DNA from: a virus
IMG/VR virus record: IMGVR_UViG_3300028840_000127
Span: 1 to 37,927 of that record
Direction: 5' to 3' (one strand)
Length of the DNA stretch: 37,927 nt
Part shown: positions 1 to 37,927 of the stretch, piece after piece
Position numbering within the stretch: position 1 is the stretch's first letter
Layout: each line of letters begins with the position of its first letter
The notes under the pieces: generated by a model
Database searches by the model: none
Seen by the model: only the letters and a program-made list of their open reading frames with translations
Told to the model about the DNA's origin: nothing
Position numbers and translations under genes: made by a program

Positions 1-31
1 AACACGCAGCAAGCCTGTACGCCCACGCAGC
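1..31. repeat. Terminal direct repeat, left copy (circular closure)
   Basis: The first 31 bases are identical to 37897-37927. Joining the two ends restores an uninterrupted gp10-like reading frame. The repeat therefore marks either circular closure of an assembly of a circularly permuted genome or a very short terminal redundancy. P22/Sf6-type headful packaging would give a circular map, which fits the terminase seen here. An exact repeat this short is typical of assembler overlap and is probably not a biological terminus. Confidence 0.95.
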
Positions 32-686
32 CCTTGGCGATCTGGGCGCCGGGAATACGTTGGAACGGGAACAGGTCACCGCCGACGTTATCGAATATCT
101 CAATGGTGTAGCGGTTAAGCGCGTGGACCTCGTTGCGGAGCTTCAGCAACGCAACAACCGGGTCCGGGTCAATCTCGGACGCGCCGTACTTTAGCGGGTT
201 GACCTGTGTTGGGTCGTTTAGTTCCGTGACCACTAGAAACTCGCCGTCGGTGGTCATGAAGTAGCCGTCAACCCAGACCATATCGACGACGGTCCCAAGA
301 TCAACGTCGGTAACTTGAGTCAGCGTTGCCCCGTCCCAATAAAACAGGTTGCCGTTGCTGGCAATAGCAAGCTGGTCGAATGAGTAGTCGAACCTGACGT
401 GCTGATCGAAAGTGGATCCGCCAATGTCACCCAGGACCGTCACAACGTTATCGGCGCCGACAGTGATCAGTTTGGAACCCGACGCCCGGTAGCAGATGCC
501 GTCGTAGTTGATGCCGCCACGGTCAACGCCCAGACCTACAGCCTCGGCCACCATACCTTCTGCTGGTTTCAAGTAGCTGTTGCTGATGCCGGTCTGCACT
601 GGCACCGGCGCCAGGTTGACAGGGTAAAGTGTCCTAAACCGTGGGTCAGCGTCAACATAGACCCCGCTTAGAATTGGAATTTCCAT
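1..686 (-). CDS. P22 gp10-like packaged-DNA stabilisation protein, N-terminal part (continues at 37896)
   Basis: This is the N-terminal ~228 codons of a 467-residue protein whose frame crosses the circle junction and ends at 37179. The ATG is at 686, two bases after the TAG stop of the cysteine peptidase gene. Its family (P22 gp10, 'phage stabilisation protein', about 470 residues) forms the hexameric hub below the portal and gp4, plugging the packaged head and carrying tailspikes. Support comes from the length, the opening sequence with a YPVNL element, and a segment spanning the junction that aligns in spacing with P22 gp10 (KGC-VG ... AFVG ... APGVY against KGIAG ... AFIS ... APSVY). Its position among tail genes agrees. 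The main caveat is that it appears as two pieces only because of where the circle was cut. Confidence 0.88.
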   Translation of the reverse strand, partial: MEIPILSGVYVDADPRFRTLYPVNLAPVPVQTGISNSYLKPAEGMVAEAVGLGVDRGGINYDGICYRASGSKLITVGADNVVTVLGDIGGSTFDQHVRFDYSFDQLAIASNGNLFYWDGATLTQVTDVDLGTVVDMVWVDGYFMTTDGEFLVVTELNDPTQVNPLKYGASEIDPDPVVALLKLRNEVHALNRYTIEIFDNVGGDLFPFQRIPGAQIAKGCVGVQACCV

Positions 687-688
687 AT

Positions 689-1078
689 CTAGCCCTTAAT
701 CTTGCCAAGCAGCATTTTAATGGCAGTAACCGGCCAGGGGAACAACCACAATGAGAACGTGTGCCCCAGGGTTGTCTCCATGTTCTCCTTAGTAACCCAA
801 GTCAACGACCAGTTGTCGATGTATTGGCCCTTGTACCGCAACACAGCGTGGCCACCACCGGTGTATGTTACTACATAACAGACTTTGGCACTGCCAAATA
901 TCAGCTCGAACCAGAACCGCCACAAAGATCCGGTGCTGAGATACAACGCCGTCAACGCAAAGTCATCGCAGTCCCCGACGTACTCGCCGTCGGCGTTGGG
1001 CTGCAGGATGGACCATGTGTCGATCTTGCCGTCAGACTCGTACTTGAATCCGGTCACCAGGTCGTTGATTGGGGTCAC
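689..1078 (-). CDS. Transglutaminase-like cysteine peptidase (BTLCP-like)
   Basis: This 129-residue protein carries the spaced triad of bacterial transglutaminase-like cysteine peptidases: Cys37 in GDCDDFAL, His77 in GGGHAVLR and Asp88/Asn89 in a YIDNW element. Members of this fold hydrolyse or transfer amide bonds. In phages such proteins occur in tail modules and may act on cell-wall peptides or on virion proteins. The start is GTG at 1078, directly after the TAA of the upstream gene, and the stop is two bases before the gp10-like ATG, so the three genes are co-translated. A hydrophobic aromatic stretch around residues 51-63 and another near the C-terminus (LWLFPWPV) suggest membrane contact. 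The activity is inferred from motifs only; a role in tail assembly or peptidoglycan penetration is equally possible. Confidence 0.62.
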   Translation of the reverse strand: MTPINDLVTGFKYESDGKIDTWSILQPNADGEYVGDCDDFALTALYLSTGSLWRFWFELIFGSAKVCYVVTYTGGGHAVLRYKGQYIDNWSLTWVTKENMETTLGHTFSLWLFPWPVTAIKMLLGKIKG

Positions 1079-1417
1079 TTAGATGCCTTGACCTGGCGTG
1101 ACGTACACAACAGCAGTCCCAGACGCCGACTTGCCAGTGAAGAACACATTTGGACCAAAGCGCAGCACTTCACAAGTCCCGGCAAGCACCGGGATCGACG
1201 TTGCCACCGCGCTGGCGTTGGCAATAGCCGCAGCAGACGTGGCGCCGACGCCCAGGTAGACCGTGACGACGCTGTCATTGACAACCCGGTACTGGCCTGC
1301 GCTAGTGCCTGCAGCGTCGCCTATTGGCGCTTGCACGCCAGCGGGTGGGGTCGGTGTGGCCGCAGTGAATGAGACTGTCGCCCCCAGGGGTGCGAATGGC
1401 AGAACGAATGTTGACAT
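1079..1417 (-). CDS. Small Ala/Val/Thr-rich virion-associated protein
   Basis: A 112-residue protein rich in Ala, Val, Ser and Thr with only one Cys and few charges, of the kind that folds as beta-sheet. It starts at an ATG 27 bases after the spike gene stop and ends one codon before the GTG of the cysteine peptidase gene. I recognise this type of short beta-rich protein from tail and head-decoration loci of podoviruses but cannot assign a precise role. It is similar in size and composition to the protein at 35596-35937 near the other end of the tail block. Virion component is an inference from position and composition. Confidence 0.6.
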   Translation of the reverse strand: MSTFVLPFAPLGATVSFTAATPTPPAGVQAPIGDAAGTSAGQYRVVNDSVVTVYLGVGATSAAAIANASAVATSIPVLAGTCEVLRFGPNVFFTGKSASGTAVVYVTPGQGI

Positions 1418-1444
1418 ATTATTCTCCTAAAATTGTGTCTTGAT

Positions 1445-3088
1445 TTATGCGGCCTTGTATACAAAGGATGCCCAAAGGTACTTCGCCGCGCCACTGATTC
1501 CTGATGTAGCAGCGGTCTGAGCAGTAACAGTACCCTCTTGATACAAGGTAATCGTATTTGCCCCTGATATAAACCCAGTTGGGCCTGCTGTCCAGTTATG
1601 TGTAGCTTGCCCAAACGATCCATAGTAGGTGGTATCTGCTACAATAGGCAGACCTGCCAAGGTGAGATTGCCAGCAACAACATGAGGGGCAGTATTTATC
1701 TGTAACATGAGCGTTACTATCCCGTTAATTTGGGAGTAGTAGCCTATACTTAGACTGTTGGTTACTGGAGTAGCTCCGGCAAGCAGGACTGGAGTCCATA
1801 CTCCAGCATGGTCAGACGCTACATCCCCATCATCTGTGTTCAAGTATATGTTATCAGTATTAGCCCCAGTCAAATCTCGATTTGCAGCCCACCCGGTAAA
1901 CGTATTTCTGTAGCTTTCTCCCGTAGTAGATACATTAGTTCCATCAACTACTTGAGTGCCATGAGTAATATATGAATTTTTTAATGTGTCAAACCGCAAT
2001 AATCCGCCAATAACATTAGTTACATTACTAACAATCAAGCCTTCAACCGTTATATTGTCTTGGATATATATTATGTACCCATTTCTTAATGCGTATGTTG
2101 CAGAACATCTCCAGTTAGTAAAAGAGTGATAAACATCTGTCTGGGGACTGGCACCTGTCCCATAATAAACCCCGTAATGCGGCTGATTCTCATATAATCC
2201 AGTACCCCCATTTAGAACGCCGTTCTCGCCGCGTACACCATTTATAGTCAGATAATTAAAAGTAGAGTTAGTGTGGCTAATGAACACATATGCCAGTCCA
2301 TGCGGGCAGTACATAAACCCACCTTGATAGGAGAGATCACCACCAGCCTCTAATAGCAGTACCACTTCATTTGTCGAGCCACTATCACCTTGGGACAACA
2401 AATGACACCCAATAAAAGTATGCCCTACGTTGGATTGCCCACCGCTAGGATTAAACTCAAATGGGCTAGTTACGCCGGCAATATTAAAGCCTGTAACTGT
2501 CACTGTGGCTTTGCCCGGCATTGCTTGTATTAAATACAAGCCATTGTAAACATTTTCTTCTGAGGCATAATTGTAGATCACAGCCTCAGAAAACCTGCCC
2601 GATGATTTTAACCCGTAGAAGTTATGTCGCCCACCTCCACCACAAGTGGTACTACCCTCAGAGATCGCTGCACGTTGTAAGAGCAGCATACAAGTGGGCG
2701 GGTTAGCGGGATCTCCATAGCAACTCATGTCGTAGATTACACAGTCCCTAGATCCTGTCATATCAATGACTGGGCCAGCAGTACCTGTATGTGAAGCATA
2801 GATGGGCTGACTGCCATTAGGAGTGATATTCACATCATTGGAGGATTGGAAATCCAATGTAATACCACAACGATTGATGCTACCATCATAGGAGCTTGTC
2901 ATGTCAATGGGCGAGTTCAACAGGTAGTATGTTGTGGGGTGTGGGATAATGATATATTTTGCGCCACTGTCGATGGCCGCTTGGAATGCCGCTGTGCTGT
3001 CTGTTGCACCCGTTGGGTCAGCACCAAAGTCCAGCACATTGGCTGGAGCGCCAGATATCATTTTGTTTGTAGCTTTAGTTAAACTCAT
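1445..3088 (-). CDS. Tailspike/receptor-binding protein 2, right-handed beta-helix
   Basis: This 547-residue protein opens with a very short N-terminus and then the hallmark of pectate-lyase-type phage spikes (VLDFGADPTGATDS at about residues 18-31). A long Asn/Gly-rich repetitive region typical of a parallel beta-helix follows. The last ~115 residues (from a GVWTPVL element) form a separate C-terminal domain that resembles the C-terminus of the 252-residue protein at 3397-4155. Such spikes are trimeric and bind or cleave surface polysaccharide. It lacks the ~250-residue N-terminal anchor of the first spike, so it probably attaches through a partner. The DNA is visibly more AT-rich than the head genes, a sign of exchange. 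No catalytic residues can be assigned from sequence alone. Confidence 0.82.
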   Translation of the reverse strand: MSLTKATNKMISGAPANVLDFGADPTGATDSTAAFQAAIDSGAKYIIIPHPTTYYLLNSPIDMTSSYDGSINRCGITLDFQSSNDVNITPNGSQPIYASHTGTAGPVIDMTGSRDCVIYDMSCYGDPANPPTCMLLLQRAAISEGSTTCGGGGRHNFYGLKSSGRFSEAVIYNYASEENVYNGLYLIQAMPGKATVTVTGFNIAGVTSPFEFNPSGGQSNVGHTFIGCHLLSQGDSGSTNEVVLLLEAGGDLSYQGGFMYCPHGLAYVFISHTNSTFNYLTINGVRGENGVLNGGTGLYENQPHYGVYYGTGASPQTDVYHSFTNWRCSATYALRNGYIIYIQDNITVEGLIVSNVTNVIGGLLRFDTLKNSYITHGTQVVDGTNVSTTGESYRNTFTGWAANRDLTGANTDNIYLNTDDGDVASDHAGVWTPVLLAGATPVTNSLSIGYYSQINGIVTLMLQINTAPHVVAGNLTLAGLPIVADTTYYGSFGQATHNWTAGPTGFISGANTITLYQEGTVTAQTAATSGISGAAKYLWASFVYKAA

Positions 3089-3097
3089 AATATATTC

Positions 3098-3352
3098 CTA
3101 CACTGCTTGAGTAATTGCATCAATCGAGGCGGCATAGGCTGCCACAACTTCAGCAGTATGCACGGCTTTACAGATCGCCTGAACTTCTGCTGACTCACCG
3201 CTGTAGTCATCACCAGCAGTGATAACGTGACGATGGAAGGCAGATGAAAGCTCTACACCGTCTTCTAAGACTTTTGTGCATGTCCTGATCTGAACGGCCT
3301 TGTGAATGCCGACTACTTCTATGCGATCTTGTGTGATTAATTTTTCTAACAT
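3098..3352 (-). CDS. Small tail-locus protein of unknown function
   Basis: An 84-residue protein with the elements RIEVVG, VQIRTCT, a Phe-His-Arg-His cluster and a C-terminal HTAEVVAAY stretch. I recognise this pattern from short proteins next to tail-fibre genes in many marine and freshwater podoviruses, where no function is known. Its ATG at 3352 follows the 252-residue tail protein by 44 bases and it ends 9 bases before the ATG of the second spike. A role in fibre folding or attachment is a guess from position. Confidence 0.62.
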   Translation of the reverse strand: MLEKLITQDRIEVVGIHKAVQIRTCTKVLEDGVELSSAFHRHVITAGDDYSGESAEVQAICKAVHTAEVVAAYAASIDAITQAV

Positions 3353-3396
3353 TGTGTTGCTCCTGTCTGTGTCTATCTCTGATAGACGTATGGTTA

Positions 3397-4155
3397 TTAA
3401 ACAATGTAGCTAAGGGTAAATGATAACTGCGGTGCGGCGGAAAGCGCCGTTGTTGTCAAGATTGTTGGTGTAGACCCATCAACAGGAACGCTATAAAAAA
3501 CAATTGCTGTCGCGGCCGAGTTCAGAGTTGCAGTAATAAAAGCGCCAGTTACCCCTGTCCACCCATTTAGGTATGGGGCCGATATGGTAGCGTAACTTGC
3601 CGAAGCAAACGGCAAACCTTGAATCTGCAAATTGCCTGTTATCGTTCCCTTTGCCGCAACCTGAACGAGAACTACGCAAGTTACAAGGTTTCCAACTTTG
3701 GTGTATTTTGCCGATCTAAAGGTATAGGTCTGGCCTGATGTTCCACCAGAACCGCCCAGTACTGCCGTGAAAGTCCCCTCCTCGTAGTCATCGAGCAAAT
3801 TTGCCGCTGCAGTCCCGCCAATATATGCGCCTTCGCTAAGATAAAGTGCCTTAAATCGTGATGTACTTCTGCCCAAGTCAATAGTTCCGTCACTGTTCCC
3901 TGCGGCTAATTCTGGACTGACAGCAGAGGACGCACTATTAAATAACAAGTTTGCAACGCCGGTTCCTATTTTTATGTATCCAGCTCTAGTGGTGATTACA
4001 CCAGTGCCGACTGTTACTTGGGAGTTTGCCCCTAACGAGATGTCTGACCCATCGTCCATTACGATGTCGTTGGCTCCGCTGGTATTCCCCTTTGCCAGAA
4101 TCTCGCTCAAGGTATCAGATGCTAGTGCTAATTGTGTTGATACTGTTTTTAACAT
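3397..4155 (-). CDS. Tail fibre protein with shared C-terminal receptor domain
   Basis: A 252-residue protein. The first ~115 residues are Gly/Ser/Thr-rich with short beta-type repeats. The second half begins at an element LDDYEEGTFTAVL and continues with a YTKVGNLVTCV segment, then GNLQIQGLPF. This is the common C-terminal module of small phage fibres. The same module, diverged, ends the second tailspike (GVWTPVL, YYSQINGIVTL, GNLTLAGLPI). It therefore probably forms a distal trimeric receptor-contact or folding domain. The gene lies between the two beta-helix spikes. It could be an independent short fibre or an adaptor that joins the second spike to the particle. Confidence 0.72.
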   Translation of the reverse strand: MLKTVSTQLALASDTLSEILAKGNTSGANDIVMDDGSDISLGANSQVTVGTGVITTRAGYIKIGTGVANLLFNSASSAVSPELAAGNSDGTIDLGRSTSRFKALYLSEGAYIGGTAAANLLDDYEEGTFTAVLGGSGGTSGQTYTFRSAKYTKVGNLVTCVVLVQVAAKGTITGNLQIQGLPFASASYATISAPYLNGWTGVTGAFITATLNSAATAIVFYSVPVDGSTPTILTTTALSAAPQLSFTLSYIV

Positions 4156-4160
4156 TTTGA

Positions 4161-4274
4161 CTAACCTATATTTGTATGAGTATTGACTGTATCGCCTTCA
4201 ATCAGACTACCTCGTACTTTTCCCGGCTTCAATTGCTCAATATTTGACTTGCTGAACACCAGAGAACACTTCAT
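4161..4274 (-). CDS. Putative small tail-operon protein (37 aa)
   Basis: A 37-codon frame fills the otherwise empty gap between the first spike and the fibre gene. Its ATG overlaps the spike's TGA stop as ATGA, the coupling arrangement seen repeatedly in this genome, and it ends in TAG just before the ATG of the next gene. The translation is mixed polar with SNIEQLKPGKVRGSL and no membrane segment. I do not recognise it. The overlap and full use of the gap argue for a real gene; the short length argues for caution. Confidence 0.4.
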   Translation of the reverse strand: MKCSLVFSKSNIEQLKPGKVRGSLIEGDTVNTHTNIG

Positions 4275-6481
4275 GGGCTTACACTGTAGGTGAAATACAC
4301 ATTGATTTTCCCTGCCGTAAGCGCCGCAGTTGCCACTGTCATGATTATATTTCTGGGGTTTGATGTCTTGGTGGTGAAATTAGCGGCAGTGTTGTCGGGT
4401 AACAGATCACCGTACCCAGTTGTGTACGATGCTATGGGGGTAGCCGCTTTTAGTCCTGCGAGGTCATTCACATCTACACCAAAAGCTAATGTTGCAGCTC
4501 CAGCAGATGTTGGCGCAGTGATGACCTCATAAAAGGCATGGGTAATTGTTGCTCCTGTTGGGATTCTTGCATTTATTGGGATGTTACCAATAGCACCGCC
4601 ATCCACAGCGAAGTCGTATGTTGCCACTTGTGTATAGCCCAACGCACCAATGTAATCAATCCTAGTCCCCTGCCCCAGATCCCTAACTAACTTAGTTATG
4701 TTGGCGGTTGATCGTTGTGTGATTGTTGTGTATCTTGCATTCGCACTTGCTATGTCAATGGCTGGATTGAGAGGGCCGGTAGTATTTGCGCGCAGTCTGT
4801 CAATTACAATACCATCACTTGTTCCACCGCCCGGAGGAACTGTGACAGTGATACCGGCAGTCAAGCCACCGACTAATCTATTATTATGACATCCAATATT
4901 GTCGCCCATCAACTGTACAGCGCCTAATGCACCATCCCAGGCCGACTGCTCAACAACATGGTTAGTACCTATGATGTATGAGTCGTGAGCAGAGAATCTA
5001 ATGCCAGCATCAGTAGCATTATTGCCACCATCATAATTGTCGATCTTCATGCGTAGTGCTTGGTCTACTGTTAGCTGAGCAGGTGTCCCGATAGCAAGAC
5101 CATGACCGCCATTACCAACTGCGACTAGGTATGTGATTGTTGACAAGCCATTATAGTCAAGGTTGGCCCTGCCGGTTGTTTCTCCTGCGTCTACGATAAA
5201 CCCATGCCCACCGTTATTGGTAGCATTGATTTGAGTGAAAGTTGAATACCAGACATGGCCAGACGACACGAATCCATGACTAGGCTGACTATCCACCTGA
5301 ACACGCTGGCAAACTTGCCTAGTAATATAGGATGCGTTTGTAGCTGAACCCTCGTAAAGAATTCCGTAATTGCCGGTAAGCCCTGTTCCTGCTCCACCTG
5401 CAGCCCTAGATACAGATGCTGTAACTTTAAAATCAGACAATACGCAGCTAGTTGTTGACACCCTTATTCCTGGCCCTGCCGTATGATCCACTAATATATC
5501 AACACCACTATAAACGCTGCCAGTGCCTCGAAATTGCAAGGCAATTTTGTTTATGTTGATAGTGGCAGAAACACGATATACGCCAACTGGTAGTGTGATC
5601 GTACCACCTGCTGGGGCCGCATCAATAGCAGCTTGAATAGCTGGCTGGCTATCCGTTGTCCCTGTGGGGTCTGCGCCAAAGTCTAATATGGATATCGACT
5701 CTCGCAGCTTGTCCTGCACGGTAGTTACCACTGCGCCTGTGCCTGCTGGGGTGTACGTCACCAGGTTGGCTGTTGTGGCGCCGATGTCGTTAACGCCCCA
5801 GGCCAGAACCTCGATGGTTGAGAGTACGGGTGGTGCTTCGCTGAACACCAGGTCGTTGCCTGACACACTGTACCCGGCACGCTCTTGGTAGACGCCGTCG
5901 ATGAACACCTGCAGCTCGTTGCCCAGTGCAGCGGGTGCGTTGGCCAATGCGAACGTGGTCACCACGCCATCGCCGGTGAAGTCCTGGCGAACGATGGATG
6001 ATGTACCAGCACCGCTGCCGTCGCCGGTTGTGTCAAGCGTGTACCAGGTCAACTGGGCAGCGTTGTAACGTACACGGAACGAGTCGTAGGTGCCGATCTG
6101 CGTCGGGGCACCCAGCACTGTGGCGCCGGCACCGGTTATCGAGAACGATGCCACCTGCGCGGTAAACACCACCGTGATCTCTTGGTCGTTGACAGCATAG
6201 GCCGTTGACGGCAGTGTGATCGAGCCGGTTGTGTAGTTCAGGGTTGGGTTAACAATCAACCAGCTTGAGTCGCCCGTGTTGCCGATATCGACGTTAAAGC
6301 CATCGACGTTGGGCGCAACGATGCGCGTGCTGTAGTCAGGGTCTGCGAAGTTTGATTCGATGAATGCCAACAGGGTGGTAAGCGATGCCTTGCGGGTGTC
6401 TCCGTTAGAGCCATCCCAAACTGGAATCAAGTCACCTGGCTGTAGGGCGTCTACACTGGACAGTCGGTTGATCGTTGACAT
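4271..6481 (-). CDS. Tailspike protein 1: N-terminal anchor + right-handed beta-helix
   Basis: This 736-residue protein has three visible parts. Residues 1 to ~250 are a conserved anchor that includes a QVFIDGVYQERAGYSV segment. Residues ~265-610 begin at SILDFGADPTGTTDSQPAI and continue as an Asn/Gly-rich beta-helix of the pectate-lyase-like type. The last ~120 residues are a beta-rich terminal domain (IPINARIPTGATI ... NVYFTYSVSP). It follows the gp4-like connector gene by 9 bases, which fits a spike bound to the tail hub. Base composition falls in the part encoding the helix and C-terminus (about 4271-5700) relative to the anchor, which marks a modular swap. Polysaccharide binding or depolymerase activity is likely, but catalytic residues are not identifiable here. 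Confidence 0.88.
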   Translation of the reverse strand: MSTINRLSSVDALQPGDLIPVWDGSNGDTRKASLTTLLAFIESNFADPDYSTRIVAPNVDGFNVDIGNTGDSSWLIVNPTLNYTTGSITLPSTAYAVNDQEITVVFTAQVASFSITGAGATVLGAPTQIGTYDSFRVRYNAAQLTWYTLDTTGDGSGAGTSSIVRQDFTGDGVVTTFALANAPAALGNELQVFIDGVYQERAGYSVSGNDLVFSEAPPVLSTIEVLAWGVNDIGATTANLVTYTPAGTGAVVTTVQDKLRESISILDFGADPTGTTDSQPAIQAAIDAAPAGGTITLPVGVYRVSATININKIALQFRGTGSVYSGVDILVDHTAGPGIRVSTTSCVLSDFKVTASVSRAAGGAGTGLTGNYGILYEGSATNASYITRQVCQRVQVDSQPSHGFVSSGHVWYSTFTQINATNNGGHGFIVDAGETTGRANLDYNGLSTITYLVAVGNGGHGLAIGTPAQLTVDQALRMKIDNYDGGNNATDAGIRFSAHDSYIIGTNHVVEQSAWDGALGAVQLMGDNIGCHNNRLVGGLTAGITVTVPPGGGTSDGIVIDRLRANTTGPLNPAIDIASANARYTTITQRSTANITKLVRDLGQGTRIDYIGALGYTQVATYDFAVDGGAIGNIPINARIPTGATITHAFYEVITAPTSAGAATLAFGVDVNDLAGLKAATPIASYTTGYGDLLPDNTAANFTTKTSNPRNIIMTVATAALTAGKINVYFTYSVSP

Positions 6482-6490
6482 TTTATATCC

Positions 6491-6979
6491 TCAAGATGTT
6501 AGGTCTAAAACTCCATCCCCGCCGGTTGTCAGCGGGTCAACAGGTATTGGCATGTACGGGTCGCGATTGTATCGCCAAGCCTTCTGCCCGGCGCCCGTTG
6601 GTAGGGTGCGCGGGAATTGTTTCTCTGGTGTTGGCTGCGCGGTCCAGCCCAACAATGTAGTGTACGCGGCCTTGGCTGAGACCTTCGTGTCCGGCGATAC
6701 CGACTTGCCGTAGCCTGGCGCGATGCGTATGCCCAGGTTGAGGATAATCGCCTCGTTGGCAGCGTCAGGCACCTCTGTATCAGCGTCCAGTGACGTGCTG
6801 TCAGGGTTGCTTGGCAACGGGTAACTCAGTCGTATACCCTTAGCGTTCCATTGCGCCATCATAGCATCTAGGCGCTTACAAGCCGACAACAATTCGTTGT
6901 CTGTTAGATCAAAAACATACGACGCCAGCCCGATCTCCTCAAAGGCTGCGATGACATACTGGCGTTTCGTGTAGGACAT
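6491..6979 (-). CDS. P22 gp4-like head-to-tail connector (tail accessory factor)
   Basis: A 162-residue protein matching P22 gp4 (166 residues) in length, gene position and pattern. It has an N-terminal helical region ending in RLDAMMAQWNAKGI (compare DLEAMMAEWYQDGI in P22), a central LGIRIAPGYG element and a C-terminal RTLPTGAG segment. gp4 binds the portal after DNA packaging and provides the platform for gp10 and the needle. In P22 it also has peptidoglycan hydrolase activity; no such active site can be assigned here. The ATG at 6979 overlaps the stop of the preceding 73-residue gene. Confidence 0.9.
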   Translation of the reverse strand: MSYTKRQYVIAAFEEIGLASYVFDLTDNELLSACKRLDAMMAQWNAKGIRLSYPLPSNPDSTSLDADTEVPDAANEAIILNLGIRIAPGYGKSVSPDTKVSAKAAYTTLLGWTAQPTPEKQFPRTLPTGAGQKAWRYNRDPYMPIPVDPLTTGGDGVLDLTS

Positions 6980-7200
6980 TACTCGGCCTCTGGCTTCTTG
7001 CGTGGCTTACGTTTTACTTTTACCTGCACCGGTGGCGCGTCAAACAGATTTGTCGCTACCGGGATCTTGTTGAGCTTGGCGACGTGCGCCTGGTGGTCGC
7101 TGATTGATAGAAACCAGCCATCATCCAAATACTTTGTAACAGCCGGGACATCAATGCGCTTATACATCCCGTCTGATAGTGGTAGGTAAACCTTAGTCAT
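6979..7200 (-). CDS. Small hypothetical protein, basic C-terminus
   Basis: A 73-residue protein. It has a folded-looking first half (YLPLSDGMYKRIDV, a YLDDGWFLSI segment) and a lysine/arginine-rich tail (VKVKRKPRKKPEAE). The ATG at 7200 overlaps the TGA of the 57-residue gene upstream, and its own stop overlaps the gp4-like ATG, so the three are translationally coupled. Genes of this size sit between coat and gp4 in many P22-like podoviruses without known function. A head or connector accessory role is inferred from position. Confidence 0.68.
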   Translation of the reverse strand: MTKVYLPLSDGMYKRIDVPAVTKYLDDGWFLSISDHQAHVAKLNKIPVATNLFDAPPVQVKVKRKPRKKPEAE

Positions 7201-7370
7201 TTCTTGCCTTTACTCTTGGGCGCCTTTGCTGGCTTGCCCGCTTTCTTGGCTGCGCGCTCTGCTGTTGACATTGCGATGGCAACTGCTTGCTTGGCCGGCT
7301 TCCCCGCCTTGCGCTCTGCGCGGATGTTGGAGCTGATAGACTTGGAGCTGTAACCCTTTTTCAACGGCAT
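7197..7370 (-). CDS. Small highly basic protein (57 aa)
   Basis: A 57-residue protein with about one third Lys/Arg residues. It has the signature MPLKKGYSSKSISSNIR at the start, then AGKPAKQAVAIAMSTAERA and a Lys/Pro/Ala tail. This is a widespread family of small phage proteins found near head genes, of unknown function; the charge suggests contact with DNA or with acidic scaffold. The ATG is at 7370 and the stop TGA overlaps the next ATG as ATGA. Confidence 0.72.
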   Translation of the reverse strand: MPLKKGYSSKSISSNIRAERKAGKPAKQAVAIAMSTAERAAKKAGKPAKAPKSKGKK

Positions 7371-7392
7371 CAGTACACCCTCAAAAGACTCA

Positions 7393-7411
7393 GGGGGCCA
7401 TACCGGCCCCC
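7393..7411 (-). terminator. GC-rich hairpin after the coat gene (attenuator or weak terminator)
   Basis: On the minus strand a perfect 7-base stem GGGGGCC / GGCCCCC with a 5-base loop starts 14 bases beyond the coat stop. It is followed by a modest T-rich stretch (TGAGTCTTTTGAG) and not by a clean T run. It could partially terminate transcription or protect the 3' end of coat mRNA, giving more coat than downstream tail products. The hairpin is certain; the role is inferred. Confidence 0.5.
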
Positions 7412-7424
7412 GTCATCTATCTGG

Positions 7425-8690
7425 TTAGCTTTGGCCGAACAACACGACACCAGCCATCTCGGGGTTGCACATGGTCACACCAAAGAACGTATCAAGACGA
7501 TACTTGGTGACGCGTGTGTCAATCTCGTACTGCTTGGTCAACGTCAGCTCAATGCCCTGCTCTGAAGTGTAACGAAGCATGGTGGCGCCGTCTGGGTTGC
7601 CAGCGTACCGACCTGGCATCAACTCGATGGAGTCTTTGTGCCAGAATGGGTTGATGGCAGCAGCGGTCACGTTCAGCCAAACGACAGCAGCAGTGTTGGA
7701 CACGCTGTTGGCGACGCAGTTCTGGTATTGAACCTCGGCATCACTCGGCGTGGTTGACGCAGAGATGATCGGGGGGCTGATAACCAGGCTGGTGCTAGTG
7801 GGCACTGAGATAACTCGGAAAGTCTTGAGCTGGCCAGTGTCCTGCTTGGTGATGTGGTGAACGCTGTTGATGCCGGCGATGGTGAAGCAGTCGCCTGCAA
7901 GAACGCCAGTGTTGGTGGTGCAGCTAATGGTCTGGGTGCGGTTATCGACGTTGATCTGGCCGCCAACAGAAGTGCTGGTAGACTGGGGAACGTAGTCGAT
8001 GTTGGCGCCGTCAGTATCAATAGTGATAGTGGCGGTTTGAGCCAGGATACGGTTAGCGTAGTCCATCTTGTAAGTTTCAAAGCCAGACACAGTGCCAACG
8101 TAAGCCTTCTCGTAGGCTGTTGTGGGCTTCTGGTTCATGGTCTGACGGGAAGCCAGGTTGCTGGCCATACCGTTGTAGTCGCGGCTTGACAGCGCCAGGT
8201 AACGATTGTCGGACATTACGCCCAGCTCGTTAAAGGCGGCATCGCACTCAGCAACGTCATCGAAGCCAGAGGCTGCAGCGGTACGCTTAACGACCACAGT
8301 GCCCTGTGCTGCTGCGACGTTCATAACAGCGATGTTGATGTCAGATGCCAGACGCTGCTGGGCACCCTTGGCGATGTTGCCTTCCTGCAGGGCGTCGCGC
8401 AATTGCTTGGCGTCCAGAGTCCAGGGGGCGGTCTTGTTGAAGCCCAGGGTTGCAGGTACAGACAGTTGCGTCACGTCCTGGTACAGCGAGCTGATGTTGG
8501 TGCGTGGGGCACCGTCAACAGACGACATGATGTAGGGCATTGGGCGCCAGATGGTATCGTTTGCACGCTCCATCATCTGTGAGTCGGATGTGTAAACAGA
8601 CACGTTACGGCTAAGGACCAGTGCGTCCTCAAAACCCTCGGTCATCTGCTCGAACGCTACGCGTTCTTCTTTGGAAAATTCGTTAGCCAT
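7425..8690 (-). CDS. Major coat protein, P22 gp5-like
   Basis: A 421-residue protein close to the 430 residues of P22 gp5. It shares the N-terminal NTIWRPMPYIM element (compare NTIWMPVEQES in P22), an inserted domain around residues 220-330 with a VDNRTQTISCTTNTGVLAGD segment (compare [20 protein letters not shown]), and a C-terminal FFGVTMCNPEMAGVVL (compare LWYGVNATRPEAIGVGL). It builds the T=7-type HK97-fold shell on the scaffold encoded just upstream. The ATG at 8690 lies 27 bases after the scaffold stop. A hairpin follows the gene. Confidence 0.92.
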   Translation of the reverse strand: MANEFSKEERVAFEQMTEGFEDALVLSRNVSVYTSDSQMMERANDTIWRPMPYIMSSVDGAPRTNISSLYQDVTQLSVPATLGFNKTAPWTLDAKQLRDALQEGNIAKGAQQRLASDINIAVMNVAAAQGTVVVKRTAAASGFDDVAECDAAFNELGVMSDNRYLALSSRDYNGMASNLASRQTMNQKPTTAYEKAYVGTVSGFETYKMDYANRILAQTATITIDTDGANIDYVPQSTSTSVGGQINVDNRTQTISCTTNTGVLAGDCFTIAGINSVHHITKQDTGQLKTFRVISVPTSTSLVISPPIISASTTPSDAEVQYQNCVANSVSNTAAVVWLNVTAAAINPFWHKDSIELMPGRYAGNPDGATMLRYTSEQGIELTLTKQYEIDTRVTKYRLDTFFGVTMCNPEMAGVVLFGQS

Positions 8691-8717
8691 GTTATTGATT
8701 CCTATAAATTAAGTTGC

Positions 8718-9596
8718 TTAACTACCCGCACGCTTGCTGCGCTTGTAAGCGGTGACCTTTGAATAGTCGCCGCTTTTTTCCGCTTGAGCGCGTAATCGTT
8801 CTAAGTTTGAGTCAACCGTTCCCGACTTCATGGCCTTGCCTGTGATAGTCGATTCCGGTTTCGTGCTTGCCTTCCTGTTCGTTACTTTCAACTGTGTCTC
8901 CAGCTTCGCAACAGCGAAGGCAAACTTCACGGGGTCTTTTATGGATGCAATTTCCTTAGCCTTCTTGGGGTTCTTCCCCAGGGCGTACACGACCAGCGCG
9001 GGGTTGTCAGCGCCCTGCAGGATCATACCCTGCTGGGTGTTGCTCAACTCGTCCTGCACAACTGTCTCGGCGTCTTCAAAGTCCTTGACCTTGAGCGTCT
9101 TGCGGTGTTCGCCGTAGGTGGCCAAGGTGGCGTTCCAGGCGTCTTGTTGACTACGCCGTTCTGCTTCCTGCCTTTCCTGCTGCGCTTCAACCGCTTTTTT
9201 CCGGTCAAACCAGTCGGTCAGTTGCTGCTCGTATAAATCAGAATCGTAATCAGCGGCCTCAATGGTCGGCTTCTTGCCCAGTTCTACGGTCTTTGGTTGT
9301 ACCGTGCTGGAAAGTTTGGCCAGTTGGTCCTTGAGTTGCTTATTCTCCCTCTGCTGCTCTCTGTGGCTCTTGCGTAGGTCTCGGACCCACTCAGGTGCCT
9401 TTGCATCGTCCTCTGGGGGTGGCGACTCCCCCGCAATCTCAATGACAACGTCGTCCTCATCACCTTCTTCGTCTTCTGAGTCTACGTCGGCGCCCACCTC
9501 GTCGGCTTCTTCCTCATCGTCTACCTCAGTTTCTGAGTCTATTTCGGTGTCTAGTTCTTCGTCATCATCCTCAATAATTTCTGCCTGGTTATTCAT
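8718..9596 (-). CDS. Scaffolding protein, P22 gp8-like
   Basis: A 292-residue protein (P22 gp8 has 303) immediately before the coat gene. The first ~55 residues are almost entirely Asp/Glu. A central region of predicted coiled coil follows (residues ~75-170, with RKSHREQQRENKQLK). The C-terminus is a short basic helix-turn region (EKSGDYSKVTAYKRSKRAGS), as expected for the coat-binding end of gp8-type scaffolds. It directs procapsid assembly and leaves the head before or during packaging. The extreme acidity may also exclude DNA. The ATG at 9596 is preceded by a promoter-like sequence. Confidence 0.85.
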   Translation of the reverse strand: MNNQAEIIEDDDEELDTEIDSETEVDDEEEADEVGADVDSEDEEGDEDDVVIEIAGESPPPEDDAKAPEWVRDLRKSHREQQRENKQLKDQLAKLSSTVQPKTVELGKKPTIEAADYDSDLYEQQLTDWFDRKKAVEAQQERQEAERRSQQDAWNATLATYGEHRKTLKVKDFEDAETVVQDELSNTQQGMILQGADNPALVVYALGKNPKKAKEIASIKDPVKFAFAVAKLETQLKVTNRKASTKPESTITGKAMKSGTVDSNLERLRAQAEKSGDYSKVTAYKRSKRAGS

Positions 9597-9650
9597 TGTG
9601 ACCCCAATCTACTCACCCAAAGACACGGCGGGTGGAAGCCGTTAAATGCA

Positions 9651-9679
9651 ATAATAACACTATTGGTCAAATACACCAA
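9651..9679 (-). promoter_or_regulatory. Candidate promoter for scaffold-coat genes
   Basis: Reading the minus strand, TTGGTG (9679-9674) stands 17 bases before TATTAT (9656-9651), about 50 bases ahead of the scaffold ATG. The -10 matches the sigma-70 consensus in five of six positions; the -35 matches in three. The surrounding 80 bases are AT-rich and gene-free. A separate promoter would let coat and scaffold exceed portal levels. This is a sequence match only. Confidence 0.4.
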
Positions 9680-9681
9680 TA
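9661..9681. repeat. 7-base inverted repeat overlapping the candidate promoter
   Basis: TATTGGT and ACCAATA form a perfect inverted repeat around a 7-base spacer. It covers the -35 element and part of the spacer of the putative scaffold promoter. It could be an operator or a small RNA hairpin after the Gln-rich gene, which ends at 9698. There is no T run to make it a standard terminator. Confidence 0.5.
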
Positions 9682-9697
9682 TTTCGTCAATTTTGTG

Positions 9698-10198
9698 CTA
9701 GGGGCGTTGGTACTGTACGCCGCCAGGTTGGAACCCAAGGTATCGCTGCTCAGAATAGAAGTCAGGGTTCCTGAACCTCAACGGCTGGTTGGCCAGTTGC
9801 CCGGCCATGCCCATGTCTTGTTGTGCCGGCATAGCCTGCTGCTGCGGGTTGATTTGCTGCTGGTACTGCTGCTGCATGTACTGCTGGTACTGCATCGGGT
9901 CCATCTGCTGGCCATCTGCAGGCACCTGCTGTTGCTGCTGCTGGTATTGCTGCTGCATCTGCCGCTGGTACTCGTAAGGGTCAACCTGCTGTTGCTGTGG
10001 CGCCATTTGCTGCTGGAACTGCCCCAGCATATATTGCTGGTACTGCATTGGGTCCATCTGCTGCTGTGTTGCCGGGTTGTTCTGGGTGGCGTTGTAGTAG
10101 CCGATGTTAATCGGCGGGATGCTGCCGGCAAAGCTGTTCTGCGTTGACTGCATCATGTTGCCGAAGTTGTCGCCGCCGTACATTGCATTTCCAAACAT
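9698..10198 (-). CDS. Gln-rich, prion-like repeat protein of the head operon
   Basis: A 166-residue protein dominated by Gln, Met, Tyr and Pro. The core unit, close to MDPMQYQQYM followed by Q runs, occurs twice exactly and a third time as VDPYEYQRQM. The N-terminus is Asn/Gly-rich (MFGNAMYGGDNFGNMM) and the C-terminus is a more ordered FRNPDFYSEQRYLGFQPGG. It lies between the ART-GNAT gene and the scaffold, where P22 has no gene. Its composition resembles low-complexity proteins that phase-separate or self-associate. A role in head assembly, or as a packaged internal protein, is inferred from place only. It has a clean ATG start and its own ribosome site (AGGAGAG). Confidence 0.75.
   Translation of the reverse strand: MFGNAMYGGDNFGNMMQSTQNSFAGSIPPINIGYYNATQNNPATQQQMDPMQYQQYMLGQFQQQMAPQQQQVDPYEYQRQMQQQYQQQQQQVPADGQQMDPMQYQQYMQQQYQQQINPQQQAMPAQQDMGMAGQLANQPLRFRNPDFYSEQRYLGFQPGGVQYQRP
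9881..9910. repeat. Internal 30-base direct repeat, copy 1
   Basis: This stretch matches 10034-10063 at 28 of 30 bases and encodes the repeated QQMDPMQYQQ segment of the Gln-rich protein. The two differences are both C/T and silent or nearly so, which suggests recent duplication within the gene or strong constraint on the peptide. Confidence 0.85.
10034..10063. repeat. Internal 30-base direct repeat, copy 2
   Basis: Second copy of the repeat at 9881-9910, differing at two positions, in the same reading frame of the Gln-rich gene. Confidence 0.85.
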
Positions 10199-10216
10199 TG
10201 TGACTCTCCTAGAATT

Positions 10217-12010
10217 CTATATTGGGCTGAGATCCATTAGCGCCTTGGCAAGTTCTTTTTCTCGCTCGCCCAGGTAGTCGTAGCCTTGCCTCATGGCGCC
10301 AAGTATGTAGCTGTCACCTGCCGCCTTTTTAATCGCCGGGACATAGGGCGCGATAGCGCCACCGATACCCTGCATTATTTGCTCGCCGTACTGCTGACCC
10401 TGCTCAGTCCTTGGCTGATAGTTGAAGTAGTCTTCAGTCTCGCGCCTGCCCTGGGCCATTTCTTCGGCGCTGTAGTTAACGCCTGGCACATACCTGTCGG
10501 CGGCGTATCGAGCAATGGCACCAGGTGCCGACAATAATGGCCCGGCCATAGCCGACACAACGTCAGCAGACAGGTCAGCAACCCCGGCAGTCTTCATGAT
10601 GCCGCTGAGTAACTGCTGCTGCACGCTGGTCAAAAGGTCTGGTTCTGGCTGCGTTCGGATGGAGCTGGCAAAGTCCCGATTCGCTTGTTGCATCAGGTCG
10701 CCGCCAGTCGGCGCCAGCATCGCTTCCTCGTCCTCGGCGGCGGGTGGCATCCTGACGCCCATGCCGCCTGTATCGGCGCTGGCGGTTCCTCCTACTGTCG
10801 CTGCGGTGGCCGCGCCAACCGGCTTATACATGGATTCTGATATCTCAAAATCCTTTTTTTTACCTTTGTTCTCTATAAATCCTTGCTCTTTGTAAAACTT
10901 TTTCAGCCGGCTCAAGCTGGTCGCGCCGAAATCCGTAGTTGGCGTGAGAGCTAGAGGCTTTCCTTCTTGGTCTGCGTACTCAGTTAAGTCGCTCACTATT
11001 TGGGCGCCAATGCCGCTGCCTTGCTGATCAGGAGGGACAATCATTTTCGATATGGTTATATTGTTCCCGGCCTCATACACGTCGAGCAATACTTCAGGGT
11101 ATTTGGCTTTTATGGCAGACAACGACTTCCCCGTAGCACTCAACGGCCCAGCCTGGGCTTCCTCCGGTGTAATGGTGCCTGCTGCGATGGCTGCGGCAAT
11201 CGGGACGCTGACGCCGTACTTTTTGGTAATGTCAATCAGCTTGTCGTCGAACACAACGTAGTTGAATGATTGTTTGTCGGGTGATTTGTGCCGGGTAGAT
11301 GCGTCAGCGTATTGGACGCCCTTGATGCCTGCATCCTTGAGCATTTGGGCCGCGTCTTCAGCGCCATCCTCTTCAAGGTATCGAACAAGGTCCATCCCGT
11401 ATGCGTTATCGCGGCGACGCGCTGCAGCATTGATCGCGCCTTCTTCTGCGTACTGATACCAGTCTGTCTTCTTCAACGCGTTCATTACGCTTTCGGACTG
11501 CTCATCAAGTGGCAAATCCCAGTCGATGAACTCATCCGGTGTGGCGTCAATGTTGACCTCGTACATTGAGCCTTTGCTGGTGGTCGTTATGCGCCCTGAG
11601 TCAACCAGTGACTTGATGCGATCAGCTACTTCAGGAAGATCATTATCTGCCGCTGCTCGCATTGCTTGGTCAGCGTCTCCGTACACGCTCAAAAAACCCA
11701 CGGCGTTATTGTATTCTTGGTCTTTTATAGCCAACTCACGGGATTTTGGAGACAGCAAATCTTCTCCGTCTATTTTTACTCTGCTACCTGTACCCGCTTT
11801 TCGGTAACCTTCTGCCGTCTTTTCTCTTTCGGCAAAGTACAGTCCGCGTCCATACGCCTGGGCACCCTCGCCTGTCCCGATCTGGGACGTGCTGAACTCA
11901 TCAAAGCTGTAAGGCGAACCGTGATACGCCCGGATTCCTTCAACGGCAGCCTCATCACCCGCATCAGCACGCTTGGCCAGCTCCGCAAGCGCCCTTGTAA
12001 GTTTAGACAT
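10217..12010 (-). CDS. ADP-ribosyltransferase-like + GNAT-like fusion with ejection-protein-type C-terminus
   Basis: A 597-residue multidomain protein. Residues ~27-262 resemble the ADP-ribosyltransferase-like domain of phage polyvalent proteins: AYHGSPYSFDEF, then YGRGLYFAE, then EVNID and NYVVFDDKLIDI. Residues ~318-395 resemble a GNAT acetyltransferase, with the acetyl-CoA loop PPDQQGSGIGAQIV and a LKKFYKEQGF ending. Residues ~440-597 are low-complexity and helical and include YQPRTEQGQQ, an element also present in the gp16-like ejection protein at 30702. The ATG overlaps the portal stop (TAATG), so it is made with the portal. The likely picture is a virion-carried enzyme delivered into the host to modify proteins. 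Catalysis by either domain is not proven, and the substrate is unknown. Confidence 0.72.
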   Translation of the reverse strand: MSKLTRALAELAKRADAGDEAAVEGIRAYHGSPYSFDEFSTSQIGTGEGAQAYGRGLYFAEREKTAEGYRKAGTGSRVKIDGEDLLSPKSRELAIKDQEYNNAVGFLSVYGDADQAMRAAADNDLPEVADRIKSLVDSGRITTTSKGSMYEVNIDATPDEFIDWDLPLDEQSESVMNALKKTDWYQYAEEGAINAAARRRDNAYGMDLVRYLEEDGAEDAAQMLKDAGIKGVQYADASTRHKSPDKQSFNYVVFDDKLIDITKKYGVSVPIAAAIAAGTITPEEAQAGPLSATGKSLSAIKAKYPEVLLDVYEAGNNITISKMIVPPDQQGSGIGAQIVSDLTEYADQEGKPLALTPTTDFGATSLSRLKKFYKEQGFIENKGKKKDFEISESMYKPVGAATAATVGGTASADTGGMGVRMPPAAEDEEAMLAPTGGDLMQQANRDFASSIRTQPEPDLLTSVQQQLLSGIMKTAGVADLSADVVSAMAGPLLSAPGAIARYAADRYVPGVNYSAEEMAQGRRETEDYFNYQPRTEQGQQYGEQIMQGIGGAIAPYVPAIKKAAGDSYILGAMRQGYDYLGEREKELAKALMDLSPI

Positions 12011-14151
12011 TACTGGCCACCCTGCGCGATGCGGATCAGCTCCTCGGTTGACATGCTCGCCATGTCAGGTTCGCGCTGCGGCATCTGCTGGGGTTGCTGC
12101 GGCATCTGGCCGCCCATCATGCTGCTCATCTCACGGACTTGCTCTGCGGCCTTGATCATGCGCCCCTGGTCCTCTGTCTTGATCTTGCTCAAGGTTTCCA
12201 TCGTGTTGGCCTCGGTCTCTGACGCCTTGGCAACAGACAGCAGGGTATCCGCCTTGGTCTTCTCGGCCTTGGCTGTCTCGTTCAGCGCGGCTGCCTTCAG
12301 GTACTCGGCATTGGCGTCTGGCTGTGCGTTCTGTGCAGCTTCGGCCAGGTCTGCGGCTTCCTGTTCTGACGGCTGGATGACGCCCATCTTGACCAGCTTG
12401 GTGCGGTAATACTTACGCACATCGCCCAAGCCCTCGCCTTCCATGTTCATCATCGCCATCGCGTTGAGGATGGCCATGTTTTCCGGGTCTTGTGTCATCT
12501 GCATCATGGCAGTCAGCGACCGCACCGTGCTGGCACGCTTGCTGGATGATGACGGGCCAACGTCAACGGACAGGTCGAACTTGGCATCGCGCAGGTCGTT
12601 CTCGTACTCGATCTCGCCGGTCTCTGGGTTCAGCATTGGCTTGCCCAGCTCAACCTGGCCGGCCTCATACTCGCTGTTGAGCGTCTTCATCTTGCGCCCG
12701 CTCTCGACCAGGATGTCCTTGGCCATTGACAGCCAGACCTCGCCTGATCGCTTGATGGCCTTGCTCATGTTGCTCATGTAGATGAACGCCTGCATGTCCA
12801 GCCTGGACTGCACCAGCTCGATGGCTTTGCCGCTGACGTTGGGCTGTATCTGCTCACCGGCGTCCTGGCGCCCAAGCAACTCCTGCATGTCCATGTCGGT
12901 GATCTGCAGCAGCGCCGCCATTGCAGGCGGGATCTGTGGCGACTTGGTGTAACCAATCGGGCCGGACGCCATAGCGGCGCCGGTCGCGTCGGTGATCGGG
13001 TTGACCAGCAGGTAAGGGTAATCCTTCAGATTATCCTCGGCCCACATTATCTCATAGCCTGCCACCTGCTCGGGTAGCATGATGGGTTTCTCGACCGTGG
13101 ACAGGGCGCTGATCTCGGCCAGCTTGGATAGCTGCATGTTCTTCAGGCGCTGCACGTCCTTGGCTAGGCGCACATGGCCCATGCACCGCTCGACGTTGTC
13201 AACAAACCACCGCTTGCCGTAGACCATAACGATGGGGATGCACTGCCCGGCGATGTAGCCGCAATCCTCTAGGATCGCGCCGCCAGACATGATGTACTTG
13301 TGGACTTTCTTTTTCTTGGTTTTTTTCTCGCCCGTCTTGCGAGTGCCGATAGCCATCAGCGTATCTTCGAGCATCTCATCGTTCTCGAAGTCGGCGTCGG
13401 TGTACCGCTCCTCCTCGCCTTCTAGGGTGGTGTAGATGTGGACCGTGTGCCGTACTTCCTCGACCTTGTACAGCTCGGCGACATAGACCACGTCGCCAGC
13501 GCACCAGTCGAACTCGGTCATGGTAATGTCTTTGGGCCACGATGCCGGTGAGTCACCCCAGGTCTCCTCGTACTCTGACTCGGTCATGCTGGTCAGCACA
13601 TAGCACCGCTTGGCGTCTGACTTGTCCTGGCGCTTGGCGCCCAGGTCGAAAAACACCGTGCTGTCGGCGTCGTAGATCGGCTCGATGCTGACACGCTGAC
13701 GGTCATCGTCATCGTCTTCGTCGTCCTCGTAAACTGCACGCAGGCGCCAGGCACCTATGCCACCGCCAACAGCCTCCTCGAAAGCGTTGTCGTATGCCTC
13801 GTCGGCGCTGCTAAACTCCTCGTCGGATCGGTATAGCCCGTCGCAGGTATCCGCCAGCTTGTCGTTCTCAGCGCCTTCCTTCGGGATGAAGTCAACCGTG
13901 ATGCGGTTGTTGCGGTACTCGTTGATGATCCGCATGACGCTGAGGTGGACCTTGTTAATCTCCATCTTAGGGCGGTTGGCGAACTGCTCATCAAGCGGGC
14001 CTTCCCACTGGGCGCCGGCAATAGAATAGAACCGGCGATCCTCCAAGCACTGCATTCGCTCATCGCGCACGGCGGACTGGATGTCGTCAAACTCGGTCAG
14101 CGCATCGGCGTGAACTGCCTGCAGGCGTTGTTCTTTAGATTGTCGTGCCAT
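12010..14151 (-). CDS. Portal protein, P22 gp1-like
   Basis: A 713-residue protein (P22 gp1 has 725) that lies directly after the large terminase. It has the P22-type portal opening, with QRLQAVHADALTEFDDI and a DRRFYSIAGAQWEG element, then MRIINEYRNNRITVDFIP. An acidic loop around residues 145-153 and a long C-terminal helical region of the barrel type (residues ~590-690, Ala/Glu/Lys-rich) follow. It forms the dodecameric DNA channel at one head vertex and docks the terminase and gp4. The ATG is at 14151, 36 bases past the terminase stop. The end is Gln/Met/Pro-rich (GGQMPQQPQQMPQ). Confidence 0.92.
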   Translation of the reverse strand: MARQSKEQRLQAVHADALTEFDDIQSAVRDERMQCLEDRRFYSIAGAQWEGPLDEQFANRPKMEINKVHLSVMRIINEYRNNRITVDFIPKEGAENDKLADTCDGLYRSDEEFSSADEAYDNAFEEAVGGGIGAWRLRAVYEDDEDDDDDRQRVSIEPIYDADSTVFFDLGAKRQDKSDAKRCYVLTSMTESEYEETWGDSPASWPKDITMTEFDWCAGDVVYVAELYKVEEVRHTVHIYTTLEGEEERYTDADFENDEMLEDTLMAIGTRKTGEKKTKKKKVHKYIMSGGAILEDCGYIAGQCIPIVMVYGKRWFVDNVERCMGHVRLAKDVQRLKNMQLSKLAEISALSTVEKPIMLPEQVAGYEIMWAEDNLKDYPYLLVNPITDATGAAMASGPIGYTKSPQIPPAMAALLQITDMDMQELLGRQDAGEQIQPNVSGKAIELVQSRLDMQAFIYMSNMSKAIKRSGEVWLSMAKDILVESGRKMKTLNSEYEAGQVELGKPMLNPETGEIEYENDLRDAKFDLSVDVGPSSSSKRASTVRSLTAMMQMTQDPENMAILNAMAMMNMEGEGLGDVRKYYRTKLVKMGVIQPSEQEAADLAEAAQNAQPDANAEYLKAAALNETAKAEKTKADTLLSVAKASETEANTMETLSKIKTEDQGRMIKAAEQVREMSSMMGGQMPQQPQQMPQREPDMASMSTEELIRIAQGGQ

Positions 14152-14187
14152 TGGGAATCCTCTCGATTGGCAGCATTATCTCATCAT

Positions 14188-15420
14188 CTACCAGCGATTG
14201 ACAGTAGGCACTGGTCGTGCTTGCGGTTTCGCAACTGCGGCACCTCGGCGTACAGCCTCGACAGCATAGCGCAAGGCGTCTATGACGTGGTTGTTCTTGT
14301 CGCTAAGTATCGGCAGCACCGCGTCTGTCAACGGGTTTGTCTTGTAGCTGTACAGCGTCAGCTCATCAATGACGTGCTGGCAGCTTGGATGCACCACGAT
14401 GTCATAAGACTTCAGGAACTCGATGCCATCCTCGACGCTACCGGCGCCCTTGACGCTGGGCATGATCTTGGGAAAGCCGTTCTTGCGCATATGGCTGATA
14501 GTCTCTGGCCTGGATGAGTCGGCAACGATGGGCCACTTCTCCGACTGGTCCACGGTGTAGAACAGGTCGGGCGTATCCATGATCTCGCAGCCTACCTGAT
14601 AAGCCTCTTGGTCGATGTACAGCGTCCTGCCCACCAGGTAGCATCGCACCAGCGCCGTTGGGTCAGCAGCATAGCCCCAGTCGGCGCCAAACCGGAACAT
14701 GGCATCAGCCGGTGTGTCGAACTCCTCGACGCGCCAGTTGTTGAACACGCGTGACTGGCTATTCTTGACGTAACCGCCAAGCCAGACGTGACCATACTTG
14801 TCGGGATCTCGGTCTCGGTCGTACTCCATCTCAGCCCGCAGCACGTCGGGGAACCACGGGTTGCTGCTGAAGTTGACCTCCTGCACGATGGCGCCGTCAG
14901 GCGGGTTAGGTCCACGCAACAGCATGTCGATTGGATCAGTCGGCAGGTGCGGGTTCCAAGTGAACCACAGCTCTGAGCCTGGCTTGCGTATCGTTGGCCT
15001 CAGCAGGTCCAGGCTGCGCTGCGATAGGCTACTGGCCTCCTCCGACCAGCAGCAGTCAAAGCCTTCCAAAGACTTAATCGACTCGCCAGTGTGGTTCTGC
15101 ATACCGGCGAAGATAATCACACCTGGGCCACGCGTAGATTTGATCTGGGTCTCCTGCACCTCGAAATAAGAGCCAACGCCCATTGCTTTGATCTTGTCTT
15201 CCAGCAGGCGCTTGACGGACATCTTGATGGACTTCTGGACTTCCCGGACACAGACCGTGTTCTTTGCCGGGTTCATGACGTGTTCTTCAATGACCATCTC
15301 GCCAAAGCCCCAACTCTTGCCAGAACCCCTTCCTCCATGTGCCGCCTTGTACCGAGCAGGTTGCAGCAGCGGCACCATCCACTTAGGCGTAAGTATCTCC
15401 AGGTTGCTGGCTGGTTTCAC
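14188..15420 (-). CDS. Large terminase subunit (ATPase + nuclease)
   Basis: This 410-residue protein translocates and cuts DNA during head filling. The N-terminal ATPase shows Walker A GGRGSGKS at residues 29-36 and a Walker B-like stretch FDCCWSEEAS at 121-130, whose Glu pair supplies the catalytic carboxylate. The C-terminal RNase H-like nuclease has acidic residues at Asp247 (FGADWGY), Asp301 (VADSSRPE) and Asp381 (HVIDALRYA). The pattern is of the PBSX/Sf6 gp2 type, which usually packages by headful. It begins with GTG at 15420, overlapping the small-subunit stop as GTGA, so synthesis of the two subunits is coupled. Confidence 0.93.
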   Translation of the reverse strand: MKPASNLEILTPKWMVPLLQPARYKAAHGGRGSGKSWGFGEMVIEEHVMNPAKNTVCVREVQKSIKMSVKRLLEDKIKAMGVGSYFEVQETQIKSTRGPGVIIFAGMQNHTGESIKSLEGFDCCWSEEASSLSQRSLDLLRPTIRKPGSELWFTWNPHLPTDPIDMLLRGPNPPDGAIVQEVNFSSNPWFPDVLRAEMEYDRDRDPDKYGHVWLGGYVKNSQSRVFNNWRVEEFDTPADAMFRFGADWGYAADPTALVRCYLVGRTLYIDQEAYQVGCEIMDTPDLFYTVDQSEKWPIVADSSRPETISHMRKNGFPKIMPSVKGAGSVEDGIEFLKSYDIVVHPSCQHVIDELTLYSYKTNPLTDAVLPILSDKNNHVIDALRYAVEAVRRGAAVAKPQARPVPTVNRW

Positions 15421-15848
15421 TCAACAACCTTGCGGGTGATCTGCTGAATCATCAGCGGGTTATCCGCATCGCCAGCGACCTGTAGCTTGTCGCCGTACTG
15501 CTTCGAGGCCAGCTTCGATAGCAGCCACTTGCGGCTGTCGATCTGCAAGCGCTGCTTCTGCACGGCGCCAGAATCTGTCGCGCCGCTATCTGTCGAGCCA
15601 ACGGGTTCATCGGCTATGGACATGATCTCATCGGCCCAGTAAGCGTGCAAAGCATCGCGTGCTTTTGCGTAATGTTCATTTAGAATTGGGTCTTCGTTCG
15701 TCCACAGCAAAAACGTGGTTGGAATAATGCCTTGCGCTGCGCACGACTTGCGAAGCGACAACCCTTCGTGCATACCGTCAAGGACTGCCTTGCCGACTAC
15801 TTTCCGGTCATACTTCTTAGCTCGTACTTGTTTTGGTTTCGCAACCAT
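15417..15848 (-). CDS. Small terminase subunit
   Basis: A 143-residue DNA-packaging initiator with a basic N-terminus (MVAKPKQVRAKKYDRKVV) and a helix-turn-helix-like region (GLSLRKSCAAQGIIPTTFLLW). A Lys/Gln-rich C-terminal half follows, in the pattern of Sf6/phage small terminases. It would form a ring that recognises the pac site and loads the large subunit. I chose the ATG at 15848 because AGGAGG lies 7 bases before it. A longer frame from 15869 would put that site inside the gene. The AT-rich, repeat-filled region upstream may hold the late promoter and possibly pac. Confidence 0.85.
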   Translation of the reverse strand: MVAKPKQVRAKKYDRKVVGKAVLDGMHEGLSLRKSCAAQGIIPTTFLLWTNEDPILNEHYAKARDALHAYWADEIMSIADEPVGSTDSGATDSGAVQKQRLQIDSRKWLLSKLASKQYGDKLQVAGDADNPLMIQQITRKVVE

Positions 15849-15881
15849 ATCATTTCCTCCTGCCGTCATCGGCGCCAGGTT

Positions 15882-15911
15882 AGTTTAGCAGTAGGGCAAT
15901 GCCCAGCACAA
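15882..15911 (-). promoter_or_regulatory. Weak candidate late promoter before small terminase
   Basis: On the minus strand TTGTGC (15911-15906) stands 18 bases before TAAACT (15887-15882), about 35 bases ahead of the terminase ATG. Matches to sigma-70 boxes are three of six and four of six, so this is weak. It is listed because some promoter is expected at the head of the structural operon. Confidence 0.22.
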
Positions 15912-15918
15912 CGAGATC

Positions 15919-15942
15919 AAAAAACAACCAGCAAAACTGCTG
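15919..15942 (-). terminator. Possible weak intrinsic terminator between primase-helicase and terminase genes
   Basis: On the minus strand CAGCA-GTTT-TGCTG is followed by GTTGTTTTTT. The stem is only five pairs but the T tract is good. It would end leftward transcripts from the primase-helicase before the terminase genes and could be a site for antitermination. It partly overlaps the first repeat of the TGAGACCA array. Confidence 0.35.
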
Positions 15943-16174
15943 AGACCAAAGCCACTGAGACCAACGCCAACACCAAACTCATATATAAATAATATTTTTT
16001 ATTTAACACTATTTGCACAATTTACCCTTTTATTTATTTTTATATAATTTACAACATTCTATCTATTATTTGGTCTCTTGGTCTAAAAGAAGAATATATA
16101 TATATAAAACAAAGAGTTATTGTGAGACCAGGGGTGAGACCAATTTGCCGATGAGACCATCTTTACGGTCTCAT
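15941..16174. other. Iteron-like array around an AT-rich core: candidate replication origin or operator cluster
   Basis: This is the heart of the only gene-free stretch over 300 bases (15849-16194). Five exact TGAGACCA copies start at 15941, 15956, 16123, 16135 and 16152, the first two 15 bases apart. Inverted copies are TGGTCTC at 16071, TGGTCT at 16079 and GGTCTCAT at 16167. The segment between the two groups (about 15980-16115) is almost entirely A and T with runs such as ATATATATATA. Repeats for a binding protein flanking an easily melted core, next to the primase-helicase gene, fit an iteron origin. A repressor or packaging site is the main alternative. No open frame of note was seen here. 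Confidence 0.6.
16151..16174. repeat. Perfect 8-base palindrome in the iteron region
   Basis: ATGAGACC and GGTCTCAT flank an 8-base spacer, 21 bases past the stop of the primase-helicase gene. It contains one direct and one inverted copy of the repeat unit. It can form a hairpin in RNA or bind a dimeric protein. No T run follows on either strand, so a terminator role is unlikely. Confidence 0.85.
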
Positions 16175-16194
16175 CAAGCAATCGCCAATCAAAA

Positions 16195-18630
16195 TTAAAA
16201 CGGAATATAATCTGGGTCAGTGTGAACCTCAGCAATTTTTTGCTTGGCAGTCGCTATGGTCTCCGGCGACTTGTACCAAAACGAGTGTTTGTTTCGCTTT
16301 GCACTGCCTGTTTTTTCCGGGATATTTAGCCGGTTACTGCGTCCGCAAAAGGTATACCCAAGCTCCACCATGCTTTTCCGCAGCGCGTTTGTCTGCGGAA
16401 AATCACCACCCTCAAGCATCACCAACTTGGCCAAGTACGTTACGTCAACCAGGTGGTCGTTGATGATGTCGCAACCGTGTTCGATGATCGCGTCCTCCAC
16501 ACACTGGTGGTCGTCGGTCACAGCCAGGTCTTGCATCTGCACCTTGGCGTTGGTCATCGGCGCCTTGCCCTGCGCATCAAACCCTGCGCTCAGTACCCTG
16601 GTGCAAAGGTAATACGCCAGCGCGTCAGCCCGCCTGCTGCTCTCAGCAAACAGCCTAGTGAAGTAGGCTGCGTCTTCCGCCCCCTCGCCAAACGCCTCCG
16701 CCATCTGCGCCTTGTCCTGCAGCGCAGCAAACAGCACCGCATAACGCCTGTCGCCACTGTCCACTGGTATCGCGTCCTTGTGGTTGGTTAGCATCAGGTA
16801 ACTGGTAAAGTTCGGCACGGTCACCGCATCGCGGCCCTTAGCCTCAATGGACACGGTGTTGTTGGCGATAAATGATTTGAGCCTGTCGATCACCGCGTAC
16901 TTGCTGTCGCCTGATATGCGTATCTCCTCAATAATCGCCAACCTGGCCCCAGCAGCCCAGCCGGTAAAGCGCCCCATGATGTCAGACACTGACACTTGCC
17001 GGGCGTTGGTGCCGAGACAAGACTGCATCACGGTCGAGTAGTATGACTTGCCGCAACCCTGAGCACCCTGCAGGCACACCGACCAGTTGACGTGCTTGCC
17101 TGGGTTCTGAACGATGTAAGCAAGCCAGTCCAATAAAATGTCACGCTCTGCGGCATCCGGCAACAGCAACGCGGTGTGCGCCAGGAACATATCAACAACG
17201 GCCTGACCGTCCGCGTCCAGCGCCTTGCATGGACCCACGCCAGACTCCCGGTAACTGTTAAGCATGGCCCTGCCCTCGTAATCAAACAGCGTCTGCGCCC
17301 CAGGCCAGTACATATTATCGACCACCGACACAAAGTCTGGCGACTCCGACACCAGCACCGACGCCTGGCGACCGTCCAGCAAGACAGCCTGTTCGTTGGC
17401 AAACTTTGTATTAAAAGCCTCTCGCTTGATGCTGTAGCCCAGACCCGTGTGGTGAAAGACGCACGGCACCTCAACGTAAACCCAGTCCTGAGCAAAGCCC
17501 AGCTCGCCGCTGCTGCTGCTGCTGCGCTTGGCCGGGGTCAGCGACTTGCGAACATCGACTTTGCCTATGCCGACCGACCTTGGCCAACCCTTGTGCAGCG
17601 CCTCGACCAGCATTGAGCGGTCAACGTCTGCCAGCAGGTTGCTTGGCATAGCCTTGACGCGATCAGCCAGGGCTTGGTAGCCACTGCGGTCGGTCACAGC
17701 AGCAGCCTCCTGCAGCAACGCGTCAAGAGGCGTGGCACCAGTGTCATCTGTCGTGGCGACTGTGCCCAGGCCGCCCGAGCCCTTTACCTGATAGATTACC
17801 GAGGCAAAAGTAACCGACCGGGATGACCGGCCAAACGACTTCCACCGACGCGATAAGTCCTCACTATCGTACTTGGGCGAACGCTTAGACCAACCGTGCC
17901 AGATCTCAAGACCCCTGTCGGATCCCACGAACTGGTGGTTGAGCGCGGCACCAACCCGCAGCCAGTCATCGTACTCGAGTCCCGCCGCCGGGTACGCCTT
18001 CAGATACTCTATGACCTGTGCCTCGGTCAGGTCCAGCGGGTGCGCGGCCAGCGCGGCCTCAAGGTCATCCGGCGCCGTGTGCTTGGGTGGTGCGATGCTC
18101 ACCACGTTGTTAAAGTAGTCGCCGACCTGCAGCGGCTTACCTTCAACGCAAAGCGACCACGCCTTGCTCACGTCCGGGCAGGTTGGCATGTACATAAACT
18201 GGTTGGCCTTATAGCTACACACATCGAACGGGATATCAATCGCGTCCCCGACCAGCTTTGCCAGGTCCCGGTACTCTGCCGCTGACACGCCACGTGACAA
18301 AGGTATCACGATGCGCAGCCGTGGCGCGTCAGGCGCGTGGTTGTAGGTTGAGTACGCAGCCACAGCGGCGTCGATGTTCATCCGCAGCGCCAGCTCAACG
18401 TCATCCAACGTCATGCCAATGGCGTCGGCGTCGAAGGTCAGCAACGTGCGCTCAACTAAATTTTCCTCACGGCGTTCATGCCCATCGAAATGGCCCCCGA
18501 CAAAAAACTTACCACCCTTGGCATCAGCCTGCTGGTGCCGGGTCAATACACCGGCCAGTTTGTCCCATTGCACGCTGCGATTATCAACGCGCCCCATATC
18601 GTTCTCACCAACTGCAATCTTGACCATCAT
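16195..18630 (-). CDS. Primase-helicase (AEP-like primase + PriCT-2-like + VirE/D5-type helicase)
   Basis: An 811-residue replication protein. Residues ~1-175 look like a primase-polymerase domain, with the metal motif TFDADA at 65-70 and YNHAPDAPRLRIVIPLSR near 96-113. Residues ~201-285 resemble a PriCT-2 linker (YDDWLRVGAALN, RRWKSFG). Residues ~490-660 are the VirE-type ATPase, with Walker A GAQGCGKS (522-529), Walker B LAIIEEI (564-570) and TNHKDAIPVDSGDRRY (615-630). It would unwind DNA and make primers for the PolB encoded on the other strand. It starts at the first of two ATGs (18630), after an AAGGAAGGA site inside the regulator's 3' end. It is transcribed leftward, away from the other replication genes. 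Confidence 0.88.
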   Translation of the reverse strand: MMVKIAVGENDMGRVDNRSVQWDKLAGVLTRHQQADAKGGKFFVGGHFDGHERREENLVERTLLTFDADAIGMTLDDVELALRMNIDAAVAAYSTYNHAPDAPRLRIVIPLSRGVSAAEYRDLAKLVGDAIDIPFDVCSYKANQFMYMPTCPDVSKAWSLCVEGKPLQVGDYFNNVVSIAPPKHTAPDDLEAALAAHPLDLTEAQVIEYLKAYPAAGLEYDDWLRVGAALNHQFVGSDRGLEIWHGWSKRSPKYDSEDLSRRWKSFGRSSRSVTFASVIYQVKGSGGLGTVATTDDTGATPLDALLQEAAAVTDRSGYQALADRVKAMPSNLLADVDRSMLVEALHKGWPRSVGIGKVDVRKSLTPAKRSSSSSGELGFAQDWVYVEVPCVFHHTGLGYSIKREAFNTKFANEQAVLLDGRQASVLVSESPDFVSVVDNMYWPGAQTLFDYEGRAMLNSYRESGVGPCKALDADGQAVVDMFLAHTALLLPDAAERDILLDWLAYIVQNPGKHVNWSVCLQGAQGCGKSYYSTVMQSCLGTNARQVSVSDIMGRFTGWAAGARLAIIEEIRISGDSKYAVIDRLKSFIANNTVSIEAKGRDAVTVPNFTSYLMLTNHKDAIPVDSGDRRYAVLFAALQDKAQMAEAFGEGAEDAAYFTRLFAESSRRADALAYYLCTRVLSAGFDAQGKAPMTNAKVQMQDLAVTDDHQCVEDAIIEHGCDIINDHLVDVTYLAKLVMLEGGDFPQTNALRKSMVELGYTFCGRSNRLNIPEKTGSAKRNKHSFWYKSPETIATAKQKIAEVHTDPDYIPF

Positions 18631-18631
18631 T

Positions 18632-18838
18632 TCATCCTTCCTTTTTAGTTTCTGCTTGTTCGACCAAACTCAACGCCCTGATCCAACCCTGGGTGTCCGA
18701 TTCAACCTGCAGCGCCCGCCGCGCCGACATGTACCCCTTCGTACACCACTGGCTGACCTGGGACTGAGTAACGCCGAGCGCGTCGGCCATCCCCTTTTGG
18801 CTACCGTAATGCTTAACTGCTAATTTAATTGCGCTCAC
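18632..18838 (-). CDS. YdaS/Cro-like HTH regulator
   Basis: A 68-residue DNA-binding protein with an HTH: AVKHYGSQKGMADALGVTQSQVSQW, shown here in its two halves AVKHYGSQKGMADAL and GVTQSQVSQW. The recognition helix is in the second half. It resembles YdaS-type Cro regulators of prophages, which act as lysogeny or toxin-antitoxin switches. It starts with GTG at 18838, with a poor ribosome site, and is divergent from the early operon starting at 18903, so it probably controls both directions from the 64-base gap. No partner CI or toxin was found. The primase-helicase follows immediately. Confidence 0.75.
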   Translation of the reverse strand: MSAIKLAVKHYGSQKGMADALGVTQSQVSQWCTKGYMSARRALQVESDTQGWIRALSLVEQAETKKEG

Positions 18839-18851
18839 CTGTTGCGTTACC

Positions 18852-18865
18852 CTGTTAACTAATAG
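18852..18865. promoter_or_regulatory. Candidate operator in the divergent switch region
   Basis: CTGTTAACTAATAG is an imperfect palindrome (10 of 14 positions agree with its reverse complement). It lies in the middle of the 64-base gap between the Cro-like gene and the rightward operon. This is where a Cro dimer would be expected to bind. Promoter boxes for either direction are too weak to call. Confidence 0.35.
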
Positions 18866-18902
18866 TAAAGTCGCATCCTAACTCAAATGAAAGGAAAAAC
18901 AA

Positions 18903-19226
18903 ATGCTAGAACTAGAAATTAAAAAGCTCACCATCGCCATTACCCGGCTCGCTGATCTGATGGAAGCCGGCACGGCGCCTACTGAGACCTGGGATGGTCC
19001 GGTAGTTGACCAGGCGCCAGCGGTAACGCCAGCACCCGCACCGGTTGACCTTGTTGCCATGAGGCAACAGGCGCAGGACACCTGCCTTGAAACGGTTCGG
19101 GCTAACCGTGACAACAAGGCTACCATTGGCAATTGGCTCGCAGAGCACGATGCCAAGACCATCAAACAACTGGATGACGAACACTTACCGGCGTTCATCG
19201 CCTTTTTGGAGTGGCTTATCAAATGA
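18903..19226 (+). CDS. First early-operon protein, unknown function
   Basis: A 107-residue protein. It has an N-terminal amphipathic helix (LELEIKKLTIAITRLADLM), a Pro/Ala linker (about residues 40-50) and a compact helical C-terminal part ending in FIAFLEWLIK. The ATG follows AAAGGA with good spacing. Being the first gene on the rightward transcript, it is expressed early and may be a regulator or host-takeover factor. That is inference, as I do not recognise the family. Confidence 0.68.
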   Translation: MLELEIKKLTIAITRLADLMEAGTAPTETWDGPVVDQAPAVTPAPAPVDLVAMRQQAQDTCLETVRANRDNKATIGNWLAEHDAKTIKQLDDEHLPAFIAFLEWLIK

Positions 19227-19393
19227 GTAAAGTTGAAATACTAGTTCACCTTACCTGTGCGGCACTGACAGGTCTGCTGGCCGCTGACCCCGAAAGACAC
19301 ATGAGTGACGACCGCCTTGCTGAAGACGCGATAGACGCTGCTGATAAAACATATCGTGAACTAATAGATCGTTCTAAGAAGGGGCATATATGA
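19223..19393 (+). CDS. Small early protein (56 aa)
   Basis: A 56-residue acidic, helical protein (LVHLTCAALTGLLAAD, then DRLAEDAIDAADKTYREL). The ATG overlaps the previous stop as ATGA, and its own stop overlaps the DUF2800 ATG in the same way, giving a three-gene coupled chain. The family is not recognised. Confidence 0.62.
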   Translation: MSKVEILVHLTCAALTGLLAADPERHMSDDRLAEDAIDAADKTYRELIDRSKKGHI

Positions 19394-20550
19394 CCGCGCA
19401 CGCCAAATTATCTGCCAGTAACAGCGCCATGTGGTTTGCCTGCCCTGGCAGCATCAAGGCCATCGACGGCCTGCCCGACACCAGCAGCGTGTTTGCTGAT
19501 GAGGGTAGCGCGGCCCACGAGCTGGGCGAGATCTGCCTGACCACCGGCGCCGCTGCGTCAGAGTGGGTAGGCAAGCCGCTGATCGAGTGGTCGGCTTGGA
19601 CCGTCACCGCCGAGATGGCCGACTACGTCCAGCAGTATGTGGACTACGTCAAGTCGCTGGGCGGCGAGCAAGCGTATGAGATCCGCTGTGACTTTAGCGA
19701 GTGGGTGCCAGAAGGTTTTGGCACCAGTGACGCTATAGTGTACGTCGCCGACACCAAGACTCTGCACGTCGTTGACCTTAAGTACGGCCAGGGCGTCAAG
19801 GTCTACGCCGACAACAACGCCCAGGGCATTCTGTACGCGCTGGGTGTCTACGACGCCATGACGCTGTCACATGAGATCGAGCGGGTGGTCATCACCATCG
19901 TGCAGCCCAGGCTGGATCACATTGATGAGTGGGTGATCAGCGTCGATGACCTGCTGACCTGGGGCGAGCGCCTGGCGCAGGCAGCAGAGCTGGCCTTGTC
20001 AGATGACGCGCCACGCGTCCCAGGTGACAAGCAGTGCCAGTGGTGCAAAGCCAAGCCTACCTGCCCCGCCCTGCTGAAGTTGACAGAGCAGACCCTGTCT
20101 GCTGACTTTGATGACCTGGACCTGATCGCGACCGACAGGCTTACCGACGCGCAGATGGCGCAGGCGCTGGGCCACCGCAAACTTATCCTGTCCTGGCTCG
20201 ACGCCATCGAGGCCGAGGTGATCGGTCGCCTGACATCTGGCGGCTCGTTCCCTGGCTACAAGATGGTGGCTGGCAGGTCGTCACGCGACTGGGCTGATGA
20301 TGAGAAGGTCATCGCCAACCAACTAGTCGGCAGCTTTGGCGCCGACCGCGAGGACCTGTACACGCAGCGGTTTATTACGCCGGCGGCTGCCGAGAAGCTG
20401 GTGGGCAAGAAGGCAGCCAAGGATCTGGGTGCGCTGATGCGTAAGTCGGAAGGCCGGCCTACGCTGGTGCCTGAGTCCGACAAGCGCCCAGCGGTGACGG
20501 TAAGCGCGGCAGACTTTGATGACATTGAGGGGAGCGAGACACATGATTGA
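19390..20550 (+). CDS. DUF2800 PD-(D/E)XK nuclease, Cas4/RecB-like
   Basis: A 386-residue protein with the features of DUF2800 phage nucleases: His43 (AAHELG), Glu97 (AYEIRCD), Asp114 (GTSDAIVY) and Asp129-Leu-Lys131 (VVDLKYG). An iron-sulphur-type Cys set consists of Cys18 (FACPGS) and Cys216, Cys219 and Cys225 (CQWCKAKPTC). These match the layout of AddB/Cas4 exonucleases, so it probably trims DNA ends during recombination-dependent replication, paired with the DUF2815 protein encoded downstream. The ATG at 19390 overlaps the preceding TGA. The two families are commonly neighbours in phage replication modules. Confidence 0.85.
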   Translation: MTAHAKLSASNSAMWFACPGSIKAIDGLPDTSSVFADEGSAAHELGEICLTTGAAASEWVGKPLIEWSAWTVTAEMADYVQQYVDYVKSLGGEQAYEIRCDFSEWVPEGFGTSDAIVYVADTKTLHVVDLKYGQGVKVYADNNAQGILYALGVYDAMTLSHEIERVVITIVQPRLDHIDEWVISVDDLLTWGERLAQAAELALSDDAPRVPGDKQCQWCKAKPTCPALLKLTEQTLSADFDDLDLIATDRLTDAQMAQALGHRKLILSWLDAIEAEVIGRLTSGGSFPGYKMVAGRSSRDWADDEKVIANQLVGSFGADREDLYTQRFITPAAAEKLVGKKAAKDLGALMRKSEGRPTLVPESDKRPAVTVSAADFDDIEGSETHD

Positions 20551-20683
20551 TAAGTGTTCGTGCGGCGCTACATGCGCCCAGGTGGAAGCGTTGCAGGCTG
20601 AAATTGACCGGTTGAAGGCTGAGAACTGGCACCTGAAGCATCAAATGTTTTTATTAATTGGGGAGCAAGGCAATGAAGATTAG
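20543..20683 (+). CDS. Small Cys-rich/coiled-coil protein (46 aa)
   Basis: A 46-residue frame overlapping the nuclease end by 8 bases and the next gene by 11. It begins with a Cys cluster (CSCGATC) that might bind a metal and continues as a heptad-like helix (VEALQAEIDRLKAENWHL). Coupled overlaps on both sides support translation. Function unknown. Confidence 0.5.
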   Translation: MIDKCSCGATCAQVEALQAEIDRLKAENWHLKHQMFLLIGEQGNED

Positions 20684-20846
20684 CACAAGATGGATCGACG
20701 AGAAACGGCTGTTAGAAATAAACGTAGAGAATTTCTGCACAAGCAGCGATGAACTGATCACAAGCAAGCAGGAAGCAGAATGGTTGATCAGCAATTTAGA
20801 ATCGGTGATTAATGATCTGAAAGAGTACGCTAAGGAGAATAAGTAA
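20673..20846 (+). CDS. Small hypothetical protein (57 aa)
   Basis: A 57-residue, strongly charged helical protein (MKISTRWIDEKRLLEI, then EAEWLISNLESVINDL). The ATG at 20673 follows GGGGAGCAAGG. An earlier in-frame TTG at 20658 is possible but less likely. It ends exactly where the next ATG begins. The family is not recognised. Confidence 0.6.
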   Translation: MKISTRWIDEKRLLEINVENFCTSSDELITSKQEAEWLISNLESVINDLKEYAKENK

Positions 20847-21299
20847 ATGAACGAAACAATAAAAAAACTGGGCGCATGCGAAGAGGGCCTAGACTGGCTT
20901 GGGGACAAGCCACTAGATGCCGCATGGGCAGAGTGCCACCGTGGTGACTGGATGCTGTGGGTGGCAGATAAAGTTGGTGTTGACATAAAGACACTGACCT
21001 TGGCAAAAGTTAGGTGTGCAAGGCTGGTCCAGCACCTAATGAAAAATCAGCGTAGTTTAGATGTTCTGGTAATCGCTGAGGCTTTTGCAGGAGGAAAAGC
21101 AACAGCAGCGCAGTTAGAGGCTGCTTATGCTGCTGCTGCTGCTGCTGCTGATGCTGCTGCTGCTGATGCTGCTTATGCTGCTGCTGATGCTGCTTCTTAT
21201 GCTGCACGAAATAAAACACAACATCAGTGCGCAGAGATATGCCGGGATACCATACCGCTGCACGATGTCTTGAGGCTGATAAAGGAGCAAGGCGAATGA
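20847..21299 (+). CDS. Ala-rich helical protein with GCT repeat tract
   Basis: A 150-residue protein. The N-terminal ~85 residues form a conserved-looking helical part (GACEEGLDWLGD, GDWMLWVADKVGV, VRCARLVQHLMK). An Ala-dominated segment from residue ~92 is punctuated by Asp and Tyr, and a short C-terminal helix follows. I have seen this layout in a widespread group of small proteins sometimes labelled immunity-protein-like, but the function is not established. The Ala tract is encoded by pure GCT runs, which may vary in length between isolates. The last base of the upstream stop adjoins this ATG. Confidence 0.68.
   Translation: MNETIKKLGACEEGLDWLGDKPLDAAWAECHRGDWMLWVADKVGVDIKTLTLAKVRCARLVQHLMKNQRSLDVLVIAEAFAGGKATAAQLEAAYAAAAAAADAAAADAAYAAADAASYAARNKTQHQCAEICRDTIPLHDVLRLIKEQGE
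21129..21206 (+). repeat. In-frame GCT trinucleotide repeat tract
   Basis: The tract reads GCT seven times, GAT, GCT four times, GAT, GCT twice, TAT, GCT twice more and so on, all in the Ala frame. Pure triplet runs are prone to slippage that changes length without frameshift, so this is a possible hypervariable linker. Confidence 0.9.
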
Positions 21300-21496
21300 A
21301 AAGACCAGTGCATGGATTTAAGCGCGTTGCGAATAACTTATCAGCTCAATACGTCTGCACCTGCGGCACGGATGATTGCTGGCAGGCAGACGAGGATTGG
21401 GGCGATTGGGCGGAGGCTGAGATAGCAGTTCTGAGTGCTGACAATGAAAGGTTAAGATCTTATATAAAAACATTAAAGGGTAATGGTAGTAAATAA
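21296..21496 (+). CDS. Small hypothetical protein (66 aa)
   Basis: A 66-residue protein with two Cys residues in a CTCGTDDCW context, an acidic Trp-rich middle (DEDWGDWAEAEI) and a C-terminal helix (SADNERLRSYIKTLK). The ATG overlaps the previous TGA as ATGA. The Cys pattern could be half of a zinc site. The family is not recognised. Confidence 0.6.
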   Translation: MKRPVHGFKRVANNLSAQYVCTCGTDDCWQADEDWGDWAEAEIAVLSADNERLRSYIKTLKGNGSK

Positions 21497-21555
21497 TTAG
21501 CTATTTAGGGAGTCTGAATACCCATTTAACATAGAAAACAAACTTGGAGTTACGA

Positions 21556-21882
21556 ATGACTGAGTTACTGAGCATGGAACAGGCAATGGCCGAGATCGCC
21601 AGGCTGACGGACAAGGCTGCAAAGCTGGACAGGTTGTGCGCCGAGCTTTGGTGCAAAAACGACAAACTTACCAAAGAATGTGCAGATTTGACCAATCTCA
21701 ACGTTATCCACGTTAGACAGTTAAAACGCAAAGACGGATATCTTGCGAAGTACCACGATAGCTGGGAGGTCGCTGCCACGTTGCTTAACGCAACAACCGA
21801 GCACGCGGGCAAAACGCAAAAGGAATGCGTTGATTTAATTTACCAAACCACAAGGGTTGCACCAGGTGTGGAATTAAGTTAG
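21556..21882 (+). CDS. Coiled-coil hypothetical protein (108 aa)
   Basis: A 108-residue protein. Its first half is a heptad-rich helix (MEQAMAEIARLTDKAAKLD, LTKECADLTNLNVI). The second half is mixed (KRKDGYLAKYHDSWEVAATLL). I chose the ATG at 21556 with GGAG 7-10 bases upstream; an in-frame TTG lies 12 bases earlier. It stands alone between two gaps of about 55-60 bases, so it may be less tightly coupled than its neighbours. Function unknown. Confidence 0.6.
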   Translation: MTELLSMEQAMAEIARLTDKAAKLDRLCAELWCKNDKLTKECADLTNLNVIHVRQLKRKDGYLAKYHDSWEVAATLLNATTEHAGKTQKECVDLIYQTTRVAPGVELS

Positions 21883-21937
21883 AGTTACACCCGTCGAGTT
21901 TATCGGCATTAAATTAAACTTAAAAAGGAAACAAAAA

Positions 21938-22471
21938 ATGAGCAAAATCAAATTGAACAACGTCCGTCTGTCATTCCCCAGCTTGTTTCAGAAGGCCACG
22001 TTCGAGGGCAAAGAGACTAAATTTGAGGCCACCCTGCTGCTCGACAAGGATGCCCACGCTGAAAGCATTGCTGAAATTCAAGCGGCCATCAAACTGGCCA
22101 TAAAGGAAAAACTGGGTGGTGCCAAGGTCGGCGCTGACAAGCTGTGCATCAAAGACGGCGATGAGTCAGATTACGAAGGGTACGCTGGTAATTACAGCCT
22201 CAAAGCGGCCAATGCCAAACGCCCTTTGGTGATCGACCGCGACAAGACGCCACTGGCAGAGTCTGACAACCGCCCATACAGTGGTTGTTACGTCAACGCC
22301 ATCATCGAGTTGTGGGCACAGAACAACGCCTACGGCAAAAGAATCAACGCCAACCTACTGGCCGTGCAGTTTTACAAAGACGGACAGCCCTTTGGCGATG
22401 CTAATGCTAATGCCAGCGTCAACGATTTTGACGCTTTTGACGACGAAAGCGACGACGACATTTTCGGCTAA
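21938..22471 (+). CDS. ssDNA-binding protein, DUF2815 type
   Basis: A 177-residue protein with the DUF2815 opening (KLNNVRLSFPSLF), a GNYSLKAANAKRP middle, SGCYVNAIIELWAQ and a strongly acidic end (DAFDDESDDDIFG). The acidic, Phe-containing tail is the usual SSB/T7 gp2.5-type contact for polymerase and helicase. It would coat single strands during replication and recombination. The ribosome site is AAAAGGAAAC before the ATG. A strong intrinsic terminator follows directly, so its transcript level is probably high relative to the downstream polymerase. Confidence 0.85.
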   Translation: MSKIKLNNVRLSFPSLFQKATFEGKETKFEATLLLDKDAHAESIAEIQAAIKLAIKEKLGGAKVGADKLCIKDGDESDYEGYAGNYSLKAANAKRPLVIDRDKTPLAESDNRPYSGCYVNAIIELWAQNNAYGKRINANLLAVQFYKDGQPFGDANANASVNDFDAFDDESDDDIFG

Positions 22472-22479
22472 CCTCCCTT

Positions 22480-22509
22480 AGCCCGGTGTAACAACCGGGC
22501 TTTTTTTTT
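22480..22509 (+). terminator. Intrinsic terminator after the ssDNA-binding gene
   Basis: AGCCCGGT and ACCGGGCT form a perfect 8-pair stem with a 6-base loop, followed by nine T residues. This is the clearest rho-independent terminator in the window. Because polymerase and helicase genes lie downstream on the same strand, either partial read-through or antitermination is implied. Confidence 0.92.
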
Positions 22510-22540
22510 ATCCGACCGGGCAACCCCCGAAGGATGCACC

Positions 22541-24298
22541 ATGATCGTTATCGACACCGAAGTCTACAAAGACTATTTTTTGCTTGCCGCAAAGCACCTC
22601 AACAGTGGCAAGATCAAAACGTTTGAGATGTACGCCGGGCACCAGCCCGATCTGCCCGCCATCAAGAAGCTGATGCAGAACACCACGATCAGCTTTAACG
22701 GCCTCAACTTTGACCTTATCCTGATCGCCGCCCTGCTGGATGGCGCCGACTGCGCAAAGTTAAAATCAATTTGCGACACCATCATCAAAGGCAAACAGCC
22801 CGGCTGGCTGGTTGCCAAGAATCTAAAAATCAACCTGAACCGAGGCTGGGATCATATCGACCTGATAGAAGTCGCACCTGGGCGTGTGAGCTTGAAGGTT
22901 TACGGCGCCAGGCTAGGCTGCGCCACGCTACAAGACTTGCCCATTGAACCTGGTGCCAGCATATCGCCGGCCCAGCGGCAATTGCTGGTTGACTACTGCG
23001 CCAACGACCTGGCGCTGACCGAGCTGCTGTACGACCAACTGCGTCCACAGATCGCCCTGCGCGAGAAGATGGGCGACCAGTACGGCATGGACCTGCGCAG
23101 CAAGTCAGACGCGCAGATCGCCGAGACCATCATCACCAGCGAGCTAGAACGCCTGACCGAGAACGCTGTTGCCAAACCAGACACCAGCCGCACCGAGTTT
23201 AAGTATCAAAACCCCGGCATCGTTACTTTTGAAACACCAGCCCTGCAGGAGTTGCTGCAGCGCATCCTGGCGACTACGTTTACGCTGGGCGGCAACGGCG
23301 CGGTGGTTCTGCCCAAGTGGCTACGCGACAGCAAGATCCGCGTTGGCGACCGTGATTACCAGATGGGCATCGGCGGCCTGCACTCCTGCGAGAAGACACA
23401 GTACCTAGCAGCAGATAGCGACCACGTCTTGTGCGATCTGGATGTCGCCAGTTATTACCCCAACATTATCCTGCAGCAGGCACTGGCGCCAGAGTCACTT
23501 GGCAAGCCGTTTCTCGATGTCTACCAGGGCATCGTCAACCGCCGCATGGCGGCAAAGCGTGCAGGCGATGAGGTCACCGCGTACACGCTTAAGATCGCCG
23601 TAAACGGCTCATTCGGCAAGCTGGGCAGCGTCTACTCAAAACTGTACGCGCCTGAGCTTTTGATACAGACCACCATTACCGGCCAGATGTGCCTGCTGAT
23701 GCTGATCGAGCGTATGTCTGCCGCCGGGATTGACATTCGCAGCGCCAACACCGACGGCATCGTGTGCTACTACCATCCAAGCCTGGCTGGTAAGATAGAC
23801 GAAGTATCGTTTGACTGGATGATGGACACCAGCTACGCACTGGAGCGCACTGACTATGTGGCACTGGCATCGCGAGACGTTAACAATTATGTGGCGGTCA
23901 AGCCTGACGGCAGCACCAAGGGTAAGGGGCTGTTTGCTGATACAGGCATCGCCAAAAACCCGGACATGAGCATCATAGCCACGGCTGTCGCCAAGCGCAT
24001 CGCGCACGGCACGGACATCGGAGACACGATCAGGGGCTGCTTGGACCCGTTGCAGTTTGTCAGCGTGCGCAAGGTAACCGGCGGCGCCATGTGGCGCAAC
24101 GAGCCTTTAGGAAAGGCTGTGCGGTTCTACTGGTCGCGGGAAGGTGACGCTATCCAGTACGCGACCAACGGCAACCTGGTGCCTAAGTCATCGGGTGCCA
24201 GACCCTTGATGGTCCTGTCCGACTTTGACCGGGCCGACGTTGATGAGTGGCGATACATCGCCGAAGCAAACAAACTTTTTAAAGACGTGGGAGCGTAA
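22541..24298 (+). CDS. Compact family-B DNA polymerase with 3'-5' exonuclease
   Basis: This 585-residue replicative polymerase is short for family B. Exonuclease motifs are VIDTEV (Asp5, Glu7), FNGLNFD (Asn53, Asp58) and DYCAND (Tyr152, Asp156). Polymerase motif A is DVASYYPNII with Asp301, and motif B is KIAVNGSFG with Lys351 and Asn355. Motif C reads SANTDGIVCY: the usual first Asp of DTD is Asn403, while the metal-binding second Asp is kept at 405. About 180 residues follow motif C, probably thumb. These motifs exclude family A. The ATG follows GAAGGA, and the terminator at 22480 sits between it and the ssDNA-binding gene. Confidence 0.85.
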   Translation: MIVIDTEVYKDYFLLAAKHLNSGKIKTFEMYAGHQPDLPAIKKLMQNTTISFNGLNFDLILIAALLDGADCAKLKSICDTIIKGKQPGWLVAKNLKINLNRGWDHIDLIEVAPGRVSLKVYGARLGCATLQDLPIEPGASISPAQRQLLVDYCANDLALTELLYDQLRPQIALREKMGDQYGMDLRSKSDAQIAETIITSELERLTENAVAKPDTSRTEFKYQNPGIVTFETPALQELLQRILATTFTLGGNGAVVLPKWLRDSKIRVGDRDYQMGIGGLHSCEKTQYLAADSDHVLCDLDVASYYPNIILQQALAPESLGKPFLDVYQGIVNRRMAAKRAGDEVTAYTLKIAVNGSFGKLGSVYSKLYAPELLIQTTITGQMCLLMLIERMSAAGIDIRSANTDGIVCYYHPSLAGKIDEVSFDWMMDTSYALERTDYVALASRDVNNYVAVKPDGSTKGKGLFADTGIAKNPDMSIIATAVAKRIAHGTDIGDTIRGCLDPLQFVSVRKVTGGAMWRNEPLGKAVRFYWSREGDAIQYATNGNLVPKSSGARPLMVLSDFDRADVDEWRYIAEANKLFKDVGA

Positions 24299-24299
24299 G

Positions 24300-24497
24300 A
24301 TGAGCAAGCAGAAAATCAAAGACCAGCAGTCAGCAGAACTGCAAAAGAAAGTAGACGCCTTTTTAGCAGCCGGAGGTAAGATCCAAGTGATTCCACACAC
24401 ACTGTCCGTCATGCACCTGCATAGCGGCGACTGGAACCAAGACCTGATGTCACGCTTGCAGACGCAAAAGAGGCTGGATAATGTCAACAATCCTTGA
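24300..24497 (+). CDS. Small hypothetical protein (65 aa)
   Basis: A 65-residue protein that begins one base after the polymerase stop and overlaps the VRR-NUC start by 17 bases. It is Lys/Gln-rich at the start (SKQKIKDQQSAELQKKV) and includes a DAFLAAGGKIQVIP element, a pattern often seen in short phage proteins between polymerase and nuclease genes. Function unknown. Confidence 0.62.
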   Translation: MSKQKIKDQQSAELQKKVDAFLAAGGKIQVIPHTLSVMHLHSGDWNQDLMSRLQTQKRLDNVNNP

Positions 24498-24753
24498 GCG
24501 GACCGTTGAAGCCGCACTGGTCAAGCGCGTTAAGGCGCTTGGCGGCACCTGCGAGAAGTTTACCAGCCCGGGGCGCAGGTCTGTGCCCGACAGGATCATC
24601 ACGCTGCCGGGTGGCAGGGTGGTCTTCGTTGAATGCAAAGCACCTGGCAAACGACCGACAGCAAAGCAGTACCTTGACCACGTCCGGCGCCGAGACCTTG
24701 GCTGTGACGTAAGAGTTATCGACACAGTGGAGATGGCAAATGCGTTTGACTGA
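24481..24753 (+). CDS. VRR-NUC domain nuclease
   Basis: A 90-residue single-domain VRR-NUC protein of the PD-(D/E)XK superfamily. Pro36-Asp37 (VPDRIITLPGG) and Glu51-Cys-Lys53 (VFVECKAPG) form the catalytic core, and Gln63 lies in the following helix (AKQYLDH). Stand-alone phage VRR-NUC proteins cut branched DNA such as Holliday junctions. Placed between polymerase and helicase genes, it probably resolves replication or recombination intermediates before packaging. Confidence 0.85.
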   Translation: MSTILERTVEAALVKRVKALGGTCEKFTSPGRRSVPDRIITLPGGRVVFVECKAPGKRPTAKQYLDHVRRRDLGCDVRVIDTVEMANAFD

Positions 24754-24859
24754 TTTACGACAAAAGTGGTACTTGCTGCCAGAGCGATTAAAAACCGTTT
24801 CTGTCAGCTTTAGCGTCGGTTTAGCCTGGGCGATTACGGTGGCAATTTGCATCGACTGA
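24740..24859 (+). CDS. Small single-pass membrane protein (39 aa)
   Basis: A 39-codon frame overlapping the nuclease gene end by 14 bases. It has a basic N-terminus (RLTDLRQKWYLLPERLK) followed by one hydrophobic segment (FSVGLAWAITVAICI) that would just span or dip into the inner membrane. No ribosome site stands out, so it may depend on coupling. A real but tiny early membrane protein is plausible; function unknown. Confidence 0.45.
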   Translation: MRLTDLRQKWYLLPERLKTVSVSFSVGLAWAITVAICID

Positions 24860-24908
24860 GTTGTAGGTTAGACCGTTGCGCACATGCGTACAAAAAAGGA
24901 TTAAGATT

Positions 24909-26084
24909 ATGATTGACCCGAAACTGCTCGACTACTGCGCCACAGATCGCCAGCGCGAGATCATCCAGGCTGTGCTTGACCACGGTAGCGCAAATAAAGC
25001 GGCAAAGGCTATGGGAAAAAATCGCAGATGGATTGATGAGACCGTGCTACGTGTAAAAGGCCATGCAGCCAGGCAAGGTTGGGGGCCAGAGTATGACCTG
25101 ACTCACCAGATCGCGCCAGGTCAGATTCTGCGCGGTGCCAGCACGTTGTACGGCGCTGACGGACAAGTCAAAGTGCAGTGGGTCAAAACTCAGGCGGACA
25201 AAGAAGCGCAGTTGCAGATGCTGCGAGATGCTGTATCGGCCATTGCTGACGACATCAAGCCAGTGGTGCCAGTCGCAGCGCCGACGATCAATAACGCGGA
25301 TTTGATGGTAGTTGTTCCCCAGGGAGACCCGCATCTCGGGATGTATGCCTGGGCCGAGGAATCAGGACATGACTTTGACGTTGACATTGCCAGAGCAGAT
25401 TTATGCGGCGCTATGCAATACCTGTCCGACAACAGCCCGGCGGCTGAGACGTGTATGATCCTTAACCTTGGCGACTTCTTCCATGCGGACAATGCTTTGT
25501 CACGCACGAAGTCAGGCAACGTACTTGACACCGACACGCGCTGGTCACGGGTGATGCAGCTTGGCATCCTGACAATGGTGGACTGTATCGACATTGCCCG
25601 CAAAAAGCATAGCAAAGTGATCGTTCACAACCTGATCGGCAATCACGATGAACACAGCAGTCAGATGCTTGCGCTGTGCTTGCAGGCCTGGTTTCGCAAC
25701 GAGCATCGCGTTGAGATTCGGCCGACGATTGCCAAGCACACATACGAGCGTTTCGGCAGCAACCTCATCGGTATGACGCACGGTGACACCATCAAGCGAG
25801 GCGGGGTTGGGCTTGACAGTCTGATGGCAGCAGACCGGGCAAAAGACTGGGGCGAGACTACTCAGCGATACTGGTATACAGGTCACATACATACGACCAA
25901 CAAAGCCGAGCTTTCTGGCGGCGTTATCTGGGAGAGCTTTCGCAACCTGGCTCCCAACGACTCTTGGCACCAGGGTCAAGGCTACCGCTCAGGGCGCAAC
26001 ATGACGTCGATTGTGCTGCACAAGGACCACGGCGAGGTTGCCAGAGCGACCTGTGATATTTCAATTGTCAGGGGTAAAACATGA
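24909..26084 (+). CDS. HTH + calcineurin-like metallophosphoesterase
   Basis: A 391-residue protein. The N-terminal ~60 residues look like a helix-turn-helix (REIIQAVLDHGSANKAAKAM). The C-terminal ~260 residues carry the metallophosphoesterase metal motifs in order: GDPHLG (139-144), GDFFH (188-192), GNHDEH (244-249), THGD (290-293) and GHIH (325-328). Such phage proteins may act as nucleases or phosphodiesterases on DNA ends or nucleotides. The HTH suggests DNA targeting. I chose the ATG at 24909 after AAAGGA; a longer frame from 24876 lacks such a site. It overlaps the DUF3310 start. Confidence 0.8.
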   Translation: MIDPKLLDYCATDRQREIIQAVLDHGSANKAAKAMGKNRRWIDETVLRVKGHAARQGWGPEYDLTHQIAPGQILRGASTLYGADGQVKVQWVKTQADKEAQLQMLRDAVSAIADDIKPVVPVAAPTINNADLMVVVPQGDPHLGMYAWAEESGHDFDVDIARADLCGAMQYLSDNSPAAETCMILNLGDFFHADNALSRTKSGNVLDTDTRWSRVMQLGILTMVDCIDIARKKHSKVIVHNLIGNHDEHSSQMLALCLQAWFRNEHRVEIRPTIAKHTYERFGSNLIGMTHGDTIKRGGVGLDSLMAADRAKDWGETTQRYWYTGHIHTTNKAELSGGVIWESFRNLAPNDSWHQGQGYRSGRNMTSIVLHKDHGEVARATCDISIVRGKT

Positions 26085-26353
26085 GCGCATTAGACAAGCA
26101 AGTTGGCGGTTCGCATTACAAGGACATGGCCATTCAGCCCATCGAGTACATCCACAAAAACGGCCTTGGCTTCTGCGAAGGCAACATCGTTAAGTACATC
26201 ACCCGATGGAAGACCAAAAACGGCATTGAAGATCTGAAAAAGGTCATCCATTACGCCGAGTTGCTCATCCAGATGGAGCAAGAAAAGCAACAGTCGCAAC
26301 CGGAAAAGACGCGTACTTCTGAGTACGTTGATCCTTACGATGTGGTACCGTAA
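26081..26353 (+). CDS. DUF3310 protein (T7 gp1.7-related family)
   Basis: A 90-residue protein with the full DUF3310 signature: GGSHYKDMAIQPIEYI, then GNIVKYITRWKTKNGIEDL and KVIHYAELLI. The T7 member gp1.7 is a nucleotide kinase, so a role in nucleotide supply is likely. The usual short length and lack of a P-loop make it a distinct kinase type. The ATG overlaps the metallophosphoesterase stop as ATGA, and a small hairpin covers its own stop codon. Confidence 0.85.
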   Translation: MSALDKQVGGSHYKDMAIQPIEYIHKNGLGFCEGNIVKYITRWKTKNGIEDLKKVIHYAELLIQMEQEKQQSQPEKTRTSEYVDPYDVVP

Positions 26354-26363
26354 CCAATTACGG
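26348..26363 (+). other. Small hairpin at the end of the DUF3310 gene
   Basis: CCGTAA and TTACGG form a perfect six-pair stem with a CCAA loop; the left arm contains the stop codon. No T run follows, so it is more likely an RNA stability or processing feature than a terminator. Confidence 0.55.
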
Positions 26364-26399
26364 CACCATAAGCTAACTGGTTGATTATCAAGGAATATC

Positions 26400-27782
26400 A
26401 TGCCCGTACTATCACGCTTGGATTTGCACAATTACCAAAAAAGAGCCGTGCAATACATAAAAGACAAGCGCCGCTGCGGATTATTCCTTGATCTAGGTAT
26501 GGGCAAGACCTCCAGCACGCTCACTGCTGTCAGCGACCTGCTGGATGAGTTCCTGGCGCACAAGGTGCTGGTCGTTGCCCCGCTGCGCGTCGCGTTAAGC
26601 GTGTGGCATGATGAGATCCGCACCTGGGACCACCTGCGGCACCTGAGCATCACCAGCGTGCTGGGCACTGAGCGTCAGCGGCTGGCGGCGTTGCAGCGGG
26701 TGACAGACATCTACACCATCAACCGCGAGAACCTTCCCTGGCTGGTAACGCACTACGGTAAGAAGTGGCCGTTCGATGTCATCATTATTGACGAGTCCAG
26801 CAGCTTTAAGAGCGCCAGCAGCCAACGCTTTAAGGCGCTGAAGAAGGTGGCGCCAGAGTGTCAGTACATGATCTTGTTGACCGGCACCCCGGCGCCCAAC
26901 AGCCTGCTGGACATCTGGTCGCAGATGTATCTTATCGACTTTGGTGCCACGCTGGGGCGGACCATGTCGGGATACAAGCAACGCTTTTTTGAACAGCAAG
27001 GATATGGCGGGTACACGATGACAATCCGCCCAGGCGCTGCTGAGACCATCCACAAGCTGATCGAGCCGCTGGCTATGTCAATGGCCGCAGCGGACTACCT
27101 GGACCTGCCTGACAGGCTGGACATCATGCACCGCGTTACACTGCCAGAAAAGTCGCAGCAAGCGTACCTGGCTTTCGAGCGTGATCTGCTGATCGAGTTT
27201 GCCAGCGGCGAGGACATCGAGGCAGCAAGTGCAGCAGTGCTGGCCGGCAAGCTGCTGCAGTGGTGCAACGGCTCAATCTATACCGACGAGCACGGCAGCT
27301 ACATAGAGCTGCACAAGGCAAAGCTGGAAGCACTGAGCGAGATCCGTGAGGACAATAGCGGCGAGACCATGCTGGTGGCGTATGCGTACAAGGCCGACCT
27401 TGAGCGACTTAAGGCGCGGTTTCCAGACGCTGTTGTGCTGGACAAAGACCCCGAGACCATCGCCCGCTGGAACCGCGGTGAGATATCCATGCTGCTGGCG
27501 CACCCTGCCAGCGCCGGGCATGGCCTCAACCTGCAGCACGGCGGCTCGCTGATCGTGTGGTTCGGCCTGTGCTGGTCGCTGGAATACTACCAGCAGTTTA
27601 ATGCCCGGCTCCATCGCCAGGGACAGCAGTGCGCTGTGCGGATACTGCACCTAGTGGCTGACGGCTGTTTGGATGAGCGAGTGCTGCTGGTGCTGGCTGA
27701 TAAGGACGCGACACAACAAAAACTACTGCTGGCGCTGAAGGCAAAGTGCCATACCGGAGGAGCAAATGACATACGAATTTAA
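26400..27782 (+). CDS. SNF2-type DEAD/DEAH helicase
   Basis: A 460-residue superfamily-2 ATPase. The first lobe has the Walker A LDLGMGKTSS (30-39), motif II IIIDESSS (128-135, DEXX form) and motif III LLTGTPAPN (159-167). The second lobe contains the SNF2-like ending YYQQFNARLHRQGQ (motif VI, with the arginine finger). Related phage helicases sit with DUF2800/DUF2815 modules and are thought to remodel forks or protein-DNA complexes. The ATG at 26400 follows AAGGAA. The gene overlaps the next by 17 bases, with GGAGGA inside its 3' end. Confidence 0.87.
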   Translation: MPVLSRLDLHNYQKRAVQYIKDKRRCGLFLDLGMGKTSSTLTAVSDLLDEFLAHKVLVVAPLRVALSVWHDEIRTWDHLRHLSITSVLGTERQRLAALQRVTDIYTINRENLPWLVTHYGKKWPFDVIIIDESSSFKSASSQRFKALKKVAPECQYMILLTGTPAPNSLLDIWSQMYLIDFGATLGRTMSGYKQRFFEQQGYGGYTMTIRPGAAETIHKLIEPLAMSMAAADYLDLPDRLDIMHRVTLPEKSQQAYLAFERDLLIEFASGEDIEAASAAVLAGKLLQWCNGSIYTDEHGSYIELHKAKLEALSEIREDNSGETMLVAYAYKADLERLKARFPDAVVLDKDPETIARWNRGEISMLLAHPASAGHGLNLQHGGSLIVWFGLCWSLEYYQQFNARLHRQGQQCAVRILHLVADGCLDERVLLVLADKDATQQKLLLALKAKCHTGGANDIRI

Positions 27783-28143
27783 TGCCGATCAAATAGAGTG
27801 GTTGCACGACCTCGAAACGACAACCGAACCGCAGATCACTGGCTCGTTGTGGTCACCCGTTGGCTGGTGCTGCTTGGGCAGGGCGTGTGCTGCGCTAAGC
27901 GTGCCGTTCGAGCGAGTAGGTACTAAGCGGCGATACGAGGGTGCCACTTACGGGCTACCCGCTTCTGTTGTCACCAGGCTGCGGCTGAGGAGCGATATTG
28001 GCGATATTACATATGGCGTCGCGGTCAAAGATAGCGTTGATTTGTGCGAAGATCTAGCGTCCCTGAATGATTACGCAGGCTGGACGTTCCGCGAAATAGC
28101 CAAGTTTATCCGCGAAAACCCCGACAAGGTGTTTGAATCATGA
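27766..28143 (+). CDS. Conserved phage protein of unknown function (125 aa)
   Basis: A 125-residue protein. It has a GWCCLGRACAAL cysteine element, a YGLPASVVTRL segment and an ending of the type SLNDYAGWTFREIAKFIRENP, which I recognise from many phage hypothetical proteins (cysteine-rich middle, 'LND...F..IA..I' end). The ATG at 27766 is preceded by GGAGGAGC. Function unknown; the paired Cys may bind metal. Confidence 0.72.
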   Translation: MTYEFNADQIEWLHDLETTTEPQITGSLWSPVGWCCLGRACAALSVPFERVGTKRRYEGATYGLPASVVTRLRLRSDIGDITYGVAVKDSVDLCEDLASLNDYAGWTFREIAKFIRENPDKVFES

Positions 28144-28183
28144 AAAATGTTTTTTCACTTGGCGCGACTTAACTACCGTTCGT

Positions 28184-28240
28184 CGGAAAGTAAAATAATT
28201 ACCGGAAAGGTGTTGTACCTTACCGGAAAGACTGTATACT
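28184..28240 (+). promoter_or_regulatory. CGGAAAG repeat cluster with promoter-like end
   Basis: CGGAAAG occurs at 28184, 28203 and 28224, about two helical turns apart; the last two share TTACCGGAAAG. Directly after the last copy is CTGTATACTG with a TATACT -10-like box at 28235-28240, about 30 bases before the ATG at 28271. TTGTAC sits 16 bases before that box. The cluster looks like tandem activator or repressor sites on a late-early promoter. The same element precedes the mini-operon at 30235. Confidence 0.5.
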
Positions 28241-28270
28241 GATCCCGTACACAACGAAACGGAGAGAAAA

Positions 28271-28549
28271 ATGGCATCATCATACGACGATATGAAAGAA
28301 TGGCTTGCAACACTGGGCTTTGATTGCAGCAAGTTGACAGACGACCAGATGGATTAGGTTGGCATGGCCGCCGAAAACGCAGGCTTGGACTGGGACTGGG
28401 CAACTGCCGATGATGAAGATTGTGAAGACCGCGCAAGCCGAATCATTCAAGCCAAAGATCAGGTTGAATGCTCAGGGTGTTTGTCAGAAGACGAAATGAT
28501 CGCCAACGCTGTAGGCGCTACTTTTGATGACTTAGGTATTCGACGATAA
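28271..28549 (+). pseudogene. Small acidic protein frame split by an in-frame TAG (read-through or nonsense)
   Basis: A good GGAGAG site leads to an ATG at 28271. After 28 codons (ending LTDDQMD) the frame meets TAG at 28355-28357 and then continues, in frame, for another 64 codons (from VGMAAENAGLDWDW to DDLGIRR). Both halves are acidic and helical and read like one protein of about 92 residues. Alternatives are amber suppression or read-through, restart at the ATG at 28364 (AGGTT just before it), a real nonsense mutation, or a sequencing error. TAG acts as an ordinary stop in several other genes here, so genome-wide recoding is unlikely. Confidence 0.55.
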
Positions 28550-28557
28550 ATCAACCA

Positions 28558-28573
28558 GGGGCAGCAATGCCCC
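28558..28573. other. Hairpin with GCAA tetraloop
   Basis: GGGGCA-GCAA-TGCCCC is a perfect six-pair stem closed by a GNRA tetraloop, between the amber-split gene and the 50-residue gene. On the minus strand it is followed by TGGTTGATTT and could be a weak end for leftward lysis transcripts that run past 28744. Confidence 0.55.
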
Positions 28574-28594
28574 GACAATTAAAAGGAAAATAAA

Positions 28595-28747
28595 ATGAAA
28601 ACCAGAGAATTTGAAGGCAAATCTATCGAAGACATTATCGCCAAGATCGAAGCAGAAGGCGAAGTCTTCAGCTTCGCAGCGTTCAAGCGCAGCGACGGGG
28701 TCTGGCGCGTGGTGGCTGAGTGGTTTGAGGTTGTTCCGCTGCACTAG
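28595..28747 (+). CDS. Small hypothetical protein (50 aa), last gene of the rightward operon
   Basis: A 50-residue protein: KTREFEGKSIEDIIAKI, then SFAAFKRSDGVWRVVAEWF. The ribosome site is AAAAGGAAA. Its TAG stop overlaps the TAG stop of the leftward DUF5675 gene within the four bases CTAG, so the two operons converge with no spacer or terminator. Function unknown. Confidence 0.6.
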   Translation: MKTREFEGKSIEDIIAKIEAEGEVFSFAAFKRSDGVWRVVAEWFEVVPLH

Positions 28748-29157
28748 CGGGTATCGTCAACCATCAAAGCCCCCTCACGAATTACCAGCGGCATTGTCTT
28801 GATGCCGCTGGTGATCCTGTAAAATTCGGCAACGGCGTTTGCTGAGTTAGTTACACCATCCAAATGGGCAAAAACACCCCGCCCAAAACCAATACACCCC
28901 TCAACATCATGCGCGTAGTTTGCGGTATGGATCAGGATGTGGGTTCGTCCCGGTACGTCAGCGACCTCCCATGTGTCTGGCCCAAAGCGTGGCGAGTTGA
29001 CCCGGACCATCGTGTACTCGCCAACCGGGATGCATGACACGCTGAACGCGTTATCGAGCCAGGGGCGCTCAATGGTCCACCAGGACAGGTCGTTGTAGCT
29101 GGCGCGACCCAGGGTGCGATTGTTGAAATTGGCGAAGCGAATAATTTCAAGCGTCAT
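28744..29157 (-). CDS. DUF5675 protein, candidate lysis enzyme
   Basis: A 137-residue protein with the DUF5675 pattern: a TLGRASYNDLSWWTIERPW start region, CIPVGEYTM, then HILIHTANYAHDVEGCIGFG. The His...GCIG ending resembles the His/Cys arrangement of L,D-transpeptidase-like folds. These proteins recur in phage lysis loci next to holins, so it may be the peptidoglycan-active endolysin here; no muramidase or amidase was found elsewhere. I chose the ATG at 29157 because it overlaps the holin stop as ATGA; an earlier start at 29367 would sit inside the holin gene. Confidence 0.72.
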   Translation of the reverse strand: MTLEIIRFANFNNRTLGRASYNDLSWWTIERPWLDNAFSVSCIPVGEYTMVRVNSPRFGPDTWEVADVPGRTHILIHTANYAHDVEGCIGFGRGVFAHLDGVTNSANAVAEFYRITSGIKTMPLVIREGALMVDDTR

Positions 29158-29564
29158 GATTTTGCCACGCCCTTGCCTTTCTCCCAGGTTCGCAAACCGC
29201 CCAGGCCCAGCATACCAATCAAAATTGGCGTCAGTTGACTGGAGTCCAGAATCGGAAACTCCGGCGGCGTATCCATTGCGATGACCGCAACGAAGCGCAT
29301 AAGTGGCGACAGCACGAACTGATACGCCAAAGAAGCCACACACACCCAGCCGACAGCAGGACGCCAACCGCCAATAAATAGACTGCTGCTTGCCGCTTCA
29401 ACCTTGTTGATTTCGAGCTGTCCCAGTCTGGCTTGGATCTCACCGGCCATCTCCTGCGTCTGTGCCTCGGCCATCAGCTTGGCGGCCAGGTCTTTGTCTT
29501 TGACGAACTTACCGATAAAAGTATCCAGCAAGCCCAGGCCGGCGGTTACCGGGTCTAGGCTCAT
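29154..29564 (-). CDS. Holin of the 3TM (GTA holin) family
   Basis: A 136-residue membrane protein with an N-terminal amphipathic helix (residues ~1-45) and the family signature GGWRPAVGWVCVASLAYQFV, divided here as GGWRPAVGWV and CVASLAYQFV. It has further hydrophobic segments at about 85-97 and 112-124 (LIGMLGLGGLRTWEK at the end). The family makes the inner-membrane holes that release enzyme at lysis. The ATG overlaps the preceding stop and its own stop overlaps the DUF5675 ATG, which gives a coupled three-gene lysis cassette. Confidence 0.85.
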   Translation of the reverse strand: MSLDPVTAGLGLLDTFIGKFVKDKDLAAKLMAEAQTQEMAGEIQARLGQLEINKVEAASSSLFIGGWRPAVGWVCVASLAYQFVLSPLMRFVAVIAMDTPPEFPILDSSQLTPILIGMLGLGGLRTWEKGKGVAKS

Positions 29565-30106
29565 GCTTCACCTTCACTTGCGGCCACGGTCAGTATGGCC
29601 TTGGCATCGCCGGACATGTTGTAGCCGGCCAGGCCAAACAAGCCGATCAGGATGATGATGATGGGCGCCATGATCCAGCGCAGGTTCGGTGAGTCGATAA
29701 GGCTGCCGGCGCCAGTGATGGGCGCATGTCCCAGCTTGGCAACGGTCGTTTCAAGGTCGCTGATTAGCTCAAACTGGGTGCCGCTCTGGCTCCGCAGTTG
29801 GTTGGACAGAGACTCGTTGGCTGACAGGCGGTCTGATGTGGAATCAAGTTTATTGATGACCCTGGTCAATGACGTGGTGACACTGCCAAACTTTTCATCT
29901 GACCGCGCCATGTGGACATCTTGGGCGATCTGCAGCTTGTTAAGCGCGGCCAGTATACTTGTCGAAGAGTCTTCCATTTTTTGAGACAGCGTAATAATGC
30001 GAGTTTCGTTAGCAGATAGCTTCAAATTAAATTCTCTCAGCATATTGGCTAGATCCTGGGTTCCGCGTTCAAGTGCTGCCACCTTTGTCTGCAAATCATC
30101 CGGCAT
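29561..30106 (-). CDS. Coiled-coil protein with C-terminal membrane anchor, lysis cassette
   Basis: A 181-residue protein. Residues ~1-140 are a long heptad-rich helix with repeated SANE elements (KLSANETRIITLSQKM, DRLSANESLSNQL). A single hydrophobic segment near residues 147-166 (IMAPIIIILIGLFGLAGY) and a short acidic tail follow. The layout recalls XhlA-type lysis helpers or an inner-membrane spanin, although the anchor is at the wrong end for a classical i-spanin. I favour the ATG at 30106 (GAG about 9 bases upstream). A TTG at 30115 is an alternative. Lysis role is inferred from the holin next door. Confidence 0.65.
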   Translation of the reverse strand: MPDDLQTKVAALERGTQDLANMLREFNLKLSANETRIITLSQKMEDSSTSILAALNKLQIAQDVHMARSDEKFGSVTTSLTRVINKLDSTSDRLSANESLSNQLRSQSGTQFELISDLETTVAKLGHAPITGAGSLIDSPNLRWIMAPIIIILIGLFGLAGYNMSGDAKAILTVAASEGEA

Positions 30107-30186
30107 CACGCGCAACTCATAAGATTAAAAGATACCTAATTTTCGCACATGTCAATGGCATACGCTACTTCTAACAGTTGCGCTTG

Positions 30187-30209
30187 TTGCCGGAAAGGGT
30201 GTAAGCTGT
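30187..30209 (+). promoter_or_regulatory. CGGAAAG element before the 30235 mini-operon
   Basis: TTGCCGGAAAG followed by GGTGTAAGCTG resembles the third copy at 28220-28241 (TTACCGGAAAG then ACTGTATACTG) at about 17 of 22 positions, with the same spacing to a -10-like box. It precedes an AAGGAAA ribosome site and the ATG at 30235. This suggests that the two promoters share one regulator. Confidence 0.45.
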
Positions 30210-30234
30210 TGGATCAAACTAACAAGGAAACAAC

Positions 30235-30372
30235 ATGACCAACACGAATTACATCAAGAAACACCGCGACAAGCGTGCAGCAGATGGCCTGGTGCGCGTT
30301 GACGTATGGGTACACAACACCAATAAAATTGAGATCAAGGCACTAGCCAAGCAACTGGAGGCGCCAAAATGA
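30235..30372 (+). CDS. Small ribbon-helix-helix-like protein (45 aa)
   Basis: A 45-residue basic protein with the order basic helix (YIKKHRDKRAADG), a strand (LVRVDVWV) and a helix (IEIKALAKQL). This is the pattern of short CopG/Arc-like DNA-binding proteins common in phages. It is preceded by AAGGAAA and the CGGAAAG element, so self-control at that element is an attractive guess. It overlaps the next gene as ATGA. It is a plus-strand gene lying between two blocks of minus-strand genes. Confidence 0.6.
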   Translation: MTNTNYIKKHRDKRAADGLVRVDVWVHNTNKIEIKALAKQLEAPK

Positions 30373-30464
30373 TGGAAGGATACTGGGAAGCCCAGCAGCA
30401 GTACGATGACCAGCACGATGACTGGGACGATGAGGATGAGATGGAGGATGACGACTATGACTAA
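30369..30464 (+). CDS. Very acidic small protein (31 aa)
   Basis: A 31-codon frame with more than half Asp/Glu residues (DDWDDEDEMEDDDYD at the end). Its ATG overlaps the previous TGA, and its tail overlaps the next ATG. Such tiny acidic proteins can mimic DNA and block host nucleases or regulators, but that is only a suggestion from composition. The coupled overlaps support expression. Confidence 0.45.
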   Translation: MMEGYWEAQQQYDDQHDDWDDEDEMEDDDYD

Positions 30465-30543
30465 AAAACCGATCTTCTTCTGGCTTTACGCGGTGCTGGT
30501 GGTTGTGACCATCCACCTAATCTTCGATTTGGGGCTGCTATAA
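30457..30543 (+). CDS. Tiny single-pass membrane protein (28 aa)
   Basis: A 28-residue frame that consists of a basic start (MTKKP) and one hydrophobic helix (IFFWLYAVLVVVTIHLIF), ending in DLGLL. It overlaps the acidic gene by 8 bases, and its TAA overlaps the stop of the convergent gene at 30538. It could be a small accessory holin/antiholin, given the lysis genes next door, or a host-membrane effector. The shortness limits confidence. Confidence 0.42.
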   Translation: MTKKPIFFWLYAVLVVVTIHLIFDLGLL

Positions 30544-30705
30544 ATCAGGCCGCCCTAGGATGCTTTCGCCCGTGCGGCGTATGGTACGAAACTCATCGCC
30601 AAGGATCATGACGACAATGCCCTGGCGCTGGTTGCGTTCGTACTCAGCCCAACCCAACCCCACCAGGCGGTCGCAAGTGCCCTGTTGGGGTTGGGTTAAC
30701 CTCAC
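30538..30705 (-). CDS. Small protein after the ejection genes (55 aa)
   Basis: A 55-residue frame that starts with GTG, overlapping the gp16-like stop as GTGA, and ends in TAG against the convergent mini-operon. The second half looks like a folded segment (RQGIVVMILGDEFRTI, then RRTGESILGR). The family is not recognised. A large hairpin (30651-30697) lies within its first codons and may slow or regulate its translation, or may instead be the real feature here. Confidence 0.48.
   Translation of the reverse strand: MRLTQPQQGTCDRLVGLGWAEYERNQRQGIVVMILGDEFRTIRRTGESILGRPDL
30651..30697 (-). other. 12-base-pair stem-loop directly after the gp16-like gene
   Basis: AACCCAACCCCA and TGGGGTTGGGTT pair perfectly over 12 bases around a 23-base loop, which can pair again (CAGG/CCTG). 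On the minus strand it begins five bases past the ejection gene stop. No T run follows. Candidate roles are mRNA 3'-end protection, attenuation, or control of the 55-residue frame that it overlaps. Confidence 0.8.
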
Positions 30706-32567
30706 TCTGGTGCTACTGGTAGGGTGTTAGGCTCCTGCGTTTCCATCTTGCGGCGCAGCAGTTCTTCGATGGCTTTCAAAGCGTTAGCCTCATTGACGCC
30801 ACGAACTTTCTCAATACCGGCTTTAAGCATCTCAAACGCGGTAGTTGTTGCGTCGCTCCTGGCTATGTCAATGCCTTTGTTCAACGCCTGCTCCATCTGA
30901 CCCTTCAAACTGGTAGACGCTGTGGCACCAAACATGCGGTCTATTTCATTGGCAACAATGACCTGGTTGATAATGTTGTCTTTTATCTTAAGCCCATACT
31001 TGGCGGCGATCTGATCAGCCAAAGCCAAAGAGTCCATCAACGGGATGCGGCTGCCGTAATTACTCAACAATTTCCGCATTTCTTGCCCAAGTGCTTTATC
31101 AGCGTTGGGGCTATCCAGGTCAATCCTTTTACCCATCGCGCTTTGTAACTCATCCAGCGCACCAAGCGTTTCGCTGAACGTGGTATTGGCTTCCTTGTAG
31201 GCCGGGAATGCTTCGCCCAGCGCAGTGTTAAGGTCGCGCCGCAGCCCCTTAACAACACGCTCTGCTTGCTTAGTCAACGGATTGGCCTTGCTCTTGCCAT
31301 ACTGGACCTGGGTGTCGATAAACCGCTTGGCCAGGTGAACCTTGTAGGCGTCTGGCACATCAGTATTATCAAAACGAGCAAGGATTCTGTTTAGCAATGC
31401 TTGGGCGGCCCTGTCACCTTCAATGTCTGATCCGCGCAGCACTGCGACAAGGTTGCCCTCATTGTTACGGTTCAGGGTGACGCCGATATCGTTTAGCGAT
31501 GTCTCGAACTTGGTCATTGCTGGTTCATATGCAACCGGCTTGCGGATCATTGTCTCTTTAGCAATCCGGTCAATCTCGGCGCCGCTTTCTTTTTTAGTAT
31601 CAACAAGGAACTTAACCCGTTCATCAACGGACTGCCCGATGATATCAGTTGGGCGCCGGGTAGCTCGCAACATCTCATCGCGCTGGCCGGCTTTGTACCG
31701 TTGCACCATCTGCAGCGCCTTGGTGCGGTCTAGGTCTGTGCCGGCCTTCATCGCGGCAATAACCCCCGGTTGCCAGCCTTGCTTAATAGCTGCCTCTGCC
31801 AAATTGTCTCGGACAATACGCTCGGCGCCAGGTGGCCCCTTGACCATCACGGGTGCATTAGCAACATTGTAAGGTTGGGCCTTCGCCAGTTCCACGCTTG
31901 GCGCGTCGCGCCTAATTCCTGGTGCCTCTACCGCACGCTTGACTGCGCCGGCAACCTGCCCAACGGGAGACTCGGCCACGGCTTCTGCGCCTCGGCGTAC
32001 TGCACCAGTTGCAGAGGCAGCAGCGGCACCTGTGGCAGGCGCAATCGGCCCGGCTAGGCGTGCAGCTTGCCCTGCCGCAGCCAGTTCCCCCGTTGCACCG
32101 GCCAATGGCGCCAGGTAACGGCCCGCAAACTCGCCAGCAGCCTGCGTCATCTGCTGACCCTGCTCGGTCCTTGGTTGGTAAGTATACTTGGCACCTAATT
32201 GTTCAGCGGCTTGCTTGATGCGCTGGGCTGCGTCTGCTGTACCAAACTTGCCGGACTGGATTTCTTCCGCAAGCTGGAGCAACGTGCCGCGCACTTGGCC
32301 ACCCATACCTGTAGTGGAACCGGTGGCCATCGTCAGCGCAGTCTCGCCAACACCAATTGCTTGCTCACCCATCGTTGGTTCGGGTTGTAACACTGGTGGC
32401 TCAACGTACTGGCCCTCGGGCGTGACGGCTGATTCAGCAAAACCAGGGATACCCATTTCGTAATCTGGTTGCGCCAATTCTGGAGCCGCGACTTCTTCCT
32501 CATCTATAAGAAGCCCGCCAAACTTGCTGGTATTTGCGACAGCAACGCCGCCGAATTTCGATGGCAT
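30702..32567 (-). CDS. gp16-like DNA ejection protein
   Basis: A 621-residue protein at the gp16 position of the P22 order (P22 gp16 has 609 residues). The N-terminus has two PSKFGG-type elements (PSKFGGVAV, TSKFGGLLID). A TYQPRTEQGQQ segment lies at about residues 130-140, then an Ala/Gly-rich stretch, then a long helical C-terminal two-thirds. gp16 leaves the head with the DNA and helps it cross the cell envelope. The ATG follows the gp20-like stop by two bases. The YQPRTEQGQQ element is shared with the ART-GNAT protein. The assignment rests mainly on order, length and type, so fine details are inferred. Confidence 0.72.
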   Translation of the reverse strand: MPSKFGGVAVANTSKFGGLLIDEEEVAAPELAQPDYEMGIPGFAESAVTPEGQYVEPPVLQPEPTMGEQAIGVGETALTMATGSTTGMGGQVRGTLLQLAEEIQSGKFGTADAAQRIKQAAEQLGAKYTYQPRTEQGQQMTQAAGEFAGRYLAPLAGATGELAAAGQAARLAGPIAPATGAAAASATGAVRRGAEAVAESPVGQVAGAVKRAVEAPGIRRDAPSVELAKAQPYNVANAPVMVKGPPGAERIVRDNLAEAAIKQGWQPGVIAAMKAGTDLDRTKALQMVQRYKAGQRDEMLRATRRPTDIIGQSVDERVKFLVDTKKESGAEIDRIAKETMIRKPVAYEPAMTKFETSLNDIGVTLNRNNEGNLVAVLRGSDIEGDRAAQALLNRILARFDNTDVPDAYKVHLAKRFIDTQVQYGKSKANPLTKQAERVVKGLRRDLNTALGEAFPAYKEANTTFSETLGALDELQSAMGKRIDLDSPNADKALGQEMRKLLSNYGSRIPLMDSLALADQIAAKYGLKIKDNIINQVIVANEIDRMFGATASTSLKGQMEQALNKGIDIARSDATTTAFEMLKAGIEKVRGVNEANALKAIEELLRRKMETQEPNTLPVAPE

Positions 32568-32569
32568 GG

Positions 32570-33865
32570 TTATGGCTTCCTGTATGTTTGGCCGTCTTCT
32601 TCGGTGTACAGCGACCCGGACGGCAGCGCGGCAAACTCGGCAGCAGTCGTTACCATAGGTAACACGCTACTATCCTGCCCGTCTGTAAACACGTCAGCAG
32701 GGTTAAGACCAAGCCTAGCAACGATACCCTCCATTGACTTGCGGGTCTTGGCCCCATCCTTTTCTGCAGCGGCGAGGTACTGCTTTGCAAGATTAACAAA
32801 AGTGGTTCGTTGCGGGTTCGTTAAAAATTGACCACCTTTGGCTTTTGTTAACAAGTTTTCTAGCGATGTCAACAGACCACCAGTGTCTCTGGCAACCGCA
32901 AACTCAGACTCGCGAACAGTTGAGCCAGGGTCGAGCATTTTCATGAATGAAGTGATCAACGCAACGTCGCCCAAACCTTCTTGGATTTTTGCGGATTCTT
33001 CCATTTTTTGGAAGTTAACTCGACCAGCAGTAACGTCGCCTACCCGCTTGTTGTATTCTGTACGCAAATCTTTGGATGCTGTGTATCGCTTGTCTGGATC
33101 GTAAATTATACCGGTTGGATTTTGTGCTTCAATTGTAAACAAGTTTCTTGCAGTATCCTGACTGACCCCAGCACCCTTGTAAGAATCAATAATTTTCTGT
33201 GTGGTCTTTGGATTGACGCCCATATTGGTGCCAAGCTGCATTAACTGAAAGTCTTGCTCGGCAAGTGCGCCAGGCTGCAATTGGTTTTCACGAACATTCT
33301 TGGTACGTTTCTCATAGAATGACGCGTACTGCTCTGGACCCATGTTGGCGTTCAGGAACATATCGACAGTGGTCAGTGCCGCGTCGGGGTTCATCTCAAT
33401 CTGCTGCTTCAGTACCCCAAGCGAGTCTGCACCAGCAGTGTCGCCGCTGTTCTCTGCAGCCAAACGCTGCTTCTCGACAAGATCTACCGCAGCATTGACG
33501 CCGCCAGACGATAACGCAGACGATATCTGGGTGGCCTGCATCAACTTGTTTTGTTTCTGCTCGCTGTTGAGTATGTCAAAGTTGGCCTTGAGCGACTCAC
33601 CTAGTTGGGGGTATGCCAACATGACCGACTGCAGTGCTTGCGGGCTTGGCTTAGGACCCAACCCGGCCAGGGCTGCTTGGAACTCTTGCTGTTTGGCTTG
33701 CGCCTTTTGATACTCAGCAACTTTCATCTGGTTTAGATCAATGTTTTGCTGACCAATTTGCTGCTGCTGTTGGGCCTGCTGTATGGCGCCGGCGTCAGAA
33801 AACCCCTGCATCGCCATCTGCAGCGGGTTCTGTCCGCTTTGAAATGCTGCGTAATCAACTGCCAT
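32570..33865 (-). CDS. gp20-like DNA ejection protein
   Basis: A 431-residue protein (P22 gp20 has 471) in the gp7-gp20-gp16 order. It has an N-terminal MAMQGFSDAGAIQQAQQQQQ, a Gln-rich helical region up to about residue 70, then alternating helices and a C-terminal LPSGSLYTEEDGQTYRKP. The family is packaged in the head and expelled to form part of the trans-envelope conduit. The ATG is at 33865, 18 bases after the gp7-like stop. Confidence 0.78.
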   Translation of the reverse strand: MAVDYAAFQSGQNPLQMAMQGFSDAGAIQQAQQQQQIGQQNIDLNQMKVAEYQKAQAKQQEFQAALAGLGPKPSPQALQSVMLAYPQLGESLKANFDILNSEQKQNKLMQATQISSALSSGGVNAAVDLVEKQRLAAENSGDTAGADSLGVLKQQIEMNPDAALTTVDMFLNANMGPEQYASFYEKRTKNVRENQLQPGALAEQDFQLMQLGTNMGVNPKTTQKIIDSYKGAGVSQDTARNLFTIEAQNPTGIIYDPDKRYTASKDLRTEYNKRVGDVTAGRVNFQKMEESAKIQEGLGDVALITSFMKMLDPGSTVRESEFAVARDTGGLLTSLENLLTKAKGGQFLTNPQRTTFVNLAKQYLAAAEKDGAKTRKSMEGIVARLGLNPADVFTDGQDSSVLPMVTTAAEFAALPSGSLYTEEDGQTYRKP

Positions 33866-33882
33866 GATGTTGTCCTGCGAAG

Positions 33883-34656
33883 TTAATAGGTGCCAGGTGA
33901 ATTTGGATTAGGAACCATGCCGGGCATTGGTGTAACCGTGCTAGGCGCTGCGTTAGCAAAAGGACCATACCCCTGCATACCCATGCCGCCCAGGTAACCA
34001 ACTGAGCCGGCCACGTTGCCCCATGCCTGGCCTTTTGCCAGTGCGGCTTGCGCCTGCGCGTTGCCTGCCCCAATCTGCGCGTTACCGATGTTAGATGCCA
34101 TGTTCATACCTGCCGCGCCAACGCCGGCGCCAGACGCCTGGCCCATACTGGCAAGGTTCTGCGCTGCGTTGCCGCCAAAGGTCGCCATACCGCCCAGCTT
34201 CGTATACTTGTCTTCGATCATCTGAGATAGAACCGCTGGCCTGAATTGCGCCAAGGCTGCCTGGATGTTTCCGCCTCGCAGACCGCCAGTTGCTGATGCG
34301 TTCTGCAGAATGGCGTTCTCGCCCTGGCGAACTTGCTCCAAGTAGAGTGGCGACTGTTCAATGCGGTTGATTGCCTCCTGCTGTGCAGCAGGCCCAAACA
34401 TTCCGTTCAGCGCCTGCTGCTCATTCAGTGCTGGTTGGGCCACCTCTGAGTAGGACGCGATCTGGCGCAACGCAGGGTTGCCGGCGTCAACGTAGGGCTT
34501 TAGAACTTGCTGCATGGCCTGAAACTGCGCACGCTGCTCTGCAATGCTGGCATCTGCCGCTGCACCTTGGGCGTCAGCAGCTTTGCCGGCAGCCTTTGAT
34601 GACATTACCCCGCCAACAACGGCGCTTCCTATAATAGCTGTTGCTATTCCTGACAT
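33883..34656 (-). CDS. gp7-like DNA ejection protein
   Basis: A 257-residue protein (P22 gp7 has 229). The N-terminus is hydrophobic and Gly-rich (ATAIIGSAVVGGVMSSKAAG). A helical region (EQRAQFQAMQQVLKPYVDAG) and a Gly/Ala/Met-rich C-terminus (GYLGGMGMQGYGPF) follow. The N-terminal segment could insert into membrane during ejection. The start overlaps the end of the cupin-SET gene by 13 bases. The order with the next two genes matches P22 7-20-16. Confidence 0.78.
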   Translation of the reverse strand: MSGIATAIIGSAVVGGVMSSKAAGKAADAQGAAADASIAEQRAQFQAMQQVLKPYVDAGNPALRQIASYSEVAQPALNEQQALNGMFGPAAQQEAINRIEQSPLYLEQVRQGENAILQNASATGGLRGGNIQAALAQFRPAVLSQMIEDKYTKLGGMATFGGNAAQNLASMGQASGAGVGAAGMNMASNIGNAQIGAGNAQAQAALAKGQAWGNVAGSVGYLGGMGMQGYGPFANAAPSTVTPMPGMVPNPNSPGTY

Positions 34657-35507
34657 GATAATGCCTCAACTTTTAGCAAGGCGTTTGCCTGCCTGTAATC
34701 AACTGTTAATTCTTCGCCAGCAGACCCGCCTTGGCACCCGGCTATGTTTCGTTTTGCAATTAAGTAAATATCGCCGTTTTCGGTTTGTTTATAAATACAA
34801 TTTGGCGTTGCAGCATGGTTAACGTACCTGCCAGCCGGCGTTCTTTTCCCGTTAATTCTGGCCGGCGCTATGACAGACCCAGGCGTTACCGGCCAACTTA
34901 GAAACAAACCGTTGCCGGCAATGTCAGATTTTCTTATAGATGTGGCAGCAGCCCAACCATGAGGCATGTCGATAATATCGGAAACGTCTTCTGACTGAGC
35001 TTGCACGGTTTCTGCGTCAGTATCTAGCTGGGTTAGCATTTGAGTAAAGTCTTGCCGGTCAACCTCGCAAAGCGCATTCCTAAATTTTTTTTGCGGCACA
35101 TCATAATCAACCCAGGTATCGCTTTTTTCTAAATAAATAGACTCCAACTTGTCTATGTCTGTTTCGTCTGTTGCGTAAACATTTTGCCATACAACCGTTT
35201 CTAGCACATAACCCGTTTTACGCCCTGGCTCGCCAACAAATATTAAAGGCGCAGACAGCACAACCATTGCGCCATCCTTCTCCATAAGAACTTTACCAGT
35301 TATCATAATATTTAAATGTCTAAATTTTTGCCTGTGCCCGATGGCGAAGGTGCCCGCAGGCATGGTGACTTCGCGGATGTAGATGCCTGGGCCAAAATGG
35401 TGAGCGACTGGGCAGGAAGCCTGCGGCAGATTCAGCATCGCAGCTTCGACTTGCTCGATGCCTTCATGCTTTGCAATTGCTGTGGGTTTGACTAATGCTA
35501 CGCTCAA
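34644..35507 (-). CDS. Cupin-like + SET-domain fusion protein
   Basis: A 287-residue protein. Residues ~30-130 form a beta-rich cupin-like domain (GIYIREVTMPAGTFAIGH, LNIMITGKVLMEKDG). Residues ~186-272 show SET-domain marks: GNGLF (198-202), NHAATPNC (230-237) and EELTVDY (265-271). These are the SAM-binding and catalytic knot motifs of lysine methyltransferases. It begins with TTG at 35507 after AAAGGAG. The gene lies just before the ejection genes, so the protein may be carried in the virion and methylate a virion or host protein. DNA of the central and 3' parts is AT-rich compared with its 5' end, a hint of fusion or transfer. Activity is unproven. Confidence 0.72.
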   Translation of the reverse strand: MSVALVKPTAIAKHEGIEQVEAAMLNLPQASCPVAHHFGPGIYIREVTMPAGTFAIGHRQKFRHLNIMITGKVLMEKDGAMVVLSAPLIFVGEPGRKTGYVLETVVWQNVYATDETDIDKLESIYLEKSDTWVDYDVPQKKFRNALCEVDRQDFTQMLTQLDTDAETVQAQSEDVSDIIDMPHGWAAATSIRKSDIAGNGLFLSWPVTPGSVIAPARINGKRTPAGRYVNHAATPNCIYKQTENGDIYLIAKRNIAGCQGGSAGEELTVDYRQANALLKVEALSCQE

Positions 35508-35595
35508 TATTCCATCTCCTTTTCAGGGCACAATTTGAGGAGCCGGCACTCAGTTACTCAGCTACACCACATTTTGGTCTATTTGACCACTCTTA

Positions 35596-35937
35596 TCAAG
35601 TTATCTCTCGGCCAGACACCCGTAGCGACAACGACGCTGCCGCCGATGCCAGCACGCTAATCGCGTCGCCTGTGGCCAGGTAATGCCCGACCATTTCCGG
35701 CAAAGTGTAGGTCTCGCCAACAGCGATGACCCTGGCATCGACCAGCAGGTTGGTTGCGCTGGCAGATCCGCCAAACGCCACCAGGTTGACGGATATCGCC
35801 ACGTTATCTGTCGCGTGCGTATTGGTCACGGTCGCCTTGTCAATGATCGCCTTGGCGCCCGTCGGTGCTGAGTAGAGCGTTACCTGCGATGCTGCGAGCA
35901 ATACTGGCGCTATGAGTACCTTGTTGCTGACTGTCAT
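35596..35937 (-). CDS. Small beta-rich virion-associated protein
   Basis: A 113-residue protein: TVSNKVLIAPVLLAASQVTL, then KAIIDKATVTNTHATDNVAI and a YTLPEMVGHYLATGD element. The pattern is beta-sandwich-like and recurs in phage tail or decoration loci. It follows the needle/fibre candidate by 9 bases and resembles in size and composition the protein at 1079-1417. Exact role unknown. Confidence 0.62.
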   Translation of the reverse strand: MTVSNKVLIAPVLLAASQVTLYSAPTGAKAIIDKATVTNTHATDNVAISVNLVAFGGSASATNLLVDARVIAVGETYTLPEMVGHYLATGDAISVLASAAASLSLRVSGREIT

Positions 35938-35946
35938 GGGGTCACC

Positions 35947-37179
35947 TTAAAGTTGGATCTGCGTTAAGAATACTGAGGCAGAAGACGCTGCAGGCGAGAA
36001 CGCCGTGGCAGGTATCGCGTCAAGTCGCAAGCTGGTAGTGTCTGCAGCCCACCGGACCTCAACATAATCACCAATGATGAGACTGACCTGGTACATATAA
36101 GAAATTAGCTTGGTGTCGCCGTTGGCTTTGATGGTAAAGTCGGACCCGCTGTTGGCCACGTCGGTGCCGTTAATCGCAAGCCATGCGTAAAGCGTAGACG
36201 ATGAGGCGGTTGACGACGTTGCCTGCAGCTTGACGTTTATTTGGTACAGCCCTGCCTGTTCTACCGTCAGTCGCGTACTAGATACCAGGTCCACGTCATG
36301 CACCGCGCCAGTGCCGTTGAACGTGACCTCATACGCGGTATTGGCTGCTGCGGGCACCTGGTCAACGGTTGAGTAATAATTTGCGTATGCCAAACCTATG
36401 GGCACTGTCGTGCGGACCATGATCTCACCGTCAGTGGCGTCAACCACCATAACAGCGGCCACAATTATCACCGCATTGGGCGCCGTGGGCCTCACGTTGG
36501 TGTAATTGCCAGCGATGGTCGGCGACGTGTACAAAATGTCGCCCTTGGCCCAGACTTCTCCTGCGCTGGTTCCGGTGGTGTCAAAGCCTCGGACCCGACC
36601 GTACAAGGTCACCATGCCAATCTCGCCGTCTGCCAGATCCTGGGTCAATACGCCGATGAAATACTCAGAAGGCAGAGACCCGTCGGCGATGTACGGCGCA
36701 CACTTGATGTAACCATTGACGCCGTCAAACCCGACCACGCTGCCGTTGGGGATAGCCGACCCAGTAAAGTTCTCAACGTGCATGTACGTTTCTTGCCCGA
36801 CCTGCTGAACTACGCCGTACTGGTGACCGACGTTCAACGTGTCGTCCTGGTCGTTCCACCACACCCTTGCCCGCTTATACCCAACAGGCGCAAACCGGTC
36901 CATGTCAATTGTATCAAGCACTGGGCGCCTAACGTCAGACGCAGCAGGGACGCTTGTGAGCAGCTCCAATGCTTCAGCTATGCGCAACAAGGCTGCGCTG
37001 TTGCTTTCAGCCCTGGCCATAGCAGAGACGGTCTCGATGCCGACCTCCTCGATAAGCGCCAGCAACGTGATCAGGTCGTTCGGGATAACGTCGAACAGTT
37101 GCTCAAACGCCCGTATTGACCGTTGGTCAGGCAAAAACTTTGCAAAGTCTGCGCGGGTTGGTTTTATCGGGGTCGCCAT
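35947..37179 (-). CDS. Tail needle/fibre candidate with C1q/TNF-like end
   Basis: A 410-residue protein directly after the gp10-like gene, the gp26 needle slot of P22. Residues ~1-85 are helical. Residues ~100-270 form the repeated beta module common in phage fibres (RVWWNDQDDTLNVG, GQETYMHVENFTG, EIGMVTLYGRVRGFDT). Residues ~272-410 look like a C1q/TNF-type jelly roll (AYEVTFNGTG, LTVEQAGLYQINVKL, LISYMYQVSLIIGDYVEV). The needle tip of phage Sf6 also has a TNF-like knob, so a plug or needle role is attractive; a separate receptor fibre is the alternative. The start ATG overlaps the gp10-like stop by 1 base. Confidence 0.62.
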   Translation of the reverse strand: MATPIKPTRADFAKFLPDQRSIRAFEQLFDVIPNDLITLLALIEEVGIETVSAMARAESNSAALLRIAEALELLTSVPAASDVRRPVLDTIDMDRFAPVGYKRARVWWNDQDDTLNVGHQYGVVQQVGQETYMHVENFTGSAIPNGSVVGFDGVNGYIKCAPYIADGSLPSEYFIGVLTQDLADGEIGMVTLYGRVRGFDTTGTSAGEVWAKGDILYTSPTIAGNYTNVRPTAPNAVIIVAAVMVVDATDGEIMVRTTVPIGLAYANYYSTVDQVPAAANTAYEVTFNGTGAVHDVDLVSSTRLTVEQAGLYQINVKLQATSSTASSSTLYAWLAINGTDVANSGSDFTIKANGDTKLISYMYQVSLIIGDYVEVRWAADTTSLRLDAIPATAFSPAASSASVFLTQIQL

Positions 37180-37927
37180 CAGAACATCAACGGCTCAATG
37201 CGAGCCTCCAGTCGAGCGAACGAGATATGGGCGCGGCTGTCACCCTGGAAACGCTGCAGACGCCAGTTGCGCATCTTGCCTTGCCGGCGCCAGCACAGTC
37301 GCTTCTGGAAGTCCCCTGGCCCGCCAGAGGCAATGGGCGCCGCTGCAGTGTAGGCAACCCCGTCATAGGTCCACGATGTGCTGATGGTGGTGTCAGCATC
37401 AACCCTGCCAGTCAGCGCAACCAGCTCCAGGTCGTGGAACACAGCGCCCATGCCCGTGTTGTAAATGATCGCCGTGCCGAACTCCCAGCGCACGTCAGTG
37501 CCCCAGTGGGCGCCGTTGGTGTCGCTGAACGTGCCAAGCGCAGTAGACTGCGGGTCTGCAACCAGCCACTTGTTGTAGGCCCACACAAACGACCTGGCGC
37601 GGTACTGAGAGAACCCGGTAAGCGATGAGGTCAGCGTGAACCAGACCGGCGCCTGCAGTGCCTGGCTGGCTGTGGCATCGTACACAATCGTCCGGTCAGG
37701 CAGGTGGACGTACAAATACTCATGTGCCTTGTCGTTGCGGGTTTCAACCAGCGACACAGACAACTGGGCCTCGGTGTAGTCGAGCAGTAGGGTGTCGATC
37801 TCCTGGCTGCTGATCTTAACCGTCTGCGCGGAGGCTGCCATATACACACCTGGCGCCTCGTTTCGACCGGACCCTACAAACGCTAGGGCCTCCATGAACA
37901 CGCAGCAAGCCTGTACGCCCACGCAGC
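37179..37927 (-). CDS. P22 gp10-like packaged-DNA stabilisation protein, C-terminal part (starts at 686)
   Basis: This is the second half of the protein that begins at 686. Reading across the junction (position 1 to 37896) keeps the frame and restores KGCVGVQACCVFMEALAFVG. The C-terminal region matches P22 gp10 in its ending: EYLYVHLPDRTIVYDATASQ (compare HELLIIHLPRHVLVYDASSSQ) and FQKRLCWRRQGKMRNWRLQR (compare YDKRVLWKRVGRIRRLIGFK). It would form the tail hub below gp4. The stop lies at 37179, one base into the ATG of the needle/fibre candidate. Confidence 0.88.
   Translation of the reverse strand, partial: CVGVQACCVFMEALAFVGSGRNEAPGVYMAASAQTVKISSQEIDTLLLDYTEAQLSVSLVETRNDKAHEYLYVHLPDRTIVYDATASQALQAPVWFTLTSSLTGFSQYRARSFVWAYNKWLVADPQSTALGTFSDTNGAHWGTDVRWEFGTAIIYNTGMGAVFHDLELVALTGRVDADTTISTSWTYDGVAYTAAAPIASGGPGDFQKRLCWRRQGKMRNWRLQRFQGDSRAHISFARLEARIEPLMF
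37897..37927. repeat. Terminal direct repeat, right copy
   Basis: Identical to bases 1-31. Removing one copy leaves 37,896 unique bases and an intact gp10-like gene, so the contig is circularly complete. Confidence 0.95.

Follow-up and report, generated by a model that had tools for sequence, protein, structure and literature searches.

A polyvalent protein with ADP-ribosyltransferase and acetyltransferase domains in an exchangeable slot next to the portal gene as a probable virion cargo of a small P22-type podovirus

The window analyzed in this work is a whole IMG/VR virus record of 37,927 bases. Its open reading frame at 10217-12010 on the minus strand encodes a protein that contains an ADP-ribosyltransferase (ART) domain and a GNAT domain, and that we call the cargo protein after its proposed role. 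The domains, their catalytic residues, the gene context, the exchange of cargo and the distribution of a shared motif described below were established by comparison of sequences and structures. The earlier note had placed this gene directly after the portal gene, and the gene is real, with its ATG sharing one base with the portal stop codon (TAATG). Downstream of it follow the genes for a Q-rich small protein, the scaffold and a P22-type coat protein, and the ejection genes are located at the opposite end of the record. The short motifs first read in the protein are positioned at residues 29-33 (YHGSP), 56-61 (GLYFAE), 329-337 (QQGSGIGAQ) and 531-540 (YQPRTEQGQQ). The features of the locus and of the ejection gene region are as follows.

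12010..14151, minus strand: P22-type portal gene (Pfam P22_portal, E 1e-152), directly upstream of the cargo gene
10217..12010, minus strand: polyvalent candidate cargo gene P0001 (597 aa, ATG start), with N-terminal tag, ART, linker, GNAT and constant C-terminal module
11945..12010, minus strand: conserved N-terminal tag, residues 1-22 (MSKLTRALAELAKRADAGDEAA), retained on cargo swap and heading internal cassettes in relatives
11216..11938, minus strand: ART domain, residues 25-265, with H30, Y58 and D255/D256 (PF18760, E 9e-6; alignment, model and fold comparison)
11147..11224, minus strand: signal-peptide-like linker, residues 263-288 (KKY-GVSVPIAAAIAAGTI-TPEEAQA/G)
10781..11119, minus strand: GNAT domain, residues 298-410 (Acetyltransf_7, E 1.5e-5; phrog_10691, E 2e-29; model and fold)
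10217..10768, minus strand: constant C-terminal module, residues 415-597 (GGMGV...DLSPI), plus stop codon
10391..10420, minus strand: motif YQPRTEQGQQ, residues 531-540 of the cargo protein
9698..10198, minus strand: Q-rich small protein, between the cargo and scaffold genes
8718..9596, minus strand: scaffolding protein, directly behind the portal in distant relatives
33883..34656, minus strand: gp7-like ejection protein (phrog_598 'DNA ejection', E 9e-32)
32570-33865: second ejection gene, between the gp7-like and gp16-like genes
30702..32567, minus strand: gp16-like ejection protein of 621 aa (41% to the putative ejection protein gp19 of Pseudoalteromonas phage H6/1)
32151..32180, minus strand: second copy of the motif, in the gp16-like protein

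The window contains two further genes of note. The product of 34644-35507 (minus strand) joins a tail-fibre-type N-terminus (phrog_12032, phrog_24280) to a C-terminal SET domain scoring above the Pfam cut-off (E 4e-7), and stretches about 31% similar to it are found in L102, L111, L115 and L120, which are phages that also have the ejection motif. The 150-aa open reading frame at 20847-21299 (plus strand) contains a long low-complexity repeat rich in Ala, Asp and Tyr (AAYAAAAAAADAAAADAAYAAADAA).

The ART-like domain proposed from the letters alone is borne out by its predicted fold. The AlphaFold model of residues 25-292 (pLDDT 79) has its best PDB match in chain B of 9k3a, a pre-ejectosome protein of cyanophage A4 (Foldseek E 8.8e-4, probability 1.00), to which it aligns in the region 1421-1604 with a Z score of 10.2 over 141 residues and an rmsd of 4.0. 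Thus, the ART fold is already known within a podovirus virion. Further matches are the catalytic domains of tankyrases (Z ~8-8.7) and diphtheria toxin (Z 8.1). The domain carries His on strand 1, Tyr on strand 2 and Asp on strand 5, and these catalytic residues are retained in the relatives, H30 and Y58 in all 16 aligned sequences, D255 and D256 each in 15 of them. The match to the Pfam family ART-PolyVal (PF18760) covers residues 27-75 with an E-value of 9e-6, and at 26.9 bits it misses the gathering score of 31.2, the relatives likewise falling just under it. Because of this score, the domain is filed as an H-Y-D type ART by its residues and fold, without Pfam certification as PF18760. Sequence searches of the PDB with the ART alignment, with P0001 and with the ejection block returned chance or low-complexity matches only. 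The first full-length MAFFT alignment, which mixed linkers with the C-terminus, was left out of the modelling.

The GNAT-like segment also holds up as a fold. Its core was modelled at a pLDDT of ~70-80, and its PDB matches are almost all GNATs (Foldseek, VIA), the best being AcrVA5 (PDB 6iuf) with a Z score of 10.0, an rmsd of 3.1 and 19% identity over 93 residues. The Q/RxxGxG/A acetyl-CoA loop is present as QGSGIG at residues 330-335 and as RGxGxA in most relatives. The Pfam scores are marginal, with PF00583 exactly at its cut-off and other families under theirs. Segments of very large proteins from phages of Vibrio, Serratia, Klebsiella and Pseudomonas, a number of them annotated as DarB-like antirestriction proteins, share 44-47% identity with this region. 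The gene therefore encodes two enzymatic domains of unrelated predicted activity in one polypeptide, as judged by Pfam and PHROG matches, residues and folds, and it lies among the virion genes of a portal-terminase phage, which are two marks of a polyvalent protein.

Comparison with related contigs revealed that the ends of this protein are constant and that its middle is exchanged. The 38-kb contig of L004 is 94% identical to the window at the DNA level until position 11946 (codon 22), loses all identity over the whole middle, and regains it at 93% from position 10768 (residue 415). In place of the ART and GNAT domains it encodes DUF7178 (E 1e-29) and another unit, so that the two proteins share their first 22 and last ~183 residues and carry entirely different cargo. 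In other alleles the same slot holds one ART or two, a 'SMGEARAAT' unit and further units, in varying orders and as head-to-tail cassettes; the tag of the N-terminus (AELAKRAAAGD...) is often repeated at the head of internal cassettes. The Q-rich protein encoded next is common to alleles with different cargo. L077 and L087, two contigs with 99.7-100% identity elsewhere, differ by one cassette of the ART protein, which is lost in frame (1170 bases). The corresponding gene of a second phage lineage is located between terminase and portal, and its cargo is again exchanged (ART, DUF7178, or LPD23 with a metallopeptidase). Portal relatives at ~55-63% identity mostly have no cargo gene, their scaffold gene following directly behind the portal. 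These observations suggest that the conserved N-terminus and the C-terminal module form a fixed chassis around an exchangeable cargo bay.

The C-terminal module itself was modelled at a pLDDT of only ~30. It had no match among phage GenBank records, and no prophage bearing it was confirmed in GTDB genomes. A second version of it (GGIMQGIG..WEDALKMIGGG...FFSPI) is found in L007, L069, L070 and L071; in L069 it is preceded by an ART-like unit, another unit and a GNAT. The exchange of cassettes among close relatives, such as the window and L004, suggests rapid selection on injected enzymes, which is the expectation in a race between defence and counter-defence.

Many cassettes close with ~15 uncharged, hydrophobic residues, often preceded by two lysines or arginines and followed by P-E-x-A-x-A-G. 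In sequence, this pattern is reminiscent of a signal peptide and its AxA cleavage site; cleavage of the linkers is a guess. Its frequencies (21/42 versus 3/525) are inflated by shared descent and by loci that were fetched via the linker, and are given as a description only. An alternative, which is compatible with our preferred reading and which we regard as rather doubtful, is that linkers with PEEAQA/G are mere seams of recombination that serve no purpose in the protein. They do sit at the module borders where cassettes join. However, linkers that do not align with one another, and are to that extent non-homologous, share the same P-E-x-A-x-A ending (e.g. LWSLALGSGLTAAGIAPEEAKA, VAATAVISGIAAVSAPDAQA, LPAAVASAGFLGAPEDAEA), and the ART linkers (n=11) are strongly diverged at synonymous sites while their amino acids are kept (pN/pS 0.2 at pS 0.57), so it is the amino acids that are conserved and not the DNA. 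For the C-terminal stretch of the ART, unaligned indels inflate pN/pS, and that value was not relied on.

The element that the cargo protein has in common with the ejection protein is shorter than first thought. The earlier note had described the C-terminus as an ejection-protein-type segment, with YQPRTEQGQQ as the element shared with the gp16-like protein. The decamer YQPRTEQGQQ is indeed present in both, encoded by a 29-base DNA element with two copies in the window and no match in 100 shuffles, and the two DNA copies differ at synonymous positions only. A domain common to the cargo C-terminus and the ejection protein was considered on the basis of the full HMM (E 1e-7) and hhalign (P 1e-5), and was rejected when the similarity vanished once the 10 motif residues were masked. 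The masked ejection HMM still matches the gp16-like protein of the window (E 1e-7), whose flanking sequence thus places it in the ejection family, and finds no match in the cargo C-terminus. The claim is therefore cut from a domain to a short linear motif of ~10 residues.

The distribution of this motif is narrow. Across all IMG/VR contigs, the 24 matches to YQPRTExGQQ all fall in phage open reading frames of two kinds: most lie close to the N-terminal end of ejection-type proteins, and six stand ~55 residues before the end of cargo proteins encoded between terminase and portal. In three polyvalent proteins of the LPD23/metallopeptidase type (L105:282-2126, L116:486-2351 and L119:82-2517; the domains were tested in L105) the form YQPRTEDGQQ stands at the N-terminus, and in L119 this gene immediately follows the portal gene. 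L117:470-3085, which encodes an internal virion protein containing a lytic transglycosylase domain, has the motif at residue 352. The variant YAPRTExGQ has 58 matches, 56 of them in large phage open reading frames of the ejection type or of the terminase/portal-adjacent cargo type and two by chance, and most are backed by the motif-masked ejection HMM. As judged by sequence, YxPRTExGQ is the mark of a large podovirus ejection protein family; a text search of the literature for it gave no match. The motif is not strictly required, as far as sequences tell, because the C-termini of the second version lack its exact form.

Taken together, P0001 is probably a polyvalent protein that a small P22-type podovirus carries in its virion as cargo and ejects at infection, with the enzymes in its exchangeable middle part. 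Delivery with the DNA is likely in view of the exchange of cargo in a portal-adjacent slot, the linkers, the ejection motif and the match of the ART to a pre-ejectosome protein, and we infer packaging, for which there are precedents (PMC5512222, PMC9503650, cyanophage A4), the two activities, their targets and the role of the motif. The occurrence of the same portal-adjacent slot in many relatives speaks for this reading. The Pfam scores of both domains, at or under their curated cut-offs, speak against it, as do the low pLDDT of the C-terminal module, the loss of its similarity to ejection proteins upon masking and the second C-terminal version without the exact motif. According to this model, the cargo gene would be expressed late together with the portal and scaffold genes, and its product would be incorporated near the portal with the ejection proteins via the C-terminal module, YxPRTExGQ being the likely docking element to the portal or ejectosome. 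At infection it would be ejected with the gp7-like and gp16-like proteins, and once inside, host proteins, perhaps those of defence, would be ADP-ribosylated by the ART and acetylated by the minimal GNAT.

A more specific version of this model is tentative, and we would not yet favour it. It proposes a portal-adjacent cargo bay of small podoviruses with constant ends, in which head-to-tail effector cassettes are swapped in the way known from polymorphic toxins, the motif docks the product in the pre-ejectosome, and the linkers are cut (e.g. by host signal peptidase), so that single enzymes would be released at the membrane during ejection.

It is unlikely that the protein is expressed late and never packaged, modifying host or virion-assembly proteins in the manner of T4 ModA/ModB or excluding superinfecting phages, with the motif an unimportant resemblance. 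Such a role would agree with the loss of the HMM match upon masking and with the C-terminal version that has no motif. It agrees poorly with a slot that in several lineages lies either between the portal and scaffold genes or between those for terminase and portal, with a motif almost confined to ejection and portal-adjacent genes, and with a pre-ejectosome protein as the nearest solved match of the ART fold. Still less probable is a mainly structural ejectosome component, with the ART fold as a building block without catalysis and the GNAT as a passenger: the ART-fold chain in the cyanophage A4 pre-ejectosome provides a precedent, but the (near-)invariance of the H-Y-D residues in 16 divergent sequences argues against it, as does a closely related phage without an ART, which means that the domain is not a required structural part.

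If the virion cargo reading is correct, a motif common to diverse ejection proteins and exchangeable cargo proteins would be a testable loading signal for podoviruses, as well as a means of recognizing new virion effectors in metagenomic sequences. How phages pick the enzymes that are loaded beside the genome is known for few systems. In T4, a capsid-targeting sequence makes this selection.

The combination of these two enzymes is not new. ART and GNAT domains were recognized together among the 'polyvalent proteins' (Iyer 2017, PMC5512222). Those polyvalent proteins, among them a GNAT family that neighbours ARTs and BAR32501.1 of an uncultured Mediterranean phage, resemble P0001 in joining an H-Y-D ART and a RimI-like GNAT in one polypeptide, in being encoded with the virion genes of a portal-terminase phage and in their predicted injection. 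Packaging of such ARTs was predicted earlier (PMC5512222, PMC9503650), and a context of virion genes is typical of phage ARTs that are thought to be packaged (PMC9503650). P0001 differs from them in its small size (597 aa) and in having no metallopeptidase; its signal-peptide-like linkers, its constant ends with an exchangeable middle and its C-terminal ejection motif are features that the portion of PMC5512222 drawn on here does not describe. As far as the literature was searched, a cargo bay with cassette exchange, signal-peptide-like linkers and a motif common to ejection and cargo proteins is undescribed.

Among individual proteins, gene 5 of Sulfitobacter phage phiGT1 (QLB38217) has an ART 40% identical to residues 25-268 and is located, like the cargo gene, between the portal and scaffold genes. 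It ends with a KYG-hydrophobic tail resembling the cargo linker, and it differs in having a single ART, no GNAT and no YxPRTExGQ. The pre-ejectosome protein of cyanophage A4 likewise holds an ART fold inside a podovirus virion, although it is a much larger chain with 10-15% identity. The analogy with T4 Alt drawn in the earlier note is kept only in that both ARTs are proposed to enter with the DNA, and is dropped for the ART class. Alt has an R-S-E ART of the Alt/VIP2 clade and polyvalent-protein ARTs follow the H-Y-D pattern (PMC5512222). The R-S-E triad is absent from the cargo ART, whose conserved residues on strands 1, 2 and 5 are H, Y and D. Alt also has no GNAT. AcrVA5 shares the minimal GNAT fold with the cargo GNAT, but it is a stand-alone protein and the common fold says nothing about a common target. 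Finally, the organization of the cargo gene is similar to that of polymorphic toxins, with a constant region, here with a presumed role in delivery, and an exchangeable effector, as illustrated by L004 and the other alleles.

Follow-up and report, generated by a model that had tools for sequence, protein, structure and literature searches.

What does a dense cluster of short repeats do between the primase-helicase gene and the packaging genes of an uncultured phage? We analyzed the full 37,927 nucleotides of IMG/VR virus record IMGVR_UViG_3300028840_000127 (the window), which we take to be a circular assembly because of its 31-base terminal repeat. A sequence-only reading had favored an iteron origin, with a repressor array for the late promoter or a pac region as alternatives. 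We conclude that the array is very likely the phage's origin of theta-type replication, with the adjacent primase-helicase as its putative self-loading initiator and the C-terminal domain of that protein as the predicted reader of the repeats.

The array and its surroundings

As had been proposed, the array lies beside the primase-helicase gene (16195..18630, minus strand), directly 3′ of it, and the 325 bases from the helicase stop codon (16195) to the start of terS (15869) hold it entirely. The gene encodes the presumed initiator, an 811-residue PrimPol-type protein with PriCT_2 and DUF5906 domains that matches phage DNA primases and has a VapE-like domain match just under the cut-off. A sequence profile of its helicase region matched 7pds, a SaPI-type Rep annotated as 'similar to D. 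nodosus vapE', at 1.9e-17, and also NrS-1 polymerase; by predicted structure the NrS-1 polymerase helicase region (6k9c) came first, followed by D5-type PrimPol-helicases. The next gene after the array, terS (15417..15869, minus strand), was assigned to an Sf6-like terminase small subunit by domain and sequence matches, and is followed leftward by TerL and then a P22-like portal. Upstream of the helicase, similar matches identify a Cro/YdaS-like helix-turn-helix protein (18632..18838, minus strand), and the rightward genes include a nuclease, an ssDNA-binding protein, a DNA polymerase and an SNF2-type helicase.

All five exact direct copies of the octamer TGAGACCA that had been reported are present, on the plus strand at 15941, 15956, 16123, 16135 and 16152. 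The window contains a single further exact copy, at 27041, so that five of the six copies fall within the gap; 0.99 copies were expected by chance, and none of 100 shuffles reached six. Allowing up to one mismatch gave 8 sites in the 325-bp gap compared with 0.24 expected from the density elsewhere. A genome-wide search for a second non-coding clustered octamer found none, the other clustered octamers being CAG/GCA-type runs in two protein genes, and in 100 third-order Markov genomes the best octamer cluster had 4 copies, attained in 2. Two tests had been named that could overturn the origin, and both were run: the octamer is not dense outside the array, and related phages retain a repeat array at the exact position.

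The repeats form two sets, at 15941-15963 and 16123-16175, on either side of an AT-rich core. On the terS side is a distal pair of exact TGAGACCA copies (15941..15963, plus strand) 15 bp apart. The core (15978..16122), which we presume to be the melting region, or DNA unwinding element, had been described as about 130 bases of nearly pure A/T; its composition is 81% A/T, and the array does include the AT-richest 100-mer of the genome (15975-16074, 84% A/T). Within the core lies an opposite-facing pair, TGGTCTCT/TGGTCTAA (16071..16086, minus strand), with one mismatch each. Past it, a proximal pair of exact copies (16123..16142, plus strand) is spaced 12 bp apart, and just after the helicase stop codon is an inverted pair with 9-bp arms, GATGAGACC/GGTCTCATC (16150-16158 and 16167-16175), separated by an 8-base loop. 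The sequence-only reading had counted three inverted copies and a perfect palindrome as flanking elements. Three inverted copies do exist (minus strand, at 16071, 16079 and 16166), but each carries one mismatch to the octamer and two of them sit inside the AT-rich part; the palindrome is this inverted repeat with its loop, and its arms include two of the octamer copies already counted. The description of the gap as the largest gene-free stretch was not confirmed: the list of open reading frames has longer unassigned gaps (for example 30116-30701). Cumulative GC skew, suggested as a check, reaches its minimum near 19 kb rather than 16 kb and is uninformative on the origin, since the minimum coincides with the change in gene direction.

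A short minus-strand reading frame (15880-15990), which has a membrane-like segment (MSLV...LGIALLLN in the relative L002), runs across the distal iterons and stops shortly before terS. A one-base difference breaks this frame in the window.

Conservation and concerted switching of the repeats

A profile scan for relatives of the helicase gave 80 loci, 74 of them with enough sequence, and an array was scored where at least 4 copies of one octamer occurred from −60 to +440 around the helicase stop codon. Arrays were found 3′ of the helicase at 42 of 74 loci, whereas regions upstream had one at 6 of 67 and regions within the gene at 0 of 74. Of the 42, 34 come from the 41 loci of the close family (34-82% identity) and 8 from the 33 loci of the distant branches, counts that are not independent because many loci are near-duplicates. 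DUF5906 relatives at about 30% identity mostly have no 3′ array. When the 3′ regions were shuffled (50 times each), 71 of the 74 loci never exceeded 3 copies and the remaining loci reached at most 4.

The order of parts is kept among relatives: an inverted pair close to the stop codon, a direct pair spaced by 12-13 bp, an opposite-facing copy or pair, the AT-rich core with its distance from the helicase stop codon unchanged, and one or two distal copies. Under this common layout the octamer itself varies (TGAGACCA, GTGCGCAA, GGGCGCAA, TGGGGCGC, ATTGGACC, AGTCCCTA), and the direct pair keeps its spacing where the octamer is different. L002, whose helicase is 82% identical to that of the window, has the same array including both distal copies. 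L003, at 74% identity, has an array in the same place with a changed octamer, one distal copy recognizable in its changed form, and an inverted repeat kept through compensatory changes; hairpin energies for the inverted repeat are above those of shuffles. In both relatives, and in L412 and L415, the opposite-facing pair recurs between +97 and +119 relative to the stop codon. Some loci have a second repeat family upstream of the helicase, GAACCTAA in nine copies or AACCGGAA in four to five (L400, L401, L404 and L410, L411).

The repeats change in concert. Between the window and L003, TGGTCTCA became CTGTCTCA at each direct site that aligns cleanly, and the opposite-facing pair was altered too; columns of the core hexamer are identical at 29 of 36 positions compared with 126 of 220 elsewhere, with one site that does not align. 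In a second pair of relatives, L388 (array at 3755-4060) and L389 (6401-6710), all eight sites switched from GGTGCGCAAT to GGGGTCCAAT. Agreement there is 1 of 24 at the three discriminating positions, 50 of 56 at the other site positions and 168 of 200 (84%) in the spacers. The helicase cores of L388 and L389 are 99% identical, and the protein differences cluster in the predicted wing (residues 776-781) and the C-terminal tail. It is about an even bet that these cases reflect a general behavior of a large uncultured phage group, in which the architecture of the origin is fixed and its word switches: a few wing residues would change, all six to eight repeats would follow, the spacers would stay, and mutually blind replicons would result. 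If true, such blindness would be expected where theft of the initiator by satellites or by co-infecting phages drives the switching.

Candidate readers of the repeats

We compared repeat similarity with protein identity across 19 non-redundant full-length proteins. Repeat similarity rises with identity of the C-terminal domain (r 0.65), and the partial correlation with the other four domains controlled is 0.52 (p < 0.0002), although covariation across related sequences partly reflects shared ancestry, of which the partial test removes only part. Partial correlations for those four domains (N-terminal, PriCT_2, linker and helicase) range from −0.17 to 0.03. The window and L002 have the same octamer, with N-termini 62% and helicase 96% identical; the window and L003 have different octamers, with N-termini 94% and helicase 57% identical. 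The presumed iteron reader comprises residues 701-811 (16198..16530, minus strand), in the predicted order helix-strand-helix-helix-strand-strand-strand. A Foldseek search with the model of this domain alone gave no match below E 0.001, and in a second structural search (VIA) most of the best matches were winged helices with low Z scores (best 5.6), weak matches that suggest a winged-helix-like fold. Predicted fold and covariation agree in favoring this domain as the candidate reader of the iterons.

Other proteins could bind here. The sequence-only reading had considered a repressor array, and the repeats might be operators at a leftward late promoter in the AT-rich gap, bound either by the Cro/YdaS-like protein or by some late activator. 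The gap does separate early from late leftward genes, and it holds four promoter-like matches where 1.0 was expected along with one terminator-like match, so it may also house a promoter or terminator. However, exact TGAGACCA does not occur near the Cro-like gene or in the region upstream of it, where that gene's own control region would presumably lie; octamer similarity follows the helicase C-terminal domain; and in relatives the elements hold their arrangement relative to the helicase stop even as the next gene varies. We consider an operator array improbable and less likely than an origin, but the two could coexist, and the Cro-like protein may be an additional binder.

Somewhat less probable still is a packaging signal (pac or cosB-like), at which TerS would bind repeats near its own gene and start packaging. 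TerS sites near their own gene are usual, about 70 bp separate the array from terS, and repeats with a bendable AT tract resemble lambda cosB. A packaging site should follow its cognate TerS in sequence, yet the two dissociate in both directions: the window and L002 have a common octamer with TerS proteins only 43-47% identical, and L002 and L003 have different octamers with TerS proteins 89% identical. No TGAGACCA array is present in TerS relatives of 53-66% identity; where a helicase gene is upstream in these relatives, other repeats come after it. The array also persists in L387, L389 and L414, where the next recognized gene encodes either a ParB-like or a minor tail protein. The pac reading is contradicted because the octamer tracks the primase-helicase rather than TerS.

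There is a slim chance that the repeats are a cluster of priming sites, still part of an origin, where the N-terminal PrimPol would read the octamer as single-stranded template. Among solved structures NrS-1 is the nearest relative, and it primes at particular motifs in the template (TTTGGTTA or GTG; PMC8718748). Against this, repeat identity does not track the N-terminal or PriCT_2 domains (partial r −0.15 and −0.17), the octamers of the window and L003 differ despite nearly identical N-termini, and the inverted arrangement and helical spacing suit duplex binding. A partition or incompatibility site, or repeats with no function, is barely credible: although repeats beside replication genes may resemble parS or have spread through slippage, no partition gene was recognized among the window proteins scanned, and the copies are not tandem and hold their layout and orientation over large divergence.

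Comparison with known origins and arrays elsewhere

The label 'origin' rests on comparison with relatives and known systems and very probably applies. SaPI Rep and SCCmec Cch2 each use a C-terminal domain to bind repeats immediately downstream of the gene that encodes them (PMC7581432), and PICI origins consist of an AT-rich region between two sets of iterons, 3′ of pri-rep (PMC6092414). In the window, as in SaPI Rep-ori and PICI pri-rep-ori, a helicase/primase initiator gene is followed by an AT-rich stretch with short repeats to either side, and the repeats vary from one element to another; the C-terminal domain reads them in those systems (PMC7581432, PMC6092414) and is the predicted reader here. 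The helicase core, which matches 7pds by sequence, places the window protein among the D5/VapE-like or DUF927 self-loading helicases that serve such origins, and the position directly 3′ of the initiator gene is conserved in relatives. In position, architecture and helicase, then, the window has the features of a SaPI/PICI-type Rep origin. It differs in the inverted pair at the stop codon and the opposite-facing pair within the core, and in its host: the window is not a PICI satellite, as it encodes terminase subunits, a P22-like portal and tail-type genes of its own. The candidate origin is of a known kind, carried here by a tailed phage that has packaging genes of its own.

If the primase-helicase works as SaPI Rep and SCCmec Cch2 do, its C-terminal winged-helix-like domain would bind the TGAGACCA repeats as duplex DNA, and two helicase rings would form on the repeat sets that flank the AT-rich core and lie inside it. 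The core would then melt, the rings would load onto the single strands, and the PrimPol half would prime synthesis.

Other systems are similar in part. Cch2 is also a D5-type helicase, with a C-terminal domain that binds repeats lying downstream of the gene for Cch2 itself, but it has no fused primase and uses three AAGTG iterons in a 23-bp direct-repeat region (PMC7581432). NrS-1 primase-polymerase shares a PrimPol N-terminus fused to a ring helicase and is the nearest solved fold of the helicase region, but its described specificity is for single-strand priming motifs and not for a duplex iteron array (PMC8718748). At P4 alpha/ori-crr and the phage Sfi21 origin, likened here by description only, a primase-helicase acts on short repeats near an AT-rich stretch.

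Repeats after a helicase gene are not confined to this family. TerS relatives with other primase/helicase families (VapE-like, AAA_25 plus Toprim) have their own short repeats (CGGTAAC, CGGTAGCA, AGGGTAAC, TCCCCCTA and others), each array directly after a different primase/helicase gene (L005:5455-5650, L006:5615-5730, L008:5050-5350, L009:5015-5300, L011:4280-4420 and L015:4375-4510). TGAGACCA arrays themselves occur 3′ of DUF927 helicases (L028:618-893, L084:3161-3507, L101:6313-6670, L280:2729-2841) and of an AAA_25 ATPase (L290:3790-3890), some in bacterial genome contigs. The presence of one octamer next to unrelated helicases may reflect convergence or shared DNA-binding domains. Starting from the motif, 4 of 120 TGAGACCA-pair loci among the matches listed have a primase-helicase 3′ end no more than 300 bp away (L028, L084, L101 and L048, a near relative of the window) compared with 0 of 120 among the matches listed for the reversed octamer; a fifth locus (L062) lies at 757-892 bp. 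This enrichment is modest, and supports the origin case without being able to carry it alone. L018, L104 and similar motif matches were left out, as their repeats seem to be tandem or of a coding type. A mixed-orientation TGAGACCA array (L059:3954-4330; L459:2425-2724) belongs to a phage with a DnaB-type helicase and lies several kb from the gene for that helicase; because the array is not beside a D5-type helicase, the octamer alone does not mark such origins. Literature matches listed for the octamer were all unrelated to the array.

An origin at this locus would give a candidate to an uncultured phage group that had none assigned in the records searched, and would make an origin organization described as peculiar to phage satellites a common one in tailed phages. 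The natural pairs (the window with L002 and L003; L388 with L389) make it testable how a multi-repeat origin changes its recognition sequence without losing function, and bear on which initiator residues set that sequence.

Elsewhere in the window, a SET-domain protein (34644-35507, minus strand) is encoded amid structural genes, and a protein behind the portal gene (10217-12010, minus strand) has weak ART-PolyVal (ADP-ribosyltransferase) and GNAT acetyltransferase matches. A GTA-type holin and a DUF5675 protein (29154-29564 and 28744-29367, minus strand) probably form the lysis region.

Follow-up and report, generated by a model that had tools for sequence, protein, structure and literature searches.

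Gene Organisation of the Locus

The analysed window is a complete virus record of 37,927 bases, and at 34644..35507 on its minus strand it carries a gene for a protein of 287 aa, which joins a cupin domain, a helical linker and a compact SET domain and matches the phage protein family phrog_34170 along its full length. This reading frame had been delimited exactly in the initial annotation, which mentioned neither its strand nor the unusual shortness of its SET domain. The gene starts with TTG, served by the ribosome-binding site AAGGAG at 35516..35521 (minus strand). The same box is present in the related loci L058–L062 and L010, where the start codon (TTG or ATG) has the same position as in the window gene, and relatives of the gene begin at the matching position with TTG, ATG or GTG.

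The ends of the record share a direct overlap of 31 bases (1–31 and 37897–37927), and the gene for the head closure protein Hc3 (P22 gp10), the C-terminal part of which is located at 37179..37927 (minus strand; phrog_578, E 1.6e-40), continues through the join into the window start, forming a frame of 470 aa. The window therefore most likely represents a podophage genome closed into a circle. Its P22-type genes encode the major head protein, scaffold, portal, terminase, head-tail adaptor and Hc3.

All neighbours of the cupin-SET gene described here are on the minus strand. Directly upstream lies a gene for a conserved 113-aa protein (35596..35937), a homologue of which was detected in 93 of the SET-bearing loci that were fetched. 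It is preceded by a gene for a 410-aa protein (35947..37179) in the position of the P22 tail needle gp26; the C-terminal domain of this protein resembles the BclA/C1q-like knobs (Pfam BclA_C, E 1.6e-4, below the cut-off). Downstream, the end of the cupin-SET gene overlaps by 13 bases with the start of the gene for the first ejection protein (33883..34656), which is P22 gp7-like (phrog_598, E 9.4e-32; Pfam P22_gp7 below the cut-off). The following genes encode a 431-aa ejection-type protein (32570..33865), matching phrog_917 “released from the phage upon host infection” with E 1.2e-6, and a 621-aa protein (30702..32567), which corresponds to P22 gp16 by position only and has no family match in the profile search. 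Of the three ejection genes initially proposed downstream, the first is thus clear, the second is weakly supported and the third matches nothing. An ejection gene is located directly downstream in 45 of the 47 testable SET-bearing loci.

Domain Architecture and Predicted Folds

The match to phrog_34170 (E 2.9e-86) covers residues 13–276 of the protein and positions 16–280 of the 296 in the profile. The cupin domain, a double-stranded beta-helix at residues ~29–114 (35166..35423, minus strand), is recognised by its fold and by matches to phrog_12032 and phrog_24280. It is followed by the linker at residues ~115–183 (34959..35165, minus strand), where the structural model has helices at 118–173, and by the SET domain at residues ~184–277 (34677..34958, minus strand), with the motifs SxIxGxG, RTPxGR, NHxxxPN and GEExTxDY. 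The GNGLF, NHAATPNC and EELTVDY segments, on which the SET assignment was originally based, are all present in the claimed order, and the Pfam SET model (PF00856) matches with E 4.2e-7 and 30.8 bits, above its curated cut-off of 22.4. NCBIfam profiles gave a sub-threshold match only. No PADLOC defence model matched the protein, and an anti-phage defence reading was rejected.

An AlphaFold2 model of the whole protein, built from an alignment of 32 window and viral-contig sequences, has a mean pLDDT of 86.5, with values of 83–96 across the SET domain. The best structural match of the SET part is the SET domain of MLL1 (Z 11.1, 1.5 Å over 81 residues, 35% identity), and the alignment spans residues 181–272, including both motif blocks. 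Further matches are EZH2, SET7/9 and the viral vSET (Z 9.5 for the latter). The comparison of folds that had been suggested as a check of the SET assignment thus recovers the SET fold, as judged by alignment rather than by the coordinates of the pseudoknot.

For the N-terminal half, residues 29–112 of the full model match cupins such as ppnP (Z 9.3). When modelled alone, this half reaches a pLDDT of 95.7, and its best match is again ppnP (Z 9.0, 83 residues, 2.2 Å), the matches listed being cupin-fold proteins. None of the Pfam cupin models matches this half. In the alignment, read by eye, the canonical cupin metal ligands (HxH...E and the His of the second motif) are absent: only H58 and H64 occur near motif 1, and K97 in the PGRK segment stands near the expected His. 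Since ppnP, HP0902, ectoine synthase and DddK were tied at 7–16% identity, no known enzyme activity was assigned to this half. The proposed union of a cupin-like half with a SET domain beside ejection genes is real, no chance resemblance, and is conserved among the relatives.

The Compact SET Domain

In the alignment of 103 relatives, S194, G198, G200, R222, T223, G226, N230, E266, T268 and Y271 are invariant, and H231, P235, N236, R227 and D270 are nearly so. The NHxxxPN and GEExTxDY residues are thus kept almost without exception, so that neither of the two grounds initially given for rejecting the SET assignment applies. No positions of the domain are better conserved than those of the SAM site and the catalytic Tyr. 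The relatives are under strong purifying selection, with median dN/dS values of 0.02 in the cupin, 0.06 in the linker and 0.07 in the SET domain.

In the profile alignment with MLL1, the two halves of the SET domain are separated by 7 profile positions vs 42 residues in MLL1. About 35 central residues, known as SET-I, are therefore missing relative to MLL1 and EZH2, the comparison with EZH2 giving the same gap. In SET enzymes, both the strand pairing with the substrate peptide and the lysine-channel tyrosines come from SET-I. GxG and NH are exactly 30 residues apart in 127 of 127 fused copies measured, and the place of SET-I is occupied by RTPxG. No conserved Tyr was found in the GxG-to-NH stretch among the 103 relatives, and only Y271 is conserved as a channel Tyr. 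Because of this gap and the lack of a conserved Tyr within it, the usual lysine channel is incomplete in the phage domain. The initial designation of the protein as a lysine methyltransferase is therefore plausible in view of the invariant SAM-site and catalytic-Tyr motifs, but the missing SET-I, which would form the substrate strand and the lysine channel, means that this identity is not established.

MLL1, EZH2, SET7/9 and vSET have the fold and the SAM and catalytic motifs in common with the phage domain, although MLL1 and EZH2 carry the SET-I segment. Even vSET, a relative of known structure and very small size, exceeds the phage domain in length: the chain used for comparison has 105 residues, and 82 of them were aligned. 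The closest counterparts in size are the proteins of phrog_28741 from cyanophages P-SSM7 and P-RSM6 and pelagiphage Kolga, which comprise ~100 aa and share the SxxxGxG, RTPxG, NHSxxPN and GEE...Y core and a similarly short GxG-NH stretch. They differ in lacking the cupin and the linker, in their gene neighbourhoods and in the last motif, which is mostly KY and not DY. In free-standing phage SETs the GxG-to-NH distance is 30–35 residues, and the R, T and G of RTPxG, invariant in the fused family, are nearly invariant. The SET-I gap, its replacement by RTPxG and the existence of free-standing phage versions indicate that this is a distinct phage-borne compact SET domain, more than a copy of a histone methyltransferase. 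Should it prove active, it would make a SET methyltransferase well below the size of the textbook domain.

Distribution of the SET and Cupin Modules

Relatives of the cupin-SET protein were found in at least 563 IMG/VR stretches and relatives of the free-standing compact SET protein in at least 100 stretches of viral contigs, so the opinion that SET domains are uncommon in phage is too strong. Free-standing SETs of ~100 aa from marine phages (L130:4962-5270, L131:4968-5267 and L132:4971-5270) are annotated as hypothetical proteins. In P-RSM6, the free-standing SET gene adjoins baseplate wedge genes.

The cupin-SET architecture is already present in PHROG and GenBank as the uncharacterised family phrog_34170. 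Its members from Rhodoferax phage P26218 (gp30) and Pseudoalteromonas phage PH1 (ANY29560.1), together with UOF81456.1, represent the same two-domain protein at full length and differ in nothing essential; one is named after the structure of the PBCV-1 histone methyltransferase and the others are called hypothetical proteins. In P26218 the gene occupies the same slot before the ejection gene. Probably the architecture is present also in UniProt, where the cupin half finds a match in a 263-aa protein of an uncultured phage, entered as “SET domain containing protein”. Our literature search found no paper describing the fusion. On phage SET domains, it yielded nothing specific beyond a one-line mention of a “SET domain protein (ORF62)” in Stenotrophomonas phage Ps15 (PMC9025141).

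The cupin half itself is a widespread podophage protein, PHA00672. Members of this superfamily and of phrog_12032 and phrog_24280 (in BA3, VvAW1, X14 and Sphaerotilus phage R1) have the same cupin in the same slot but no SET domain. In the P22-like phages BA3, VvAW1, X14, 234P9 and ctkAd229, the cupin-only gene follows Hc3 and precedes the ejection gene or whichever gene takes its position. In Sphaerotilus phage R1, with its T7-type layout, it is located between tail tubular protein B and the internal virion proteins. Alteromonas phage H4/4 is an exception, since its cupin gene precedes the head-tail adaptor. The slot of the R1 cupin gene corresponds to gene 13 of T7, and the matching place in P22 is held by gene 14. 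T7 gp13 and P22 gp14 also precede the first ejection or internal protein, but they belong to other families, PF11090 and PF11039, for which Pfam gives only the names “probable scaffold protein” and DUF2824; both proteins probably have acetyltransferase-like folds, a point given no weight here. In the cupin-SET protein, an unusually small SET domain is joined to this podophage slot protein.

In a tree of 127 cupin domains, based on a short alignment and with many forks unresolved, 51 of the 53 SET-bearing rows fall into one well-supported group (100/99). The exceptions, PH1 and L177, are placed elsewhere, among SET-less relatives, and the main group includes two SET-less members, L051 and L213. 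Two loci show a split form: in L214 (3552–4459) and L216 (3334–4241), the linker and SET constitute a gene of their own, which overlaps the start of a cupin-only gene, both being placed between Hc3 and the ejection protein. The SET gene of L214 matches phrog_34170 from profile position 154, and the second part of the linker appears to travel with the SET domain in this form. In L177 (3505–4372), SET stands ahead of the cupin, its reading frame being broken by a frameshift.

Where SET accompanies the cupin, it mostly follows it in a fusion and otherwise forms a separate gene just ahead of it; many relatives lack it. No SET domain was found anywhere in the genomes of the cupin-only phages VvAW1 and BA3, so SET is dispensable. 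That the two parts are fused in one order and encoded by adjacent genes in the other is good evidence that they act together and that SET is an optional module on a conserved slot protein.

Possible Role of the Cupin-SET Protein

We suggest, with a probability of about 0.4, that the protein is a late, assembly-stage protein methyltransferase of a P22-like podophage, which acts on virion or ejection proteins. The cupin fills the slot that precedes the first ejection protein and would dock on a component of the neck or of the internal ejection machinery during assembly. The compact SET would bind S-adenosylmethionine and, before packaging or in its course, methylate lysines on the component bound by the cupin or on neighbours of that component. 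We infer the binding of SAM, the transfer of methyl to lysine, the virion or ejection substrate and the timing from several observations. The cupin and SET folds are recovered, and GxG, NH, PN, E266 and Y271, which serve SAM binding and catalysis in SET enzymes, are invariant or nearly so; this core is nearly invariant in the free-standing phage SETs too. Selection is strong on both domains (dN/dS ~0.07 for SET and 0.02 for cupin). The position is fixed by the ejection gene downstream, by the overlap with it and by the cupin-only relatives in the same slot, and the linkage of a linker-SET module to a cupin in two gene orders, seen in L214, L216 and L177, suggests functional coupling. The points against this proposal are the SET-I gap with no conserved Tyr, the lack of a conserved lysine in the ejection protein and the existence of SET-less phages. 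In the papers searched, neither proteomics of virions nor biochemistry of a relative was found, and the initially proposed virion-borne state of the protein is therefore putative.

It is also conceivable, if rather unlikely, that the SET domain has lost its protein-methylating activity and serves instead as a SAM-binding sensor, in non-lysine methylation or as a structural beta-clip module on a neck or tail protein. SET-I and any conserved channel Tyr except Y271 are absent, an invariant RTPxG takes the place of SET-I, and lysines of the neighbouring proteins are weakly conserved. However, the SAM-site and catalytic-Tyr positions, needless for a purely structural role, are just those most conserved, and free-standing versions of 100 aa persist in phages that have no cupin. 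Somewhat less probable still is that the protein is packaged and ejected, its SET domain methylating a host protein (for example, nucleoid, ribosomal or envelope) early in infection. The gene adjoins the ejection genes, T7 gp13, encoded in this slot, carries the annotation of an internal virion protein (phrog_308), and an optional SET is what one would expect for a host-directed function; yet P22 gp14, also in this slot, is annotated “head morphogenesis”, and the coupling to a cupin in a fixed structural slot suits a phage target at least equally well.

Database labels suggest a further reading, a short tail fibre or adhesin with SET as its receptor-binding or structural tip: the cupin half matches phrog_12032 “short tail fiber protein” and phrog_24280 “tail fiber adhesin”, and a resemblance to a putative RSK1 tail fiber protein has been noted for P26218 gp30. 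We consider it very improbable, since these labels are names given without tests in database records, dN/dS of 0.02–0.07 would represent a very high conservation for a receptor-binding protein, and the tail-needle or fibre-like gene of the locus is another one, that for the 410-aa protein. The authors of the VvAW1 paper call the cupin protein only a hypothetical protein, PHA00672 (PMC3558961).

Returning to the assembly-stage methyltransferase, its more far-reaching form is doubtful: a minimal SET enzyme (~90–100 aa, no SET-I) would have evolved in phages, with RTPxG, and perhaps a partner protein to which the cupin brings it, replacing the substrate wall, and in podophages it would modify the DNA-ejection machinery. 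To our knowledge, there is no phage precedent for post-translational modification of this machinery. If SET is active, the phage would methylate proteins of its own neck or ejection apparatus, or those of the host. For the slot gene (T7 gp13, P22 gp14, PHA00672), we found no settled function, and a version fused to an enzyme offers a direct handle on it via methyl-lysine. Related phages, in which the SET module is present or not, fused or separate, represent a natural experiment.

The search for a substrate lysine gave little support to the adjacent ejection protein: no alignment column has 50% Lys among 47 aligned proteins, and none reaches 80% among 87 proteins, which counts against this protein as the substrate. 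K34 of the 113-aa protein is Lys in 84 loci with SET and in 14 of 15 loci without it, and this equal conservation makes it uninformative. The 431-aa protein has Lys93 in 42 loci with SET and in 0 of the 4 available without it, four being too few to count, so that it may be regarded as a weak lead to a putative methylation site.

Comparison of the window (35440–35600) with L010 (~3460–3610) showed near-identity in the intergenic stretch and in the first ~20 codons of the cupin-SET gene, whereas identity falls to ~51% over the remainder of the protein. There appears to be a recombination boundary just inside the gene. The near-identical stretch contains a short inverted repeat, GGTCAAATAGACC.
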